Source of the DNA: Pontibacter sp. HSC-14F20
Lineage (GTDB): Bacteria > Bacteroidota > Bacteroidia > Cytophagales > Hymenobacteraceae
Length of the DNA: 64,000 bases
NCBI RefSeq assembly: GCF_019599265.1
Contig: NZ_JAHZTC010000003.1
Coordinates: 1-64,000, forward strand
Direction of reading: 5' to 3'
Shown: one piece after another, positions 1-64,000 of the stretch
Layout: each line of letters begins with the position of its first letter
Numbering within the stretch: the stretch's first letter is position 1
Translations under genes and position numbers: made by a program
Notes under the pieces: model-generated
The model's database searches: none
What the model was told of the DNA's origin: nothing
What the model saw: the letters and a program-made list of their open reading frames with translations, nothing else

Positions 1-1
1 A

Positions 2-118
2 GTGCCCTGGATAGAAGAACGAAATGAGAAACAAGTAAAAATCCACTGGAGCTTCACAGTCAAGGAGGCCAGGGAAAAGATGGCTTCTCAGTATGCTAAA
101 GTGATACCTAATGACTAA
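2..118 (+). CDS. IS630-family transposase, C-terminal end (cut by window start)
   Basis: An open frame runs from the window edge to a TAA stop at 116-118 and encodes about 38 residues. The stretch IHWSFTVKEAREKM matches the usual C-terminal end of IS630-type DDE transposases (IHW-x-FT-x2-xAR-x-K). The rest lies upstream of the window. The bases after the stop (about 119-140) could include the right inverted repeat of the element, but the left end is needed to prove it. The family call rests on this short motif only. Confidence 0.5.
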   Translation: MPWIEERNEKQVKIHWSFTVKEAREKMASQYAKVIPND

Positions 119-123
119 ATTGA

Positions 124-1209
124 CTGTATTCTAGTCACCCTTCCAATTACAAAAGAGAGCAGAATGCCAAAGCCACATACTTTGCAGGTATAGAGGACAA
201 ACGCTCGCCCTGGTTACTGTTCAACGAGCCGGAAAAACTGGCGGAAACTGTTACACAGAACCTGCTGCGTGTTAACCTGCAACTGCACCCGAACATCCAG
301 TTTACTCCCGCCGAGGAGGTACAGGCTTTTGTGGAGGCCGAGCAGCAGGAAACCACTTTCAAGGCGCACTATCTGGGTGTGTATGACAACCGCCTGCTCA
401 CCGAGCTGGACCTGTCGGAGCCTGAGACATTGGTTGCGAAAGCCGGTGTATCGCCCGACCTGCTGCCAGAGTCACTGAGATCGCTTTATGGCGCAGGTTT
501 GCAGCAGAAAATGGAGGAACTCGGTGGCCGGTATAAGGACATCCAGACACTGTCGCTTATCCTTCAGAAACAGGACAAGCGCAAGACCTATACCCTGAGC
601 AATGGCTTCTCTTACGAACCCCACGAAGCCCAGGCGCTGCTGGAGCAAAGGCTGCAGGAGTTTCCGGCCGACGAAGCCTGGTATCAGCAGTTCGACATCA
701 AAGTGTTTGCCGTACATTACCTCCTGACAGAAGTACAACCGGCACAAAGACAGGAACTGCTGAAGCGCTATACCTTCCTGGTGGCCTGGGTGAAGCAGTT
801 TAGCGCATGGCAGCAGGAGCAGCAAAATCTGCAAAGCACCATAGATACTGCCATCAGCAAAGGCAATCATATGTCCGAGAAGGAGGGCAAGTGGTTTGCA
901 GTTGAGTTTTGCCGCCTACGTGATGCATTTGATGCGCTATTGAAGGAAGCGGATACACTTAAATTTCCAGTGCTGCAGAACATGGATACCGACCAGTCAG
1001 TGCGCAAGTACCTGCTACAGGAAGAGCTGATTTGGATGTCGGCTGACTCGCTACAGGGCGAAGAGCTGAATACATTGATCAACCAGACCGTAACTGTTGC
1101 CGAGCGCATGCAGCGGGTGTATACTAAGTGCCTGGGCAGTTTGCTGAGTCTGCAGGAGCAGTTAGTGACTGCGGTTGAGGCTGAGACTAAGGAAAAGGAG
1201 TTGCTCTAA
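124..1209 (+). pseudogene. 3' remnant of an unrecognised helical protein, 5' end lost to the IS
   Basis: The frame is open from 124, just after the transposase remnant, to the TAA at 1207-1209, about 361 residues. No ATG occurs until near 511; the first alternative start is a GTG at 331, inside clearly coding sequence. I therefore infer that the true start was removed by the insertion. The product is charged and mostly helical, with Gln/Glu-rich stretches and no catalytic motif that I recognise. It contains one AGGTATA motif, so it looks native. It ends 50 bp before the radical SAM gene on the same strand. It could still be a complete gene with an unusual start. Confidence 0.5.
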
Positions 1210-1259
1210 ATAGATAGGATTGAAAACGATACCTCCATCCACCTCAAAAACTGTAAGAA

Positions 1260-2732
1260 TTGAAAGTAAAACTGATACTCCCGGCACTGGCCGAAGCTGA
1301 AAGTCCCTTTTGGCGGCCTATCAAGTACTCTTTGTTTCCTCCTCTCGGACTTGCCACCTTAGCGGCATACCTGTCCCCGGACGATGAAATAGACTTGCAA
1401 GACCAGCACGTGGAAGAGCTATACCTGTATGATACTCCCGACCTGGTCATCATCCAGGTATACATTACCAATGCCTATAGGGCCTATAAAATTGCCGACC
1501 ACTACAGAGGCCGGGGCGCTTATGTGCTGCTCGGCGGACTTCATGTGACGTCTTTGCCTGAAGAAGCTGCACCGCATGCAGATACCATTTTCCTTGGTCC
1601 CGGTGAAGATACGTTCCCTCAGTTTCTGAAAGACTTCAAAAACAAAACGCCAAAGAAGGTATATACCTCCCTGACCCGGACACTCGAAGGCATACCTCCC
1701 ATCCGAAGGGACCTCATCAAGCGCAACCGCTACCTGGTGCCCAACTCGATTGTGGTGACCAGAGGCTGTCCGCACCACTGTGACTTTTGCTACAAGGATG
1801 CCTTTTTTGAAGGAGGGAAAACTTTCTATACCCAGGCTGTGGACGATGCGCTGGCCGAAATTGACAGGCTTCCAGGCAAACACCTTTATTTCCTCGATGA
1901 CCACCTGCTGGGCAATGCCAAATTTGCAAGTGGCTTGTTTGAAGGAATGAAAGGCATAAACCGGGTATTTCAGGGAGCCGCGACCATTGACTCCATACTT
2001 CGTGGCAACCTGATAGAAAAAGCAGCTGAGGCTGGATTACGCAGTCTGTTTGTTGGATTCGAGACTTTTTCACCCGCTAACCTAAAGCAGAGCAACAAAA
2101 AGCAAAACCTGCAGAAAGACTATATCAAAGCTGTGAACAGGCTACATGATCTGGGCATCATGATCAACGGCAGCTTTGTTTTTGGCCTTGACGACGACGA
2201 CCGGGATGTTTTCAAAAGAACTGTAGACTGGGGTGTTAATAATAGACTAACGACATCGACCTATCATATTTTGACTCCATATCCTGGCACCAAACTCTAC
2301 AAAGACATGGAAAGTCAAGGTCGTATCCTGACCCAGAACTGGGACCTTTACGATACCAGAAGTGTCGTGTATAAGACAACCCGTTTGACTGCCGATGAAT
2401 TGAAGGAAGGCTATGACTGGGCCTACAATGAGTTTTACAGCTGGTCCAACATATTCAAGGCAAGCCTACAGCACGACTCACACAAGCACAAGTTAAAGCA
2501 CCTGCTCTACTCCGGCGGATGGAAGAAGTTTGAGCCGCTCTGGAATTTTATTATCAAGTCCAAAAACCTGAATGAAATGCTACCACTGCTGGAGGCAATT
2601 CTCTCGAAGGTAGGTTCCAGTGACAAACTATCTCCTAGCAGTAATGTTCCCATCGCCACCGAAGCAGGCGAGCTAAGCGCTTCCTTTACGCCTTTAACTA
2701 TTATCAACAACTCAAGCCAACTCCGGCTATAA
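1260..2732 (+). CDS. B12-binding-domain radical SAM enzyme
   Basis: The 490-residue protein starts with TTG at 1260. Residues 1-140 look like a cobalamin-binding Rossmann domain: it opens with PPLGLATLAAYL and has DQH where the DxHxxG motif is expected, but lacks the final Gly. The radical SAM core follows, with CPHHCDFC near residue 170, a Cx3Cx2C motif that would ligate the 4Fe-4S cluster. This is the architecture of B12-type radical SAM methyltransferases and ring-forming enzymes such as the hopanoid HpnP/HpnJ group; the substrate cannot be told from sequence. A hairpin terminator follows at 2744-2774. No partner enzymes of a pathway lie next to it. Confidence 0.85.
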   Translation: MKVKLILPALAEAESPFWRPIKYSLFPPLGLATLAAYLSPDDEIDLQDQHVEELYLYDTPDLVIIQVYITNAYRAYKIADHYRGRGAYVLLGGLHVTSLPEEAAPHADTIFLGPGEDTFPQFLKDFKNKTPKKVYTSLTRTLEGIPPIRRDLIKRNRYLVPNSIVVTRGCPHHCDFCYKDAFFEGGKTFYTQAVDDALAEIDRLPGKHLYFLDDHLLGNAKFASGLFEGMKGINRVFQGAATIDSILRGNLIEKAAEAGLRSLFVGFETFSPANLKQSNKKQNLQKDYIKAVNRLHDLGIMINGSFVFGLDDDDRDVFKRTVDWGVNNRLTTSTYHILTPYPGTKLYKDMESQGRILTQNWDLYDTRSVVYKTTRLTADELKEGYDWAYNEFYSWSNIFKASLQHDSHKHKLKHLLYSGGWKKFEPLWNFIIKSKNLNEMLPLLEAILSKVGSSDKLSPSSNVPIATEAGELSASFTPLTIINNSSQLRL

Positions 2733-2743
2733 CAGAATAAAAA

Positions 2744-2774
2744 AATCCCCTGCAGTTACTGATTGCAGGGGATT
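2744..2774. terminator. Bidirectional hairpin terminator
   Basis: An 11-bp perfect stem (2744-2754 with 2764-2774, AATCCCCTGCA arm) with a 9-base loop lies between the convergent radical SAM gene and the DUF3686 ATPase gene. A-rich and T-rich flanks on either side let it serve both strands. Confidence 0.8.
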
Positions 2775-2796
2775 ATCATTTTGCAGCTGCTATACC

Positions 2797-5700
2797 TTAC
2801 AGCTCCTCCGCCGCTTCCAGCTTGCTCGGCTTAAACTGACTCAGCACATCCTTTATACCTGCCAGTCCGCCGGAGATATTCTCCATTTCAGAAAGCACCT
2901 GCCCTACCTGGTTGTTGCCACCAAAGCCTTTGAGCTTGTTGTTGCGCACAAAGGTGGTTTTGATATTTTCCCAGCGCTGCGCCTCAACTTCAGTCATAAT
3001 GCCGATGAGTTGCTTGAACTTGAGCATGTTGGCTTCGGCACCGGAAGTGAGCGTCTGCGACTCAGCTTCGTAGTGCGACAGAATCAGGGTCTGCAGTTCC
3101 TGGTCGTTCATGATCGGCATGACTTTTTCTGCCAGCTTGTTCATGTTGCGGTAAGAACCCTGCAGCTTAAAAGCCGGCTCGGTGCGGTACTCTTCTGCCT
3201 GCGCAGCCGAGCGGATGTACTCCAGGTTCACTTTCAGGATCACGTCTTGGATCTTCAACAGCTTTTTCAGCACCAGCACATACTCATTTATTTCTGCAGC
3301 AGAATGATTGCCTTCAAACTCCAGCCCTTCGCTGTCGCCGGTTTTAGCCAGCTGGATCAGCGCGTAAATATCCTTCTGACTCTTCGCCGCCAGCTTCGCC
3401 AGCACGGTGTTGGAGGTCAGGGAGTTTTCGATGTAGCTCAGCTTGAACACATCTTCGGTATCGCCGATAATGTCGCCGAGGTTGTAGATGTCGGCGCGGT
3501 TGGCGAGCATGTCAGGTATACGGAACTTCTCCCCTGTCTCGGTGTACGGGTTACCGGCCATCACCACACACACTTTCTTGCCCCGGAAGTCATAGGTTTT
3601 GCTGCGACCTTTGTACACGCCTTCGACCTTGCGCTGGGCATCGCAAAGCGAGATAAATTTCTGCAGAAACTCCGGATTGCAATGTTGGATGTCGTCAAGG
3701 TAGATCATCACGTTGTCGCCCATCTCAAAGGACAAATTCAGTTTCTCCAGTTCTTCGCGGGCAGCGGCATTAGGGGCCTCTTTCGGGTCCAACGCCGTGA
3801 CCTGGTGGCCAATGGCCGGGCCGTTGATCTTCATAAAGATGATGCCCAGGCGGTTGGCGATATACTCCATGATGGTGGTCTTACCATAGCCCGGAGGCGA
3901 AAGCAGGAGCAACATACCCATCAGGTCGGTGCGCTTGGTCTCCCCTGCCGAACCGATCTGCTTGGCCAAATTAGCGCCTATCAGTGGCAGGTATACCTGA
4001 TCGATGAGCTTGTTGCGCACAAAAGAAGCCAGCACCCGCGGCTTGAACTCATTCAGACGAAGCGCCTGCTCGGCCTGCTGCGTCATGTTCTTCTTCAGCT
4101 CCGTAAACTGCATAAAAGCAGTTGCGGTGCCGGAGGTATATTCGCGTAACCGGTGTAGGAACTGGTGATAGTTTAACTGGTAGCTTTGTCCCTGCACCTG
4201 CTGGTGCGCGCCCTGCATACCATGCAGATTTTCTTTAAGAACCGTGTGCACCACCTGCAGCGGATTGTAGCTATCGGTGAGCAAGAGTATTGCCACTTCG
4301 GCCACAAACTCGGCCTTGTCATGCTGCCCCGTCTGCGCGATGTATGCTTTCAGCCAGTGCTGGATCAGTTCGAACTGGTGCGCTACATTTTCCTGCAGTG
4401 CCTTCACCGATTCTTCAAACCGATCCAGCACTTTGCGCTCCGTCAGGAAATGCCTGAAGCCGTCATACAGCACATCGGCTTGACTGTCGATGACAAAATT
4501 GTTGCCGCGGGTCAGTTCGTAAAACAGGTACTCCCCTGCTTCCGCAGCATTAGCCTCTCTGCAAAGACCGGTTTCTTGCTGAAAGGTATAGAGTTCCTCC
4601 TGTAGATCGGCCTTCACGTCATCAAACTCGTGGGTGTCGGGGAAAACCTGCAGGATGGCGCTTATACCTTTGAGCTGGTGGTTGAGCGTATTTTTTTTTG
4701 CTTCCGGTGCAAACACCTTCCAGTACAGCTGCGCACAAGACCGGTCGATGGAGGTATAACGCAACAGATCAGCTGTCTTGATCAGGCGGATCAGGGCACC
4801 TAAAATCAGGGCCGCATCATGATCATGCACCCCTTTCATGTAGCCTTCATTAAAGCGAATGGCCATGAACTTGTTCACGTACTCGGTCAGCTCGGACTCC
4901 GTCAATTTATGCAGTTCGTCTATGGTCAGGTAGCGCAGGCTGTTCTCTGTTTGCTGAACGGCTATACCTTTGTCCTGCCCGGCTTCCAGTACTTTGAAGG
5001 CGAGGTATTCGGCGCGGTATACCTGGTTGTTCTCCGATACTAGAGTCTGCTCCCACACCGGGCGGTAGCTCAAAAACTGGTCATCGGTGATCTTCTCGAA
5101 AAAGTTGGTGCCGGTGAGGTGGTAGTACATGGAGTCGTCGCGATGCACCACGCTCAGTTCCAGCGGCTGCGTGTTCACTGTAAACTGGTGCTTGCCGAAC
5201 TTGAGTATATTGGCACCATCCACGAACAGCTCTTGTTTGTCCTTGAGTTGACGCACAGCGTCTTCCTTCAGCGTTTTAAGGCGACTCTGGATGGTATCGG
5301 CCTTCACCGTGTCGCCGATCTTGAGCAGTTCCTTCACCGTGCTCCGTACCTTTTCGATCATCAGATCAGAAGCAAAGTAGCCGTTGATCTCATTCACTGA
5401 GGTCAGTTTGCCGGCCCGGTTTTGCACCGCTTTCAGGATGCGGTCTGCCGCTTGTTGCAGACTGTTAGCGCGCTTGTTCTGCGCCTCCTGCAGTTGCACC
5501 TTCTTCGACTCGAAGGCGCTGTAGATCTCCTCACGCTTGACCGTGAGCTGCTCAATAAACTCATCAAAATCAGGGAAGCGGCCTTCTAGTTCTTCCAATT
5601 GCACCATCAGTTTGGCCAGGTATTCCTCGCACTTCTGCGGCGAATCCGACACGTCGAGGTAGTTCACCACGCTCTGGCTCATGAGCTTTATTTGGGAATT

Positions 5701-7764
5701 GAATTCGGCTTTGCCCTCCTGACTCAAAAGCTCCTTACGCTTGCGGCGCAGGGTGGCTTTGGTCTGATTGAAGGTGGCGTAGATAGCCGAGATGGTATCG
5801 ATGATGCGGGTGGTCTGCGTAGCGTCTTCGATCTTGAGGTTACTCACCACATCGATCAGCATTTCCAACTCCGCCGAAACCGCCGCAATCTCTTTGTCGG
5901 TCGCGTCGGCCTCCACCACCTTGGCTATACCTTGGATGGCGGTGTTGATCTCCTTTACCTTCTTCTCGTAAGGCGCCAGTGCGTTAGGTTGCAGAAGAAA
6001 TTCAACAGCTCCGTTCGCGGTGTCCTGGGCAAATTGCTGCAGCTGTGCCTCGTATTTTTCGATGTTCGGCAGGTCGGTATAGCGCAACTCTTTCAGTGAA
6101 ATCACCTCTCCACGTATACTGCGCAAATCGGCCAGGTACTTCACATAATGATTGATACTTTCGGCCTTTTTGAACTTCAGCGTCTGAATAAGCACATCGG
6201 CCTGACCCAACACTTGACTTATCTGCGCCTGCGTGTTTTTCTTGATGCTGAGCACCTTCTCGTACTCCTCCACCGCCGCCGTGGCCGTCTGTCTTATCGC
6301 CGAAATCGGGGCAGCCAGGTTGTGGGTTTCCGCACGGTTGAGCCAGTGGTAGGAGTCTAGCACATCCGTCGTCTTTTTGATCAGATCCAGGTATAGGTTG
6401 GCGTAGGAATCGTCTTTGTGGAGCAAGGACAGCACCTCGTTGCTCTCAGCCATCGCCCGCACAATATCCTTGTTTCCGATCTTGTAAAGATAGGACTCCT
6501 GTGTAACAGGTATAACGAAGTTCGGCCCGATGTAAGGCGTCTGCCAGATCTGAATGGCATGGTGCTTCTGCGCCTCCTCGTCAGCCCTGAAATAGCATAG
6601 CTCCCCGTTCTCGTAAATGGCATAGCCGTGGCAAACGATCGGCGTTTCGATCTGCTGCGTGATCAGGTTGTAGGACAGCAACAGGTATACGCTTGACTCT
6701 TTGTTGTAGAACACATACAGGAAATCCTCGCCGTTCGGGGAAGCAATGCGCTTCTCGAAGAGCATGTCCTGTAGGTTGTTGTCGAAAGCTTTGAACTCAC
6801 CCGTCTGCAGGTAGTAGCCATAGGCGTAGATAATGCCCTGTCCGTCCGGCAACAGCACACAGCTGTGCTCCAGCGCGTCGATGCGGCGGGCTTCCTGCAG
6901 CTTGGAGTTGTAAACGAAATAGCGGTAGTTATTCTCGCGGTATGGCCGGATCTTCAGGATGATAATATTGCCAACCACGGCGTAGTATATTTCCGAATCA
7001 TCCAGCGTCTGGTCTTTGTCTTCGACCTCTTCGGAATAAATGCCGCGGCCGGAATCGGTGTTGTCTTCTACCTTAATGGTCAGGTCACCGCCGACCGTCT
7101 CCACGAACACTTTGTCCTCGATGGACACATGCGGGTGCTTGCCTTTGCGCTGCGCCTCGCGGGTGGTGCGTTTCCAGCTGAAGTCGTGCTGGTTCGGGAA
7201 CACATACTCGTGATCACTGCGGTTGTCGATGTAGGTGATGGTATCGCCTTTGAGCAACCACTTAAAAGTTTTGATATCGTTGATGCCCTTGCCAACCCGG
7301 AATACCATGTACAGGTAGTTGCCGATGTGCGCAAACTTGACGAACTGGGTGTTCTTGTAGTACTTGTAGAGCTTTTGAAAGTCGTCCTGAAAGGTCTTAT
7401 CCTGCAGCAAATCGAGCGGCTGCTGATGGAAGCTGTGGCCTTCGTAGGTATAGACGCCAAACACATCCGACAGCTCTACTTCCGACTTCAGGCCCAGGTA
7501 TACGTTGTAGCCAAAAAGCAAGGTATAGCCCACCGGCACCATGTCCGAGGGCACACAGTTGTTCTCAGTGGTAATGCGCTCGGTCGTGACTAGCTGCGTT
7601 TCAATGGCACCGAACACACTCTTTCGCTCCTGATTCAGTTGCTCTAGTTGCGCACGCAGTTCGGCCCCGCTTTTCTGCAGACGGTTCCGTAAGATTTCAT
7701 AGGTACCACCCTCCAACTGCACGTTTTCGGCAGCGGGTGTGGTGGCGGTATTGGTATCTTCCAT
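2797..7764 (-). CDS. DUF3686-type giant AAA+ ATPase ('DNA repair ATPase' family)
   Basis: About 1655 residues from the ATG at 7764; a TTG at 7821 would add 19 residues. An N-terminal coiled segment is followed by a beta-rich region (residues ~60-450, propeller-like alternation of strands, matching DUF3686). Then come long helical/coiled-coil segments (~480-900), a further helical region, and a C-terminal AAA+ module. Walker A is PPGYGKTT near residue 1290, Walker B is MIYLDDIQH near 1350, and a sensor-like AGNP lies near 1400. The family is often labelled a DNA-repair ATPase, but no nuclease or DNA-binding domain is visible. It lies downstream of flotillin and YqiJ-like genes on the same strand, a recurring pairing that suggests a membrane-linked remodelling machine. 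Its target is unknown. Confidence 0.85.
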   Translation of the reverse strand: MEDTNTATTPAAENVQLEGGTYEILRNRLQKSGAELRAQLEQLNQERKSVFGAIETQLVTTERITTENNCVPSDMVPVGYTLLFGYNVYLGLKSEVELSDVFGVYTYEGHSFHQQPLDLLQDKTFQDDFQKLYKYYKNTQFVKFAHIGNYLYMVFRVGKGINDIKTFKWLLKGDTITYIDNRSDHEYVFPNQHDFSWKRTTREAQRKGKHPHVSIEDKVFVETVGGDLTIKVEDNTDSGRGIYSEEVEDKDQTLDDSEIYYAVVGNIIILKIRPYRENNYRYFVYNSKLQEARRIDALEHSCVLLPDGQGIIYAYGYYLQTGEFKAFDNNLQDMLFEKRIASPNGEDFLYVFYNKESSVYLLLSYNLITQQIETPIVCHGYAIYENGELCYFRADEEAQKHHAIQIWQTPYIGPNFVIPVTQESYLYKIGNKDIVRAMAESNEVLSLLHKDDSYANLYLDLIKKTTDVLDSYHWLNRAETHNLAAPISAIRQTATAAVEEYEKVLSIKKNTQAQISQVLGQADVLIQTLKFKKAESINHYVKYLADLRSIRGEVISLKELRYTDLPNIEKYEAQLQQFAQDTANGAVEFLLQPNALAPYEKKVKEINTAIQGIAKVVEADATDKEIAAVSAELEMLIDVVSNLKIEDATQTTRIIDTISAIYATFNQTKATLRRKRKELLSQEGKAEFNSQIKLMSQSVVNYLDVSDSPQKCEEYLAKLMVQLEELEGRFPDFDEFIEQLTVKREEIYSAFESKKVQLQEAQNKRANSLQQAADRILKAVQNRAGKLTSVNEINGYFASDLMIEKVRSTVKELLKIGDTVKADTIQSRLKTLKEDAVRQLKDKQELFVDGANILKFGKHQFTVNTQPLELSVVHRDDSMYYHLTGTNFFEKITDDQFLSYRPVWEQTLVSENNQVYRAEYLAFKVLEAGQDKGIAVQQTENSLRYLTIDELHKLTESELTEYVNKFMAIRFNEGYMKGVHDHDAALILGALIRLIKTADLLRYTSIDRSCAQLYWKVFAPEAKKNTLNHQLKGISAILQVFPDTHEFDDVKADLQEELYTFQQETGLCREANAAEAGEYLFYELTRGNNFVIDSQADVLYDGFRHFLTERKVLDRFEESVKALQENVAHQFELIQHWLKAYIAQTGQHDKAEFVAEVAILLLTDSYNPLQVVHTVLKENLHGMQGAHQQVQGQSYQLNYHQFLHRLREYTSGTATAFMQFTELKKNMTQQAEQALRLNEFKPRVLASFVRNKLIDQVYLPLIGANLAKQIGSAGETKRTDLMGMLLLLSPPGYGKTTIMEYIANRLGIIFMKINGPAIGHQVTALDPKEAPNAAAREELEKLNLSFEMGDNVMIYLDDIQHCNPEFLQKFISLCDAQRKVEGVYKGRSKTYDFRGKKVCVVMAGNPYTETGEKFRIPDMLANRADIYNLGDIIGDTEDVFKLSYIENSLTSNTVLAKLAAKSQKDIYALIQLAKTGDSEGLEFEGNHSAAEINEYVLVLKKLLKIQDVILKVNLEYIRSAAQAEEYRTEPAFKLQGSYRNMNKLAEKVMPIMNDQELQTLILSHYEAESQTLTSGAEANMLKFKQLIGIMTEVEAQRWENIKTTFVRNNKLKGFGGNNQVGQVLSEMENISGGLAGIKDVLSQFKPSKLEAAEEL

Positions 7765-7915
7765 TTGGGTTGGAGGATTAAGAATGAATGATGGTAAGTT
7801 TTTGGCTTCAGTTAAAGCCAATTGTTTTCACAGTTAGATCCTGTACTAATGGTTTGTATAACGTTTCTCGTATAGCCGATGGACTGGCTAAGCCGAGCAT
7901 AAAGGTTGAACTTTG

Positions 7916-8389
7916 CTAGGTAATGCCTTTTAAATGATCTTCCCACTCTTCTTCAGTAAAGCCTTTAGAGCCAAATAAACTGCCAGCTCCAAAATTACTG
8001 TCTCTGATGTCTACTAATTCTCCTTGAAAGCCGCTACCAAGTATAAATTTTACAGTTAAACCAAATACCGTAGCTATTTCCAAAGCCTTACTTTTAGGAT
8101 TAAAGATTATCCTGTCGATGAAGTGATTGTCTGTAAATCTTTCATTTACTCCTTCTAATACAATTTCTTTTACTCCTGATAATTTCAATATAGATGTCTT
8201 GCCGCCGAAGCTGGTGCTTGTCCAAAACAGAAATTTCTTCCTTTTTACATTCTCAAAGCACCTTCTTTCTATTTCAATTTCAATCGGCGTATCTATACTC
8301 AAATTCTCAAGTTTTTCAAACTCAACACTGGCGTCAAAGAGTAAGTGGTTTAAGCTCTCTAAATCTTCTAAGTCAATTTTATAAACCAT
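7916..8389 (-). CDS. Hypothetical protein, AT-rich orphan
   Basis: A 157-residue acidic protein, starting ATG at 8389. I do not recognise the family. It has no signal peptide or membrane segment; the predicted mix of short helices and strands resembles a small soluble immunity-like or DUF fold, but that is a guess. The gene is visibly richer in A and T than the flotillin and ATPase genes on either side and carries no AGGTATA motif. A strong terminator (8426-8457) separates it from flotillin, so it probably has its own transcript although it sits inside the module. Confidence 0.65.
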   Translation of the reverse strand: MVYKIDLEDLESLNHLLFDASVEFEKLENLSIDTPIEIEIERRCFENVKRKKFLFWTSTSFGGKTSILKLSGVKEIVLEGVNERFTDNHFIDRIIFNPKSKALEIATVFGLTVKFILGSGFQGELVDIRDSNFGAGSLFGSKGFTEEEWEDHLKGIT

Positions 8390-8425
8390 TGCTTTACTTT
8401 TAACACCACCTAATACAGGTATAAA

Positions 8426-8457
8426 AAGCCCCTCTCCTGTTTTTAGGAGAGGGGCTT
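8426..8457 (-). terminator. Rho-independent terminator of the flotillin gene
   Basis: A 13-bp perfect stem (8426-8438 with 8445-8457, AGCCCCTCTCCT arm) with a 6-base loop is followed on the minus strand by a T-run. It lies 10 bp beyond the flotillin stop codon. Confidence 0.85.
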
Positions 8458-8466
8458 GGGGTGAGG

Positions 8467-10602
8467 TTAGTTCAGTGAAATGTAAGGCTTATCTGCTATA
8501 CCCATGGCTGTGGCCGCTGAGGTCAGCTGCTTCAGGGTGTTAATTGTGCCTTCATCAGCACTGCTCTGCATCATTTTCAGCAGGATGGCCGAAACACTCA
8601 GGTTGCGCACGTCGTCGGAGGTCATACCGAACTGGTTGATAAACTGTTGCAGGTTCTCGCGGAAATCCACGTGGCCGTTGGCGTTTGGCTGGAAGAAGGT
8701 ATCCTTCACGGTGTTCAGCACTTCGCTGTTGCTTACCAGGCGGTCCACCTGCTTGCCTTTGGTGATGGAGCCTACGATCTGGTCGAAGAACATGGTCTCG
8801 CCACCCACGATGTCGATCTTCGCTGACTTCAGCGCCTCAGAAATTACCTCGGCCTGTGAAGCGGCAATGTCTTTCTGGATGTTGATGTGTGCCAGTTCGA
8901 TGGCCTTGTCTTTCTCCAGACGCAACTTGAACTCTTCGTGCTCTTTGCCCACGCCATCCAGTTTGCGCATCGCTTCGGCTTTCTCTTCTATACCTTTGGC
9001 ATCTACAGTGAACTTCTCGCCTATTACACGGGCCTCTGCAAGTCCGCGCTTCTCTTCTGCAGTAGCCATATTTTCCACCACAGTTGCGTCGGCTATACCT
9101 TGCTCCTTGGTTACCTTGGCGGTTACCATACCCAGTTTCTCGTCAGCTTCGGCCTGCGCGTTGGCTTTGGCTTTGATCACCAGTGCTTCCGCTTCGCCTT
9201 CTTTCTGACGGGCATGCGCTTTGGCCTCCATCACCTGAGCTTCAGACAGGCCAATGGCGGCTGCCTGCGCTGCTTCGGCTTCTGCCATGGTCTTGATCGC
9301 CTGGGCACGGTTGTTCGAAGACACCTGCTCTGCCTCCGCATCGATCAGCAATTGCTTGGCGCGGAACTCCGCTGCCTGACGGGCTGCTTCGGCGCTCTTG
9401 ATCTCTTTCACCAGCGATTCTTCTGCTTCCCGCTCCGCGTTCTTGATTGCCACAGCTTTCACACGATCCGCTTCAGCGAAAGCCCTGGTGTCCTTGATCT
9501 TTTCTTCTTCTTCTACCACGGCTTTTTCCACGGTCACACGCTCGCGGATAATGCCCTGTATATTCTTGCGTTCTTCTTCAATGGCTTTCTCTTTCTCAAT
9601 CTGAGCAAGCGACACAATTCGTTCTTTTTCATTGGCCTCCAGCAAACGCGCCTGCTCCACACGCTCTGTTTCGATGGCGTCCGTGCGTTGCTTGCTGCGT
9701 TCTGCTACCAGTATCTGGCGGTCTTTGTTCTGCTCGGCAATCTTCACTTCTTCGTCGGTGGCGATGCGGGCTTTTTCTGCTTTCAGGCGCTCTTCGTGGC
9801 GCACTTTCTCCATCTCGGCAAACTCACGCGATTTGATGTTGGCAATCTCGCGCTTCTGCTTTTCTTCATTCTCCGCCAGTTGCTTTTCGAGTTCCAGAAT
9901 CGTCTCCTGCGCCTCCACGTCCTGCTTCTTGATCGTCTTCTGCTTTTCGCGCTCGATCAGGTTCGCCTGCACTTTCTGCTTGGCCGTCAGGTCGATGATC
10001 TTTTTGATACCCTCGGCATCGAGGATGTTGTTTTCGTTCAGGTGGGTCAGTGGGGTCTGCTCCAGGTAGTCGATCGCGCAATCATCCAGCACATAGCCGT
10101 TCAGGTCGGTACCGATCGTCTGTAGAATCTGGCGCTTGAAATCATCGCGGCTCTGGTACAGGTCCACGAAATCGAAATGCTTACCCACCGTCTTGAGTGC
10201 TTCCGAGAATTTGGCATCGAATAGACTCTCCAGCGCTGAATGATCCGAAGCGCGCTTACAGCCAATCGACTGCGCCACCTGTATCACATCTTCCGGCGTT
10301 TTGTTCACGCGCAAAAAGAAGTTCACCTTGATGTCGGCGCGCAGGTTGTCTTTACAGATCAATCCTTCGGAGCCTGTCCGGGAAATGACGATTGTTTTGA
10401 GGGTAATGTCCATCACCTCCAGTTTATGGATAACGGGCACGACAAAGATGCCGGAGAAAGACACTTTTGTGTCGCCCAGACCGGTACGCACCAGGGCTTC
10501 GCCTTGAATGGCCTTCTGGTACATTTTGATAACAAAGACTATTAAGCCAATGGCGAATACCGCCAGCATAATGACGATAGACAGGGATAAAGATTCTAAC
10601 AT
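8467..10602 (-). CDS. Flotillin / YqiK-like SPFH-domain membrane protein
   Basis: A 711-residue protein starting ATG at 10602. It has one N-terminal membrane helix (residues ~5-28), an SPFH/band-7 domain (~35-220, with VVPVIHKLEVMDIT), a very long Ala/Glu/Lys coiled coil (~220-580) typical of flotillins, and a helical tail. Flotillins form ring- or cage-like scaffolds on the inner membrane that organise microdomains. It is longer than E. coli YqiK, mainly in the coil and tail. It lies 5 bp downstream of the YqiJ-like gene, an operon arrangement also known from E. coli yqiJ-yqiK. Confidence in the family is high; its cargo is unknown. Confidence 0.93.
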   Translation of the reverse strand: MLESLSLSIVIMLAVFAIGLIVFVIKMYQKAIQGEALVRTGLGDTKVSFSGIFVVPVIHKLEVMDITLKTIVISRTGSEGLICKDNLRADIKVNFFLRVNKTPEDVIQVAQSIGCKRASDHSALESLFDAKFSEALKTVGKHFDFVDLYQSRDDFKRQILQTIGTDLNGYVLDDCAIDYLEQTPLTHLNENNILDAEGIKKIIDLTAKQKVQANLIEREKQKTIKKQDVEAQETILELEKQLAENEEKQKREIANIKSREFAEMEKVRHEERLKAEKARIATDEEVKIAEQNKDRQILVAERSKQRTDAIETERVEQARLLEANEKERIVSLAQIEKEKAIEEERKNIQGIIRERVTVEKAVVEEEEKIKDTRAFAEADRVKAVAIKNAEREAEESLVKEIKSAEAARQAAEFRAKQLLIDAEAEQVSSNNRAQAIKTMAEAEAAQAAAIGLSEAQVMEAKAHARQKEGEAEALVIKAKANAQAEADEKLGMVTAKVTKEQGIADATVVENMATAEEKRGLAEARVIGEKFTVDAKGIEEKAEAMRKLDGVGKEHEEFKLRLEKDKAIELAHINIQKDIAASQAEVISEALKSAKIDIVGGETMFFDQIVGSITKGKQVDRLVSNSEVLNTVKDTFFQPNANGHVDFRENLQQFINQFGMTSDDVRNLSVSAILLKMMQSSADEGTINTLKQLTSAATAMGIADKPYISLN

Positions 10603-10607
10603 GCGAA

Positions 10608-11234
10608 TTAAATGGTTTGGTAAGGTTCTATGAGGTAAAATTTGTTTTCAGCATTGTACTCGAGCACGAGCGCGGTCTCGCCTTTCTGCACAGCGGAGCC
10701 CTGGGTGGTTCTGACATTCAACAGGAGCGGCGCGCCGGCCGTCTTCACGGCGGCCTGGCCCAGCTCGTTGCCGTTGGCCGGCAAGGTAACCGTGCAGATC
10801 TGCCCGATGATAGCGGCAGCCGATTCGTGTTCTTTTTCCATGGCGGCAAACACACGCATGAAAGGCATGGTCAGGAATTTGGCCACAAAAAGTGCCGCGA
10901 TAAAGGACGGGATCAGGTATAGCCAGCCTAACCAGGTATAGCCATCGTTGAGGTAGTAATTGGCCAGGATTGAGATCGCCCAGAAAGGCAGCGCCAGGAA
11001 AGTGAGGAACACCATAAAGGGCACCTTACCCAGGTTGAAAAAGGCCAGTACGTTGTTGAGCCAGCTGACCGCCGACAGGCCATCTGCATCCACATCGGGT
11101 TCCACTTCTACGTCAAAAAAGTCGAGGTCCAGCAAGCCAAAGATCACGGCAAGCCAGTACAGCATGACAAAGACTAACAGGGCAGTTGGGAGGATGTTAA
11201 CGGCAGAAAAAGTAGCTTGTAAAAGTTCGTTCAT
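10608..11234 (-). CDS. YqiJ-like OB-fold membrane protein, flotillin partner
   Basis: About 208 residues from the ATG at 11234 (MNELLQATF); a second in-frame ATG at 11255 would add seven residues. The N-terminal half carries three hydrophobic segments. The C-terminal half is a small beta-rich domain with VTLPANGNELGQAAVKT and GETALVLEY, typical of the YqiJ/NfeD-type OB fold. In E. coli and many other bacteria such proteins are encoded just before a flotillin and assemble with it in the membrane. Here the stop codon is 5 bp from the flotillin start, so the two are almost certainly co-transcribed. Confidence 0.85.
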   Translation of the reverse strand: MNELLQATFSAVNILPTALLVFVMLYWLAVIFGLLDLDFFDVEVEPDVDADGLSAVSWLNNVLAFFNLGKVPFMVFLTFLALPFWAISILANYYLNDGYTWLGWLYLIPSFIAALFVAKFLTMPFMRVFAAMEKEHESAAAIIGQICTVTLPANGNELGQAAVKTAGAPLLLNVRTTQGSAVQKGETALVLEYNAENKFYLIEPYQTI

Positions 11235-11348
11235 AGGCAGAAGGAGGTATAACATATATGGTGCTATAAATATAAAAGAATATTCATAACAAAGCCTATA
11301 CTTTTTGTATTTGAAGCGCAGAAAAAATTAAAAATGCAGTCCTTCCAC

Positions 11349-11356
11349 TATCTTTG
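11349..11356 (+). promoter_or_regulatory. Possible -7 box of the CAT-like gene
   Basis: TATCTTTG matches the Bacteroidota -7 consensus TAnnTTTG and lies 50 bp before the ATG at 11406. I do not see a convincing -33 TTG at the right distance, so this is a weak call. Confidence 0.3.
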
Positions 11357-11405
11357 TGCTCTCATTTACAAATGGCAGATTGCTTAAAGTCTGCCCTGCT
11401 ACTAC

Positions 11406-12053
11406 ATGCAAAGCCGCTACAGCAAAGAAATTAAACCAATTGAAGGATGGGAACGCGAAGAGACATTCCGGTTTTTCAGCACCTTCACCCAGCCGTTTTT
11501 TAATGTACACACAGAAGTTGATATCACACCGCTATACCGGTATTGTAAACAGCACGGCCTATCGGTTTCGCTGGCCTACATGCATGCCACCGTGCAGGCT
11601 GCCCGTCAGGTAGAGAACTTCCTGCTGCGCATCGAAAACGGACAGGTGATCAGGTATAGCGGACTGGATCTGTCTACTACCATTCTCAAAGACAACAAGC
11701 AGATCGCCTTTACCCATTTCCCTTTCCACGAAAAACTGGAGGATTTTTGCGCTGAAGGTGCCCGTATCATGGCAGCCGTAAAGCAAAGCAACAAACTGTT
11801 CAATGGCCATCAGGGTGCAGACCTGCTGCACATGACCACGCTGCCCTGGTTCACTTTTAAAGGGATGGAGCATGCGTTCTCGACCGGCCACGAAGATCCG
11901 GGCGTACCCAGGATTGGCTATGGCAAACTGGAAATGCGTGGCGACAAGGTATACCTGCCCATCAGCATAGGATTGCACCACGCGTTGGCCGATGGCTACC
12001 ACATACACTTGTTCATGGAGGAATTGGAACAGGTGATAAATAGCTTTTCGTAG
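11406..12053 (+). CDS. CatA-like chloramphenicol acetyltransferase family protein
   Basis: A 215-residue protein, the usual length for type A chloramphenicol acetyltransferases. The catalytic segment HHALADGYH lies near residue 190, corresponding to the family HHAVCDGFH in which the first or second His is the general base; the motif is complete apart from conservative changes. It would be a cytoplasmic trimer transferring acetyl from acetyl-CoA to a hydroxyl group. Chromosomal homologues are common in Bacteroidota and often do not confer strong resistance, so the true acceptor is uncertain. It is a single gene with no resistance or mobile genes nearby. Confidence 0.85.
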   Translation: MQSRYSKEIKPIEGWEREETFRFFSTFTQPFFNVHTEVDITPLYRYCKQHGLSVSLAYMHATVQAARQVENFLLRIENGQVIRYSGLDLSTTILKDNKQIAFTHFPFHEKLEDFCAEGARIMAAVKQSNKLFNGHQGADLLHMTTLPWFTFKGMEHAFSTGHEDPGVPRIGYGKLEMRGDKVYLPISIGLHHALADGYHIHLFMEELEQVINSFS

Positions 12054-12148
12054 TAGAAAACGATGTATTAATTAGGCTATACCTGGCAAGGTATCGGGAG
12101 CTACCGATGTCCCATCGTTTTTCGTAAATTTATCTTGCCGTATATAGT

Positions 12149-12163
12149 GATAACCAATATATT
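12149..12163 (+). promoter_or_regulatory. 15-bp element shared with the TonB receptor promoter region
   Basis: GATAACCAATATATT lies 57-71 bp upstream of the KAS III start. Its 12154-12165 part, CCAATATATTGG, is a perfect palindrome. The same 15 bases occur in the same orientation relative to the gene 64-78 bp upstream of the TonB receptor (16726-16740). This suggests a common regulator, but a chance match cannot be excluded. Confidence 0.35.
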
Positions 12164-12219
12164 GGGTGGCAGTTGGGGCTTAATCCCGACTGAATTTTCT
12201 TACCTTTTAATCTACCAAT

Positions 12220-13293
12220 ATGTGGCGATCCGTTATCACTGGCACCGGCAGTTATATTCCGACAGAAGTAAAAACCAACAAGGATTTTACCTCTCATAAT
12301 TTTTACACAGACCAGCACGTCCCGATCGGGGTTTGCCCTCATGTGGTGGTCGAGAAGTTTCAGAAAATAACAGGTATAGCCGAGCGCCGCTACGTAGCCT
12401 CTCACCTCACTACCTCCGACATCGCGACCCTGGCTGCTGAAGAGGCCATCCGCAGCAGCGGCATCGACCCCGAAACGCTGGACATGATCATCGTGGCGCA
12501 CAACTTTGGCAATGTGCTAGAAGGCACGATACAGTCCGACGCCGTGCCTGCACTGGCCAGTCGCGTGAAACACAACCTCAAGATCAAGAGTCCGAATTGC
12601 GTGGCCTACGACATCCTGTTTGGCTGTCCGGGTTGGGTGCAGGGGATGATCCAGGCCGAAGCGTTTTTTAAGGCAGGTATGGCGAAGAAGGCGCTTGTGA
12701 TCGGAGCTGAAACCCTCTCCCGCGTCATCGATCAGTACGACCGCGATAGTATGATCTTTAGTGATGGCGCCGGCGCTTCTGTAGTAGAATACCAGAAAGT
12801 GCCGGAGGACGGCAGTGGTATACTGGCCAGTTGCGCCCGTAGCCATAGTGTGGAGGAGGCCTATTATATCAACATGAACAAGTCTTACATGCCGGACGGC
12901 GACCCACGGGTGCGCTACATCAAAATGAAGGGCCGCAAGGTATACGAGTATGCCATCAAACTGGTACCGGAGGCCATGAAGGAATGCCTGGATATGTGCG
13001 GCGTGGACATCAGTGACGTGAAAAAAGTGTTCATCCACCAGGCCAACGAAAAAATGGACGAAGGCATGATACAGGCGCTTTTCAAACTTTACGGCCGTCG
13101 CGACATTCCGGAAGATATCATGCCGATGAGTATCCACTACCTTGGCAACAGCTCCGTTGCCACCGTGCCTACGCTTTACGACATTGTGCGCAGAGGTCAG
13201 GATGAGAAGCACGAGTTACATGAAGGCGATATTATTCTGTTTGCTTCGGTGGGAGCAGGTATGAACATCAACGCGATTTGCTACCGGGTATAG
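12220..13293 (+). CDS. 3-oxoacyl-ACP synthase III (KAS III, FabH-like)
   Basis: A 357-residue thiolase-fold enzyme with the complete KAS III triad: Cys136 in FGCPGW, His273 in FIHQAN and Asn310 in YLGNSS. KAS III enzymes condense an acyl-CoA with malonyl-ACP. This sequence is the longer type found beside the housekeeping FabH in Bacteroidota, so it may serve specialised lipid or aryl-polyene-like synthesis, or hydrocarbon head-to-head condensation, rather than primary initiation. No ACP or other fatty-acid gene is adjacent. The stop codon TAG is formed by the window's GGTATAG motif. The start is ATG at 12220. Confidence 0.85.
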   Translation: MWRSVITGTGSYIPTEVKTNKDFTSHNFYTDQHVPIGVCPHVVVEKFQKITGIAERRYVASHLTTSDIATLAAEEAIRSSGIDPETLDMIIVAHNFGNVLEGTIQSDAVPALASRVKHNLKIKSPNCVAYDILFGCPGWVQGMIQAEAFFKAGMAKKALVIGAETLSRVIDQYDRDSMIFSDGAGASVVEYQKVPEDGSGILASCARSHSVEEAYYINMNKSYMPDGDPRVRYIKMKGRKVYEYAIKLVPEAMKECLDMCGVDISDVKKVFIHQANEKMDEGMIQALFKLYGRRDIPEDIMPMSIHYLGNSSVATVPTLYDIVRRGQDEKHELHEGDIILFASVGAGMNINAICYRV

Positions 13294-13312
13294 TCTAAGC
13301 TTCTAAATCTTA

Positions 13313-13356
13313 AAAAAATGAAGGCCTCACTACTTTTAGTAAGGCCTTCATTTTTT
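13313..13356. terminator. Bidirectional hairpin terminator
   Basis: A 15-bp stem of A6TGAAGGCCT type (13313-13327 with 13342-13356) ends in T-runs on both strands. It sits between the convergent KAS III and Mut7-C genes. Confidence 0.8.
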
Positions 13357-13362
13357 ATTCGG

Positions 13363-14088
13363 CTATACCTCTTTTATTCGCTGGATCAACTCCTGCATCC
13401 GCTCATAATGCGAGCCTTTCCAGTAAACCCGTCTGCATTGCTGGCACTGGTAAAACTCGTCGAAGTATACCTTGGTTTTAGGCGGGATTTGCTCCAGCAC
13501 GTCCCGTTTCTCGACCGGCACAATGTGGCCGTTGCAAACCATACAGCGGGTAAAAGGCTGGAAATGACCTGCTAACTTATACCTGCTGATCACTTCCTGC
13601 AATTGCTCTTCGGTTTGCTGGGAGCGCAGCCAGTAGCCGGCAGGTATAGCCTTGTGCTTGAGCAAGTTCACATCCCGCGTGAGCAGAATCCGTTGCTCTT
13701 CACTGGAGATCTGAACAAGTTCCGGATCATGCAGTTGCTGCTCGTATACCGTGTCGAAACCCAACATGCGTAAATAACGGGCCAGCGAGCCGAGGTGCAC
13801 ATCCAGCACGAAACGTGGCTCCGCTATACCTGGCAGCAGTTCCGCCTCCCCTCCTTCGTATGAATATACTTCCACCTGATCACCTGCCTGAATCCGCTGG
13901 CTAAAACTTAATTCTTCCCCATTTACCAACACGTTTTTCACCTCAAGATGCGGCACGCCCATCGCCTCGATCATGTCTTTTACTGTCTGGTGCTCTGCGA
14001 AGGTATAGAAGATGGCAGTATGCCGCTGGCGGGGCCGCAAAAAGTCTTTCAGGGAGTCGTGAAACCGGAAAGTAGCGGTATAGGACAT
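13363..14088 (-). CDS. Mut7-C family RNase with N-terminal ubiquitin-like domain and zinc ribbon
   Basis: A 241-residue protein from the ATG at 14088. A longer frame reaches 14160 but would run through the terminator of the next gene, so I reject it. Residues 1-85 form a ubiquitin-like/ThiS-like domain (GDQVEVYSYEGG). Residues 90-165 match the Mut7-C PIN-type RNase domain (FVLDVHLGSLARYLRMLGFD, LLTRDVNLL), with its acidic residues in place. The C-terminus carries two Cys pairs (CMVC and CQQC), a zinc ribbon. This domain order is a known architecture; it presumably acts on RNA in the cytoplasm, with unknown substrate. It is a single gene ending at a shared bidirectional terminator. Confidence 0.85.
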   Translation of the reverse strand: MSYTATFRFHDSLKDFLRPRQRHTAIFYTFAEHQTVKDMIEAMGVPHLEVKNVLVNGEELSFSQRIQAGDQVEVYSYEGGEAELLPGIAEPRFVLDVHLGSLARYLRMLGFDTVYEQQLHDPELVQISSEEQRILLTRDVNLLKHKAIPAGYWLRSQQTEEQLQEVISRYKLAGHFQPFTRCMVCNGHIVPVEKRDVLEQIPPKTKVYFDEFYQCQQCRRVYWKGSHYERMQELIQRIKEV

Positions 14089-14126
14089 GGGCACAAGGTA
14101 TAACCAAGGTATACGCACCAAAAATA

Positions 14127-14155
14127 AAAGCGCCCAGGCAAAACCCGGGCGCTTT
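14127..14155 (-). terminator. Terminator of the TonB receptor gene
   Basis: A GC-rich 9-bp stem (14127-14135 with 14147-14155, AAAGCGCCC arm) is followed on the minus strand by TTTTATTTTT. It lies about 40 bp after the receptor stop codon. Confidence 0.75.
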
Positions 14156-14193
14156 ATCAATTAACAAAAACCAGTCTTTACACTTTCACAAAC

Positions 14194-16662
14194 TTAATTC
14201 GCTCTTCTTGTTTCCTCTTCGGCACTACCGGTGCGGCGGCGCGACGGACCAGACTGCGCCTGCCCGAAACGGTAGTTGAAGCTCAGGGTCGCCACCTGCG
14301 TGTCGCGGCGCTGGTAGAAATTCTCTTCGTAGCGGGCCAGAGCGGTATAGCCGTTGGCTTTGTTGGTATAGAACACATCCGATACATTCAGCTTCAAACT
14401 TGCTTTTCTGTCCCAGAACTGCTTTTGCACGCCCACCGACATAAACCATAGCGGGTCAACTTCCAGGAAGCCATATACCTCCCGGCTGCGGTACACACCC
14501 ACCAGTTCTGCTGACCAGTCGTTTGGCAGCTTGATCGTGTTGTTAGAGTTCAGGTTAAAGGTCGGGGTGCCGTTGCTCAGATCAGTGTCGGCCACAAAGC
14601 CCTTATAATGACCATAGTAAAGGGTGCCGTTGTTCACGCTGTTGAACCAGTTTCCAATCGAGAAGGGAGCTGTAACGGTTAAGCCGTAATAATCGAGCGA
14701 AGCTAGGTTGCGGAAGGTTTGCACTACCAGCTTCTCCCCTTCTTCGGCAGGCGAGAGCACCTGCACCATCACATCGGTGGTGCGGCTGTAGCTGAGCTTG
14801 GTGATGAAGCGCTGATCCAAAGTATGGGTCAGCTCGAAGGAATAGGACAGCTCTGGTTTCAGGAAGGGATTGCCAGCCGAGTAAGTGCTTGGGTCCAGAA
14901 AGTTCTTGAAGGGATTGAGCTGGTTGTAAGACGGACGGTTGATACGGCGGCTCACCGACATGCCCAGGTCATGCTTCTTATTCAGGCTGTAGTTAACGGC
15001 TGCACTCGGAAACAACTGGGTATAGTTGCGGTCAAATTTCTGCCCGTCGGTCAACTGCCTGCCCTTCGCGTTGGTGTTTTCCAGACGAAGTCCCAGTTGC
15101 AGCCCTGTCTTTTTCCACTTCTTGTTCGCATTCACATAGGCAGCGTTGATGTTCTCGTCATACAGAAAATGATTGCTTTTATCAGTGTCCAGTTCATTGC
15201 CGCCGTTGCTTCGGTCGTAGAATTCCAGGTCGTTGTCGGCCGTTACCAGACTGCTTTTTAAACCGGCTTCCAAATTCCCTCCTATACCTGCCAGGGGCTG
15301 ACGATAATCGGCGCGGGCAGACTTGATAGTCAGGTCACCGTCCAACGTGCCGTAGAGCAGGTAAGGGTCACGGATCTGCTCGTTGCTCAGGTTATAGTAG
15401 TTGGTGGTGAAGTTCTGCTCGTCGGTGTTACGGTACGCTATGTAGTCCACATCAGCGGTGATCTCACGGCCCAGGCTGTCAATCGTGTGCTTCAGGTTAA
15501 AGTTGTAGGCCTGATTGCGACGACCGTGCTCCACATCGGCGCCCGTCACAAAAGAGGATTCTGCCTGCCCGCCTGCATTGATCACACTGGAACGGTTGTT
15601 TGTGCCACGGTCAACATCCGAGACAAAGCCACTGGCTATCACACCCAGCACCGTTTTAGGCGACAGGAAGTAATCGGCCCCTACCCTGCCGCTGTGGTTA
15701 TTTATCGTAAAATCGAACCTGTTCTGCTGGTCGTAAGCACCAATAAAAGCCCCGTTTTCGTCCAGGAAGCGGCGGTAGATGTCCAGGTCGTTGAAGTCTT
15801 TGCGCAGCACATAGTTGTAGCTGCCGAAGAGGTTGAATTTTTTGGTGCGGTGGTTCAGCTGCACCCCTTGGTTCGATTTGGCGAAGCGACCTTGTCCGTA
15901 AGAAGCGCTGAACGTGCCGTTGGTGCCCAGGCTTTTGCCGCGTTTCAGGCGGATGTCGATAATACCCGAGTTGCCGGCCGCATCGTACTTGGCCGACGGA
16001 TTGGTAATCAGCTCGATCTTCTCCACGCTATTAGCAGACATACCACGCAGCATATTGGCCAGTTCCGAGCCCGACATGGGCACCGGTTTTCCGTCCACCA
16101 TCACGATCACACCCTGGCGACCGCGCATGCTGATATTGTCATTCTGGTCGATCACCACGCCTGGCGCCTTCTCCAGCACTTCAAGTGCCGTGTTGCCCGC
16201 CGACACAATGCTGTTCTCCACGTTCAACACTGTTTTGTCGAGGTGTTGCTCTATCAGCGGCTTCTGTGTTTCGATCACTACTTCCTTCAACGCCGTGGCT
16301 GACTGGCTCATCAGGATTGGGTTTAGCTTGAGCGCCTCTGCTTCAGCGTTTACGTTCACTTCCATGGCCTTTGATTTGCCGAAACCGACCATGCTGGCCA
16401 CCACCCTATACCTGCCCACAGCTATACCTTCAAACAGGAAGGCGCCGCTTTCATCGGACAGCGTACCCTTTACGAGTGAGGAGTCAGCTGCTTTGAGCAG
16501 GAGTACGTTAGCATAACCCATCGGCTTGTGCGTAGTTTCCATCACCTTGCCCGCGATTGTGGCCTGCTGCGCCGAAACGGAAGTGCAGACAAAAAGAAAA
16601 AACAGCAGAAGCAGACATACCTTGTCACTGTGTTGAGACTGGAGAGATAGAGAATTTTTCAT
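14194..16662 (-). CDS. TonB-dependent receptor, beta-barrel family with carboxypeptidase-like N-domain
   Basis: An 822-residue outer-membrane protein. A signal peptide with a hydrophobic core ends at SVSAQQ (about residue 32). A carboxypeptidase-D regulatory-like beta domain follows (~33-115), then a TonB plug (~120-225, EKAPGVVIDQ, GVIVMVDGKPV, SAKYDAAGNSGIIDI) and a large barrel to the end (FNYRFGQ). It has a short Arg/Glu-rich C-terminal tail. The substrate is unknown: there is no SusD or siderophore gene nearby, and this barrel group ('outer membrane beta-barrel family') often occurs alone. Two regulatory-looking elements lie upstream at 16726-16740 and 16786-16819. Confidence 0.9.
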   Translation of the reverse strand: MKNSLSLQSQHSDKVCLLLLFFLFVCTSVSAQQATIAGKVMETTHKPMGYANVLLLKAADSSLVKGTLSDESGAFLFEGIAVGRYRVVASMVGFGKSKAMEVNVNAEAEALKLNPILMSQSATALKEVVIETQKPLIEQHLDKTVLNVENSIVSAGNTALEVLEKAPGVVIDQNDNISMRGRQGVIVMVDGKPVPMSGSELANMLRGMSANSVEKIELITNPSAKYDAAGNSGIIDIRLKRGKSLGTNGTFSASYGQGRFAKSNQGVQLNHRTKKFNLFGSYNYVLRKDFNDLDIYRRFLDENGAFIGAYDQQNRFDFTINNHSGRVGADYFLSPKTVLGVIASGFVSDVDRGTNNRSSVINAGGQAESSFVTGADVEHGRRNQAYNFNLKHTIDSLGREITADVDYIAYRNTDEQNFTTNYYNLSNEQIRDPYLLYGTLDGDLTIKSARADYRQPLAGIGGNLEAGLKSSLVTADNDLEFYDRSNGGNELDTDKSNHFLYDENINAAYVNANKKWKKTGLQLGLRLENTNAKGRQLTDGQKFDRNYTQLFPSAAVNYSLNKKHDLGMSVSRRINRPSYNQLNPFKNFLDPSTYSAGNPFLKPELSYSFELTHTLDQRFITKLSYSRTTDVMVQVLSPAEEGEKLVVQTFRNLASLDYYGLTVTAPFSIGNWFNSVNNGTLYYGHYKGFVADTDLSNGTPTFNLNSNNTIKLPNDWSAELVGVYRSREVYGFLEVDPLWFMSVGVQKQFWDRKASLKLNVSDVFYTNKANGYTALARYEENFYQRRDTQVATLSFNYRFGQAQSGPSRRRTGSAEEETRRAN

Positions 16663-16725
16663 GTGCGCTCAGTATTTATTTTCCATAGTTTGATTTTGCT
16701 TATTCTAATTGTGTGCCAGCTACAT

Positions 16726-16740
16726 AATATATTGGTTATC
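16726..16740 (-). promoter_or_regulatory. 15-bp element shared with the KAS III upstream region
   Basis: Read on the minus strand this is GATAACCAATATATT, 64-78 bp upstream of the receptor ATG. It is identical, and similarly placed and oriented, to 12149-12163 upstream of KAS III. Confidence 0.35.
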
Positions 16741-16785
16741 TGATCCTTAAATAATTTTTTAAACCTTTTACTATCTTCTGAAGTG

Positions 16786-16819
16786 TCTGAAAATGAACAC
16801 CCTGTTCTGAATTTGAACA
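16786..16819. promoter_or_regulatory. Two 14-bp direct repeats, 20-bp period, upstream of the TonB receptor
   Basis: TCTGAAAATGAACA (16786-16799) and TCTGAATTTGAACA (16806-16819) differ only in the central two bases and start 20 bp apart, about two helical turns. This spacing is what response regulators of the LytTR or similar type use for tandem binding. The pair lies 124-157 bp upstream of the receptor start and 164-197 bp upstream of the divergent permease. The rest of the 16663-16982 gap holds nothing else I can support. Confidence 0.5.
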
Positions 16820-16982
16820 CACCCTGGCAGCAGGTATAAGCAATAGAGAGAGGAGATAGCATGAGGGTTGCTTTGAGGCAGGAAAAATCAAGCGAAGAAG
16901 CATGACTTTAACATATTTTTAACGCTTGACCGTATAAATTGCCTAATATTAAACTGCCATCCTTTATAACCCAGATCCGAGC

Positions 16983-18293
16983 ATGGAGTCATATTTTGAG
17001 CTCAAAAAGAATAACACGACTATCCGAACCGAGGTCCTTGCCGGCTTCACTTCTTTTCTGGCAACGGCTTATATCATTGCGGTGAATCCCGCCATACTGA
17101 GCCAGGCGGGCATGCCTTTTTCGGGAGCGCTGACTGCTACGGTGCTGGTGTCATTTTTCAGCAGTCTGATGATGGGACTGTATGCCCGCAACCCAATTAT
17201 TGTAGCGCCAGGTATGGGACTGAACGCCTTCTTTACTTTCTCGGCAGTGTTGGGGATGGGTATAACATGGCAAGTGGCGCTAGGGGCCGTTTTCTGGTCA
17301 GGTATCGTTTTCCTGTTGCTCTCGGTATTTAAAGTGCGTATACTAATTGTTAAGGCTATACCCCGTCCTTTGCGCTATGCCATTGCGGCAGGTATAGGCC
17401 TGTTCATCACCATCATAGGCTTTGCCAATGCCGGTTTTATTGTTCCTGATGAAGCTACTACGACTGGCCTGGGTCCGCTCTCTCCATCAGTCCTCACTTT
17501 TTTAGGTGGATTGTTCTTGATGGCCATTCTGATTGCCCGCAACGTGACGGGTGCCATACTGGTAGGTATAGCGCTGACCACGCTGGCAGCCTATCCGCTG
17601 GGGCGCTGGTGGGCGACTGATGCGGCTCCTCTCATCAGCTGGCAGGGCCTTTTCTCCGCACCCGACTTTAGCCTTGTTTTTCAGCTGGATCTGGTCAACT
17701 CGCTGCAGTATGCGGTTTTTCCTGTCATTTTCGCTTTCGTTTTCACGGATTTATTTGATAGTCTTTCCACGTTTGTAGGCCTGGCAGAAGCCGCAAATCT
17801 GACAGACGAGCACGGGGAGCCCCGAAACGTAGGCCGATCCTTAACCGCTGATGCTGTATCCACGACCATATCCGGATTATTGGGCTCCAGTCCCGGCACG
17901 GCCTACGTAGAGTCGGCGGTAGGTATAGAAGCCGGTGGCCGCACCGGCCTGACAGCAGTTGTAGCTGGTTTACTTTTCCTGCCCTTCCTGTTTCTGGCGC
18001 CGCTGCTTTCCATGATTCCGGCCATTGCCACAGCGCCGGCGCTGGTGCTGGTAGGCGCCTTTATGGTGCGCCCGATCGTCCGGATCAACTGGCTTAAAAT
18101 GGATGAGGCGATCCCAGCTTTCCTGGCTATGGTACTGATTCCTTTCACCCATTCTATCTCACAAGGTATTATCTGGGGTTTCCTGAGCTGGGCTGTTTTG
18201 AAAGTAGCAACCGGACAAGGCCGAAGCATTTCCCCTACGCTGTGGGTCATCGTCGCGTTCTGCGTGCTGGCGCTCGTCATGCAGTCGTATTAA
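16983..18293 (+). CDS. NCS2-family purine permease (AzgA/PbuG-like)
   Basis: A 436-residue inner-membrane transporter with about 12-14 hydrophobic segments. The family signatures NPIIVAPGMGLNAFF (residues ~70-84) and SSPGTAYVESAVGIEAGGRTGL (split here as SSPGTAYVESA then VGIEAGGRTGL) identify the AzgA/GhxP/PbuG branch of hypoxanthine/guanine/adenine proton symporters. The start is ATG at 16983. It is monocistronic, divergent from the TonB receptor. Which purine it carries cannot be judged from sequence alone. Confidence 0.9.
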   Translation: MESYFELKKNNTTIRTEVLAGFTSFLATAYIIAVNPAILSQAGMPFSGALTATVLVSFFSSLMMGLYARNPIIVAPGMGLNAFFTFSAVLGMGITWQVALGAVFWSGIVFLLLSVFKVRILIVKAIPRPLRYAIAAGIGLFITIIGFANAGFIVPDEATTTGLGPLSPSVLTFLGGLFLMAILIARNVTGAILVGIALTTLAAYPLGRWWATDAAPLISWQGLFSAPDFSLVFQLDLVNSLQYAVFPVIFAFVFTDLFDSLSTFVGLAEAANLTDEHGEPRNVGRSLTADAVSTTISGLLGSSPGTAYVESAVGIEAGGRTGLTAVVAGLLFLPFLFLAPLLSMIPAIATAPALVLVGAFMVRPIVRINWLKMDEAIPAFLAMVLIPFTHSISQGIIWGFLSWAVLKVATGQGRSISPTLWVIVAFCVLALVMQSY

Positions 18294-18720
18294 ATATTTA
18301 TTGCTACTTCCTTATCGTAGATGCTTTCAACCCGAACCCTATAATCAAAAGGTTTATTCTGGCAACTTTGCTGGCCACTGAATCAGCGTTTTCAATTGCT
18401 GCACAGGACGCACTCTCCTGGATGCGTTAACCGGCCGTCTAGCTGAAAGCAGTCTTGTGCGAACTACTCAAAAACTACCAAGCACATGGCCTAGGAATAG
18501 GCTAAACTCATACCTTAAACATTAAAATGCCATTTCGACCTGGAGGTAGGGGCCCTCGTTTTGAGAGAAATCTGAAACAGTATCTCGGCAACAGAGATTT
18601 TTAGAAATCCCATTGCAGACGAGATGACAGAGTGGACTCAACGGCCTTTAATAAGGAGAGTATCGACCAACTTACCTGCCATTTTAGTATCTTCGAAAAC
18701 ATCCCTATACCTTGAGCAAG
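18294..18720. other. Gene-free stretch
   Basis: About 430 bases between the permease and the monooxygenase genes. I see no convincing coding frame, tRNA or strong hairpin. A weak -7-like TATCTTCG lies just upstream of the next gene, near 18690. Confidence 0.5.
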
Positions 18721-19779
18721 ATGCAAGATATCTACGATACTGTAGTGATTGGCGGCGGCCAGAGTGCACTAGCCTGTGGTTATTACCTGCGCAGAGCCAA
18801 GCTCCACTACATTATGCTGGATGATCAGGAAGCGCCCGGTGCTTCGTGGCGCAAATACTGGGATTCTCTCACCCTTTTCTCCCCTGCCGCTTTCAGCAGT
18901 CTGCCCGGCTGGTTGATGCCGGAGAGCCGGGGAGCTTTTCCATCTCGTGAGGAAGTAATTGACTACCTGACCAGGTATGAGCAGCGCTATGATTTTCCGG
19001 TAGAGCGCCCGGTGCAGGTACAGGAGGTGTGCTTTCGCGAAGGACTTTATGAAGTGAAAAGCGTCGATAAAACTTACCTGACGCGTACTGTGATCAGCGC
19101 AACAGGCACTTTCCGGAAACCTTTTATACCTGCCTACCCCGGTGCTGAAACATTCCGGAACCTGCAGCTGCATTCCTCTGCCTATAAAAATCCGGAGCCG
19201 TTCAGAAATAAGCGGGTGCTCATAGTGGGTGGAGGAAACTCTGGTGCCCAGATATTGGCGGAGGTATCGAAAGTAGCCAACACAAGCTGGGTTACGCTGG
19301 ATGAGGTGACTTTTCTGCCAGACGACGTAGACGGCCGGGTGCTTTTTGATCAGGCATCAGCCCGCTACTATGCGATGCAGCACGGTAAAGCAGTAAATCC
19401 CTCGCAGTTTCATGTGGGCAATATCGTGATGGTAGCTCCCGTGAAAGAAGCCCGCAGCCGTAACGTGTTGCATACGGTAAGGCCTTTCCAGCGCTTTTAT
19501 GAAGACGGTGTAGTCTGGTCAGATGGTGAGCAGGAACCGGTGGATGCGGTGATCTGGTGCACCGGCTTTGGGTATGCGCTCGATCATCTGGACCGCTTAA
19601 ATATACTTGATCAGAAAGGCAAAATTGAAGTGGAAGGAACCCGAGCAAAACAACAAGAAGGCCTTTGGCTGGTGGGCTACGGCAACTGGACCGGCTTCGC
19701 CTCCGCTACCCTCATCGGTGTAGGCCGCAGCGCCCGGCAGACGGTTGCGGAAATTCAAAAGTACCTGGAGCAGGTATAG
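18721..19779 (+). CDS. Flavin-containing monooxygenase-like FAD/NAD(P)H oxidoreductase
   Basis: A 352-residue flavoprotein. I prefer the ATG at 18721 to a TTG three codons earlier. Residues 8-13 give the FAD dinucleotide-binding GGGQSA, followed by GASWRKYWDSL, typical of the CzcO/TrkA-like and flavin-monooxygenase group. A second Rossmann motif, VGGGNSGAQ, near residue 165 binds NAD(P)H. The C-terminal WCTGFGY segment is also typical. Such enzymes hydroxylate or oxidise small molecules, but no substrate can be inferred. The TAG stop is contributed by a CAGGTATAG motif. Confidence 0.85.
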   Translation: MQDIYDTVVIGGGQSALACGYYLRRAKLHYIMLDDQEAPGASWRKYWDSLTLFSPAAFSSLPGWLMPESRGAFPSREEVIDYLTRYEQRYDFPVERPVQVQEVCFREGLYEVKSVDKTYLTRTVISATGTFRKPFIPAYPGAETFRNLQLHSSAYKNPEPFRNKRVLIVGGGNSGAQILAEVSKVANTSWVTLDEVTFLPDDVDGRVLFDQASARYYAMQHGKAVNPSQFHVGNIVMVAPVKEARSRNVLHTVRPFQRFYEDGVVWSDGEQEPVDAVIWCTGFGYALDHLDRLNILDQKGKIEVEGTRAKQQEGLWLVGYGNWTGFASATLIGVGRSARQTVAEIQKYLEQV

Positions 19780-19850
19780 CTATTGAGATTCTCAGGTATA
19801 GCCACCTTGTATTTAACATAAATAACCAACCTAAAATCTAAAGTCGTTTC

Positions 19851-20615
19851 TCAGGCTGGGTGCACATCCAGTTCCTTGATTTCGTTTTTATAAGCAGGCG
19901 GCAGGATCAGGGATTTGATCAACCAGTCGGCACGCAAATGGCGACTGAGTTTATACACGCGAAGCACCGGCTTCAGTGCTGACCATTTATAGAGTCCAAG
20001 CTGTTGTCTTACGGTGCTGGGCACGATCAACTTCTGCCCTTCCAACAGCAGCTTATACCTGATGGGGCCCAGATGCTTGCGGTACTGCTTGTACAGGTCT
20101 GTCGTGAAGTGGCTTGGTACCAGGTTTTCTTCCAAGTGGCGCTGTCGCATGTGCAGCCAGGCCTGGTAATTGTCTGGTAAACCCTGCAGTCCCATACGTG
20201 TGCCTACCCGCCAGAACACCTCGAACACATTTTCTTTTTCGGGCGCAGTCAGCGCTCGCTCCAGCAACTCAAAAGAGCGGATTGAATAGTCGATCAGCAT
20301 AAACAGCACATCCCGGTAAGCCCAGTCAGGTATAGCCATGCCGCGCTTTGCCTCTACCCCGGCATGTATCTTCGCCATGGTATCGATCGCTTTGTGCGCG
20401 CCTTCCATACTGGAGAACACGATCTGCCGGGCATAGCCTACCGTTGTGAACAAGCGCCCCAGAGGATCAGCAGGTAGTCGTCCGGTAAAGTAGAGCCAGT
20501 CCACTGCCTTGTTAAGGGCAAATTCGGCCGAAGCGCCCGCAAAAATAAACAGAATCGTGTCGCCCTTTCCCCAGATTTCGCGCACCACACTGCCTTGCTT
20601 TACAAAGTATTCCAT
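19851..20615 (-). CDS. MpaB/DUF2236-family oxygenase-like protein
   Basis: A 254-residue protein from the ATG at 20615 (MEYFVKQGSVVREIWG). A longer frame to 20765 encodes a Cys-rich, non-conserved leader and is rejected. Features typical of the family are the early GKGDTILFIFAGASAEFALN segment, a conserved AHKAIDTMAKIH region with two His residues, and DWAYRDVLFMLIDYSIRSFE. MpaB-type proteins are haem-dependent membrane-associated oxygenases (rubber oxygenase Lcp is a distant relative). No direct substrate evidence exists here. It is convergent with the flavoprotein gene. Confidence 0.8.
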   Translation of the reverse strand: MEYFVKQGSVVREIWGKGDTILFIFAGASAEFALNKAVDWLYFTGRLPADPLGRLFTTVGYARQIVFSSMEGAHKAIDTMAKIHAGVEAKRGMAIPDWAYRDVLFMLIDYSIRSFELLERALTAPEKENVFEVFWRVGTRMGLQGLPDNYQAWLHMRQRHLEENLVPSHFTTDLYKQYRKHLGPIRYKLLLEGQKLIVPSTVRQQLGLYKWSALKPVLRVYKLSRHLRADWLIKSLILPPAYKNEIKELDVHPA

Positions 20616-20759
20616 AGTGAAAGAACAAAAGTAAGGGCTAAAATGTGCTGCTAGAGATATTATTTCAGCAACAATGCATTTCACACAGCTTATTGAAGTA
20701 TATACAACTGAAAACCAATTACATATACAAAACAATATACTTTTTTTAAGAAACAGAGC

Positions 20760-20791
20760 TTGCACGCTAATTTTTTTTGTGCTTATCTTTA
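20760..20791 (+). promoter_or_regulatory. Bacteroidota-type promoter of the bestrophin gene
   Basis: A -33 TTG (20760-20762), a 21-base spacer and a -7 TATCTTTA (20784-20791) fit the TTTG-N19-21-TAnnTTTG consensus. Transcription would start near 20797, giving a leader of about 70 bases that contains the hairpin at 20818-20857. Confidence 0.5.
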
Positions 20792-20817
20792 GGCTCAGCT
20801 TTTAGCCAAACTGAACC

Positions 20818-20865
20818 CCGCTTAGCCTGCCCACTCACTTAGGGACGGGCTAAGCGGATTTTTTT
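20818..20865 (+). terminator. Terminator-like hairpin in the bestrophin leader (possible attenuator)
   Basis: A 10-bp perfect stem CCGCTTAGCC (20818-20827 with 20848-20857) is followed by A and seven T residues and then immediately by the ATG at 20866. No plus-strand gene lies upstream that would need terminating. It therefore looks like a leader attenuator or a structure masking the start codon. Confidence 0.6.
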
Positions 20866-21726
20866 ATGATCAACTACAACCCCAAAGACTGGTTCGTTTT
20901 TATCTTCCGCTTCTCCAAGGCCGATACCTTCAGGAAGCTGCTGCCGCTCATGTTTGGAGTCGGTATTTACGCCGGTATTGTAGCCTACGTAGAGCTCAAC
21001 TTTCTGCACCTTTCTGAAACGCAATACATTCGCAATGTAGGTATGATGCATAGCGTGCTGGGGTTTGTGATCTCCCTTCTGCTTGTGTTTCGTACCAACA
21101 CGGCCTACGACCGCTGGTGGGAAGGCCGCAAGATCTGGGGCGGCATTACCAACAGTTCCCGCAACCTGGCCATTAAGCTGCAGGCCATCGCCACAGACAA
21201 AGAAGACCGTCGCTTTTTCAGGCTGATGATTCCGAATTATGCCTTCGCCGTCAAATGCTTGCTGCGCGAAAATGAAGACTTCCGCGAACTGGACCCGGTA
21301 CTGGATCTGAAAAAAGAAAAACACCTGCCCAACCAGGTGGCAACCGGTATGTACGCCCGACTGAACGCCATGTATACCCAGGGCAAGCTGGACACAGCAC
21401 AAATGCTGGTGCTCAACGAAGACTTAAGAGCCCTGACAGAACATTGCGGTGCCTGCGAGCGCATCAAAAACACACCTATACCTTATACCTACAGCGTTTT
21501 TATCAAGAAGTTTATTTTCTTCTATGTGATGACGCTCCCCTTTGGCTGGGTCTTTAGTCTGAGCTATTATGTGATACCGGTGGTTATCCTGATTCTGTAT
21601 GCGCTGGCCAGTCTGGAACTGATTGCGGAAGAGATTGAAAATCCGTTTGGCAGCGACCCCAACGACCTGCCCGTCGACCAGATCTGCCACAACATCCGCA
21701 AACACGTGAGCGAAGTGCTGGACTAA
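20866..21726 (+). CDS. Bestrophin-family (UPF0187) anion channel
   Basis: A 286-residue membrane protein. MINYNPKDWFVFIFRF is the standard start in this family and fixes the ATG at 20866. Four hydrophobic segments are visible (~25-45, 60-78, 210-230, 235-255). The TNTAYDRWWEGRKIWGGITN segment is the bestrophin hallmark. A DLPVDQICHNIRKHV tail also matches. Prokaryotic bestrophins are pentameric ion channels; the bacterial KpBest conducts cations, so ion selectivity here is open. The leader hairpin suggests post-initiation regulation. Confidence 0.92.
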   Translation: MINYNPKDWFVFIFRFSKADTFRKLLPLMFGVGIYAGIVAYVELNFLHLSETQYIRNVGMMHSVLGFVISLLLVFRTNTAYDRWWEGRKIWGGITNSSRNLAIKLQAIATDKEDRRFFRLMIPNYAFAVKCLLRENEDFRELDPVLDLKKEKHLPNQVATGMYARLNAMYTQGKLDTAQMLVLNEDLRALTEHCGACERIKNTPIPYTYSVFIKKFIFFYVMTLPFGWVFSLSYYVIPVVILILYALASLELIAEEIENPFGSDPNDLPVDQICHNIRKHVSEVLD

Positions 21727-21815
21727 AATAAACCTCAGTCAAAATTACTTTTCTGCTTCGGTTACAGAGCTTTTTTTATGCCCGCCTGCTATACCTTATC
21801 TTTATCTTTGGGAAA

Positions 21816-22058
21816 ATGAACAAGCCTATGCAACCCGACTCCTCCATGCTCACCGAACTGGTGCGAATGAAAATGCCTTTCGGTAAGTACAAAGACACCC
21901 TGCTATGCCATTTGCCGGTCCCATACCTGGAGTGGTTTGCCCGTGAGGGTTTTCCGCCAGGCAAGCTGGGCATGCTGCTGGCTACCCTCTACGAGATCAA
22001 AATCAACGGACTGGAATATTTGCTCGAGCCCATCAAGCGTCAGGCCCGGAATCGGTAG
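21816..22058 (+). CDS. DUF3820-family small protein
   Basis: An 80-residue protein, start ATG at 21816. MPFGKYKDTLLCHLPVPYLEWF is the core of the DUF3820 family (sometimes called putative quorum-sensing-regulated virulence factor); it has been annotated mainly by similarity and no activity is known to me. A TATCTTTG (-7-like) box at 21803-21810 lies so close to the start that the message might be nearly leaderless. It is convergent with the DUF4268 gene, 8 bp away. Confidence 0.8.
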   Translation: MNKPMQPDSSMLTELVRMKMPFGKYKDTLLCHLPVPYLEWFAREGFPPGKLGMLLATLYEIKINGLEYLLEPIKRQARNR

Positions 22059-22066
22059 TGCTATAC

Positions 22067-22528
22067 CTAGCGTAGCTCGTCGAAGCTATACTTGGCGTCG
22101 CTCCAGAAGGCATCGAGGGCAATGATTCGGGGCTTGAAGAAAGAAATAAGCGCGGGCCAGTCGTCCTGGTTGAAAATACTTACCTCTTTCAGCTCGGTGT
22201 AAATACGGCTTACTTCTTTTCCGTACTCGTCTGTTGTGTGCAGTTCCCAAGTCCACTCCTCTTCTACCGTGCTGTGCAGCAACTCCTTCATCGCTCCGAA
22301 CTGCTCAAAAAACATTTGCTGAATCTCGGAGTCTGGCTGCGTCATTTCGATGGCAATGGAAGCCTGCTTTCTGTCAGCCTGCATCCGGAAGTACACATTC
22401 TTCAAGCCCGTTTTGTAGTTAATCCAGTTGGTTGGCATACCTTCTGCCGACAACACGGGTGACATATATTGCCCGAATGCTGTCCAGAATGCCTGTTTGA
22501 GTTTAGAAGCCTGTTCCCGTGTATACAT
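22067..22528 (-). CDS. DUF4268-family protein
   Basis: A 153-residue soluble protein, start ATG at 22528. MYTREQASKLKQAFWTAFG and the WINYKTGLKNVYFRM segment identify DUF4268, a restriction-endonuclease-like-fold family common in Bacteroidota. The usual catalytic residues of nucleases are not obvious, and the standalone short form is not known to be active. It has no operon partner. Confidence 0.8.
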   Translation of the reverse strand: MYTREQASKLKQAFWTAFGQYMSPVLSAEGMPTNWINYKTGLKNVYFRMQADRKQASIAIEMTQPDSEIQQMFFEQFGAMKELLHSTVEEEWTWELHTTDEYGKEVSRIYTELKEVSIFNQDDWPALISFFKPRIIALDAFWSDAKYSFDELR

Positions 22529-22641
22529 GCGGTAAAATTGGTGATTGTAGTGTTAAATAACAAAGTGTAAGCTTGGTGCACTTCTTCGCCTTATACGGTC
22601 TTTAGCACGTAAAAAGGATGTTATACCTACTCGAAACATCC

Positions 22642-23283
22642 ATGAAAAAATCAATGCTTCTATACCTGATGCTGATCACAGTGATAAGTTGCCAGGCACA
22701 GGACAGACAGGAAACGCAACAGCCTGCCCGGCACGTAGGAGGCCCCTGCGAAGGTTGCGAGGCACTGCACGAGTACGGCGACAAACAGCTCACTCCGACT
22801 GATACGCTGCCAGGCTTTCATCCGGATGCAAAAAACAAACTCAAGCTGACAGGCACTGTATACCTGAAAGATGGTAAAACACCGGCATCGGATGTGATCC
22901 TGTACATCTACCACACCGACGAAACAGGTATATACCCCACCAAAGGAGATGAAAAAGGCTGGGCCAGGCGACACGGCTATCTGCGGGGCTGGATCCGGAC
23001 TGGGGCTGACGGCAGGTATACGTTCTATACCACCAGGCCCGGATCCTACCCTTCCAGAACAGAGCCTGCTCATATCCATGTCACCGTAAAGGAGCCCGAT
23101 AAAAACGAATACTACCTGGATGATTTCCTGTTTGAAGGTGACCCTTTGCTCACGCAGCAAGTACGGGCATCACGCCAAAACCGGGGCGGAAACGGTATTA
23201 TAACCCTTAGCCGGGCAAATAACTTGCTGGTCGCCGAAAGAGACATCATTTTGGGTCAGAATATACCTGACTATACCCGGTAG
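22642..23283 (+). CDS. Intradiol ring-cleavage dioxygenase-like lipoprotein
   Basis: A 213-residue protein. I choose the ATG at 22642 because MKKSMLLYLMLITVISCQAQ is a clean lipoprotein signal peptide ending at the lipobox Cys; an upstream ATG at 22618 would bury it. The beta-sandwich domain has the family's Fe(III) ligand pattern: Tyr in GIYPTKG, Tyr in PGSYPSR and the His pair in PAHIHVTV. Protocatechuate/catechol dioxygenases are cytoplasmic, but exported, lipid-anchored relatives occur in Bacteroidota. Substrate unknown. Monocistronic. Confidence 0.85.
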   Translation: MKKSMLLYLMLITVISCQAQDRQETQQPARHVGGPCEGCEALHEYGDKQLTPTDTLPGFHPDAKNKLKLTGTVYLKDGKTPASDVILYIYHTDETGIYPTKGDEKGWARRHGYLRGWIRTGADGRYTFYTTRPGSYPSRTEPAHIHVTVKEPDKNEYYLDDFLFEGDPLLTQQVRASRQNRGGNGIITLSRANNLLVAERDIILGQNIPDYTR

Positions 23284-23418
23284 TAAATGTCCCTTGAAAA
23301 CGCATAGCAGGCCTGTGCTGCAACTTAAAAATTGTATTATCGTTGCTTGTTACATATTCAGTCTCTGCGATATACCTGAGTTCTGGGGTGATATAAGGAG
23401 GCTTAAAAAGATAAAACA

Positions 23419-24879
23419 ATGAGAAAGAACATAATATCCGGATTATTGGCATCCGTGTTCCTGCTAAGCAGTTCCTGCCAGACCAACCCGGTAACGGGCA
23501 AAAAAGACGTGATGTTCATGTCGGAGGGCCAGGAGATTGCGATGGGCAAGGAAGCGGACCCACAAATTGTAGCGGAGTTTGGACTATACGAAGACCCAGC
23601 TCTGCAGCGCTTCATCAATGAGAAAGGCCAGCAGATGGCCAAGGTCTCGCACCGCAGCAATCTCAACTACGAGTTCAAGATCGTGGACTCCCCTGTGATC
23701 AACGCTTTTGCCGTGCCAGGTGGCTATGTGTACTTCACACGCGGCATTATGGCCCACTTCAACAACGAAGCGCAGTTCGCCGGAGTGCTTGGCCACGAGA
23801 TCGGCCACATTACCGCACGCCACTCCGCACAGCAGCAAAGCAAGTCCATACTGGCGCAGGGCGGCCTGCTGCTCGGTATGATCCTGTCGCCTACGGTTGC
23901 GCAGTATGGTCAGGAAGTTTCGCAGGGACTTGGTTTGTTGATGCTCAAGTATGGCCGCGATGCAGAACGTGAGTCGGACCGACTGGGCGTGGAATATTCG
24001 ACCAAGATTGGTTATGATGCCTCACAAATGGCGGACTTTTTTACAACGCTGCAGCGCAAGCAGGAAGAAAGCGGACAGGCTATACCTTCCTTCCTTTCGT
24101 CACACCCCGATCCGGGTGACCGATATAATACGGTGCACCAACTGGCAGCTGAGGAAAAAAAGAAGCAGAGCGTGACCAATGCACAGGTAAACCGCAACAG
24201 TTACCTCAAAATGATTGATGGCCTGGTCTACGGTGAGGATCCGAAACAGGGCTTTGTTGAGAACAACGTCTTCTACCATCCTGTGCTGAAGTTCCAGTTT
24301 AACATACCAACCAACTGGGAATACCAGAACTCACCACAACAGGTGCAGATGGGGCCAAAGGACGGAAGCGCCGTAATGGCATTAACCCTAGTTCCGGGAG
24401 CTAGTTTGCAGGAAGCCGCCGAGCAATCGCTGCAACGCTATGGCCTGCAGCCTATTGAGAGTAAGCAAGTGACAGTGAACGGACTACCTGCCATTGCGGT
24501 AGTGGCTGACCCACAGCAGCAGCAACAACAACAGCAACAACAGCAACAACAGCCATTGCGCACGCTTACCTACTTTATTCAGCACGGCGACAACATCTAC
24601 AGCCTGATGGGTATTACCACTGCCAATAATTTCGACAACGCTTTTCAGGTTTTCAACGGCAGCATGCAGAGTTTCAAGGTATTGTCGGACCCTGACAAGT
24701 TGAACCGCAAGCCGGAGCGCATCAGTATTGTCACAGTGTCGAAAGCTACTACGCTGGCCCAGGCGCTGCGCAGCAATAACATGCCCGATGCCCGCCACAA
24801 CGAACTGGCTGTGCTTAACGGCATGCAGCTAAGTGACCAGGTATCCGCCGGTACGATGATCAAAGTGGTGAAAAAATAA
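23419..24879 (+). CDS. M48-family zinc metalloprotease lipoprotein
   Basis: A 486-residue lipoprotein: the signal ends at LLSSSCQTNP, so Cys20 is the probable anchor. The peptidase M48 (BepA/YfgC-like) domain has the HEIGH zinc motif near residue 130, with ARHS following and a third ligand Glu in RESDRLGVEYSTKIGYD. An Ile/Val-rich C-terminal region includes a domain seen in BepA-like proteases, and the end (TTLAQALRSNN...GTMIKVV) resembles a LysM-like repeat. A 13-residue poly-Gln tract lies near residue 372. The role is probably periplasmic quality control of outer-membrane proteins. The gene ends in a strong terminator. Confidence 0.9.
   Translation: MRKNIISGLLASVFLLSSSCQTNPVTGKKDVMFMSEGQEIAMGKEADPQIVAEFGLYEDPALQRFINEKGQQMAKVSHRSNLNYEFKIVDSPVINAFAVPGGYVYFTRGIMAHFNNEAQFAGVLGHEIGHITARHSAQQQSKSILAQGGLLLGMILSPTVAQYGQEVSQGLGLLMLKYGRDAERESDRLGVEYSTKIGYDASQMADFFTTLQRKQEESGQAIPSFLSSHPDPGDRYNTVHQLAAEEKKKQSVTNAQVNRNSYLKMIDGLVYGEDPKQGFVENNVFYHPVLKFQFNIPTNWEYQNSPQQVQMGPKDGSAVMALTLVPGASLQEAAEQSLQRYGLQPIESKQVTVNGLPAIAVVADPQQQQQQQQQQQQQPLRTLTYFIQHGDNIYSLMGITTANNFDNAFQVFNGSMQSFKVLSDPDKLNRKPERISIVTVSKATTLAQALRSNNMPDARHNELAVLNGMQLSDQVSAGTMIKVVKK
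24514..24552 (+). repeat. Poly-Gln CAG/CAA microsatellite inside the M48 protease gene
   Basis: Thirteen consecutive Gln codons mixing CAG and CAA. The tract lies in a linker between two beta-rich segments and would be prone to length change in steps of three bases. Confidence 0.9.
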
Positions 24880-24900
24880 AACAACATGTTATAAGACAAA

Positions 24901-24937
24901 ATCCCCCTGCACTTTTTGAGCGCAGGGGGATTTTTTA
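24901..24937 (+). terminator. Terminator of the M48 protease gene
   Basis: A 10-bp stem (24901-24910 with 24922-24931, ATCCCCCTGC arm) followed by TTTTTT. The gap beyond it to 25182 contains no gene I can support. Confidence 0.85.
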
Positions 24938-25182
24938 TAGTTTTAGAAGTAAGACCCTGAAACTGCACTTGCACCAGTTTAAGCTACTGCTATTTGCGGC
25001 TTCGTTATACCTTATTTATTGCTACTGACAGGCGTCTTCCATTCTGTTTTAGCTGCCAGATTTCACGAAAATAACCTATTGATAATTCAGTTAAATAGTA
25101 CGAAACGGAATGACAATGCGGCCAGGCGTTCGGTCTACTTTTCCCTTATTTTAAGAAAAATACAACAAACTGTAACGAGTTT

Positions 25183-26355
25183 ATGAAAGAACGTAAAGCC
25201 CGCTATACCTTGCTTTTTTCAGCGCTGATATGCTGGCTGAGTGTCGCGACGCTTGCAGGTTGCGGTGGCAAGCCGGGTCTGCCTGGTCAAGTTTTGGGTA
25301 AACAAGAAGCAAATGCTATGGAAGTAAAATCCGAACCCTTCGGCACCGCCCCCAATGGGCAGCAAGTGCAGCTCTATACCCTGACGAACGCCAACGGCAT
25401 GACTGTGAAGATCACCAATTATGGTGCTATCGTAACGTCAATCCGGACGCCGGACCGTGCAGGCAATCTGGGCGAAGTGGTACTCGGTTTCGATCGTGTG
25501 GATGGCTATATACCTAATGATCCTCATTTGGGAGGCATTGTTGGTCGCTATGCCAATCGCATTGCCAAGGGCAAATTCATATTGGACGGGCAGTCGTATA
25601 CCTTGGCTACGAACGACACGCCCAACCACCTGCATGGCGGCATCACCGGCTTCGACAGAGTGGTGTGGCAGGCGGAACTCTTACAAAACCAGAATGCTAT
25701 CCGGTTGACCTACGTGAGCAAGGACGGCGAAGAAGGCTACCCTGGCAACCTGACCGTAGTCGTTACCTATACCCTGACCGGCTTCGATGCTTTGAAGATT
25801 GATTACGAGGCCACCACCGACAAAGCCACGCCGGTTAACCTGACCAATCACAGTTATTTCAATCTGAGCGCAGGGACGGAAAAGGATATCCTCAACCATA
25901 TTGTCAAGATTCACGCCGACCAGTTCACGGCCACGGACGAAACGCTTATACCTACCGGAGAACTGCAATCAGTAAAAGGCACACCTTACGATTTTACTAC
26001 ACCACAGCGTGTAGGCGAGCACATCGAAAATCTGCAGGGCTATGGCTACGATCTGAATTATGTGGTGCGCAACGGAGGCGACAAACTTGTGATTGCAGCG
26101 ACGGTAGAAGACCCGGGTTCTGGCCGCATCATGACAGTGCACACGACCCAACCCGGCATCCAGTTCTACACGGGCTATCACCTGGATGGCACCCTGACTG
26201 GTCACAACTACACAGCCTATAACCGCTATGCCGGCCTCTGCCTCGAAGCCCAGCACTTCCCCGACTCCCCGAATCAGGAAAGCTTCCCCTCGTCCATAAT
26301 CCGGCCGGGCGAGAAGTACAGCGAAACAACGATCTACAAGTTTGGAGTAAAGTAA
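25183..26355 (+). CDS. galM: Aldose 1-epimerase (mutarotase) lipoprotein
   Basis: A 390-residue protein with an N-terminal signal ending at LATLAGCGGK, a lipobox that would anchor it at the outer or inner membrane surface. The GalM beta-sandwich follows from residue ~50 (TNYGAIVTSIRTPDR). The catalytic residues are visible as His in PNHLHGG and NHSYFNL and the base Glu in CLEAQHFPDSPNQ near the C-terminus. It interconverts alpha and beta aldose anomers. An exported GalM beside no sugar operon suggests processing of periplasmic sugars. Start ATG at 25183. Confidence 0.9.
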   Translation: MKERKARYTLLFSALICWLSVATLAGCGGKPGLPGQVLGKQEANAMEVKSEPFGTAPNGQQVQLYTLTNANGMTVKITNYGAIVTSIRTPDRAGNLGEVVLGFDRVDGYIPNDPHLGGIVGRYANRIAKGKFILDGQSYTLATNDTPNHLHGGITGFDRVVWQAELLQNQNAIRLTYVSKDGEEGYPGNLTVVVTYTLTGFDALKIDYEATTDKATPVNLTNHSYFNLSAGTEKDILNHIVKIHADQFTATDETLIPTGELQSVKGTPYDFTTPQRVGEHIENLQGYGYDLNYVVRNGGDKLVIAATVEDPGSGRIMTVHTTQPGIQFYTGYHLDGTLTGHNYTAYNRYAGLCLEAQHFPDSPNQESFPSSIIRPGEKYSETTIYKFGVK

Positions 26356-26478
26356 GCTCAGTCTTTTATCTAGAAGTTGGTGAAGCAGATCACCGTGCAA
26401 CAGCCTTGATGTCCGGGCTCATCTACTACCAAACTACACGGCATTTCGTTATATTGGCAGAAACACGTTCCGACAGGT

Positions 26479-27384
26479 ATGCTCTCTCACAGGCACGAGA
26501 TTTTTATGGAAGTGGCGCGGTTGCTGAGCTTTACCAAAGCCAGCCAGACGCTCTTTATCAGCCAGTCAGCCATTAGTAAGCACATCAAAGCGCTGGAAGA
26601 GTATTATAAAACCGGCCTTTTTGAGCGTCTCGGCAACAGTGTGGTGCTTACGTCTGCCGGCAAACTCCTGTACGATAAACTGCTGTCCGCCAAGCAGCTG
26701 CAGCATGAGCTATACCAGGATTTCAAGCAACTCAGCGAGAACTTCTCGCCACAAGTGAACATGGTGTTGGGCGCCAGCACCACCATTTCGCTTTACATTC
26801 TGCCACCAGTGCTTTCGGCATACCTGCAGAAGAACCCAAACGTGCAGCTCGACCTCAAAAACCGCAACAGCGAGAACATCCTTAAAGCTTTGCTCGACCA
26901 TGAAATAGACCTCGGCATAGTGGAAGGCATCAACAAGGTGAGTAACGTGACCTATACCCCTTTCCTGACCGATGAAGTAATCGCGGTGTGCTCTTCGCGC
27001 AATCCGCTCAAAAAGCAGCAACTCGAGATTCGTGACCTGTACGAGATTCCGCTGGCGCTGCGCGAACGTGGCTCCGGAACGCTCGCTGTACTGGAAATAG
27101 CGCTGGAGCAAAAACAAGTGAAGCTAAGTGAATTGCCTATCAAAATAAGACTGGGTGGTACGGAGGCTCTTAAAAACTTTGTGCGGGTCGATACCTGCCT
27201 TTCCTTTCTGCCCCGGCAGGCTGTTATCAAAGAGTTACAGTCAGGCGAACTGGTGCAGGTGCCGATCCATGGACTCACCATAAAACGGAGCTTCAACTTT
27301 ATACAGCGCAAAGGCACCGAGAATAATTTTCCATACAAGAATTTCATTCAGTTTACCAAGCGTTATTATTCCAAAATGGAATAG
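26479..27384 (+). CDS. LysR-family transcriptional regulator
   Basis: A 301-residue regulator. The N-terminal winged helix-turn-helix (residues ~5-60, SFTKASQTLFISQSAISKHIKALEE) is clearly LysR-type, followed by a two-lobe effector-binding domain (~90-295) in the CysB/CbbR-like arrangement with PPVLSAYLQKNPNVQL. It lies 62 bp upstream of the threonine synthase gene on the same strand. LysR regulators usually control a divergent neighbour; here the only close same-strand gene is threonine synthase. The effector is unknown. Confidence 0.9.
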   Translation: MLSHRHEIFMEVARLLSFTKASQTLFISQSAISKHIKALEEYYKTGLFERLGNSVVLTSAGKLLYDKLLSAKQLQHELYQDFKQLSENFSPQVNMVLGASTTISLYILPPVLSAYLQKNPNVQLDLKNRNSENILKALLDHEIDLGIVEGINKVSNVTYTPFLTDEVIAVCSSRNPLKKQQLEIRDLYEIPLALRERGSGTLAVLEIALEQKQVKLSELPIKIRLGGTEALKNFVRVDTCLSFLPRQAVIKELQSGELVQVPIHGLTIKRSFNFIQRKGTENNFPYKNFIQFTKRYYSKME

Positions 27385-27446
27385 TCTATTCCTTTTAGCT
27401 ATTTTGTTTGGTCATATCATGGTTGCAATTTGCCGTAGATACTGAT

Positions 27447-28649
27447 ATGAAAACGACGCTTCAACCACTTATAAGTCACCTGAGCAGCCTAACTTGCTCC
27501 AACTGTGGCGCTCCTTACTCTCCTTTCGAAAAACAGACGGTTTCGGCCTGCTGTCAATTACCGCTTCTGGCTGGCTATGCTCCCGATGTAATGCCTGAAA
27601 AAGAGGCGCTGCTTAGCCGGGAAGGCACGATGTGGCGCTACCTTGAAATGCTGCCTGTGCTGCATCAGGAAAACGTCGTGAGTCTGGGGGAAGGCTATAC
27701 CCCTATTCTGGAATTGAAAAACCTGGCCCGGAAGTACGAACTACAGCATTTGCTGCTGAAAGACGAAGGACAGAACCCAACAGGTTCGTTTAAGGCACGT
27801 GGCCTGAGCATGGCAATATCCAAAGCCAAAGAGCATGGTGTAGAGGGCTGCATTATACCTACGGCCGGTAATGCCGGTGTAGCTATGGCCGCCTATTGTG
27901 CCAAAGCAGGTATGCGCGCCACAGTAGTGATGCCTCGCCATACACCCAAGGCTTTTCGTGATGAATGCTACTGGTATGGCGCTGAAGTGGTGCTTGTAGA
28001 TGGCCTGATCAACGACTGCGCCGCCAAAGTAAAAGAGCTTAACAGCAAAGGCGAATTACTGGATGTATCGACACTGAAAGAGCCTTACCGCCTCGAAGGC
28101 AAGAAAACCATGGGCTATGAAATTGCCGAACAAGGCAACTGGAAATTGCCGGACGTGATCCTATACCCTGCCGGTGGCGGCACGGGGCTGATCGGTATCT
28201 GGAAGGCTTTCAATGAAATAAAAAAAATTGGCTGGCTGCCGGAAAATATAAAGCTGCCCCGCATGGTGGCAGTGCAGGCCGAGAACTGCCGTCCGCTGGT
28301 AGAGACTTTCTACGGAAGACAAGCCAATGCCCAGAACTATGTGGGCAAACCGACCATCGCAAACGGACTGGCAGTGCCTCGTCCGCTGGGCGAGCAGCTG
28401 ATGCTGCAAACACTGCAGGAATCTGGCGGCACGGCCATCAGCATTACGGAACAGGAAATGGTTGTTGGATTGAAAGAACTGGGCACCAGCGAAGGCTTGT
28501 TTGTAGCACCGGAAGGAGCGGCCGTTTGGATGGCTACCCGCAAACTGCTGGACACCGGCTTCATTCAGTACGATGAAGAAATTTTATTACTCAACACCGG
28601 CTCCGGACAGAAATACATGGAGAACCTGAGCGGCTATCAGCCAGATTAA
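27447..28649 (+). CDS. thrC: Threonine synthase-like PLP enzyme
   Basis: About 400 residues from the ATG at 27447; an upstream TTG at 27408 adds 13 residues. The N-terminus has Cys pairs (CSNCGAPY, SACCQL) resembling a small zinc ribbon. The PLP-binding Lys lies in NPTGSFKARGL, residues ~112-122, and the phosphate loop in PAGGGTGLIG. This is the long threonine synthase group, which converts O-phosphohomoserine to threonine; related cystathionine-synthase-like enzymes cannot be fully excluded. It lies 62 bp after the LysR gene and is followed by a terminator at 28734-28763. Confidence 0.85.
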   Translation: MKTTLQPLISHLSSLTCSNCGAPYSPFEKQTVSACCQLPLLAGYAPDVMPEKEALLSREGTMWRYLEMLPVLHQENVVSLGEGYTPILELKNLARKYELQHLLLKDEGQNPTGSFKARGLSMAISKAKEHGVEGCIIPTAGNAGVAMAAYCAKAGMRATVVMPRHTPKAFRDECYWYGAEVVLVDGLINDCAAKVKELNSKGELLDVSTLKEPYRLEGKKTMGYEIAEQGNWKLPDVILYPAGGGTGLIGIWKAFNEIKKIGWLPENIKLPRMVAVQAENCRPLVETFYGRQANAQNYVGKPTIANGLAVPRPLGEQLMLQTLQESGGTAISITEQEMVVGLKELGTSEGLFVAPEGAAVWMATRKLLDTGFIQYDEEILLLNTGSGQKYMENLSGYQPD

Positions 28650-28733
28650 AGCGATAGCTAATTCATAAAAAGTAGCACCCTTTTACACAAATGGGATAAT
28701 GCGCAGCCTTTCCACCGAGGCTGTTATCAAAAG

Positions 28734-28763
28734 CGTCGCCGGTACTACTGGCGGCGTTTTTTT
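28734..28763 (+). terminator. Terminator after thrC
   Basis: A hairpin CGTCGCC (28734-28740) with GGCGGCG (28750-28756), allowing one G-U pair, followed by a T-run. Confidence 0.65.
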
Positions 28764-28913
28764 ATGGAGGATGCCACTGGTTTTTCACCCTTACCTCCGC
28801 TGCCCGATAATCTTTCAAACTGCTGAGTGCCGATTATTAATAGGAAAAACCTATATTCACTTGCGCAACCTTCATGCAGTTGAGTTGCGCCTGTACCCTA
28901 TACCTGAAACATT

Positions 28914-29282
28914 ATGACAACAATTGCACTCATCGCCCACAACAACAAGAAAACCGAACTGCTGAACTGGGTAAAAGAAAACCAGCAGGCTCTGCGCCAA
29001 TACAAACTGATTGGCACCACCAACACTGCCAAACTGATTAACGAGCTCCTTGACATGAACATTGAGCCGTTCGGACACGGCCCCAGTGGTGGTGATATTC
29101 TGCTGGCCGCACGTTTGCTGCAAGGACAGATCCAGAAAGTGATTTTCTTTATCGACGTGGAAACTCCGCACGGCCACGAGCACGACATCCAAACGCTGAT
29201 CCGCACAGCTGTACTCAACAACATCCCGATTGCATTGAACAAAGCCTCGGCGAATTTGATCGTGCTGGAGCGGGAGGATTAG
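28914..29282 (+). CDS. mgsA: Methylglyoxal synthase
   Basis: A 122-residue protein, start ATG at 28914. IALIAHNNKKTELLNWV is the family N-terminus and GPSGGDILLAARLLQGQIQKVIFF the phosphate-binding core. The usual IFFRDPLTAQPHEPD active-site loop reads IFFIDVETPHGHEHD here, keeping the His and Asp. MgsA turns dihydroxyacetone phosphate into methylglyoxal and phosphate, bypassing lower glycolysis. It is shorter than E. coli MgsA at the N-terminus. Monocistronic. Confidence 0.88.
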   Translation: MTTIALIAHNNKKTELLNWVKENQQALRQYKLIGTTNTAKLINELLDMNIEPFGHGPSGGDILLAARLLQGQIQKVIFFIDVETPHGHEHDIQTLIRTAVLNNIPIALNKASANLIVLERED

Positions 29283-29354
29283 GAAGAGGCCTTTTGATAT
29301 AGCACCAATAAGCGTATGTTTCCGCTTTTGAACAAGTTGGCAAATATGTAAAGT

Positions 29355-29789
29355 ATGAAAAGTAAAATAGGCTCACATTTAGTTGCCTGTATGGTAGGCA
29401 CGCTTGTGATTTACGGGCTGTTGAAACTTGAAAGCTTTATATACAGGATTAGAAACGAAAGCTATAATGAAGAGTTAAAAGAGCTTGCTGAATTCATGAT
29501 TTCAGATGTTGTTCTTTTGATTCTGTTTTTTGTAGTTTTCACCTTTTTACAATTTATTTTAGTAAGGCCTGTTTTCAGTTACCTGACAAATCAGGGTAGC
29601 TTAAGTAGAAAGAACCTTGTTTATACTTGGCTTGTCCTTAGTATCTCAACAGGACTTTTTATCGGAGTATTCTTTGGCGAAATGCGCTTAGGAATCAAAG
29701 ATGTAATTGAAAGTATAGGAATAGGAGTTGCTATGTTTTTAGTCTACTACGCAATTAACTTCATTACCTACTTTAAGCTGTTAAAATAA
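29355..29789 (+). CDS. Hypothetical membrane protein, AT-rich
   Basis: A 144-residue protein with four likely membrane helices (residues ~8-25, 55-75, 90-110, 120-142). I do not recognise it. The gene is markedly richer in A and T than its neighbours and carries no AGGTATA motif. It is followed by an imperfect inverted repeat at 29800-29866 and then another low-GC membrane gene, a layout like gene cassettes. Start ATG at 29355. Confidence 0.6.
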   Translation: MKSKIGSHLVACMVGTLVIYGLLKLESFIYRIRNESYNEELKELAEFMISDVVLLILFFVVFTFLQFILVRPVFSYLTNQGSLSRKNLVYTWLVLSISTGLFIGVFFGEMRLGIKDVIESIGIGVAMFLVYYAINFITYFKLLK

Positions 29790-29799
29790 GAATCGCGTT

Positions 29800-29866
29800 T
29801 GCCAACACAATGCTTGCTCAACCTTCGCTAACGTTTCAGGCTCCGCATGCACGCGGCCCGCTGGCA
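29800..29866. repeat. Imperfect inverted repeat after an AT-rich gene (possible cassette site)
   Basis: Begins TGCCAAC and ends TGGCA, with further partly paired TGCTTGC/GCATGCA segments inside. A second such structure follows the next gene (30427-30492) and GTTGGCA lies upstream at 29336-29342. It does not satisfy the strict attC consensus of classical integrons. Confidence 0.35.
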
Positions 29867-29940
29867 GTAATATTAAAGTATTGAAGCAAATTATAATAGC
29901 AGTAATTTGATTTCACAATAATATTCAAATTGAGTCAACA

Positions 29941-30444
29941 ATGTACGGTTTTGTAAATTCCTCTTTAGGTTGGTTTCATTTAGTTACTGCCTTGTTAGCT
30001 ATGCTTGCGGGTGCTTTCGTGCTGGTTGCAAAAAAGGGGACAAAGCAGCATAAAAGGGTCGGGTATAGCTATGTTATTGCCATGGTGTTAGTTTGTGGAT
30101 CTGCGTTGGACATATACAATTTGACTGGAAAATTTGGAGTGTTTCACATCATGGCTATTATCAGTTCTTTGACATTGGTTTTAGGAATGTTACCCTTGTC
30201 ATTAAAAAGCCTGCCCCAGAAGTATAAATCTGTGCATGTTTGGTTTATGTATTATTCGGTTTTAGGGCTTTATGCAGCATTTGCATCAGAATTAAGCGTG
30301 AGGGTACCGGAAAAGCCTTTTTTTGCCATGGCTGGAATTGCAACAGGCATAGTATTCGGATTGGGAACAGCTTTTATTTTGAGAAAAGAGAAAATCTGGT
30401 CTAAAAAATTTGAGCAGAAGCTCTACTGCCAACACAACACATGA
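29941..30444 (+). CDS. DUF2306-type membrane protein
   Basis: A 167-residue protein with four to five hydrophobic segments. The central QHKRVGYSYVIAMVLVCGSAL and final membrane helices with a basic tail match the DUF2306 family, of unknown function. Like the gene before it, it is AT-rich and nearly free of the AGGTATA motif; the stop codon lies within the second inverted repeat (30427-30492). Start ATG at 29941. Confidence 0.7.
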   Translation: MYGFVNSSLGWFHLVTALLAMLAGAFVLVAKKGTKQHKRVGYSYVIAMVLVCGSALDIYNLTGKFGVFHIMAIISSLTLVLGMLPLSLKSLPQKYKSVHVWFMYYSVLGLYAAFASELSVRVPEKPFFAMAGIATGIVFGLGTAFILRKEKIWSKKFEQKLYCQHNT

Positions 30445-30492
30445 GTAAAACTCCGGCTATACCTAGCTCACCTCATGCGCGAGCCCGTTAAC
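30427..30492. repeat. Second imperfect inverted repeat of the cassette-like pair
   Basis: TGCCAAC (30427-30433) with GTTAAC (30487-30492) outside and ATGAG/CTCAT inside. It overlaps the end of the DUF2306 gene. Confidence 0.3.
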
Positions 30493-30518
30493 CTAAATTC
30501 CAACACCCTTCCTACCCC

Positions 30519-30917
30519 ATGAACATCACTTACCGATCAGACTTCACCCCAGACACGCAATTGATCAGCGACCTTTACAACAGCTCAGGTATAAACCGCC
30601 CGACTGATGACCATGAGCGTATTGAGAAGATGTACGCTAATTCCAACCTGGTTGTATCGGCCTGGGATGGAGAGAAACTGATAGGTATAGCACGCTCACT
30701 GACCGACTTCTGCTATATCTGTTATCTGTCAGATCTTGCCGTCAGGAAGGAGTATCAGAAAGAAGGGATCGGCAGGCAATTGATCGCTTTGACCAGGGAG
30801 ATAATTGGAGAACAAACGATGCTGTTGCTTCTGTCAGCCCCGTCCGCCATGGATTATTACCCCAAAGTGGGATTCGAGAAGGCAGAAAACGCATTTATGA
30901 TCAGGCGAACCCGCTAA
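30519..30917 (+). CDS. GNAT-family N-acetyltransferase
   Basis: A 132-residue single-domain GNAT. The acetyl-CoA loop is VRKEYQKEGIGRQLIALT near residue 80, followed by the beta-alpha segment ending in YYPKVGFEKAENAFMIRR. The acceptor is unknown. Start ATG at 30519. It lies outside the AT-rich cassette pair and carries AGGTATA copies, so it looks resident. Confidence 0.85.
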   Translation: MNITYRSDFTPDTQLISDLYNSSGINRPTDDHERIEKMYANSNLVVSAWDGEKLIGIARSLTDFCYICYLSDLAVRKEYQKEGIGRQLIALTREIIGEQTMLLLLSAPSAMDYYPKVGFEKAENAFMIRRTR

Positions 30918-31000
30918 ATTCCAGACCTTTATCTCTCCTCAAAAACATAATCAAGACACAGCGCTATACCAACAGGTATAGGTATAGCAACCACACTAAC

Positions 31001-31222
31001 TTAAGAACTTGCACGTTCATCAGCGCCAAATTCCAGTAAATCGCCGGGCTGACAGTCAAGCGCTTTGCAAATGGCTTCAAGAGTGCTGAAACGGATTGCT
31101 TTGGCTTTTCCGGTTTTAAGTATAGACAGGTTGGCCAGCGTGATATCCACCTTTTCTGACAGTTCGTTTAAAGACATTTTCCGCTTAGCCATCATCACAT
31201 CCAGGTTCACAATTATAGGCAT
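31001..31222 (-). CDS. YozG-like Xre-family HTH regulator
   Basis: A 73-residue protein that is essentially one helix-turn-helix domain (MSLNELSEKVDITLANLSILKTGKAKAIRF), with the KALDCQPGDLLEF ending seen in YozG-type regulators. It lies 3 bp after the DUF2975 gene; the two form a pair found widely in Bacteroidota and Firmicutes. It may bind the 12-bp inverted repeat at 31792-31826, upstream of its partner. Confidence 0.88.
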   Translation of the reverse strand: MPIIVNLDVMMAKRKMSLNELSEKVDITLANLSILKTGKAKAIRFSTLEAICKALDCQPGDLLEFGADERASS

Positions 31223-31225
31223 GTC

Positions 31226-31762
31226 TTATACGGTTAATTCGTTTTCAGCCTGAATCTCCACGCCGCGTTTAAATATCTGGGAGATGATGAACACGAGCCC
31301 CGCCATTAAAAAAAAGCCGTCGGTTGACCACTGCTCCAGGTTTATTATTTGCCTTTTGGCGAACCACTCCGTCTGCGCGTTATACATCAGCGCCACTGCC
31401 CAGATGCCGATCAGCACATAACTGATCTTTTCCAGCAGGATTGCCACGTCCATGGTGAAGGGGTTTGTCAGATTTACTTTTGACAAGGCTTTGATCACCA
31501 AATAAAAGATATAGGCTTTCAGGCCTGAAAAGACAATCATCAGGGAAACGACCTGCGTGTAGTACCAGAAACTGTGTTCCCTCACTTCATGCAGACTCAA
31601 ACCTTTATAGAGATTATGTGAAGCTTCCGGATTGTACAAGCTTACACTAAAGGAAATCATAATGGCGCCTGTTTTTACCAGCAGGCCAATAAACGCAATC
31701 CATGAGAGGACATACATCACCCGGAGAATCTGCTCAGTTCTGGTTTTGCCTATTGCTTTCAT
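31226..31762 (-). CDS. DUF2975 membrane protein
   Basis: A 178-residue protein with four membrane helices (~17-37, 70-90, 108-128, 150-165), matching DUF2975. Such proteins almost always travel with a YozG-like HTH gene, as here, and are thought to act with it as a membrane-linked regulator; the signal is unknown. The start is ATG at 31762. The HTH gene follows within 3 bp. Confidence 0.85.
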   Translation of the reverse strand: MKAIGKTRTEQILRVMYVLSWIAFIGLLVKTGAIMISFSVSLYNPEASHNLYKGLSLHEVREHSFWYYTQVVSLMIVFSGLKAYIFYLVIKALSKVNLTNPFTMDVAILLEKISYVLIGIWAVALMYNAQTEWFAKRQIINLEQWSTDGFFLMAGLVFIISQIFKRGVEIQAENELTV

Positions 31763-31791
31763 ACTTTCATCATTTAGATTGATCGAAGGTA

Positions 31792-31826
31792 AATAATTAT
31801 TTATCGAAAAACAATAAATAATTATT
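31792..31826. promoter_or_regulatory. 12-bp perfect inverted repeat upstream of the DUF2975-HTH pair
   Basis: AATAATTATTTA (31792-31803) and TAAATAATTATT (31815-31826) with an 11-base spacer. It is AT-rich, ends 30 bp upstream of the DUF2975 start and could be the operator of the HTH gene. Confidence 0.5.
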
Positions 31827-32045
31827 AAAATTTGATAAATCTTTCCTCATGATAGAAGGTTAACCAGCTGTGTATTGATCATACTAGATCAATTTGGTGT
31901 AATTTTATCTCCGGTTGAATATCCTGAATAGGAGAAAGGCCCAACTTTATGTAGAAACAGAAGGTTTATACCTATCCGTAACTGTACAACCGAAACCCTC
32001 AAAAGGAGCGTATATCTTCTTCTGAACCTCAGGTATACATACTTT

Positions 32046-32570
32046 ATGGAAAACATCTTCTTTGATGGTTGGGGAAGCATTATCAGAACCTTGTCGGTTA
32101 CGATCATGGGTTATATTGCCATGATCGTACTTTTAAGAGCCTCTGGTAAACGGACACTCTCCAAGATGAATGCTTTTGACTTTGTTGTTACAGTAGCACT
32201 GGGCTCTGTACTGGCTTCGCTTTCGCTCAACAAGAATGTATCGCTGGCCGATGGGATTACCTCATTTTTTGTACTGATCTTCCTGCAATACCTCATTACC
32301 TGGCTTTCGGTGCGAATCAGGCAAGTCAAACAGGTTATAACCAGTCAGCCTACATTACTGCTCTACAAAGGCGAACTTTTGGAAGGTGCTCTTAAAAGGG
32401 AGCGTATTACGATCGAAGAAATCAATTCTGCCGCACGCAATGGTGGACAGGAAAACTTGTCGGTGATTGATGCAATGATATTGGAATCAACTGGGGATAT
32501 AACGGTTATACCTACGCTAAAATCCGATACGCCTAACACGCTGAAAGAAGCCAGCAATTTTCCGGGATAA
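32046..32570 (+). CDS. DUF421 (YetF-like) membrane protein
   Basis: A 174-residue protein with three N-terminal membrane helices (~12-32, 45-62, 68-88) and a cytoplasmic domain. RASGKRTLSKMNAFDFVVTVALGS is the hallmark of DUF421/YetF. Function unknown. Monocistronic; start ATG at 32046. Confidence 0.88.
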   Translation: MENIFFDGWGSIIRTLSVTIMGYIAMIVLLRASGKRTLSKMNAFDFVVTVALGSVLASLSLNKNVSLADGITSFFVLIFLQYLITWLSVRIRQVKQVITSQPTLLLYKGELLEGALKRERITIEEINSAARNGGQENLSVIDAMILESTGDITVIPTLKSDTPNTLKEASNFPG

Positions 32571-32733
32571 TGCTGGCACCAGACAGCACTTTCTGACCCG
32601 GATAAACTCAGGTATAAGCAGAAGTATTATACCTGTGCTTTTCCTATACCTGTATCCCAGAATTCCCTATGTTTTCCTAACTTGCATATTCAACAGGTTC
32701 TTTTTCACCCTTGCTTAAACCGACGCACGCTCG

Positions 32734-35700
32734 ATGAACATCATCAAAAACCTGAAGATCAGGGATAAACTCCTTCTCCTGCTGGCCCTGCTCCTTTTCC
32801 CACTCGTTTACTTTGTTGCTGCCACGGTGCAGAGCGAATTCGAAGCGCATGAAAAACTGAAACAGGAGATGGTTCAGTTAGACGAGTCTGAAAAAATTTC
32901 TGCTCTGGTTCACGCCTTCCAGCAGGAGCGGGCCCGCATTTTGGCTGCCTCTACCGGCGACTCCGCCTTTACACTCGATGCCCGCGCCCAGCGCAACATC
33001 ACCGATGCGGCCGGACAAGAACTGATCAAATTCCTGGGTGAGCATAACCGGTTTTTCCCCGCCATCAACAAACTGGAGGACATAAAGAAATATCGGAATG
33101 AATTAGACCAAGGCAAGCTCGACCCGCTGGAGTTCCGGCGCTATTCTTCTGATTTTATCTACGGCATGCTCGACCGCATGGACGACAGCGCAATCGGGAT
33201 CGACAATGTCGAAATTTCCAGGCAGCTTACCAGCTTCAAAAGTTTGTCTGAAGCAAAGGTGCACCTTGCCCGCATACGCAGCCTGCTCATGAAATCGCTG
33301 CAGGAGGGGATTCTCTCATACCAGGATTTTGGGCAGCTTATGGAGCAGTATACCTCCCATACCAAATCGCTGAAAGAATTTTACCGCTTTGGCGGGCAGG
33401 ATGCCGTTGCCGGAGTACAGAAAATTGTGGTGACGGACGCCTATAAGCGCGGCGACGCTATTTTAAAGAGCTTACAGGAGAATCCCGAGACAGACTTAAA
33501 CCACTACGATCCGCTTAAAGTTTACTCGCTTTTCACCAGCAACATTGAGGCCCTGCGCCATGCCGAAATTGCGTTGATAGACCACATCCGGTCAGGCGTT
33601 ATGGAAGTGAGCAGAAGCAAGGAGCGCTACCTGCAGGTGCTATTTACGAGCCTGGTGGTTATTTTGCTTCTCGTTGGCTTGCTGTCCTTTTACATCATCA
33701 GCCTGATTTCCGGCTCTTTGGCCAAGCTTAAGCTGGCAGCCGACCGCATCCGGCTGGGCGCCAGCGATGTGCAGATCGACATCAACAGCACCGACGAAAT
33801 TGGCAGTGTGGCTGCTTCGTTCAGAGGAGTGCTGAATAAAACGGTGATGCTCTCTGACGTGACTAAGGCCATTGGCGAGGGCCGCTACGACATGGATGTG
33901 GAGCCTCAGAGCGAAGAAGACACGCTCAGCCTGGCCATCCGCACCATGAAGGAGAACCTGTATACCTTCACTACCGAAAATGCCAACCGCAACTGGGTGC
34001 TCACAGGTGTGGCCGAGCTTAGCAACCTGATCGGAGGCGAGTCCACGCTCGACAATGTAGCCAATCACGCCCTCTCCTACCTCTGCAACTACACCGACTC
34101 TGAAGCAGGTGTGCTATACCTGCACAACAATAATGGCAAACTGGAGCCTGCCGCCAGCTACGGGGTGCAACAAAACAAGGCGCAACTGCCCGTGTTTGAA
34201 GTTGGAGCAGGCCTGGTAGGGCAAACTGTGCAGGAACGAAAGGTAAAAGTGCTCGAAGGCGTGCAGGAAGAATACCTGCGCATCCGCACCGGCCTATCTG
34301 ATATTGAACCGGCCACGGTCATTATCATTCCACTCTACTTTGGCAGCACCATTGTCGGCGCACTGGAACTGGCCTCACGCAAGCCTTATACCGAGGTGCA
34401 GCGTCGTCTGCTCGATTCTGCTTCCGAACGCATCTCGGTGCTCATCCATACCTTAAAAGCACACCTGCAAACCCAGGAACTCCTCTACGAAACACAGAAC
34501 CAGGCCGAGGAACTGGAGACACAGCAGGAGGAACTACGCCAGCTCAATGCCGAATTGAAAGCATCGGAAGAAGAGTTGCGCGTGAACCAGGAAGAGCTGC
34601 AGGAAAAGAATGCCGAACTCGAAGAAAAAGCACAGTTGCTGGAAGAGCAATACGAAGCCCTGGGAGCCAAAAACAAAGCCCTGGAAGATGCCCGCGAAGC
34701 GATTGAGCTGAAGATACAGCAGGTTGAGACGGTGAGTAAGTATAAGAGTGACTTCCTGGCCAACATGAGCCATGAGCTGCGCACTCCGCTTAACAGTATC
34801 CTGATTCTGTCGCGCCTGCTGGCCGACAACATGGAAAATACGCTGTCCACAAAGCAGATTGACCACGCACAGATCATCCACAAATCCGGCAACGACCTGC
34901 TCCGACTGATCAACGAGATTCTGGACCTCTCCAAGATCGAATCAGGTATGGTGAAGCTGGAAACAGAGGAGCTGCAACTTTCTGAGATCACAATGAAGCC
35001 GATGTTCAGGGAATTGGCCGCCAAAAAGAAGATCAGCTTCAAAGAACGCCACGTACCAGGCACGTTCGACAGCATCGTGACCGACCGCTTCCGGCTGGAG
35101 CAGATCCTGAAAAACTTCATTGGTAATGCCATTAAGTTTACCGACGAGGGCGGCGAAGTGGAGTTCCAGGTATACCCGGTTACACAGCGTCCCGCTTTCA
35201 GATCAGAGCAGCTACGCGATACGCAAGACGTGGTAGCCTTTGCCGTGCGCGACACAGGTATAGGTATAGCGCAGGACAAGCAGGATGTCGTGTTTGAAGC
35301 CTTCCAGCAAGCTGACACTTCTACCACACGCAAGTATGGCGGTACTGGTCTGGGCCTCACCATCAGCAAAGAACTGGCCAGCCTGCTGGGCGGCGAACTG
35401 ATACTCGAGAGTGAGCCGGGCAAAGGCAGCACCTTTACGCTATACCTGCCGCGTATACCTAACGGAACCGGCACTTCACCAACCACTGCACCTTTGCAGC
35501 AACTGGTACATACCTACAAAACGCCTGTAGCAACAGCCGAAGCAGAAACCGCCGAACCGACAGCTCAGCAGAAAAGCCGGAGCATGGGGCAGGTTTTCCT
35601 GAACATGGAGCGCGAAGACAAGCAGGACATCCGGGTGCTCATTGTTGAGGACGACAAAGGCTTTAGCGACATCCTGGCTGACTTTGCCAAAGCCAAAAAC

Positions 35701-36798
35701 TTCCGGGTACACCAGGCCTTTACCGGTCGCGAGGGGCTGCGTCTGGCCCTGGAGCACAAGCCAGACGCCATGCTGCTCGATATACAGTTACCGGATATGA
35801 CCGGTTGGGACGTGCTCAAAAAAGTACGTGAAGACAAAGAACTGCGCAACATCAATGTGCATGTGATGTCGGCTTACGACAAAGAAGTAATCGGAGAGCA
35901 TGCCGAAAACGAAGAATACCTGCCGAAGCCCGTTACGCTTGAGATGCTCAACAAGGCCTTTGGTTCGATTGTGAACAAATCGGGAGCGAACATCGAGAAC
36001 ATCCTGATCGTGGAGGACAACGAGATCGAGAACAAAGCTGTGGCCGAACTGCTGCTGGCGCACGGCCTCAAGTCTACCTCCGCCTACTCTGCCGAAGAGG
36101 CCGAAAAGGTGCTGGCCAAGCAAAAAGTAGACTGCATCATCCTCGACCTCAACCTGCCGGGCATGAAAGGTTACGAGTGGATGAAGAAGATCAAGTCGCA
36201 AACCAAGCTCGGTGATATTCCGATCATCATTTACTCGGGCAAAGACCTGAGCGAAGACGAAGAGACGAGACTGAAGGAGTTTGCCAACACGATCATCATC
36301 AAAAACGAGTACTCATACCTGCGCCTGCTTGACGAGGTGCAGCTCTTCCTGCACAAAGTAAACCAGAAGCTGCCGCCGGGCAATGAGTTTAAAATGAAGC
36401 TGCACGTGCCCGAGGAAGTGCTGCGCGGCAAAAAGATAATGGTAGTGGATGATGATGTGCGCAACATTTACTCGCTGAGCAGTCTGCTGGAATTGCACGG
36501 CATGCAGGTAGTAGCTGCTTATGATGGCAAGGAGGCACTGGAAAAACTTGACACAGAGGCAGGTATAGATATGGTGCTGATGGACGTGATGATGCCGGAA
36601 ATGGACGGTATAGAAGCGACAAAACGAATCCGTGCGGATTTACGTTTTAAGCAACTGCCAATCATTTCACTCACCGCCAAGGCCATGAAAGAAGACAGAG
36701 AAAAATGCATACAAGCTGGAGCTTCAGATTATATACCAAAGCCAGTAGATACCGATAAGTTGCTGACCCTGATGCGGGTTTGGTTGTATGAAGCCTGA
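32734..36798 (+). CDS. Hybrid sensor histidine kinase: NIT-HAMP-GAF-HisKA-HATPase-REC-REC-REC
   Basis: A 1354-residue membrane kinase. A first helix (~12-30) and a periplasmic helical domain with QQERARILAAS (NIT-like, sensing nitrate/nitrite in relatives) are followed by a second helix (~307-327), HAMP (~330-385), GAF (~430-570), a coiled coil (~580-670) and HisKA with NMSHELRTPLNS, phosphoacceptor His680. HATPase follows (~780-900, GTGLGLTIS). Three receivers carry phosphorylatable Asp1016, Asp1138 and Asp1284. The domain order suggests a phosphorelay hub. It overlaps the CheR gene by 11 bp, so the two are translationally coupled. Confidence 0.93.
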   Translation: MNIIKNLKIRDKLLLLLALLLFPLVYFVAATVQSEFEAHEKLKQEMVQLDESEKISALVHAFQQERARILAASTGDSAFTLDARAQRNITDAAGQELIKFLGEHNRFFPAINKLEDIKKYRNELDQGKLDPLEFRRYSSDFIYGMLDRMDDSAIGIDNVEISRQLTSFKSLSEAKVHLARIRSLLMKSLQEGILSYQDFGQLMEQYTSHTKSLKEFYRFGGQDAVAGVQKIVVTDAYKRGDAILKSLQENPETDLNHYDPLKVYSLFTSNIEALRHAEIALIDHIRSGVMEVSRSKERYLQVLFTSLVVILLLVGLLSFYIISLISGSLAKLKLAADRIRLGASDVQIDINSTDEIGSVAASFRGVLNKTVMLSDVTKAIGEGRYDMDVEPQSEEDTLSLAIRTMKENLYTFTTENANRNWVLTGVAELSNLIGGESTLDNVANHALSYLCNYTDSEAGVLYLHNNNGKLEPAASYGVQQNKAQLPVFEVGAGLVGQTVQERKVKVLEGVQEEYLRIRTGLSDIEPATVIIIPLYFGSTIVGALELASRKPYTEVQRRLLDSASERISVLIHTLKAHLQTQELLYETQNQAEELETQQEELRQLNAELKASEEELRVNQEELQEKNAELEEKAQLLEEQYEALGAKNKALEDAREAIELKIQQVETVSKYKSDFLANMSHELRTPLNSILILSRLLADNMENTLSTKQIDHAQIIHKSGNDLLRLINEILDLSKIESGMVKLETEELQLSEITMKPMFRELAAKKKISFKERHVPGTFDSIVTDRFRLEQILKNFIGNAIKFTDEGGEVEFQVYPVTQRPAFRSEQLRDTQDVVAFAVRDTGIGIAQDKQDVVFEAFQQADTSTTRKYGGTGLGLTISKELASLLGGELILESEPGKGSTFTLYLPRIPNGTGTSPTTAPLQQLVHTYKTPVATAEAETAEPTAQQKSRSMGQVFLNMEREDKQDIRVLIVEDDKGFSDILADFAKAKNFRVHQAFTGREGLRLALEHKPDAMLLDIQLPDMTGWDVLKKVREDKELRNINVHVMSAYDKEVIGEHAENEEYLPKPVTLEMLNKAFGSIVNKSGANIENILIVEDNEIENKAVAELLLAHGLKSTSAYSAEEAEKVLAKQKVDCIILDLNLPGMKGYEWMKKIKSQTKLGDIPIIIYSGKDLSEDEETRLKEFANTIIIKNEYSYLRLLDEVQLFLHKVNQKLPPGNEFKMKLHVPEEVLRGKKIMVVDDDVRNIYSLSSLLELHGMQVVAAYDGKEALEKLDTEAGIDMVLMDVMMPEMDGIEATKRIRADLRFKQLPIISLTAKAMKEDREKCIQAGASDYIPKPVDTDKLLTLMRVWLYEA

Positions 36799-37618
36799 GA
36801 ACGAGGAACTTTTTGAGCTGGAGGTAGAGGCGCTCATTAAAGAAATACACACACAGTACGGATACGATTTCAGCGGTTATGCACGGGCCTCGGTATACCG
36901 CCGCATCAAACGGTTTCTGGGACAGAAACACCTGCACAGCATAGACGAGCTGCGCAAGTTTCTGTTCACAGATAGTTTTTTCTTCGAGAATTTTCTGCAG
37001 GAAATCACCGTGAATGTAACGGAGATGTTCCGCGACCCGACTTTTTACAAGTCGCTGCGTGATAATGTGCTGCCTATACTTTCGACGTATCCGTTCATCA
37101 AGGTATGGGATGCGGGCTGCTCCACGGGCGAGGAGCTTTTTTCGCTGGCGATTCTGCTGGAAGAGGAAGGCTTGCTGGGCCGCACCAAAATTTACGCCAC
37201 CGACATCAACCAGAAGGTGCTACGGCAGGCGAAAGAGGGGATCTTTTCTGCTTCACACATGACGGCCTATACTGCAGCTTATTACGCGGCAGGTGGCAGG
37301 CGCGATTTTGCTGAATATTATACCAGTAACTACGGCAGTGCCAAGTTCAATTCATCGCTTGTCAAAAATGTGGTGTTCTACCCGCATAACCTGGCTACTG
37401 ACAGCTCGTTCAACGAGTTTCACCTGATCGTGTGCCGTAACGTGCTGATTTACTTCAACAAGGCCTTGCAGGAGCGGGTATACCAGCTTTTCGATGAAAG
37501 TCTGGTGAGCCTGGGTTATCTGGCATTGGGCAAAAAGGAAACACTGGCCATGTCAGACATCAGCAGCAAGTATAACTTCGTAGATAAAAACAACCGCATT
37601 TACCGCAAAAACTCCTGA
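36788..37618 (+). CDS. CheR-family protein-glutamate methyltransferase
   Basis: A 276-residue protein with the CheR N-terminal helical domain (YDFSGYARASVYRRIKRFL) and the SAM-dependent methyltransferase domain, motif I WDAGCSTGEELFSLAI near residue 105 and NVLIYF near 220. CheR methylates Glu side chains of chemoreceptors, but no chemoreceptor is encoded nearby, so the target may be the hybrid kinase network itself. It overlaps the upstream gene by 11 bp and the CheB gene by 1 bp. Confidence 0.92.
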   Translation: MKPENEELFELEVEALIKEIHTQYGYDFSGYARASVYRRIKRFLGQKHLHSIDELRKFLFTDSFFFENFLQEITVNVTEMFRDPTFYKSLRDNVLPILSTYPFIKVWDAGCSTGEELFSLAILLEEEGLLGRTKIYATDINQKVLRQAKEGIFSASHMTAYTAAYYAAGGRRDFAEYYTSNYGSAKFNSSLVKNVVFYPHNLATDSSFNEFHLIVCRNVLIYFNKALQERVYQLFDESLVSLGYLALGKKETLAMSDISSKYNFVDKNNRIYRKNS

Positions 37619-38190
37619 TGCTTGCAACTTCCCGACTGATCGTAATAGGCGGCTCCTGGGGCGGCATTCAGGCGTCGATGAAAATACTGCAAGGGCTACC
37701 CGCCAACTACAGTATTCCCATTGTGCTGGTGCTGCACCGTTTGCGCAACTATGAGGGCAATATGCAGGAGCTCTTTGACAAAAAATTGGCCTTGAAAGCG
37801 GTAGAGATAGATGACAAAGTTCCTTTGGAGGCTGGCCACCTATACATTGCTCCGGCTAACTACCACGTGCTCCTCGAAAAAGACCATACCTTCTCGCTCG
37901 ACGATTCCGAACTGGAGAACTATTCCCGCCCTTCCATCGATGTGACTTTTAACAGCGCAGCTGATGTTTTCGGGAAAAATACGGTTGGGATACTACTTAG
38001 TGGCGCCAGCAAGGATGGAAGTTCAGGATTAAAGTATATATTTGAAAAACGGGGCACTGCTATTGTGCAGCATCCCGGCGAAGCGGAGATTTCCACCATG
38101 CCGCTAGCAGCCATCCAGAGCACACCTGGCTGTAGTATCATGCATGTTGAGCGCATACAAGCATATTTGCTAACCTTACATGAACACTGA
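37618..38190 (+). CDS. CheB-type methylesterase lacking a receiver domain
   Basis: A 190-residue catalytic-only CheB. The Ser-His-Asp triad is Ser13 (GGSWGG), His40 (LVLHRL) and Asp133 (GASKDG). Classical CheB has an N-terminal receiver that this one lacks, so activity must be controlled by partners or be constitutive. It would remove methyl esters added by the adjacent CheR. The 1-bp ATGA-type overlap with CheR and the 11-bp overlap with the next kinase point to a single transcript. Confidence 0.92.
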   Translation: MLATSRLIVIGGSWGGIQASMKILQGLPANYSIPIVLVLHRLRNYEGNMQELFDKKLALKAVEIDDKVPLEAGHLYIAPANYHVLLEKDHTFSLDDSELENYSRPSIDVTFNSAADVFGKNTVGILLSGASKDGSSGLKYIFEKRGTAIVQHPGEAEISTMPLAAIQSTPGCSIMHVERIQAYLLTLHEH

Positions 38191-39385
38191 CCACGTTATC
38201 TTACCTATTACAACCTTGCCAACACTTACTCACCCGGTAAAGATATTGCTCGTGGACGACAGGGAAGAAAACCTTGTCAGCCTGGCGAGTCTGCTATCGG
38301 AAGAAGGAGACAACACCATATACCTGTTTGCTAAATCTGGCGAAGAAGCCCTGAAGATGGCCTTGCAGGAAGAGATTGCGCTTATTTTGCTGGATGTGCA
38401 GATGCCCGGCATGAATGGGTACGAAGTGGCCCGCTACCTGCGCGACATTTCCAAGACGCGTGATGTTCCCATTATTTTTGTGACGGCCATTCACCAGCAG
38501 GATGTGCATGTAATCGAGGGCTTTGAGGCCGGAGCCGTGGACTTTCTCTTCAAGCCCCTGCACCCTGCCATCACCAAAGCCAAAGTGGCGGCCTTTGTGC
38601 GCTTTTACCTGCAAAAGAAAGAGATAGAGCGTGCCCACAAACGGACGCAGGAAATAAACCGCGAACTGGAAGAGCGTGTAAAGGCACGTACTGCCGAGCT
38701 CACCCGCGTGAATAAAGACCTGGATAACTTCGTCTATACCGCTTCCCACGATCTCAAGGCACCTATCAACAACATTGAGGGTCTGGCCGTTGCGCTGAAA
38801 GAGGTATTAGATAGTCCGGAGCCTGACCATGATGAACTCAATATCATCATGGCCATGATACAGGATGCGATTAGCCGGTTCAAACATACCCTCATGGACC
38901 TGACGGAAGTAGCCAAGTTGCAGCATCAGGATGAGACGGCGGCCGAAAGCGTGCGTTTTGAGGAGCTGATCGATGATATAACCCTCAACATTCAGGATCT
39001 GATTTTCAAGTACGACGCTACAATCGACACAGATTTCTCTGCAGCGCCTGACATGATTTTCTCACGCAAAAACCTGCGGAGCATCGTCTACAACTTAGTC
39101 TCAAACGCCATTAAATACAGTTCACCCGATCGTAAACCAGTTATTGCAGTGAACACCTACCGGGAAGGCGCCTTTACCGTGTTTTGTGTGAAAGATAACG
39201 GACTTGGTTTAAGGTCAGAGGACCGGGAAAAAGTGTTTGATATGTTTAAGCGTCTGCATGCTCATGTAGAAGGAACCGGTGTGGGTCTGGCCATTGTGAA
39301 GCGCATCGTAGAGAACAGCGATGGCAAAATTGAATGCGACAGTGAACAGGGCAAAGGCTCTGAGTTCAGGGTATACCTGAAGTAA
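38180..39385 (+). CDS. Response receiver-histidine kinase fusion (REC-HisKA-HATPase)
   Basis: A 401-residue soluble protein. The N-terminal receiver has phosphorylatable Asp72 in LLDVQMPG. A short coiled coil precedes HisKA, with YTASHDLKAPINN and His190, and a HATPase domain (NLVSNAIKYSS, GTGVGLAIVKR) ends the protein. It probably receives phosphate from the upstream hybrid kinase and passes it on. There is no separate output regulator within the cluster. Overlaps the CheB gene by 11 bp. Confidence 0.9.
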   Translation: MNTDHVILPITTLPTLTHPVKILLVDDREENLVSLASLLSEEGDNTIYLFAKSGEEALKMALQEEIALILLDVQMPGMNGYEVARYLRDISKTRDVPIIFVTAIHQQDVHVIEGFEAGAVDFLFKPLHPAITKAKVAAFVRFYLQKKEIERAHKRTQEINRELEERVKARTAELTRVNKDLDNFVYTASHDLKAPINNIEGLAVALKEVLDSPEPDHDELNIIMAMIQDAISRFKHTLMDLTEVAKLQHQDETAAESVRFEELIDDITLNIQDLIFKYDATIDTDFSAAPDMIFSRKNLRSIVYNLVSNAIKYSSPDRKPVIAVNTYREGAFTVFCVKDNGLGLRSEDREKVFDMFKRLHAHVEGTGVGLAIVKRIVENSDGKIECDSEQGKGSEFRVYLK

Positions 39386-39442
39386 GTAATTGATTTAAAA
39401 TGTTTTGAAAGTCAGAAACTAGAGCATCTAACCTAATAACTC

Positions 39443-39465
39443 AAAGGCGCAGCTAATGCGCCTTT
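39443..39465 (+). terminator. Weak hairpin terminator after the signalling cluster
   Basis: A 9-bp stem AAAGGCGCA / TGCGCCTTT with a 5-base loop, followed by TTGTTG rather than a clean T-run. Nothing else is seen in the remaining gap to 39673. Confidence 0.5.
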
Positions 39466-39673
39466 GTTGTTTGGAGCAACTTAGGCAGGTATAGACCAGT
39501 GCCTTTCTTTCCCGAAAATTTCGGTATTGATCTGTTCCGGCCCTCAAAAAGATAGCGTTGCAGACAGATAGATAACCCCAAACGGACGCTCCCGTTAAAG
39601 AACAGGAATTTATACCTGCGCCTCATGCACCCAACCTGATGGCTGCACAGGTATAACAAACCAACATTCCTGT

Positions 39674-40861
39674 ATGGCGAAAGAAGTTACCAATTGGTCG
39701 GGTAGCCTGTGTTTTACCCCGAAGCAGTTGCTCCACCCCAAAAACGAAAAGGAAATAGCCAAAGCCGTTGCAAAGTCTGCTAAAGAAGGGCGCAATGTGC
39801 GGGTTACCGGTGCACAGCACTCCTCCTCTCCTCTCATTGAAACGCAGGATACCTTGATCTCGCTCGACAAACTGCAGGGCCTGGTATCGCATGACACTGC
39901 AGCAAACGAAGCCACCATTTATGCCGGTATGAAGGTGCACGATGCCGGTCAGGCACTCTATAAAGTGGGGCTTGCCATGCACAACACCGGTGATGTGGAC
40001 GTGCAGAACGTGTCGGGAGCCATTGGTACGGGCACGCACGGTACGGGCAAAAAATTACAGAACCTCTCTACCATGCTCATCGGGGCCCGGTTGATCACAG
40101 CCTCCGGCGATATCATCGACAAGCACATTGAAGAAGATCCGGAGTTCATCCGGGCGCTGCGCACTTCCATGGGTATGCTGGGGATATTCTCCCAGATCAG
40201 ACTTAAACTGGAGCCTGCTTTTAAACTGCATCGTCGGGAGTGGTGCACACACATAGAGCAATGCATGGAGCACCTTGACGAGCTGGCCGAAAACAACCGC
40301 AACTTCGACTTTTACTGGTATCCCCGCTCCGACATGACCAAGATCCGTACCTTAAATGAACCCGGCAATGACATGTTTGACCTGCCCTATGCCACCTGCG
40401 TGAAAGAAGAGGAAGGCTGGAGCCACGAGATACTGCCACGTAAGCGCACCCTAAAATTCGACGAAATGGAATATGCCCTGCCCGTCGAAAATGGCCCGGC
40501 CTGTTTTGAGGCGGTGCGCAAACGGGTAAAAGAGAAACATCGCAAAGAAGTGGCCTGGCGTGTACTATACCGAACTATAGCCCCGGACGATGCCTACCTC
40601 AGCCCCTACCCGACCGATTCTGTTACGATCTCGCTGCACCACAATGCGGGCCTTCCTTTCTGGGATTATTTCAAGGACATCGAACCCATTTTTCTGGAGC
40701 ACGGCGGTCGTCCGCACTGGGGGAAAAAGCACACGCTCACAGCCAAAGAACTTCAGCCGCTATACCCTGAATTTGACAATTTTCTGAAAGTGCGTAAAGA
40801 AATGGACCCGAACGGCGTATTCCTAACACCTTATATGCGTCGCCTGATGGGCCTTGAATGA
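39674..40861 (+). CDS. FAD-linked sugar-lactone/alditol oxidase (D-arabinono-1,4-lactone oxidase family)
   Basis: A 395-residue protein with an N-terminal FAD-binding PCMH domain (residues ~10-180: NVRVTGAQHSSSPLIE, GAIGTGTHGTG) and a C-terminal ALO domain (FDFYWYPRSD, HWGKKHT). The HWGK segment near the C-terminus is the catalytic motif of the aldonolactone/alditol oxidase family. It oxidises a sugar lactone or alditol using O2 or a carrier; the precise sugar is unknown. It is followed by a small ASRT-family protein 25 bp downstream. Confidence 0.9.
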   Translation: MAKEVTNWSGSLCFTPKQLLHPKNEKEIAKAVAKSAKEGRNVRVTGAQHSSSPLIETQDTLISLDKLQGLVSHDTAANEATIYAGMKVHDAGQALYKVGLAMHNTGDVDVQNVSGAIGTGTHGTGKKLQNLSTMLIGARLITASGDIIDKHIEEDPEFIRALRTSMGMLGIFSQIRLKLEPAFKLHRREWCTHIEQCMEHLDELAENNRNFDFYWYPRSDMTKIRTLNEPGNDMFDLPYATCVKEEEGWSHEILPRKRTLKFDEMEYALPVENGPACFEAVRKRVKEKHRKEVAWRVLYRTIAPDDAYLSPYPTDSVTISLHHNAGLPFWDYFKDIEPIFLEHGGRPHWGKKHTLTAKELQPLYPEFDNFLKVRKEMDPNGVFLTPYMRRLMGLE

Positions 40862-40886
40862 GTTTATCGAAAGAAGAGCAACCAAC

Positions 40887-41267
40887 ATGAAACCACAAAA
40901 AACAGGCAGCAAGCAATGGGTCATTCCCGGTGGCCACATCCCCTTTGGCACGAACGGCAAAGAACCTGAGTTTACCAGCCACGACAGCCTCAGCATCCTT
41001 AACACCTCTGGCAAAGTAGCAGACATCGAACTGGTCATCTATTACCAGGACCGTGAGCCGAATGGCCCCTACCCGATCTGTGTAGAAGCGCAGCGCATGA
41101 AAGAAGTGCGCTTCAACGACCTGATCGACCCCTTGGCTATAGCTTTGGACACACCCTACTCATGCGTGCTGCAATCGGATGTGCCGGTGGTGGTACAATT
41201 CAGCCGACAGGATACACGACAGACTGCCAATGCCATTGCCACCATGATGGCCTGGCCGGTTGCCTAA
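40887..41267 (+). CDS. Sensory-rhodopsin-transducer (ASRT) family protein
   Basis: A 126-residue protein from the ATG at 40887; a TTG at 40854 is less likely. Short beta-rich sequence beginning KQWVIPGGHIPF and with QSDVPVVVQFSRQDTRQ matches the Anabaena sensory rhodopsin transducer family. That family has been proposed to be a small-molecule, probably sugar-binding, module in most bacteria. No rhodopsin is encoded here, and the upstream gene is a sugar-lactone oxidase only 25 bp away, so a carbohydrate-linked role fits better than light sensing. Confidence 0.85.
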   Translation: MKPQKTGSKQWVIPGGHIPFGTNGKEPEFTSHDSLSILNTSGKVADIELVIYYQDREPNGPYPICVEAQRMKEVRFNDLIDPLAIALDTPYSCVLQSDVPVVVQFSRQDTRQTANAIATMMAWPVA

Positions 41268-41285
41268 ACAAGGTATAGCACAGGT

Positions 41286-41765
41286 ATGGACAACCTCTCA
41301 GCAGCACTGACAATTCTTTCGGCCATGATCACCCCGGCCATCCTGATCATGGCCAGTGGTTCACTTATCCTGACGACCTCCCAGCGCCTGAGTCGCAGCA
41401 TGGAACGGGTCCGCAAACTGGCAGACCAGTACAGTACACTCACCAGCAAAGAAGTATCTTCTCAATCCGACCCGGCAGAGAAAAGCTTCCTGCTCGATCT
41501 TTTGCTGCGCGTCACCCGCCGCTGCCGCCTGTTGCAACGCGCCATGACGTGCCTATACCTGACCCTGGGTGTTTTTGTAGCCACCAGCATCGCCATCGCC
41601 TTGTTCGATGTGCTCAATCTGCCTTATGCCTGGGCTATCACGCTGCTTAGCCTGATTGGCGCCGGCCTACTATTCTACGCCAGTCTGCTGCTGATTATGG
41701 AATCGAGGATCGCACTGCAGGCGGTGGACCGGGAAATGGATTGGGTGATGCGGGTGAGTAAATAG
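41286..41765 (+). CDS. DUF2721 membrane protein
   Basis: A 159-residue protein with a membrane helix at each of residues ~8-30, ~95-112 and ~118-138. The segment MASGSLILTTSQRLSRSMERVRKL is characteristic of DUF2721. The function is unknown. The stop codon TAG is part of a TAGGTATA motif. It lies 18 bp after the ASRT gene; co-transcription is plausible. Confidence 0.85.
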   Translation: MDNLSAALTILSAMITPAILIMASGSLILTTSQRLSRSMERVRKLADQYSTLTSKEVSSQSDPAEKSFLLDLLLRVTRRCRLLQRAMTCLYLTLGVFVATSIAIALFDVLNLPYAWAITLLSLIGAGLLFYASLLLIMESRIALQAVDREMDWVMRVSK

Positions 41766-41772
41766 GTATAAA

Positions 41773-41806
41773 AAAGCCTCTTCCAGATGGAGCTGAAAGA
41801 GGCTTT
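41773..41806. terminator. Bidirectional hairpin between DUF2721 and pepD
   Basis: Stem AAAGCCTCTT (41773-41782) with AAGAGGCTTT (41797-41806), A-rich on the plus side. It lies between convergent genes. Confidence 0.7.
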
Positions 41807-41830
41807 GAAAGTTCAGTTAAGAGTGGGGCG

Positions 41831-43294
41831 TTAGGCCTTTGCAGGTATACGCTTCAGGGTATCCAGCAGAAAATCCCAGTATTTCTGTACCGAGCTGATC
41901 TGCACCTTTTCGTCAGGTGAGTGAGCGCCACGAATGTTCGGACCGAAAGAGATCATCTCCATTTCCGGGTAGTTCGCACCAATGATACCGCATTCAAGTC
42001 CAGCATGACAGGCATTTACGTGGGCTTCGCCGTTATACTTCTCTTTGTACAGGTCGCTCATTATCTGCACGATGCCGGCACCCGGACGCGGCATCCAACC
42101 CGGATACATTCCGCTCAGGCTTACCGCTGCACCAGCCAGTTCCAGTGCACTTTGTATGGCGGCCGCCAAATCCATTTTCTCGCTGTCAACAGAGCTACGG
42201 GTGAGGCACTGCACAGTCAGGTTGCCGTCCTGTACCAGCACACGGGCTACGTTGTTGGAAGTTTGCACCAGGTGCTCAATGTCTGGACTCATACGGTATA
42301 CTCCGTTGTAGCAGGCATAAAGCGCACGCAACAGTTTCGACTGATAGTCAGCTGGCAACACCTGCGCCGGGGCTTCAGTTTGCTCCGCCGTTACAGTTAA
42401 ATTAGGATCAGTGGTAGCATGCTCGTTCTTCAAGATAGCCGTCAGTACCTCCACAAATTTCTCGAAAGTCGTAGCCTCGCCTGCAGGTATAGCCACCACA
42501 GCCACCGACTCGCGCGGAATGGCATTGCGCAGTCCCCCGCCATCGATTGTGCCGATGCACAGCCCAACTTTTTCAGCAGCTTGGTGCAGTAAACGGTTCA
42601 TCAGTTTGTTGGCATTGCCACGACCGAGGTAAATATCCATACCTGAGTGACCGCCAGTCAGGCCTTTGATACTTACTTTGTAGCCTCTCATGTCGCCGCT
42701 TATACCTTCGGGCTGGTAGGTACCACTGGCGTTAATATCCACTCCGCCGGCACAACCGATGGTCAGTTCCGTATCGTCTTCGGTGTCGAGGTTGAGCATA
42801 ATCTCGGCTTCCAGCAAACCACCTTTCAGGCCCAAGGCGCCAGTCATACCTGTTTCTTCGTCTATCGTAAACAGCGCTTCAATAGCCGGATGCTCAATGT
42901 CAGTAGCGGCCAGCAGGGTCATAATGGAAGCAACACCAAGACCGTTATCAGCGCCGAGTGTCGTGCCGCGGGCTTTTACCCAGTCACCGTCCACATACAT
43001 ATCGATGCCCTGCGTGTCGAAATCAAAATCAGTGTCGGCATTTTTTTGGTGCACCATGTCCATGTGGCTCTGGATCAGTACTGTTTTGCGGTCCTCCATA
43101 CCTGCCGTGGCGGGTTTCTTGATGATGACGTTGCCGATCTCGTCCTGAATGGTTTCAAGACCAAGTTTCTGGCCGAATTCCATCATGAAGGCGATCACAC
43201 GCTCCTCTTTTTTGGAAGGACGCGGCACGGCGTTCAGGTCAGCGAAATTATTCCAGAGGGCTTTCGGTTCGAGTGCTCTTACTTCGGTGCTCAT
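41831..43294 (-). CDS. pepD: Aminoacyl-histidine dipeptidase (PepD, M20 family)
   Basis: A 487-residue M20C metallopeptidase, full-length. Zinc ligands and catalytic residues are visible: His and Asp in SHMDMVHQ (~residue 78), Asp in GADNGLG, the EE pair in TIDEETGMTGA, and a final His in AHSPDEKV. The enzyme cleaves Xaa-His (carnosine-type) and related dipeptides in the cytoplasm. Start ATG at 43294. Monocistronic. Confidence 0.93.
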   Translation of the reverse strand: MSTEVRALEPKALWNNFADLNAVPRPSKKEERVIAFMMEFGQKLGLETIQDEIGNVIIKKPATAGMEDRKTVLIQSHMDMVHQKNADTDFDFDTQGIDMYVDGDWVKARGTTLGADNGLGVASIMTLLAATDIEHPAIEALFTIDEETGMTGALGLKGGLLEAEIMLNLDTEDDTELTIGCAGGVDINASGTYQPEGISGDMRGYKVSIKGLTGGHSGMDIYLGRGNANKLMNRLLHQAAEKVGLCIGTIDGGGLRNAIPRESVAVVAIPAGEATTFEKFVEVLTAILKNEHATTDPNLTVTAEQTEAPAQVLPADYQSKLLRALYACYNGVYRMSPDIEHLVQTSNNVARVLVQDGNLTVQCLTRSSVDSEKMDLAAAIQSALELAGAAVSLSGMYPGWMPRPGAGIVQIMSDLYKEKYNGEAHVNACHAGLECGIIGANYPEMEMISFGPNIRGAHSPDEKVQISSVQKYWDFLLDTLKRIPAKA

Positions 43295-44019
43295 GTATGA
43301 TTATTTATGTCTTGTGTTGAAATTATGAGTATTTAATGCCTTTGGCAATGTGGTGCTAAGGTAATAAGATTATAGGAAAGGATTTTGTTGTTGCTACTGC
43401 TTGTTGCAGGTATAGCAAATTGCTTTGTTTTACAGCTTGCCCTGGCCAGGGCGGACATATGGTATAGCAACTGCCATTACAGGTATAGAGACCTGCGTCG
43501 CTCTGTAGCTTCGCCTGTGCGGCGGGCACCTCCTTTTTGTCTTGACAAAAAAATCGAGGGCCCCTACCCCCACTCGCTGAACGCTCAAACAGTGGGTAAT
43601 CATTTAGGTGCACCTGGCTCAGGAGATTTGTTTCATTGCTGAAGGGGCAAGTTAATTTTGCTATACCTGCCAATGGTCTAATTTTGCTACGATGCTATAC
43701 CTTAGAAGAGGAAGTAGCAGAAGTTCCCCCTTTGAAGGGTAGGGCTTCACCTTATCTCTTTTGTTATCCTTTAAGGATCTTGGTTGCTAGTAGCTTCAGC
43801 TTAATCTCACTTCAACCAAGTTTCTTAACAAAATGACAGTAAGTTAAAAAGCAAAAAATTCCGCTCCGATTTGGCTGCCATGCAGGTTGAAATAAAGCAG
43901 GCAAAACTAGCCAACCAACTCACCAAAAAATAAGCGGTAGATCTCCGCAAAAATCAAGTCACAAGTAATTGCAGAGAACGAAACCTGTCGTACTATTGCA
44001 GCCTGAAAATTTCTGGACA
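43295..44019. other. Gene-poor gap, motif-rich, with a short decayed coding tail
   Basis: About 725 bases with no intact gene. Five AGGTATA/TATACCT-type copies lie within 43400-43700. From about 43825 to the TAA at 43931-43933 one frame reads as a short charged peptide (SKLKSKKFRSDLAA then MQVEIKQAKLANQLTKK), possibly the tail of a lost gene. Confidence 0.45.
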
Positions 44020-44445
44020 ATGGAATCTTGGTTAGGATACGCACTCATAGCCATGCTCACAGGAGGCGTGGCGATGGTGTTTGCGAAGATGGGAATGAAT
44101 AACAATGCCAACGAGCACCTGGCTTTGGTTATCCGCACAGGAGTGCTGTTTATGATGGTGCTCGGCCATGCGCTGTATGCGGGCGGACTCAAGTCGGCAT
44201 TACAGATTGACAACAAAACACTTACCTGGTTTATACTGGCTGGCGTCTGCACTGCCGTCTACTGGATTTTATACTTTAAAGCCATCAAAACGGCCGATGT
44301 GTCGGTGGTAGCGACCATCGACCGGGCAGGTATACTGGTAACGGTGGGACTCTCTTACTTTTTGCTGAACGAACCGTTCACACCGCGCCTGCTGCTAGGC
44401 ATGGGCGTGATCTTGTGCGGAACTCTCATTCTGATCTGGAAATAA
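44020..44445 (+). CDS. EamA-family small membrane transporter
   Basis: A 141-residue protein with four to five helices, about half the length of a standard DMT/EamA exporter and similar to the short single-EamA-domain forms. The sequence RAGILVTVGLSYFLLNEPFTPRLLLGMGVILCGTLIL is the characteristic C-terminal repeat of EamA. I prefer the ATG at 44020 to an upstream start at 43969. It lies 3 bp before the GNAT gene; the two are probably co-transcribed. Confidence 0.85.
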   Translation: MESWLGYALIAMLTGGVAMVFAKMGMNNNANEHLALVIRTGVLFMMVLGHALYAGGLKSALQIDNKTLTWFILAGVCTAVYWILYFKAIKTADVSVVATIDRAGILVTVGLSYFLLNEPFTPRLLLGMGVILCGTLILIWK

Positions 44446-44448
44446 GCA

Positions 44449-44934
44449 ATGATACAGCTTGCAACAATGCAGCCGGAGCATGCCCTCGAGGTGCTCGGCA
44501 TCTACGGCGAAGGCCTGGAAACCGGTTTCTCTACCTTCAACACCGAGGTGCCCAGCTGGGAGGAATGGGACCGCAACCACCTGCCGCATACCCGAATAGT
44601 GGCTATTGAAAAGGATGAAGTGCTGGGTTGGGTGGCGCTGCTGCCTGTGTCGTCCAGAGCCTGTTACCGTGGCGTGGCCGAATTCAGTATATACATCGCC
44701 ACCCGCCACCGCGGCAGAGGTATAGCCGACCAACTAATGCACGCCATGATAAACGAAAGCGAAGCCAATGGCATTTGGACCTTACAATCATCAACTTTTG
44801 CCGACAATTTGACCAGCCTGCGGATGCAGGAGCGACACGGCTTCCGCCAGATCGGCTACCGCGAACGCATTGCCCAGCTACACGAGGTATGGCGCAACAC
44901 CATTCTGCTGGAGAGACGCAGCAATAAGTTCTAA
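44449..44934 (+). CDS. GNAT-family N-acetyltransferase (phosphinothricin acetyltransferase-like)
   Basis: A 161-residue GNAT with the layout of phosphinothricin/methionine-sulfone acetyltransferases: GLETGFSTFNTEVPSWEEWD near the start and the acetyl-CoA loop HRGRGIADQLMHAMI near residue 85, then the HGFRQIGYRERIAQ ending. Acceptor unproved. Located 3 bp after the EamA gene, which might export its product or an analogue; followed by a terminator. Confidence 0.85.
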   Translation: MIQLATMQPEHALEVLGIYGEGLETGFSTFNTEVPSWEEWDRNHLPHTRIVAIEKDEVLGWVALLPVSSRACYRGVAEFSIYIATRHRGRGIADQLMHAMINESEANGIWTLQSSTFADNLTSLRMQERHGFRQIGYRERIAQLHEVWRNTILLERRSNKF

Positions 44935-44938
44935 AGCA

Positions 44939-44964
44939 AAAGGCCCTGTACGCACAGGGCCTTT
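44939..44964 (+). terminator. Hairpin terminator after the GNAT gene
   Basis: An 11-bp stem AAAGGCCCTGT (44939-44949) with ACAGGGCCTTT (44954-44964) and a 4-base loop, then CGCTTT. Confidence 0.75.
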
Positions 44965-45141
44965 CGCTTTATGTGTCAAGGTATGGATTTATAAAAGGAA
45001 TATACCTGAGGGAGGTAGATTAAAACATACGCTATACCTAAGGTATAGATCCACTCCTAAAGTTTTCTTCGCTGTCTAAAAATACTAAGCCGTATTCTAT
45101 TTCCTACAGGTATACAGGTATAGAATTTTGGCAGCAAAAAC

Positions 45142-45957
45142 CTAAATAGTGCGCATGGTAAGGGCTTTGTAGTCCCATACCGTAATATCGTGTCCGTATT
45201 GTGTTTGGTCGATGTAAGGGCCGCGGCAGATTTTTTCTTTGGGTGTTTCCACGTCGTATTGCTCTTTGGCCCGCAGCAGCAGTTCGTCCATCAGCCAACG
45301 GGGTATCATGTCGCGGTCGGAAGGATATACGAAATGAAAACTCATGAACTGTGCCAGCATAAGTTGCCAGTGCTGCTCGGTGTAAGACCAAAGGCGGTTC
45401 CAGTCTAATTTTTCGCCGCATCGTAGGATGAGGTGGTTAATGTCTGAGCCATCGTATCGTTCGCGGTTCTGCACGTACAGCTTGCACCAGATAAGCTCTT
45501 CAGGCGGCATAAACTTCACCTTAACCCCATATAATTCTCCTTCGGTGGCGTACTCAAACCAGCGGTCATCCACGGGGCACAGGCTGGCCGGGTTATTATA
45601 GATCAGGTCCATCAGGTGATCTTCCTTTTTGGCTTTGGCCAGCCAGCGGGCATCAGTCATCTCGGTATCGTAGCCGCTTTCCGCAAAGGTTTTGAGTATG
45701 CGGGGGCACTCTCCTACCTTGCAGAAAATATCCAGGTCTTTGGTGGCCCTGTTAATCCCGGTATACATATCGAGGGCGAGGCCACCTCCTACCAGATACT
45801 TCGCCTCGCTCTTGACTAGCAGGTTCAGCGCTTCTTTGTAAAAGTCCTCTGCCGATAGCTTATTGGAAGGCTTTTGCCCATTTTTCGACAAGGCACTTGT
45901 TACTTTTTCCGTCGTCTGGGTTTTTTTTATTTTTGTATTATTCAGTTGCTTGCTCAT
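45142..45957 (-). CDS. Nucleotidyltransferase-fold protein
   Basis: A 271-residue protein. A basic N-terminal tail (~1-30) precedes a nucleotidyltransferase domain with the GG motif YLVGGGLALDMYTGINRATKDLDIF (split: YLVGGGLAL, then ATKDLDIF) near residue 60, giving the G-G-x-DxD layout of polymerase-beta-type enzymes. A PPEELIWCKLYV segment follows. These are typical of stand-alone NTP-transferases of the MNT or AbiEii-like kind. No toxin/antitoxin partner is adjacent. Single gene. Confidence 0.8.
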   Translation of the reverse strand: MSKQLNNTKIKKTQTTEKVTSALSKNGQKPSNKLSAEDFYKEALNLLVKSEAKYLVGGGLALDMYTGINRATKDLDIFCKVGECPRILKTFAESGYDTEMTDARWLAKAKKEDHLMDLIYNNPASLCPVDDRWFEYATEGELYGVKVKFMPPEELIWCKLYVQNRERYDGSDINHLILRCGEKLDWNRLWSYTEQHWQLMLAQFMSFHFVYPSDRDMIPRWLMDELLLRAKEQYDVETPKEKICRGPYIDQTQYGHDITVWDYKALTMRTI

Positions 45958-46195
45958 GTGTTCATTCAGGCTCCAGGATCTATGAAATGTTCAGAAGGAG
46001 ACAGCATGGCCTGAAGACTGCCTCTAGCGGAAACAGTCTAAATTGTACTACTCCTAAATCTATAACTGAGGTAAGTGGTTTACTGATGAAGTGCCGAATT
46101 AGTTGTAGCACTTACTAAATAAAGAATCAGATAGCGCAAGACCATTAAATAAGTCCAAAAAACAGCCAAATGGTTTAAATATTTCGCTGTATACC

Positions 46196-47557
46196 TTAGT
46201 AAAAATCTAAAGCTGAACTAAAGGTATTACCGGCCTTTACATAGAACGGGAAATTGGCGGTGGCAACGTTTCCTTGCCCGTCATACACATAGGCATACAG
46301 CCTGTAAGGGCCCTCCTGCTGCGGAGCTTTGAGCGTAACGCTGTTACCTGCCGCTTTCTGAAGGGCATCAGGTATCACTTCCGGCTTTTGTTCTTTTATG
46401 GCATTGCCATCTTCGCTCACGGTTTCGGGTAGCAATTCCCACTTTACCTGCAGACTATCGCCATCCGGGTCTGTGGCAAAAACGGCGGCTGTGGAGAGTT
46501 CGCCGGGTTGCAGGTATACCTGGTCAGATGGGAAAATGTCTTTCAGTGATAAATAAGCAATGTGCGGCGCACGATTGAAGTCGCGCTTTCCGCTCCAGAT
46601 TTCGCGCATCACCTGCGCCATTTCGGTCTCTTCGCCGGTTTCGGTCATGATGCTGAACCAGGTTGGCGTTGTCTCATATTTGTACCCCCAGATAAAAGCA
46701 TAGGCCCCGAGGCAACGATCCGGGTCAGCCAGCACCGTTTTCTCATACCTTTGGCGGGCAAAGGCGGCTTTCTCCGAACTGGTCTGCTCGATGGGCGCAT
46801 ACCACCAGGTGGTGTAGGTTTCCCAGTAACCCCGCCCTCCAAACTCAGCGATAACATAGGGGCCATCCCAGTTCGTATCGCGAACTTCTGCCGGTAGGTC
46901 GTAAAGAGCCCCGAATGAGTTGATAGAGAGAATGTCTATAGCCGGGCAGCGGCGCTTAATCAGGTTAACGACCTGATTTGGTACGTTCATCACCGTGGTG
47001 GTAGTCGGGTGATTAGGGTCGATTTTATGGATCATTTCTGCAACACCATTCACGGCATCCCATACCTTCACATTTGATCCTTCAGCGTATAACTCGTTGC
47101 CTACCACCCACATCAGCAGGGCCGGATGGTCTTTATACTTGAGCACTTCTTCACGCAAACGCTCCTTCTGGGCAGCCACGTCGTCTTTATCGTAATAGTT
47201 AAATCCTTCCCGCTCGCGCTCCATCCAGAGCCCCAGCATCACGGTCAGGCCTTGTTGGTGCGCTTCGTCGAGTATTCGTTGGGTGTCTTCATCGGTGTGC
47301 CATACCCGGATAGAATTACCGCCATAGGCCGCTACTTTGTCAAAATAAGTGTAGCCGGCGGCTCCTTTTATAAAGTAAGGTTTGCCGTGACGGTAGAGGG
47401 TATACTTGTCGCCTTCCTTCACTACCTCAACCGTGCGTCCCATTTTGACATATTGCTGATTATCAGATGTTAAAAAAGAACAAGAGCTGATTAGTAGCAG
47501 GCAAAAGAGAAAAATTGCACTCTTACTGGTGAAACAAACCATTATGTGGGTAAACAT
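46196..47557 (-). CDS. GH2/TIM-barrel-type glycosidase lipoprotein
   Basis: A 453-residue lipoprotein. Starts at 47557 or 47542 are possible; the latter gives a signal ending at ISSCSF (lipobox Cys). The domain after residue ~35 is a (beta/alpha)8 glycosidase: IRVWHTDEDTQ and LGLWMERE precede MWVVGNELY, the acid/base Glu in WxxGNE, and YVIAEFGGRG supplies a candidate nucleophile Glu. A C-terminal beta domain follows (DGDSLQVKWE, VYDGQGNVATA). It would act on an exported polysaccharide. It is divergent from a GT2 synthase-like gene, 175 bp away. Confidence 0.85.
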   Translation of the reverse strand: MFTHIMVCFTSKSAIFLFCLLLISSCSFLTSDNQQYVKMGRTVEVVKEGDKYTLYRHGKPYFIKGAAGYTYFDKVAAYGGNSIRVWHTDEDTQRILDEAHQQGLTVMLGLWMEREREGFNYYDKDDVAAQKERLREEVLKYKDHPALLMWVVGNELYAEGSNVKVWDAVNGVAEMIHKIDPNHPTTTTVMNVPNQVVNLIKRRCPAIDILSINSFGALYDLPAEVRDTNWDGPYVIAEFGGRGYWETYTTWWYAPIEQTSSEKAAFARQRYEKTVLADPDRCLGAYAFIWGYKYETTPTWFSIMTETGEETEMAQVMREIWSGKRDFNRAPHIAYLSLKDIFPSDQVYLQPGELSTAAVFATDPDGDSLQVKWELLPETVSEDGNAIKEQKPEVIPDALQKAAGNSVTLKAPQQEGPYRLYAYVYDGQGNVATANFPFYVKAGNTFSSALDFY

Positions 47558-47732
47558 ATTGCAGGTATAGGGTGGGTGGAAGTAATCAAAATCAGTTTGA
47601 AGCGACAGAACTTTTGAGGCTAATACGAGTATAAACTTCAGATGTTATTGCACCAGATAATCATAAAGCATGCAAAACAACAGCTGCATGTTCAATAAGC
47701 CATTCTTAAGATAATACACGTTTCATTCCCCG

Positions 47733-49544
47733 ATGTATAACGCTCCTGCCAGTAATCCGAAAGTACAGCATGCTTCTCTTCCCGGCGTTGACCCAAAGCC
47801 GAAGGATGTCCTGACTATCCGGCTGATGATCGTGATGGGCCTGATCTCGATGGTGCTGTTCCTATACTGGTTCATCGACAAAGACCATATCGGCTACCTG
47901 CCCCTCTACATCATGCTGACCACTGCGCTGGGTTTCAAACTCCTCCGTACCCTGCATGAGTGGTACCATTACTTTGATGTGAGTGTACCTGTTAAGCCCA
48001 AACTGCGCACTAAATTTAAGGTAGATGTGCTCACTACTTTCTGCCCCGGCGAGCCCTACGAGATGATCGTCAACACGCTGGAAGCCATTCAGCGCATACG
48101 ATACCCGCATACCACCTACCTCTGCGATGAGGCCGATGATCCGTTTCTAAGAAGAGAATGCGCCCGCCTGGGCGTGATCCACGTTACCCGTACCCAGAAA
48201 ATCAATGCCAAAGCCGGCAACATCAACAACGCCCTGAAGCAGGCCACCGGCGACATCTGTCTCGTTCTGGACCCTGACCATGTGCCTGTGCCGGAGTTTC
48301 TGGATGAAGTGCTGCCTTATTTTGAAGACCCTGAAATAGGCTATGTGCAGTGCGTGCAGGCCTACTACAACCAGAAAGAAAGTCTGGTGGCCTATGGCGC
48401 TGCCGAGCAAACCTACAATTTCTACGGCCCGATGATGATGGGGATGAATGCACACGGTACAGCGCAGGCCATTGGTGCCAACTGTACCTTCCGCCGCAGC
48501 GCCCTCGACAGCATTGGCGGTCATGCCGCTGGTCTGGCCGAAGATATGCACACTGCCATGCAACTGCACGCCAAGGGCTGGAAATCGGTTTACGTACCCA
48601 AAATCCTGAATCGTGGTTTGGTGCCGGGCACGCTTTCGGCTTACTACAAACAACAGGTAAAGTGGAGCCGCGGCACGTTCGAACTGCTCTTTATAGTATA
48701 CCCGAAGCTGTTCAAACACTTCACCTGGCGGCAGCGCATCCATTACGGCACACTTCCGCTCTACTACCTTTTCGGAATGTTCAACCTGATCGATTTCCTG
48801 ATTCCTTCGCTGGCCCTGATCATGGCAGAGTTCCCGTGGTACGTGTCGCTGGGTGAGTTTTTGATCATGTTCACGCCTTTCTTCCTGATTTCCATCGCCA
48901 TCCGGCACTATGCGCAGCGCTGGTATCATGAGAAAAATGAAAAAGGCTTCCATATGTTCGGGGGCATACTGCGCACCGGCACCTGGTGGATCTTCCTGCT
49001 GGGACTCATTTACTCTATTTTCCGGGTGAAAGTGCCGTATATACCCACGCCCAAAGACGACAAACCGAAAAACAACTGGCTGCTGAGTCTCCCTAATATC
49101 CTAATGATCGGGTTGATGCTCGGAGCCATTGCCTATAGCCAGCACCTGTACGGACACCTTTATACCAACCCTTATGTGCAGATGATGGCCATGTTCTCGC
49201 TGGTGAACATTGGTATACTGGGCACGGTGGTGGTAATCGGGCAAGAAAAATCTATACAATGGGTGCGCCACAATATTTTGCACGCCGACATCCTGCAACC
49301 TGTCCTGCAACCGCTCCGGCTAGCCATCTGGCGAACACGACACAGCTTTTACGACGGCATCCGGTACGTGGCTATTGTCATCACGATGGGCTCGGTGGCT
49401 GTCTCGACCAGTTTCCTGCTGTTTGGTTATAAGCCTTATAACACTCCTCAAAAGCAAGACAGGCCACTTGTCCAAAAGCCGGTTAAACCAGACGCCGGCA
49501 CACATGCGACCTTTCCGGTGAGTATGCCGCCCACACCCAGGTAA
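47733..49544 (+). CDS. GT2 glycosyltransferase, cellulose-synthase-like
   Basis: A 603-residue inner-membrane protein. Two N-terminal membrane helices (~28-48, 55-72), a GT2 catalytic domain (~92-330) with the conserved D, DPDHVPVP (DxD), AEDMH (a TED-type acidic motif) and QQVKWSRG (a QxxRW-like motif), then four to five C-terminal membrane helices. This is the processive-synthase (BcsA/cellulose-synthase-like) architecture, though shorter and without a PilZ domain. It probably makes and exports a beta-linked polysaccharide. It is divergent from the GH2-type glycosidase. Confidence 0.9.
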   Translation: MYNAPASNPKVQHASLPGVDPKPKDVLTIRLMIVMGLISMVLFLYWFIDKDHIGYLPLYIMLTTALGFKLLRTLHEWYHYFDVSVPVKPKLRTKFKVDVLTTFCPGEPYEMIVNTLEAIQRIRYPHTTYLCDEADDPFLRRECARLGVIHVTRTQKINAKAGNINNALKQATGDICLVLDPDHVPVPEFLDEVLPYFEDPEIGYVQCVQAYYNQKESLVAYGAAEQTYNFYGPMMMGMNAHGTAQAIGANCTFRRSALDSIGGHAAGLAEDMHTAMQLHAKGWKSVYVPKILNRGLVPGTLSAYYKQQVKWSRGTFELLFIVYPKLFKHFTWRQRIHYGTLPLYYLFGMFNLIDFLIPSLALIMAEFPWYVSLGEFLIMFTPFFLISIAIRHYAQRWYHEKNEKGFHMFGGILRTGTWWIFLLGLIYSIFRVKVPYIPTPKDDKPKNNWLLSLPNILMIGLMLGAIAYSQHLYGHLYTNPYVQMMAMFSLVNIGILGTVVVIGQEKSIQWVRHNILHADILQPVLQPLRLAIWRTRHSFYDGIRYVAIVITMGSVAVSTSFLLFGYKPYNTPQKQDRPLVQKPVKPDAGTHATFPVSMPPTPR

Positions 49545-49629
49545 GTCCGGTCATAAATACCCCAACAGTTGACGTCCGCTCCCGTTTATAGCTATAGTGT
49601 ATCGATGTAAAACGCTAAAACTTATACCT

Positions 49630-50370
49630 ATGAACAGACACTCATCAGACCGGGATTACGACCGCCAGCAGGGAGGTTTCCATACCCATCGCTCAGAGCG
49701 CTATCGCCATCCGGAGCAGGACAGAGACTATCGCTTCGACGACTATGGCTCTGCAGCGCACGGCGGCTATGGCAACGAGAGCTACCAGGACACCTGGGGC
49801 AACCAGGGAAATGAGCGGGGTGGTTCACGCAACTATTCCAATACAAACATCACCGACAGCAATACTTACAGCACTTCCCGCAACTACGGCAACATGGGCA
49901 GCTACGGTGGCGCCCAGGGCTTCGGCGACAGCAGAGGCGGCCGCCACGACTCAAGCCACCCCTTCGATAGCGGCATGGGCTCGCAGCGCAGGTATGGCAG
50001 CGAGGGCCGTGGATCGATGGGCGGCCGCGGATACCAGCAAGAAGGCCGGGATTATAGCCGCCATAACAGGTATGGCTCCAACCGTGAAGACCTGTACGGA
50101 AATGAAGTGTCGCGCCGTTTTGAGGGACGTGGCGGACAGGAGCGCTACGACTTTGAGCGCGACGATTACTACAGTTCCAACTACGGTGATGACCAGGGCA
50201 ACTACATGGGAGGCGGCTACCACCGCGAATCGCGCAGCAGGTATGGCGATGGGGATTACGGCTCGGGCGGCTACCTGCAGTCAGGCAATCAAAATCGTAC
50301 ACACCGCGGCAACCAGGAGCGCCCACGCGAATTTAACACAGCCCGCAACCGTTGGGCTACCGACTGGTAG
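49630..50370 (+). CDS. Arg/Gly/Tyr-rich disordered protein
   Basis: A 246-residue protein from the ATG at 49630; an upstream start at 49597 exists. It is almost wholly low-complexity Gly, Arg, Tyr, Ser, Asp and Asn with repeated RYG, GGY and RGG-like elements, and no catalytic domain. Its composition resembles RNA-binding RGG/YG-rich or phase-separation-prone proteins, and also some Bacteroidota stress proteins. It has no predicted signal peptide or membrane helix. The real function is unknown. Codon use alternates Arg/Gly with Tyr so that the reverse frames are also open; those frames are artefacts. Confidence 0.75.
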   Translation: MNRHSSDRDYDRQQGGFHTHRSERYRHPEQDRDYRFDDYGSAAHGGYGNESYQDTWGNQGNERGGSRNYSNTNITDSNTYSTSRNYGNMGSYGGAQGFGDSRGGRHDSSHPFDSGMGSQRRYGSEGRGSMGGRGYQQEGRDYSRHNRYGSNREDLYGNEVSRRFEGRGGQERYDFERDDYYSSNYGDDQGNYMGGGYHRESRSRYGDGDYGSGGYLQSGNQNRTHRGNQERPREFNTARNRWATDW

Positions 50371-50458
50371 TCAGGTATGGCTTCTTCGCTTGAGCAGGAT
50401 GATCTTGCAATCGGAAGTACTGACCAAATGACTGAAAACAGGTATAGCTACGACAAAC

Positions 50459-50491
50459 AGCAAAGGCGCAGCTTATCGCTGCACCTTTGCT
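50459..50491. terminator. Hairpin between the RG-rich gene and GH25 gene
   Basis: A 14-base arm (50459-50472) pairs with 50478-50491 with one mismatch or wobble around a 5-base loop. The right arm lies within the last codons of the GH25 gene. Confidence 0.6.
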
Positions 50492-51351
50492 GTTTCTGTC
50501 GGTTCTTTCGGCGAAATGCAAAGTTTCAGGATATCCTTCTTGGTACCATAGAAGATGTTGCAGTCCACCGGCCCCCTTATACCTTCAATTACACCGCGGT
50601 CGGTATGCTGCCAGAACGAGAGCAGAGCCCGGTCGGTGCGCTGCATTTGTAATTCCTTCACGTTGTAGTGCGCAATCCAGAGCGTGTATTCATCAAAGAA
50701 GCCCTCCAGATAATCCTTATAAAAGCTGTAACCGGTATAGATGATGGGTTTTACGCCATAGGCCCGCTCTACGTGCACCAGCCATTCCTTGATATCGCCC
50801 CGGAAATGGTTGAGTGGCTGCTTGCCGCGCACTTCCACGTCCAGTACGGGGGGCAGGTCACCGGGCTGCAGCACCACCGTCTGAATAAAATTACGGGCCT
50901 GCTCCTCTGGCAACACATTAGGCCGGTAAAAGTGGTAGGCTCCCCGGATGATGCCGACTTCCTGCGTTCCCTCCCAGTTGCGCTCGTAGTGGCTGTCTTT
51001 CAGTTTCTTGCCCTCGGTGGCTTTGATAAAAGCAAAGGACACATCGTTGTCGCGCACTTTCTCCCAGTTTATCTTGCGCTGGTACTTAGACACGTCTATA
51101 CCCAGTATGGTATTGCCGAGCGGATTATGCCCTTCAGGCCAGATTGGCTGCTTCTTTTCTGTGAAAAACTCCACATAGAGCACCAGCAAACCAATAGCAG
51201 CCACAACGCCAACCCCGATCCAGAACGGCAGTTTCGACTGTTTTTTCTTGCTTTTTTTTCGCTTTGGCGCAGCACGGGGCACCCTGGGGGCCTGAGGGGC
51301 CTTGGGGGACTTAATGGGTTTCAGCGGCGCGGGCGTTCTGACTGTACTCAT
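50473..51351 (-). CDS. GH25 lysozyme-family muramidase
   Basis: A 292-residue protein from the ATG at 51351; a TTG at 51372 is less likely. The Pro/Lys-rich N-terminus (~1-40) and one membrane helix (~42-62) anchor it, with the catalytic domain exported. The GH25 domain starts at GIDVSKYQRKINWEKV, with FAFIKATEG, GAYHFYRP and PPVLDVEV carrying the expected Asp and Glu catalytic positions. It would cleave the muramic acid-GlcNAc bond of peptidoglycan in the periplasm. Monocistronic, minus strand. Confidence 0.9.
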   Translation of the reverse strand: MSTVRTPAPLKPIKSPKAPQAPRVPRAAPKRKKSKKKQSKLPFWIGVGVVAAIGLLVLYVEFFTEKKQPIWPEGHNPLGNTILGIDVSKYQRKINWEKVRDNDVSFAFIKATEGKKLKDSHYERNWEGTQEVGIIRGAYHFYRPNVLPEEQARNFIQTVVLQPGDLPPVLDVEVRGKQPLNHFRGDIKEWLVHVERAYGVKPIIYTGYSFYKDYLEGFFDEYTLWIAHYNVKELQMQRTDRALLSFWQHTDRGVIEGIRGPVDCNIFYGTKKDILKLCISPKEPTETAKVQR

Positions 51352-51417
51352 GGTTTGCTGTGGGGAAAGCAAAGATATACCATTCGGGCTAATTGCACTG
51401 CGACGCGTCCTAAAAAC

Positions 51418-52527
51418 TTAACGCCCCATACCTGAGAGGTGCTCCAGCTGCGTGCCATCGTGCAAGGTAAAGCCTTTCATCAGGTCGGCGGTGAGGCAGG
51501 AGTGCACCGGAAGTATACCTACCAGATCACCGATCGTATACCTGTCGAAGAGTGCTTTGCTTGCGCGTAGCGTGCCGTGCTCCTGCGAAAGCGACACCAC
51601 CGCTATACCTTCCAGGGGCGCTGACCAACCGTTTTCAGACAAGTCCACCACACGCCCATAGATCAGCGAACCATCTGCTGTGGCCAGGCTGTCTTTAGAA
51701 AAATGTACACTACCACCATGCACGATGATCTCGTTACGCTCGGGATGCTTGGCGATGACCGGGCAGGCCATGCACACCGCTATCTGTCTGAAATTGCAGG
51801 AGCCGATGTGCTGTTGGGTGAGGTCGTAAAAAACATAATTGCCCGGCCTGATCTCGTCTACTCCGCTGAAATGCTGCAAAATACTACACGAAGGCGTGTC
51901 TCCGATCGATACCTTCAGCGCCGGGAAACGGGCCTTATACCTGTCGCGGACCAGGTTCAGGAGGAAAACAGTGGTGTGGTGGATGGTGCGAATGGCATCG
52001 GCATCGGTTTGTTTGTAGGTATGGCCGTCGTGGGCGAGCACGCCTGTAAACTGCAACAAGTCGCTTTGTTCCATCAGTGTTACTATCGCATCGAGTTCTT
52101 CGTGACTGTGCGGCAGGATGCCCGTGCGGTGATAGCCGGTATCGATTTTAAGACAGAGGTTAACCGGGTATTGTACTTGTTCTGCTAGCGCCTGCACCGT
52201 TTCGATGTTCACAGCCACCAGATGCAACTGCACTTTAGCGGCCAGTTCATTTACCAACGCCATCTCCCGGATGTTCACAGGTATAGCCACCAGTATATCA
52301 GTCCAGCCATGAGAGGCAAAATAGCGCGCCATTTTGAGTGACGAAACTGTAATACCCGTTGTGCCTGCTTCCCGGAACCACCCCCCGACCTGTGCCGACT
52401 GATGCGTTTTAAAATGCGGCCGTAGCCGGATGTTGTTACGGGCTGCCTTTTCAGCCATCATGGCGATGTTATGGCGACACTTTATTTCGTCCAGCAGAAG
52501 CGTGGTTTGCATGATATGGTCGAGCAT
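51418..52527 (-). CDS. D-threonine aldolase-like PLP enzyme (alanine racemase N-terminal fold)
   Basis: About 369 residues from the ATG at 52527. The frame extends upstream to 52665 but that 46-residue part is not conserved-looking and includes a run of motif copies. The TIM-barrel PLP domain has the Schiff-base Lys in RPHFKTHQ (~residue 42). The C-terminal domain carries IIVHGGSVHFSKD and a VHSCLTADL motif, in which His and Cys ligate the metal of D-threonine aldolases/D-serine dehydratases. It would cleave D-beta-hydroxy amino acids. Monocistronic. Confidence 0.85.
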   Translation of the reverse strand: MLDHIMQTTLLLDEIKCRHNIAMMAEKAARNNIRLRPHFKTHQSAQVGGWFREAGTTGITVSSLKMARYFASHGWTDILVAIPVNIREMALVNELAAKVQLHLVAVNIETVQALAEQVQYPVNLCLKIDTGYHRTGILPHSHEELDAIVTLMEQSDLLQFTGVLAHDGHTYKQTDADAIRTIHHTTVFLLNLVRDRYKARFPALKVSIGDTPSCSILQHFSGVDEIRPGNYVFYDLTQQHIGSCNFRQIAVCMACPVIAKHPERNEIIVHGGSVHFSKDSLATADGSLIYGRVVDLSENGWSAPLEGIAVVSLSQEHGTLRASKALFDRYTIGDLVGILPVHSCLTADLMKGFTLHDGTQLEHLSGMGR

Positions 52528-52659
52528 AGTAGTTGGCTTAACAGGTATAGCGGGCAGTTGCGTGGCAGGTATAGCACTAGATCCTGTAACAGGAAAATCA
52601 TTTTTATGATAAAAATCACCCCTTTGCCCTGCCCGAAATTTCAGAAAAAACGCGCTGAC

Positions 52660-52671
52660 TGACAAATGTCA
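52660..52671. promoter_or_regulatory. TGACA-N2-TGTCA inverted repeat upstream of hemN
   Basis: TGACAAATGTCA lies 85-96 bp before the hemN start. It resembles a CRP/FNR-type half-site pair with altered spacing, which would suit an oxygen-linked gene; the spacing is unusual so the call is weak. Confidence 0.35.
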
Positions 52672-52755
52672 TTTCTTCGGTAGCCTGCGTGCCCGACCTT
52701 TGTAAACGTAATGGAGCAGATGTCTGCTTCGGTATAGAATAAAGAAGAGTCGAAT

Positions 52756-54126
52756 ATGAAAACTGCTGTCACCCCCGCTGAACTACTGGCCAAATACGAT
52801 GTACCTTCGCCGCGTTATACCAGCTACCCCACCGTGCCGTTCTGGGACGAAAAGCCCCTGACCGAGGCCCGTTGGATGAGCCATGTGCAGCAGGCTTTTC
52901 GTGCTACCAATAAAAAAGAAGGCATCAGTTTATACCTGCACCTGCCCTTTTGTGAGCAGCTATGTACGTACTGCGGCTGTAACAAGCGCATCACCAAAAA
53001 CCACGCAGTAGAGTCGCCCTACCTGGAAGCCTTGCTGAAAGAATGGGAGCAGTATCTGGCACTCTTTGATGAGAAACCACGCATCAGGGAGCTGCACCTG
53101 GGTGGCGGCACGCCAACATTTTTCAGTGCGGCCAATTTAAAAGACCTGCTGGAGCGATTGCTGGCCCCTACCGAAGTGACACCCGACGCAGCTTTCAGTA
53201 TCGAGGTGCATCCGAACGCTACCAATGGCGAGCAGCTGCAGGTGCTATATGACCTGGGTTTCCGCAGACTGAGCGTAGGTATACAGGACTTCGATCCGCG
53301 TGTGCAGATCGTAATCAACCGCATCCAGACCTTCGCCAAAACAAAAGAAATTTTTGACAACGCCCGTGAAATCGGCTATAACTCTATCAACGGCGACATT
53401 ATCTACGGTCTTCCCCACCAAACGGCAGAGAGCGTGCGCATGACGATCGAGAAAGTGAAAGAGTTGCGTCCGGAGCGCATTGCCTTCTACAGCTACGCCC
53501 ACGTGCCCTGGAAGAGCAAAGGCCAGCGTCGTTATTCTGAGGCCGATCTGCCGGCACCAGAAGTGAAACGCGGTCTGTACGAACTCGGCAGAGCCATGCT
53601 GGAAGAGGCCGGTTACATCGAAACAGGTATGGATCACTTCGCTTTGCCGGCAGATGAGTTGTGCATTGCGGCCGATAACGGAACTTTACACCGTAATTTC
53701 ATGGGCTATACCGCGCGTCATACCGAATTGCTGATTGGCTTAGGTTGCTCCAGCATCTCTGACACCGGCACGGCCTTTATGCAGAACATCAAAGAAGTAG
53801 AAGCCTACGAAGAAGCTGTACTGACCGGACATCTGCCGATCCTGAAAGGCCACGAACTGACCGGCGAGGACATGCTACTGCGTACCCACATCCAAAACCT
53901 AATGTGCCGCGATTACACCAGCTGGTCTGCTGAAGAACTGCCTTATTTTGTAGATGCCCTTATGCGCCTGCAACCACTCGCTGACGACGGCCTGGTAGAG
54001 TACAGCAACCACGACATACAGGTGCTGCCTGCCGGTAAGCCTTTCGTTCGCAATATTGCTATGTGCCTGGATGCGCGCCTGTGGGCCAGCAAGTTAACCG
54101 TACCGGTTTTCAGTAAATCTGTTTAA
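52756..54126 (+). CDS. hemN: Oxygen-independent coproporphyrinogen III dehydrogenase
   Basis: A 456-residue radical SAM enzyme. Cys66, Cys70 and Cys73 in FCEQLCTYCGC ligate the cluster, and the neighbouring Cys75 is the extra Cys typical of true HemN. PSPRYTSYPTVPFW and GGGTPTF, GLPHQTAESV also match HemN, so this is more than a general HemW-like paralogue. It decarboxylates coproporphyrinogen III to protoporphyrinogen IX without oxygen. hemJ follows 129 bp downstream on the same strand, past a terminator. Confidence 0.95.
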   Translation: MKTAVTPAELLAKYDVPSPRYTSYPTVPFWDEKPLTEARWMSHVQQAFRATNKKEGISLYLHLPFCEQLCTYCGCNKRITKNHAVESPYLEALLKEWEQYLALFDEKPRIRELHLGGGTPTFFSAANLKDLLERLLAPTEVTPDAAFSIEVHPNATNGEQLQVLYDLGFRRLSVGIQDFDPRVQIVINRIQTFAKTKEIFDNAREIGYNSINGDIIYGLPHQTAESVRMTIEKVKELRPERIAFYSYAHVPWKSKGQRRYSEADLPAPEVKRGLYELGRAMLEEAGYIETGMDHFALPADELCIAADNGTLHRNFMGYTARHTELLIGLGCSSISDTGTAFMQNIKEVEAYEEAVLTGHLPILKGHELTGEDMLLRTHIQNLMCRDYTSWSAEELPYFVDALMRLQPLADDGLVEYSNHDIQVLPAGKPFVRNIAMCLDARLWASKLTVPVFSKSV

Positions 54127-54181
54127 GATAAGTTTAGTTTAGAAATGGTTTAAAGCTTTTATTGTTACTTTAAACCGCCCG

Positions 54182-54216
54182 AAAATTCCGGATGGGGCCT
54201 TCCCCTCCGGAATTTT
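54182..54216 (+). terminator. Hairpin terminator after hemN
   Basis: An 11-bp stem AAAATTCCGGA (54182-54192) with TCCGGAATTTT (54206-54216), followed by GTTTTAC. It separates hemN from hemJ transcripts at least partly. Confidence 0.7.
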
Positions 54217-54224
54217 GTTTTACG

Positions 54225-54232
54225 TACCTTTG
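54225..54232 (+). promoter_or_regulatory. Possible -7 box of hemJ
   Basis: TACCTTTG matches TAnnTTTG and lies 23 bp upstream of the ATG at 54256. No clear -33 element at the right distance is seen. Confidence 0.3.
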
Positions 54233-54255
54233 CCGAAACAGCAACCTGACGCTCT

Positions 54256-54798
54256 ATGTCATTTTTATACATCAAAGCCCTGCACATCATCTTTGTGGTT
54301 ACCTGGTTTGCGGGTCTCTTTTACATCGTGCGCCTGTTCATATACTTTGCAGAGGCACAAGATAAGCCGGAACCGGAGCGCAGCATTCTGCAAAACCAGT
54401 TCCGCATCATGCAGAAGCGCCTGTGGTTCGGCATCACCTGGCCCTCGGCGGTGCTCACCCTGATTTTTGGTATCACGATGTGGCACTTGTATGGCGGTGG
54501 TTTTCCGGGCTGGCTTGTTTGGAAGCTGGCTTTTGTGGTGTGCCTATACGTGTATCATTTCCTGTGTCACAGCATTTTCAAGCAACAGCAAAACGGCATC
54601 ATCAGGTATAGCTCCGCCCAACTGCGCATCTGGAACGAGGTGGCCACAGTCTTTCTGATCGCCATTGTCTTTTTAGTGGTTCTCAAAAACGCACTGAGCA
54701 TGGTGTGGGGCATTGTGGGGCTGCTTCTTTTCTCGGCCATGCTGATGCTGGCGATCCGCATCTACAAACGCACCCGCGAAGCAAAAGCATCCCGGTAA
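54256..54798 (+). CDS. hemJ: Protoporphyrinogen IX oxidase HemJ
   Basis: A 180-residue membrane protein with four helices. His10 in KALHIIFVVTWFAGLFYIVRLF and the later Lys in WLVWKLAFVV are the conserved haem-binding/essential residues of HemJ. HemJ oxidises protoporphyrinogen IX to protoporphyrin IX, the step after HemN, and the two genes are neighbours here. The start ATG at 54256 is fixed by the conserved N-terminus. Confidence 0.92.
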   Translation: MSFLYIKALHIIFVVTWFAGLFYIVRLFIYFAEAQDKPEPERSILQNQFRIMQKRLWFGITWPSAVLTLIFGITMWHLYGGGFPGWLVWKLAFVVCLYVYHFLCHSIFKQQQNGIIRYSSAQLRIWNEVATVFLIAIVFLVVLKNALSMVWGIVGLLLFSAMLMLAIRIYKRTREAKASR

Positions 54799-54810
54799 TC
54801 CGCTCAACAA

Positions 54811-54841
54811 TTCGTGCTTTACCACGGATTTTGTAACTTTG
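54811..54841 (+). promoter_or_regulatory. Possible promoter of the zinc-ribbon protein gene
   Basis: TTCG (-33-like, 54811-54814), 19 bases, then TAACTTTG (-7, 54834-54841). This would start transcription near 54847 and supports the ATG at 54857 over the TTG at 54839, which would lie upstream of the start of transcription. Confidence 0.35.
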
Positions 54842-54856
54842 AACAAACACAAGCCC

Positions 54857-55516
54857 ATGAAACAAGCCACCCTGAAGCCCAACGAGAGAGAACTGATCAA
54901 ACTGATACGCTTTTTCAGCAAGCGTGCCGCTAAGCTGATGGAAGAAGGCGAACTCAGCGCGGAGCATACTCAAATGACAGCTGCCTGCCAGAATCTGGAA
55001 ACGCAGCTGCTCACGCATGCCACCAACCGCACGGCCATCATGGACAAGCGGGAGCGCCTGCTCAACATCATCGAAGACAATGCCCAGTGCCCCAAGTGTA
55101 ACAAAGCTGATATGCTGAAACGCACCGGCTCCACCACCAACGAGCACGGCTGGAAATGCAATACTTACAAATGCCGTCGCTGCAACACCAGCTTTACCTG
55201 GAACCGCCCCAATAATCCTTGGGATATGGTGGAATTCCTGGAAATGTACATCGGTCAGCTGCAACTGGCCATGGCCGCCGAGCAAAACCAGGATGTAATC
55301 AACCACACAGAAGACGCTGTGGCTCAGATGAAAGAAAGCCTGAACCGTCTGCGCCCGGTACTGCAAACTTCAGATGAAGAAGTGGATGCCCTGCAGCAGA
55401 AGGAAAAGGAAATGGACAAGCTGATTCATCAATTCAAAACCTACCTCCAGATCGAAAAGATCAAACTAAACGCTTATCCGGAAGAGGATACTGAGGACGA
55501 GGAAGACAATCAGTAA
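54857..55516 (+). CDS. Hypothetical zinc-ribbon/coiled-coil protein
   Basis: A 219-residue soluble protein from the ATG at 54857. A helical N-terminus (~1-75) is followed by a zinc ribbon with CPKC and CRRC pairs (~85-115), with CNTSFTWNRPNN after it, and a long helical/coiled C-terminal half ending in an acidic tail (EEDTEDEEDNQ). I do not recognise the family. Such architecture suits a small protein- or nucleic-acid-binding adaptor. Monocistronic with a terminator at 55621-55668. Confidence 0.75.
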   Translation: MKQATLKPNERELIKLIRFFSKRAAKLMEEGELSAEHTQMTAACQNLETQLLTHATNRTAIMDKRERLLNIIEDNAQCPKCNKADMLKRTGSTTNEHGWKCNTYKCRRCNTSFTWNRPNNPWDMVEFLEMYIGQLQLAMAAEQNQDVINHTEDAVAQMKESLNRLRPVLQTSDEEVDALQQKEKEMDKLIHQFKTYLQIEKIKLNAYPEEDTEDEEDNQ

Positions 55517-55620
55517 GTGCCTTTTTACGATACGTGTATAAATTAAAAGTTGGTCCTTAGGAACGAGCAGCAGATTCAAAATCCTACGATAAAAAAGACA
55601 TCAGTACACAAAATGCAAGG

Positions 55621-55668
55621 AGCCGGTGCAACAGGTACAGGTATATCAACCTGCCTGCTGCACCGGCT
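55621..55668 (+). terminator. Hairpin terminator after the zinc-ribbon gene
   Basis: A 10-bp stem AGCCGGTGCA (55621-55630) with TGCACCGGCT (55659-55668), followed by TTCTTAATT. The loop includes an AGGTATA copy and an inner ACAGG/CCTGC pairing. Confidence 0.6.
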
Positions 55669-55688
55669 TTCTTAATTAAAGGTATAAG

Positions 55689-56699
55689 CTAACGTCGCTT
55701 CCGTCCGCCGCCCTTGGCTGCCGGGGCGTTCCGGCTGGCTCCCCTGGCACCTGCACTGCTCTTTCCTCCTGACTTTTTAGCTCCCGGCCCTTTCGAAGCG
55801 CCACGCTGGCCTCTGCCAACTTTGGAGTCACTTGCTCCGAAATTGCTTTTTTTGCCTGCACCTCCCTCTTTTCGGGCTGGTCGGTTGCTGGTAGTTGTCT
55901 TCTTACGACCTGGTTGTGAAGATGATGTTTGATTCGTCGCTGCCTTTTTTTTGCTCACTGAGCCTTCTTCCGTTTTCGCTGAATCGGCCACCTGGCTTTG
56001 GATTGTGGCAATCTCATCGTCGGTAAGTTCACGCCATTGGCCCAGCGGAAGTTTGGCCAAGGTGATGTTCATGATGCGGATGCGCTGCAGGGTTTGCACT
56101 TCGTAGCCCAGCGTTTCGGTCATGCGACGGATCTGGCGGTTCATACCTTGTGTGAGAATGATGCGGAATTTGTTTGCACCCAGTTGCTCTACAAAGCACT
56201 TCTTCGTGTTCACGCCGAGGATCGACACACCACTACTCATTCGCTGCACAAAATCTTCGTTGATCGGCTTGTCTACCGTCACGATGTACTCTTTCTCGTG
56301 CTTGTTTCCCGCCCGCAGAATTTTGTTTACGATGTCGCCGTCGTTCGTCAGGAAGATCAGGCCCTCAGAGTCTTTATCGAGGCGACCGATTGGGAAGATA
56401 CGCTCCGGATAATTGACAAAACGGATGATGTTGTCGCGCTGCGAAAGATCGGTAGTGGTTTCAATGCCAGCCGGTTTGTTGAGCGCCAGGTATACGGGTG
56501 CCACCTGGTTCCATTGCAGCGTCTTGCCATCTACCTGTATTTTGTCTTTGCCTTTTATCCTGGCTCCAACTTCAGGCAATTTGCCATTCACCAGCACCCT
56601 CCCCTGCTCAATCAGTTTGTCGGCTTCGCGGCGCGAGCAAATGCCTGCGTCGCTGATGAATTTATTCAGGCGGATGCCCTCGGTTGTGTTTTGTGTCAT
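55689..56699 (-). CDS. rluF: 23S rRNA pseudouridine synthase RluF with a basic C-terminal tail
   Basis: A 336-residue protein. The S4 RNA-binding domain (~9-60, RLNKFISDAGICSRREADKL) and RluB/E/F-type pseudouridine synthase domain (IFPIGRLDKDSEGLIF, catalytic Asp in GRLDKD, near residue 107) are intact. RluF makes pseudouridine in 23S rRNA helix 74. After residue ~245 comes an 85-residue Lys/Arg/Gly/Ser/Ala-rich tail that is low complexity and absent from E. coli RluF; it may bind rRNA or nucleic acid nonspecifically. Start ATG at 56699. Confidence 0.9.
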   Translation of the reverse strand: MTQNTTEGIRLNKFISDAGICSRREADKLIEQGRVLVNGKLPEVGARIKGKDKIQVDGKTLQWNQVAPVYLALNKPAGIETTTDLSQRDNIIRFVNYPERIFPIGRLDKDSEGLIFLTNDGDIVNKILRAGNKHEKEYIVTVDKPINEDFVQRMSSGVSILGVNTKKCFVEQLGANKFRIILTQGMNRQIRRMTETLGYEVQTLQRIRIMNITLAKLPLGQWRELTDDEIATIQSQVADSAKTEEGSVSKKKAATNQTSSSQPGRKKTTTSNRPARKEGGAGKKSNFGASDSKVGRGQRGASKGPGAKKSGGKSSAGARGASRNAPAAKGGGRKRR

Positions 56700-56786
56700 A
56701 ATCTGAATAGGCCCAGGTATAGCCCGGGCCAGTATTTATACCTGTAAAATAACGAGAAATCTTCAGGAATAGCTAACCTCTTATAC

Positions 56787-57698
56787 CTATAGCCCCTGCA
56801 GCAGCAGGTACCAGACTGCCAGTGTGATGAAAGAGAGCGGAATACCGAAGCCCACCATCATGGAAGCCAACCGGGGTTTGAGACCGTAGGAAATAGCCAC
56901 AATGGAAGCCGTGATCATGGGCGCCATACCTGCTTCAAGAATGCTCACCTGCACCACCGGACCACGCATACCGAGCACCAGTGCATACAGCACGTAAATC
57001 AGAAGTGGCGCCAGAATCAACTGAAAGGCAAGCCCCAGAAACAGAAATCGCCAGTGCTTGCTCCTGCGTTCAATGCGCAGCTGCATGCCCACACTCACCA
57101 GCGCCAAAGGCGTCACGGTGCTGCCCAAGCGGTTGAAGACATCCTTCAGATCGTCTGAAAAATGCAGGTTGGCCACGTTCATGGCAAAAGCGATCACAAA
57201 CACGATGAAAGGCGGGAAAGTGAGAATCTTAAGGCCGATAGCTCTGAAATCGGGTTGTCCTTTGGAGAAGTAGGCGGCCAGGGCTATACCCAGCGTCGAC
57301 ACCACGACGAAGGTGCCGGGCAGGTCGACGAGGATGGCTGTCTGTAAACCCTGTTTGCCATAAAGCGCTTCAATTATTGGGAAGCCAACGAAAGAAGTAT
57401 TGCCCAGTCCGGCTGTCAGGATCAGGCAGCCGATCAGCTTTTTGGACCAGCCGTAGATGCGGCCCAAGGTATAGAAAAACAATGCAGCCGCCCCAAAGCA
57501 GATCCAGGCTACCCCCACCGGCAACAGCACCGTGCTATCCAATTCTACCTCAGGTATAGCATAGAGCGCCAGTGCAGGTAGCGAAATATAGATGATGAAC
57601 TGGTTGAGCACCACCGGCGACGTGCTCGGGAAAGCCGGTACCCGCCGCAGCAGCACCCCCACAATCAGGCAAAGAAAAAGTAAGATGATACTGCTCAT
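56787..57698 (-). CDS. AEC-family transporter (auxin efflux carrier-like)
   Basis: A 303-residue inner-membrane protein with about ten helices in two inverted five-helix repeats. The GNTSFVGFPIIEALYG segment and the second GMAPMITASIVAISYGL repeat are the AEC hallmarks. It would export a carboxylate or similar small acid; the substrate is unknown. Start ATG at 57698. The ctlX gene, also minus-strand, lies about 75 bp further right, but their spacing contains several motif copies, so operon status is uncertain. Confidence 0.88.
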   Translation of the reverse strand: MSSIILLFLCLIVGVLLRRVPAFPSTSPVVLNQFIIYISLPALALYAIPEVELDSTVLLPVGVAWICFGAAALFFYTLGRIYGWSKKLIGCLILTAGLGNTSFVGFPIIEALYGKQGLQTAILVDLPGTFVVVSTLGIALAAYFSKGQPDFRAIGLKILTFPPFIVFVIAFAMNVANLHFSDDLKDVFNRLGSTVTPLALVSVGMQLRIERRSKHWRFLFLGLAFQLILAPLLIYVLYALVLGMRGPVVQVSILEAGMAPMITASIVAISYGLKPRLASMMVGFGIPLSFITLAVWYLLLQGL

Positions 57699-57772
57699 GC
57701 AGGCTCCTGTATAAATGAAACCGCAAAGCTAGGTATACGGCGGCAGGTATAAGGTATAGCGTAGCGGAAAAA

Positions 57773-58702
57773 TTACTGTTTGCTGAACAGCTCCGCGATC
57801 ATGCAACGGATGCTACCGCCCCCGGCTTTCTCGATCATGTGGATGGGCAGGTATAGGATGTGCTCATTGAGTGCCAGCAGACGCTCCTGTTGCTTCGGCG
57901 TCAGGCTTTCATAAGCCGCTTTCGACATCACCAGAATGCGCTCGCCTTGCTGGTTCTCAACCTGCAGCATGTTACCGGCAAAGTGCTGGTAGGTTTGCCC
58001 TTTGCTGATCTCGATGATTTCCTTCCCGTTATCAGTGAGGCTAGTTCGTAACATTTCGCGGTCCTGCTCTGCTACCGTTTCCAGCGCCACTACGGCATAG
58101 GTATCGCCTACGCACATCATCACGTTGGTATGGTAGATCAACTCTCCAGCCGCTCCATAGGCTACGAATGTAACAGCCTTGTAGCCCAGTTTGTCGCAAA
58201 ACTGCCGCAATACATCCTCATTTGTGCGCGGCGAAACAGCGGCATAGGCTATCTTGTTGACCCTATCGAGTACCATACTTCCCGTTCCTTCCAGGTATAC
58301 CGGCGTTTCCTGCTCTTCAAAAAATTCCAGCGTTATATGTCCCTCACACTGACAGGCATCTTTTATCTGTTCGATTACCTCCTGCCGCCGCTCGTTTCGT
58401 CTGCTGGGAGATGCCATCGGGTAGGTCACCAAATGCCCTTCAGCATGCGTAGAAAACCAGTTGTTGGGGAAAACAGAGTCAGGCGTGCCTGCATTCTCAG
58501 GATCGCGTATGGTGATCACCTCCACTCCCAGGTTCCGTAGTTCCGACACCGCATTCCTGAACTCGAGTAGTGCTATATCCTGCACCTGACTCGGTGTGAA
58601 ATCACGCAACTCTTGCTGAAAACTGTTGGTTGCCGCCGCCTCCGGGTTATACCCAAAGCCCGTCGGCTCAATCATCAGGATGGTGGGGGTGGTTTGTTTC
58701 AT
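57773..58702 (-). CDS. ctlX: Citrulline utilization hydrolase CtlX
   Basis: A 309-residue guanidino-group-modifying enzyme (pentein fold). PDSVFPNNWFSTHAEG and YHTNVMMCVGD contain the Asp/Glu-His residues, and GGGSIRCMIAELF near the C-terminus holds the catalytic Cys, which is standard for CtlX and arginine-deiminase-related enzymes. It probably hydrolyses citrulline or a related ureido/guanidino compound. Start ATG at 58702. It is the last gene before a long gene-poor, AT-rich stretch. Confidence 0.9.
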   Translation of the reverse strand: MKQTTPTILMIEPTGFGYNPEAAATNSFQQELRDFTPSQVQDIALLEFRNAVSELRNLGVEVITIRDPENAGTPDSVFPNNWFSTHAEGHLVTYPMASPSRRNERRQEVIEQIKDACQCEGHITLEFFEEQETPVYLEGTGSMVLDRVNKIAYAAVSPRTNEDVLRQFCDKLGYKAVTFVAYGAAGELIYHTNVMMCVGDTYAVVALETVAEQDREMLRTSLTDNGKEIIEISKGQTYQHFAGNMLQVENQQGERILVMSKAAYESLTPKQQERLLALNEHILYLPIHMIEKAGGGSIRCMIAELFSKQ

Positions 58703-59486
58703 ATTTTTGCCAGCTATTCAGTTCAATCAATACGCAAAATAGGAATTGAAAATCGGTTAGCCACAATCGCAATTAACAAATCTATTCATCAGCATTGTGG
58801 CTCACTTCCTTTCCAAATTTACCTAAACAAAAATGCAAAATAACCCAGGTTGAGTTTTCGAGAGCCACAAGTAAGCTGTTAGTAACCATATTCTAATACA
58901 TGAGCATGCCTTCTGAACGCATCACTACTGCAATTATGTGACTCATTTGCACTGGTAAAATCTTCCTGTATAACAGGCTTTCCTGCGTTTAAATCGTTAA
59001 TTCCTATTGCCATATGTAATCTTATTCATATAACCCATACGCTTTTTCTTGAGAATGCACAGGAATTGACAAGATACCTGCTCTGAAGACATACGTATTC
59101 ATTAACAACCGTTTCCTAGTGTATTCGATCCGTTTACTCCTCAAGATGCACTAGCCACACATTTTAAAGTAATTACATCTTATATTTTATTTTTATAGTT
59201 CAATATTACGCGTACTATAAAAGACCAAACCTTTCATCTGAGTTTATTTTTAACACCCTTGTTTACGAACGAACCGGTGCCAGCCAATTGGCAGGAGTAT
59301 AACTGACTTGACGCTATCCGATTTATAGCGTAGCCGAGCTCCGCAATATGATCTCTGATACTAGGATTTTCTGATCGATGTGCAACTGTAGTTTTTAAGC
59401 TATTCAGTAGTAACACCATTATGAAAGCCTGTTTTTGTATTGTCACTTGCCTCAATTTGTTGCCTCACATTTTATTTGCTAAGCTA
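58703..59486. other. AT-rich gene-free gap
   Basis: About 780 bases with no gene, tRNA or strong hairpin that I can support and very few AGGTATA copies. A minus-strand frame at 59234-59455 lacks recognisable content. AT-richness and motif scarcity continue into the next two genes. Confidence 0.55.
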
Positions 59487-61391
59487 ATGGAACAACTTTT
59501 AATATTCGGGAGAGCGCTGGTCCTGGCAGTCCTTCTTATCATTCCCACATTCGGTTATACACAAGCTTCCCAGGAATGGGTCGCCACATACAACGGTCCT
59601 GAAGACAGTCGGGACGGGGCAACAGCCATGGTAGTAGATGCTACAGGAAATGTGTATGTGACCGGCTTCAGTTATGCCAGTAGACCAGTCAACGATTCAG
59701 AGGCGTCTAAGGACATTGCCACAATCAAATACAACTCGGCAGGTGAGCAGTTATGGGTGGCAAGGTTTAACGGGTCAGTAAACGGAGCAGACCACGCCGT
59801 AGATATCGGCCTAGATGCGGCCGGTAACGTCTATGTAACCGGTTACAGTGCTGACAGTGAAACCGCAGACAGTGACCCCCGATCCAGGTATGATTATGTG
59901 ACTATCAAATACAATGCAACCGGAGACGAACAATGGGTGGCCTATTATAATGGCCCCGGAAATGGTTGGGATCAAGCTACGGCCTTAGAGGTCGACGCCG
60001 CAGGCAATGTGTATGTAACGGGTTCTGTTTACGTGGACGGTCCAGGCTTTGGGGGCAGCGCAAACTATGATTATGCTACCATCAAGTACAGCACAGACGG
60101 CGACGTGCAATGGATAAAACGGTATAACAGGCCTTCCGGCCTGGCTGACAGAGCCACCAGTCTTGCCTTGGACGCTTCTGGCAATGTATACGTTACGGGC
60201 ACTAGCCTTGATATTGCTGACATATTCCGTAGCAGCGCTGCGACTATCAAATACGATGCAGTTGGGAATGAAGTATGGATAGTCAGGTACAGCGGACCTG
60301 AGAATATGTCTAGCGTTTATGCTAGCGATCTTGCCCTTGACGTAGCCGGCAATGTATACATTACCGGCTACAGTTGGTCCGAGCTCGATTCTGATGACCT
60401 GCCCATGTATGACTACACGACCCTAAAGTACAGTTCAGCCGGTGTGTTGCAGTGGGACCGATTCTTTGACTCCGGTGAACTGGCAGTTTACCAGCCTGCT
60501 TCAAGAGACGATTTTGCCCGGGCGCTGGCTGTGGACGACGAGGGGAATGTCTACGTAACCGGGCAAACTGGTAACAGAGAGGAGGACCCTGATAATGCTT
60601 TCCTCACAATCAAGTACAGTACGCTGGGAGATGTGCTTTGGTCCGCACCTTTTGATGGACCGGGCGGACCACAGGGAGGCGGTGGCAATGACATCGCCTT
60701 GGATGCGGAAGGGAATGTGTATGTTACTGGCTCTATTACCATGACGCAAAAATGGCAAAATACAGACTACGCCACGATCAAATATAGTCCGGAGGGTGTA
60801 CAGCAATGGCTGATGACCTACAATGGACCGGGTGATTACATCGATAATGCTGTTGCCATAGGGTTAGATGCTGCAGGCAATGTGTATGTGACCGGGCAAA
60901 GCTATCTCGACGATGAGAGTGTATATTATACGGACATGGACTCTGAATATGCCACGATCAAGTATTCACAAGTTACCACAGAGGATGTCAGCTGTAGCAA
61001 TGGCAAGTTACTCATTTGTCACAATGGTCGCCTCCTGTGCCTACCTCCTACAGCCGTGCAGGCTCATCTGCGCAACCACAAGGGCGATAGACTGGGCCGC
61101 TGCACTTCAGTGCCTTTAGAAAAACAGACAGTGTCTATTCCGCTGCGGGTATACCCCAATCCTTTTCAGGACTTTGCACAAGTGGAGTTTGCACTTTTTA
61201 AGAAAGGGGAGTATCGCCTGGAGCTTTACAGTGCCAGCGGCAAAATGCTGGGTGTAGTAGCCAAGGGTTACAGCGCAGCCGGCAAGCTGGTGAGCAAGCA
61301 ACTGCAGGCCGGAAAACTGTATCAAGGCATTTATTACCTGAAGCTTATTACTCCGGATGAAGTACAAACGGTTAGACTAGTGCTAAAATAA
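59487..61391 (+). CDS. SBBP-repeat surface protein with T9SS sorting tail
   Basis: A 634-residue exported protein. The ATG at 59487 gives a clean signal peptide (MEQLLIFGRALVLAVLLIIP to about residue 27), preferred over the start at 59421. Eight SBBP beta-propeller repeats of about 55-65 residues follow, each with W-V-x-x-YNGP and D-x-x-GNVYVTG. Next is a Cys/His mini-domain (60993-61103) and a C-terminal T9SS type A sorting domain beginning VYPNPFQDF and ending in a Lys-terminated beta segment. It should be exported, cleaved and anchored on the cell surface. Ligand unknown. Confidence 0.9.
   Translation: MEQLLIFGRALVLAVLLIIPTFGYTQASQEWVATYNGPEDSRDGATAMVVDATGNVYVTGFSYASRPVNDSEASKDIATIKYNSAGEQLWVARFNGSVNGADHAVDIGLDAAGNVYVTGYSADSETADSDPRSRYDYVTIKYNATGDEQWVAYYNGPGNGWDQATALEVDAAGNVYVTGSVYVDGPGFGGSANYDYATIKYSTDGDVQWIKRYNRPSGLADRATSLALDASGNVYVTGTSLDIADIFRSSAATIKYDAVGNEVWIVRYSGPENMSSVYASDLALDVAGNVYITGYSWSELDSDDLPMYDYTTLKYSSAGVLQWDRFFDSGELAVYQPASRDDFARALAVDDEGNVYVTGQTGNREEDPDNAFLTIKYSTLGDVLWSAPFDGPGGPQGGGGNDIALDAEGNVYVTGSITMTQKWQNTDYATIKYSPEGVQQWLMTYNGPGDYIDNAVAIGLDAAGNVYVTGQSYLDDESVYYTDMDSEYATIKYSQVTTEDVSCSNGKLLICHNGRLLCLPPTAVQAHLRNHKGDRLGRCTSVPLEKQTVSIPLRVYPNPFQDFAQVEFALFKKGEYRLELYSASGKMLGVVAKGYSAAGKLVSKQLQAGKLYQGIYYLKLITPDEVQTVRLVLK
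60993..61103 (+). other. Cys/His mini-domain, copy 1
   Basis: 37 codons with the spacing C-x7-C-H-x5-C-x8-H-x3-H-x7-C just before the sorting domain. Copy 2 in the following gene (63709-63819) has exactly the same spacing and near-identical residues, including HLRNHKGD. The pattern suggests a small metal-binding or disulphide-stabilised module. Confidence 0.75.
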
Positions 61392-61974
61392 TAAGTGCTT
61401 AAGCAAACAGGTAAGAAATCATGCACCTAGAAAGATCATCATTCCAAATACCTCTGTTATTAATTAAATTTTATCCATAATTATTTAAACTAAATCAATA
61501 TAAAGTAGTATAGCATAGTAGATCCTGCCATAGATTTATTGGCTGCTCCAAACTCTTTTAGAGCGCTACCCACACTAGGCAGACACAACAGCCTTAGTAG
61601 CGTTAGGTATGCACTTTACCTGCTACATCGCAGTCTTTTGACCAACTGTATTGGCACAAAGACTTGATCACTCATTACAATGGATCCACGGTATGTATTC
61701 AGCATTGCTGGAGCAGGAGAACTATGTGCTTTTGGGTCTACCACTAATTGCTGCGGGTTTTTAAACAGCAACTGGCGATAGGCTTGGTCACCTTATTGAT
61801 TGATTTCATTTTCAAACATCCTACAGTATGAAAACAGGTATACCAAGCTGATCATGCTCTGTCATTGACCACAAGAATACAGTAAGTTTCGTCATTGAAG
61901 ATTCCTACTGTTCTCCTCAGGATAATTTGACTTCTCATATTAATAATTATAACAGAATCCTAAATAGCAGACCT
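61392..61974. other. Gene-free gap with a decayed coding fragment
   Basis: About 580 bases between the two surface-protein genes. Apart from the possible remnant at 61693-61831 I see no gene, RNA or strong hairpin. Confidence 0.5.
61693..61831 (+). pseudogene. Possible decayed fragment of a membrane enzyme gene
   Basis: An ATG at 61693 opens MYSALLEQENYVLLGLPLIAAGF and then stops; in a different frame from 61772 comes LAIGLVTLLIDFIFKHPTV and a stop. The pattern of an initial short helix then GLG/GLV-like hydrophobic stretch recalls the N-terminus of sterol-desaturase/fatty-acid-hydroxylase family proteins, broken by a frameshift. The match is by eye and could be chance. Confidence 0.25.
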
Positions 61975-64000
61975 ATGAAAACATTATTACAACTGCATGA
62001 CGCCAAAATGCGCCTTATTGACCTTTCCAAATGGCTGCCTCTATGCCTTACTTTACTTTTATGCCTGGCCAGTACTAGGCAGGCACAAGGTCAGGAAATT
62101 GAGTGGGATAAGACAATTGGCGGCTTTGACGATGACGCACTTACTTCCTTGCAGCAAACTGCTGATGGAGGCTACATACTCGGTGGCTACTCTAAATCGG
62201 ACATCAGCGGTGATAAAAGTGAATCCTCAAAGGGTTTTTATGATTATTGGATCGTAAAGCTCGATGCAAACGGAAATAAAGAATGGGATAAAACATATGG
62301 CGGGAGTAGCTCTGACATACTAATAACTATAAAACAGACCCAGGACGGAGGTTATATTTTGGGTGGAAGGTCCTACTCTGACATTAGCGGGGATAAAAAC
62401 GGGCCTTTACGTGGCTCTGAAGACTATTGGATAATAAAGCTCGATGCAACCGGAAACAAAGAGTGGGACAGGACATTTGGTGGGGATGGGCAAGATATCT
62501 TCACCTCCATTCAACAAACCGGCGATGGAGGGTATATCCTTGGAGGATTTTCTGATTCAGGCATCAGCGGAGACAAAAGCGAGGCACAAAAGGGTTCTGG
62601 TGATGAATTAGTATGGGACTATTGGGTGGTCAAGGTTGATGCAAGCGGTAATAAGGAGTGGGACAGAACCATTGGAGGAAATGATAGTGATAGACTCCAG
62701 GCAATTCAGCAAACCTTGGACGGAGGTTACATCTTGGGAGGCTACTCGAACTCAGGCATCAGCGATGATAAGAGCGAAGCCTCACGAGGAGGCTATGATT
62801 TTTGGATTGTTAAAATAAATGCAAACGGCGGTATAGTGTGGGACAAAACATATGGTGGCGACAATCATGAAGTATTTGGCTCTTTGCAACAAATTGCTCT
62901 TGAGCAAACCTTAGATGGAGGTTATATTTTAGGTGGTAGCTCAGCCTCAGGTATAAGCGGTGACAAAACTGAAGTGAACAGGGGGCAAGGTGATGATGCG
63001 TTTAACTATGACTTTTGGGTAGTAAAGATCGACGCAAATGGAGCTAAGGAGTGGGACAAAACTTTTGGAGGAGATTCAAATGACAATCTGGTTTCCCTGC
63101 AACAAACTATTGACAACGGTTACATACTGGGGGGATCATCTGAATCAGGAATAAGCGGAGAGAAAAGCGAGCCTTCAGGAGAAGAGAGTAATGATTATTG
63201 GGTAGTGAAGATTGATGCCAACGGCATATTGGAGTGGGAGAAAACAATTGGAGGGAATGGTATAGATATGTTGCAATCCTTACAACAGACGCTAGACGGT
63301 GGTTATATCCTTGGAGGTAGCTCGAATGCTGGTGCAGGAAGAGATAAAACTGAACCCAATTACGCTACAATAGATCCAGAAAGCACAGACTATTGGATCG
63401 TAAAACTGAGCGGCGAATCCACTTGCACACCACCTACTCCTGCTATTGCTGTTATTCCTTCTTCCAAGGTATATACAGGCGGTGATCCAGCAACTCTATA
63501 CTTGGGCTATGGCCCTCAGCGGGTACGCCTGCAGGCAAGTGGGGCTGAGCGTTACGAATGGAATCCAGCCACTGGTCTGAGTAGCAGAACCTTAGCGGAT
63601 CCTATCTTTACACCTACTGCTGCCGGCACCTATACTTTCACCTTGACAGCCTATAACGGCACTTGCTCTACTATCGCTTCTGTAACGATCACAGTAGAGG
63701 ATGTACGTTGCGGCAATGGCAAAGTGCTGGTTTGTCACAATGGGAAGCCACTTTGCATCGCAACTGCCGCCGTAGAAGCTCACCTGCGCAATCACAAAGG
63801 AGACAAACTCGGCAACTGTACACCTGCTTCAGCAGTAGCTGGCACACCAATTATGGCACTAAGGGCTTATCCAAACCCTTTCCAGGACAGAACAAATGTA
63901 GAGTTTTCGCTTACTGAAACTGGGGCTTACCGCCTCGAGTTATACAACGCTAATGGCAAAATGCTAAGTAAAGTCGCACAGGGCAAGGGCAAAGCCGGCG
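61975..64000 (+). CDS. Repeat-rich surface protein with PKD-like domain and T9SS sorting tail (incomplete at 3' end)
   Basis: An open frame from the ATG at 61975 runs beyond the window end, at least 675 residues. An N-terminal signal peptide (hydrophobic run LPLCLTLLLCLAS, cut near AQGQ) is followed by seven ~60-residue repeats (62101-63420), each with EWD-x-T-x-GG, DGGYILGG, SGDKSE and DYWIVK-x-DANG. A PKD/CNA-like beta domain comes next (~63430-63700), then the Cys/His mini-domain (63709-63819) and the start of a T9SS sorting domain (YPNPFQDRTNVEF). It is a paralogue, in layout, of the preceding gene: both likely surface adhesin or scaffold proteins. Confidence 0.88.
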   Translation, partial: MKTLLQLHDAKMRLIDLSKWLPLCLTLLLCLASTRQAQGQEIEWDKTIGGFDDDALTSLQQTADGGYILGGYSKSDISGDKSESSKGFYDYWIVKLDANGNKEWDKTYGGSSSDILITIKQTQDGGYILGGRSYSDISGDKNGPLRGSEDYWIIKLDATGNKEWDRTFGGDGQDIFTSIQQTGDGGYILGGFSDSGISGDKSEAQKGSGDELVWDYWVVKVDASGNKEWDRTIGGNDSDRLQAIQQTLDGGYILGGYSNSGISDDKSEASRGGYDFWIVKINANGGIVWDKTYGGDNHEVFGSLQQIALEQTLDGGYILGGSSASGISGDKTEVNRGQGDDAFNYDFWVVKIDANGAKEWDKTFGGDSNDNLVSLQQTIDNGYILGGSSESGISGEKSEPSGEESNDYWVVKIDANGILEWEKTIGGNGIDMLQSLQQTLDGGYILGGSSNAGAGRDKTEPNYATIDPESTDYWIVKLSGESTCTPPTPAIAVIPSSKVYTGGDPATLYLGYGPQRVRLQASGAERYEWNPATGLSSRTLADPIFTPTAAGTYTFTLTAYNGTCSTIASVTITVEDVRCGNGKVLVCHNGKPLCIATAAVEAHLRNHKGDKLGNCTPASAVAGTPIMALRAYPNPFQDRTNVEFSLTETGAYRLELYNANGKMLSKVAQGKGKAG
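62101..63420 (+). repeat. Seven ~60-codon repeats in the terminal surface-protein gene
   Basis: Each unit is about 180-210 bp. At protein level the units share EWD, GG, QQT-x-DGGYILGG, SGDK and DYWIVKLDANG but differ in internal length, repeats three, five and seven carrying insertions. DNA similarity among units is only partial, so they are old. Confidence 0.85.

What the first reader, a model, noticed from the sequence alone, without database searches (positions are those of the whole stretch)
2797..11234. YqiJ-flotillin-DUF3686 giant ATPase module
An OB-fold membrane protein, a long flotillin and a 1650-residue AAA+ protein with a propeller-like region and coiled coils are encoded in series. 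The known pairing of YqiJ with flotillin plus a DUF3686 ATPase suggests a membrane-anchored machine that senses or repairs something, perhaps envelope damage or phage attack. The biochemistry of this triplet is unresolved as far as I know.
Basis: partly seen in the sequence, partly recalled or inferred. Interest (0 to 1): 0.62.

Follow-up and report, generated by a model that had tools for sequence, protein, structure and literature searches.

The report
Membrane flotillin–ATPase machine without PspA
A conserved bacterial gene trio makes a membrane scaffold and a giant ATP-driven motor that probably handles damaged membrane proteins; the trio is already described in print, but this bacterium and its close relatives have lost the membrane-repair protein PspA that was thought to be its partner, and unrelated extra genes sit in the trio's middle.

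Summary
The trio is real: on the minus strand a YqiJ-like membrane protein (11255-10608), a YqiK-like flotillin (10602-8467) and a DUF3686 AAA+ protein (start about 7764, not 7821). Flotillin and ATPase occur in the same 51 of 120 family genomes; order and strand are kept in 51 of 51 loci. Ravi et al. 2024 (PMC11237479) described the operon, including "abbreviated" forms suggested to use PspA encoded elsewhere. In this family that fails: 16 of 51 loci lack the CesT/Tir-PspA pair, the tree asks for five changes, and profile searches find neither protein anywhere in those 16 genomes. PspA is optional; the core is YqiJ-flotillin-ATPase. The ATPase is predicted as beta-propeller, long helices and an AAA+ module whose best aligned folds are MoxR-type CbbQ/NorQ, so "DNA repair ATPase" is poorly founded. 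The flotillin-ATPase gap takes extra genes: 12 of 12 clade members (window included), 16 genes in 12 sequence clusters. The window's own slot gene lies elsewhere in other genomes. Best mechanism (inferred, 0.42): flotillin-YqiJ holds damaged membrane proteins and the AAA+ motor remodels them. Function is untested.

The parts
10608..11255 (-). YqiJ/NfeD-like membrane protein, 215 aa as listed; likely start at the ATG at 11234 (7 codons in), where relatives begin
8467..10602 (-). YqiK-like flotillin (SPFH) with long coiled coil and a C-terminal tail unlike the Pfam Flot domain, 711 aa
   Evidence: same 51 of 120 genomes as the ATPase
8426..8457 (-). terminator-like hairpin directly after flotillin
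   Evidence: hairpin in 11 of 12 clade members, T-run in 10 of 12
7916..8389 (-). 157-aa accessory ORF in the insertion slot; no Pfam (E <= 1) or PADLOC (E <= 0.1) family; relatives in 6 other genomes lie away from the module
7765..7915 (-). ATPase leader with a small hairpin (7802-7821); sequence element kept in 8 of 12 clade members
2797..7764 (-). DUF3686-DUF7902-AAA+ ATPase, about 1655 aa from the conserved ATG (ORF as listed runs from 7821)
6346..7662 (-). DUF3686 domain, predicted beta-propeller (ORF residues about 54-492)
2797..4059 (-). AAA+ module and C-terminal tail (ORF residues about 1255-1674): SPPGYGKT, Y[L/V]DDIQH, GNPYTE, LANRAD, GSYRNMN
2744..2774 (-). terminator-like hairpin after the ATPase
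   Evidence: reported on the + strand; minus strand, -18.9 kcal/mol

Best explanation
The trio is an energy-driven station for damaged or unfolded proteins at the inner membrane. YqiJ and flotillin form the membrane scaffold that captures clients, as FloA-NfeD does without ATP in S. aureus. The giant AAA+ protein docks on that scaffold through its propeller and coiled coils and uses ATP to pull, unfold or release the clients. PspA and its CesT/Tir-like partner are optional add-ons. Shown here: conserved linkage, flotillin-ATPase co-occurrence, intact ATPase motifs, predicted fold, and the module without PspA. Inferred: physical docking, the client, and the direction of work.
For: Flotillin and ATPase occur in the same 51 of 120 genomes; order kept in 51 of 51 loci. 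The ATPase motif residues are invariant in 12 diverse sequences apart from one L/V position; in 60 sequences the P-loop and the DDIQH and GNPYTE motifs stay at 95% or more. The AAA+ module aligns best with CbbQ (Z 16.8) and NorQ (Z 16.1), then dynein, Rea1 and Clp/Hsp104, motors that act on proteins (function recalled or in the entry titles). Propeller plus helices in the N-terminal half. Published: FloA-NfeD stabilises unfolded proteins without ATP (PMC11222466, passages); HflK/C-FtsH pairs an SPFH assembly with an AAA+ enzyme (PMC13220708, abstract and outline). PspA and CesT/Tir are not found in 16 of 51 carrier genomes.
Against: No interaction, client or phenotype was tested. S. aureus flotillin needs no ATP (PMC11222466). 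Deleting the P. aeruginosa flotillin PaFlo3 gave only about 20% less biofilm, with SPFH mutants not impaired in growth in rich medium (PMC13086221, passages). The hairpin after flotillin could separate expression of flotillin and ATPase. The flotillin tail that might dock the ATPase is short or missing in 3 of 17 aligned flotillins (by eye). In 3 of 65 loci flotillin is not upstream on the same strand, though those genomes encode one. By sequence alone the nearest solved proteins are p97/AFG2-type AAA proteins over a short P-loop stretch (E 6e-5 and 2e-5).
Confidence: 0.42

Rival explanations
1. ESCRT-like cycle: PspA (an ESCRT-III relative) coats stressed membrane and the AAA+ protein strips it, as Vps4 does; flotillin and YqiJ place the machine.
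For: PspA and CesT/Tir sit upstream in 35 and 33 of 51 family loci. The 30 strong full-length PF04012 matches (E below 1e-30) in the 120-genome sample all lie beside the module. Ravi et al. propose ESCRT-like roles (PMC11237479, passages).
Against: 16 of 51 carriers have neither protein anywhere by profile search, with five changes on the tree. The AAA+ module aligns better with MoxR-type proteins than with the other folds listed.
Confidence: 0.2
2. MoxR-type activase: the AAA+ protein matures a particular membrane enzyme, as NorQ and CbbQ activate theirs.
For: Best structural alignments are CbbQ and NorQ, Z 15-17.
Against: No von Willebrand-type partner among the nine proteins scanned around the locus. 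The helix-2 hairpin expected of that clade (recalled) is not seen as strands in the model. Neighbour genes were not surveyed systematically for a shared enzyme.
Confidence: 0.14
3. Anti-phage or invader defence: the scaffold senses membrane injury by a phage and the ATPase triggers a response, perhaps with a swappable effector gene from the slot.
For: PA3728-PA3732 up in all phage-infected P. aeruginosa samples (PMC12041424, one passage); patchy presence, 51 of 120 in the family sample and 10 of 395 in the phylum sample; slot genes include Abi_alpha, Imm33, DMP19-like and GIY-YIG families.
Against: PADLOC gave only a weak hit to the ATP-binding module (mad8, E 4.9e-4); no match in 50,697 phage records and none confirmed in viral contigs. 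The window's own slot gene also occurs away from the module and in genomes without it. Induction by phage also fits plain envelope stress.
Confidence: 0.12
4. DNA-repair ATPase, as the database names say.
For: Weak hits to RuvB models over the P-loop and to RuvB structures by profile (E 3e-4); RuvB is also among the Foldseek matches (rank 9, E 2.9e-5, close to CbbQ's 1.6e-5, though TM by target is 0.36 against 0.61).
Against: RuvB model 23 bits against a cut-off of 282; constant linkage to two membrane proteins.
Confidence: 0.04

Closest known systems
CesT/Tir-PspA-flotillin-AAA+-YqiJ operon and its abbreviated forms (Ravi et al. 2024, PMC11237479)
   Same: Same three core families; propeller and coiled coil on the AAA+ protein; the full set with both PspA and CesT/Tir is in 33 of 51 family loci
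   Different: In 16 of 51 carriers PspA and CesT/Tir are not found in the whole genome, not just missing from the operon; extra-gene slot; MoxR-like placement of the AAA+ module (the word MoxR is not in that paper's main text)
bac operon of Pseudomonas aeruginosa, bacA-F (PMC10948618)
   Same: Chaperone-fold BacA, PspA-like BacB, NfeD-like PA14_16160 and flotillin PaFlo3 (PMC13086221), and downstream genes; PA3728 is listed as an ATPase (PMC8190622, one passage)
   Different: No PspA or CesT-like gene here; that PA3728 / bacE is a DUF3686 protein is inferred from order and recall, not tested
E. coli YqiJ-YqiK
   Same: Homologous pair in the same order
   Different: No ATPase gene annotated beside it in K-12; YqiK has the Pfam Flot and Band_7 domains, the window protein hits neither
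HflK/C-FtsH
   Same: SPFH assembly paired with an AAA+ enzyme (PMC13220708, abstract)
   Different: FtsH carries a protease; no protease domain among the Pfam hits here
MoxR AAA+ proteins CbbQ and NorQ
   Same: Best structural alignments of the AAA+ module
   Different: Those chains are about 255-267 residues; this module is fused to a propeller and coiled coils

Membership tests
Ravi et al. flotillin-AAA+-YqiJ operon | AAA+ protein fused to N-terminal propeller and coiled coil | tested here: met
   Models with mean pLDDT 88.6 and 88.1; propeller matches such as DCAF1 and clathrin; long helices 483-847 of the N-terminal model
Ravi et al. flotillin-AAA+-YqiJ operon | neighbouring flotillin and YqiJ/YuaF membrane protein | tested here: met
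Ravi et al. flotillin-AAA+-YqiJ operon (full form) | CesT/Tir-PspA pair | tested here: not met
   not at the locus and not in the genome; so this is the abbreviated form
PSP envelope-stress system | PspA present | tested here: not met
   0 matches in a 99.99% complete genome by PF04012 and by a profile of the module's own PspA
SPFH / flotillin (YqiK type) | homology over the SPFH domain and coiled coil | tested here: met
   E 8e-42 to YqiK; profile 100%
SPFH / flotillin (YqiK type) | Pfam Band_7 and Flot domain scores | tested here: not met
   no Pfam hit for the window protein; Band_7 in 1 of 17 members, Flot in none at E <= 0.01; YqiK has both
MoxR AAA+ | fold of the AAA+ module | tested here: inconclusive
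   CbbQ Z 16.8 (rmsd 3.9, 253 aligned) and NorQ 16.1 lead; dynein 14.7, Rea1 14.1 and Clp 13.3 follow; Foldseek E-values put LONP1 first and do not separate the clades; sequence favours p97-type AAA
MoxR AAA+ | helix-2 hairpin insert (recalled) | tested here: inconclusive
   no strands between model residues 475 and 511; a hairpin before the sensor-1 strand is seen (539-552)
RuvB / DNA-repair ATPase | score over the RuvB model cut-off | tested here: not met
   23.1 bits against 282
known anti-phage system | match to PADLOC component models | tested here: inconclusive
   only mad8 E 4.9e-4 over residues 1300-1460; none at E <= 0.1 for YqiJ-like, flotillin or the 157-aa ORF
any of these | physical complex and ATPase activity | not testable with these tools
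   needs biochemistry

The most novel reading that the evidence does not exclude
The YqiJ-flotillin-ATPase core is a self-standing membrane surveillance machine whose output is set by an exchangeable gene parked between flotillin and ATPase, between a conserved terminator-like hairpin and a conserved ATPase leader. In this clade the slot took over after the loss of PspA and now carries a different small effector or immunity gene in most species.
Probability: 0.08. Interest if true: 0.75.

Novelty: new variant of a known kind. Interest (0 to 1): 0.43.

Why it matters
Flotillins are reported in almost all bacterial genomes (PMC11222466, passage), yet how one might be powered is unclear. This locus ties one flotillin lineage to one giant ATPase as an inseparable pair in the family sample, takes PspA off the list of required parts by whole-genome search, and moves the ATPase away from DNA repair towards protein-remodelling motors. 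That makes a defined three-gene set a testable model for ATP-driven work at bacterial flotillin domains. The insertion slot is a natural experiment in which one junction receives different genes in close relatives.

Tried and rejected
Fourth core component: the 157-aa ORF looked like a missed subunit. No relative was found in the other 50 family or the 7 plasmid loci by phmmer. Across the 120-genome sample it occurs in 7 genomes, all of the window's genus; in the six others it lies away from the module, and two of those six (G083, G107) have no module. Rejected as a core part.

Slot as a unique hotspot: gaps over 450 bp occur in 42 of 51 family loci at flotillin-ATPase, but also in 14 of 35 at PspA-YqiJ and 10 of 51 at YqiJ-flotillin, and 0 of 33 at Tir-PspA (gaps rest on mechanical start codons). 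In the wider set it is 21 of 74. Inserts there include IS200-like transposase and PD-(D/E)XK genes. A permissive junction explains much of it, so the special meaning is kept as a minority reading. The 16 clade slot genes were picked by hand from the ORFs (overlapping and opposite-strand ORFs dropped), and the 12 clusters are BLASTP single-linkage groups at E 1e-5, so remote kinship between clusters is not excluded.

PspA elsewhere: in 31 genomes of the wider sample with the module and no PspA found beside it (31 of 39 such loci were given to the call), 22 had a PF04012 match somewhere, 16 over the cut-off, and 9 none. At least one (L114) has a divergent PspA-like gene just upstream that my profile missed. 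So outside the family the suggestion of Ravi et al. stays possible. Inside the family PF04012 matched 57 of 120 genomes (42 over the cut-off), many by partial matches (model positions 23-139) in proteins of about 340 residues that I do not count as PspA; one of the 16 PspA-less carriers (G070) has such a partial match, 34.2 bits against a cut-off of 33.9. PF04012 missed one divergent PspA (G037), so the search was repeated with profiles of the module's own PspA and CesT/Tir. Of the four positive controls there, two (G037, G049) had given rows to the profiles and two (G054, G042) had not.

RuvB is not among the 50 entries shown by VIA-align; it is in the Foldseek list. The Gimesia ORF of 3320 aa (L105) is an artefact of a run of N. 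Viral origin: no relative confirmed in viral contigs or found in phage records. The solved-structure search with the flotillin profile gave only the coiled coil of QmcA; with YqiJ nothing. The third Foldseek search was not run. The tree leaves out L087, whose ATPase is split. The wider sample is the best 80 of at least 576 confirmed matches, so it is biased to near relatives, and at least four of its genomes are also in the family set.
Full report
What is there. On the minus strand the window holds a YqiJ-like membrane protein (11255-10608), a flotillin (10602-8467), a 157-aa ORF (8389-7916) and a giant ATPase (ORF 7821-2797). The ATPase carries DUF3686 (E 1.2e-192), DUF7902 (1.8e-28) and an AAA module (1e-6). 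In 12 of 12 clade members (window and 11 relatives) the ATG of ATGGAAGATAC is kept, so the true start is about 7764. The flotillin has no Pfam hit but matches E. coli YqiK at 29% identity, E 8e-42. The YqiJ-like protein matches E. coli YqiJ weakly by sequence (E 4e-7) and by profile (95%). The window's genus is not named.

Is it conserved as a unit? DUF3686 is in 51 of 120 sampled genomes of the family, and the window flotillin finds the same 51. I fetched the other 50 loci: YqiJ-like, flotillin and ATPase are in the same order and strand in 51 of 51; in one (L087) the ATPase is split in two ORFs. A scan of the species collection gave at least 576 relatives, of which the best 80 were kept; by record title they include Bacteroidota, Planctomycetota, Verrucomicrobiota, Desulfobacterota, Bacillota and others. 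Of 65 with at least 2.5 kb upstream, a flotillin is upstream on the same strand in 62, YqiJ-like in 58, PspA in 24, CesT/Tir in 23. The three without it (L102, L108, L121) encode a flotillin elsewhere or on the other strand. Twelve plasmid-collection records from nine genera carry the ATPase, some of them chromosome-sized; seven were fetched and all seven have flotillin upstream. In the phylum sample it is rare, 10 of 395 genomes, and it is in 0 of 14 control genomes.

What is known. Ravi et al. 2024 (PMC11237479; section 19 read in full; [quoted passage not shown] So the association is in print; I found no biochemistry of the trio. The term DUF3686 gives no paper in the library, and PF12458 and DUF7902 give none. 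Searches on flotillin with AAA+ and PspA or defence terms listed no paper that I recognised as testing it; I saw listings only for most of these.

New point 1: PspA is dispensable in this family. 35 of 51 family loci have PspA, 33 have both PspA and CesT/Tir, and 16 have neither. On the ATPase tree of 50 loci and two outgroups this needs five changes, which I read as five losses (FastTree, some forks open). One covers the window's 12-member clade. A PF04012 search of the 120 genomes found 30 strong full-length matches, all beside the module, and one weaker full-length one in a genome without it (G045); many other matches were partial. Because PF04012 missed one divergent case, I searched the 16 genomes and four controls with profiles of the module's own PspA and CesT/Tir: 0 of 16, and 4 of 4 controls, in both; two of the four controls were also in the profiles. 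In this family PspA goes with the module, while the module often goes without PspA. In the wider sample the picture is mixed: 22 of 31 genomes had some PF04012 match, 16 over the cut-off.

New point 2: the motor is probably not a DNA-repair type. Two models were made from 60- and 59-row alignments: residues 860-1674 (pLDDT 88.6) and 21-870 (pLDDT 88.1). The first half is a beta-propeller (matches DCAF1, clathrin and others; low overall TM because the model is multi-domain) followed by long helices. The AAA+ module is best aligned with CbbQ (Z 16.8) and NorQ (16.1), then dynein 14.7, Rea1 14.1 and Clp 13.3. Against this: Foldseek E-values put LONP1 first and do not separate CbbQ from RuvB, sequence searches favour p97/AFG2-type AAA over a short stretch, and the helix-2 hairpin of the MoxR clade is not visible. 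So membership stays open. The motifs SPPGYGKT, Y[L/V]DDIQH, GNPYTE, LANRAD and GSYRNMN are invariant in 12 sequences apart from the L/V and largely so in 60; naming them Walker A, Walker B, sensor 1, arginine finger and sensor 2 is by pattern and recall. RuvB model scores are far under the cut-off.

New point 3: an insertion slot. The flotillin-ATPase gap exceeds 450 bp in 42 of 51 family loci. In the window's clade, 12 of 12 members have extra genes there, 16 hand-picked genes in 12 clusters. Of 10 of these scanned, 7 hit a Pfam family over its cut-off: DUF2321, DMP19, Imm33, cREC_REC, GIY-YIG, DUF3800 and Abi_alpha; three did not. Members differ although flotillin and ATPase are 93-98% identical to the window's. 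A hairpin follows flotillin in 11 of 12 (T-run in 10), and a leader element precedes the ATPase in 8 of 12. The CAT-YqiJ gap on the other side is enlarged in one of the 12 (L046). The window's own slot gene is an accessory gene: in six other genomes of the genus it lies away from the module, two of them without the module. Against a special meaning: other junctions in the operon also take inserts, and inserts elsewhere include transposase and nuclease genes.

Mechanism. The best-supported reading joins three facts: flotillin and ATPase are never apart in the family sample, the ATPase keeps a complete set of AAA+ motifs, and published FloA-NfeD is an ATP-free clamp for unfolded membrane-associated proteins (PMC11222466, passages). 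The AAA+ protein would then supply ATP-driven remodelling at that clamp, by analogy with HflK/C-FtsH (PMC13220708, abstract). Docking, client and direction are inferred. Field data are thin: the P. aeruginosa bac genes are co-transcribed and their proteins rise together in a bacA mutant (PMC10948618, passages); PaFlo3 deletion has a mild biofilm effect (PMC13086221, passages); PA3728-PA3732 rise in all phage-infected samples (PMC12041424, one passage). That PA3728 is the DUF3686 gene rests on its place, its listing as an ATPase (PMC8190622, one passage) and recall.

Verdict. Real, conserved and already described as a unit; this window is the PspA-free form with an extra-gene slot. Function is untested. 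Interest 0.43.

Noticed in passing
L040, L056 (Pfam); by likeness also L065, L066, L078-L083 (slot between flotillin and ATPase): DUF559 (Vsr-like nuclease) genes sit in the slot in many relatives, and several predicted N-termini read through CCCCTCTCC-type palindromes, as if nuclease gene and palindrome travel together
   Followed up: partly
1260-2732: B12-binding radical SAM protein beside the ATPase on the other strand; matches HpnJ/BchE-like models below their cut-offs and PADLOC PDC-M51A (E 4.4e-9)
   Followed up: no
331-1209: 292-aa ORF with no hit in the Pfam, NCBIfam, PADLOC and PHROG scans, next to the radical SAM gene and kept beside it in L048
   Followed up: no
13363-14160: Mut7-C RNase domain fused to a ubiquitin-like domain
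   Followed up: no
7916-8389; G038, G083, G101, G105, G107, G111: The 157-aa slot gene is a genus-restricted accessory gene found at different places in six other genomes; its function is unknown
   Followed up: partly
L087 and L140: ATPase ORF split in two, possible frameshift or assembly error
   Followed up: no
L100:14000-15721: ATPase C-terminal extension with ankyrin repeats in a Desulfobacterales genome; many Planctomycetes and Verrucomicrobia have other tails of roughly 40-170 aa
   Followed up: partly
L149 and L151: Divergent flotillin (about 40% identity) before the ATPase with no YqiJ-like gene found; by eye both share the same genes downstream
   Followed up: no
L054, L059, L062, L064, L067, L069, L070, L072, L085 (slot): By eye a secreted or membrane coiled-coil protein of 222-269 aa fills the slot in the nine loci of one clade of the tree, so some slot genes become fixed
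   Followed up: partly
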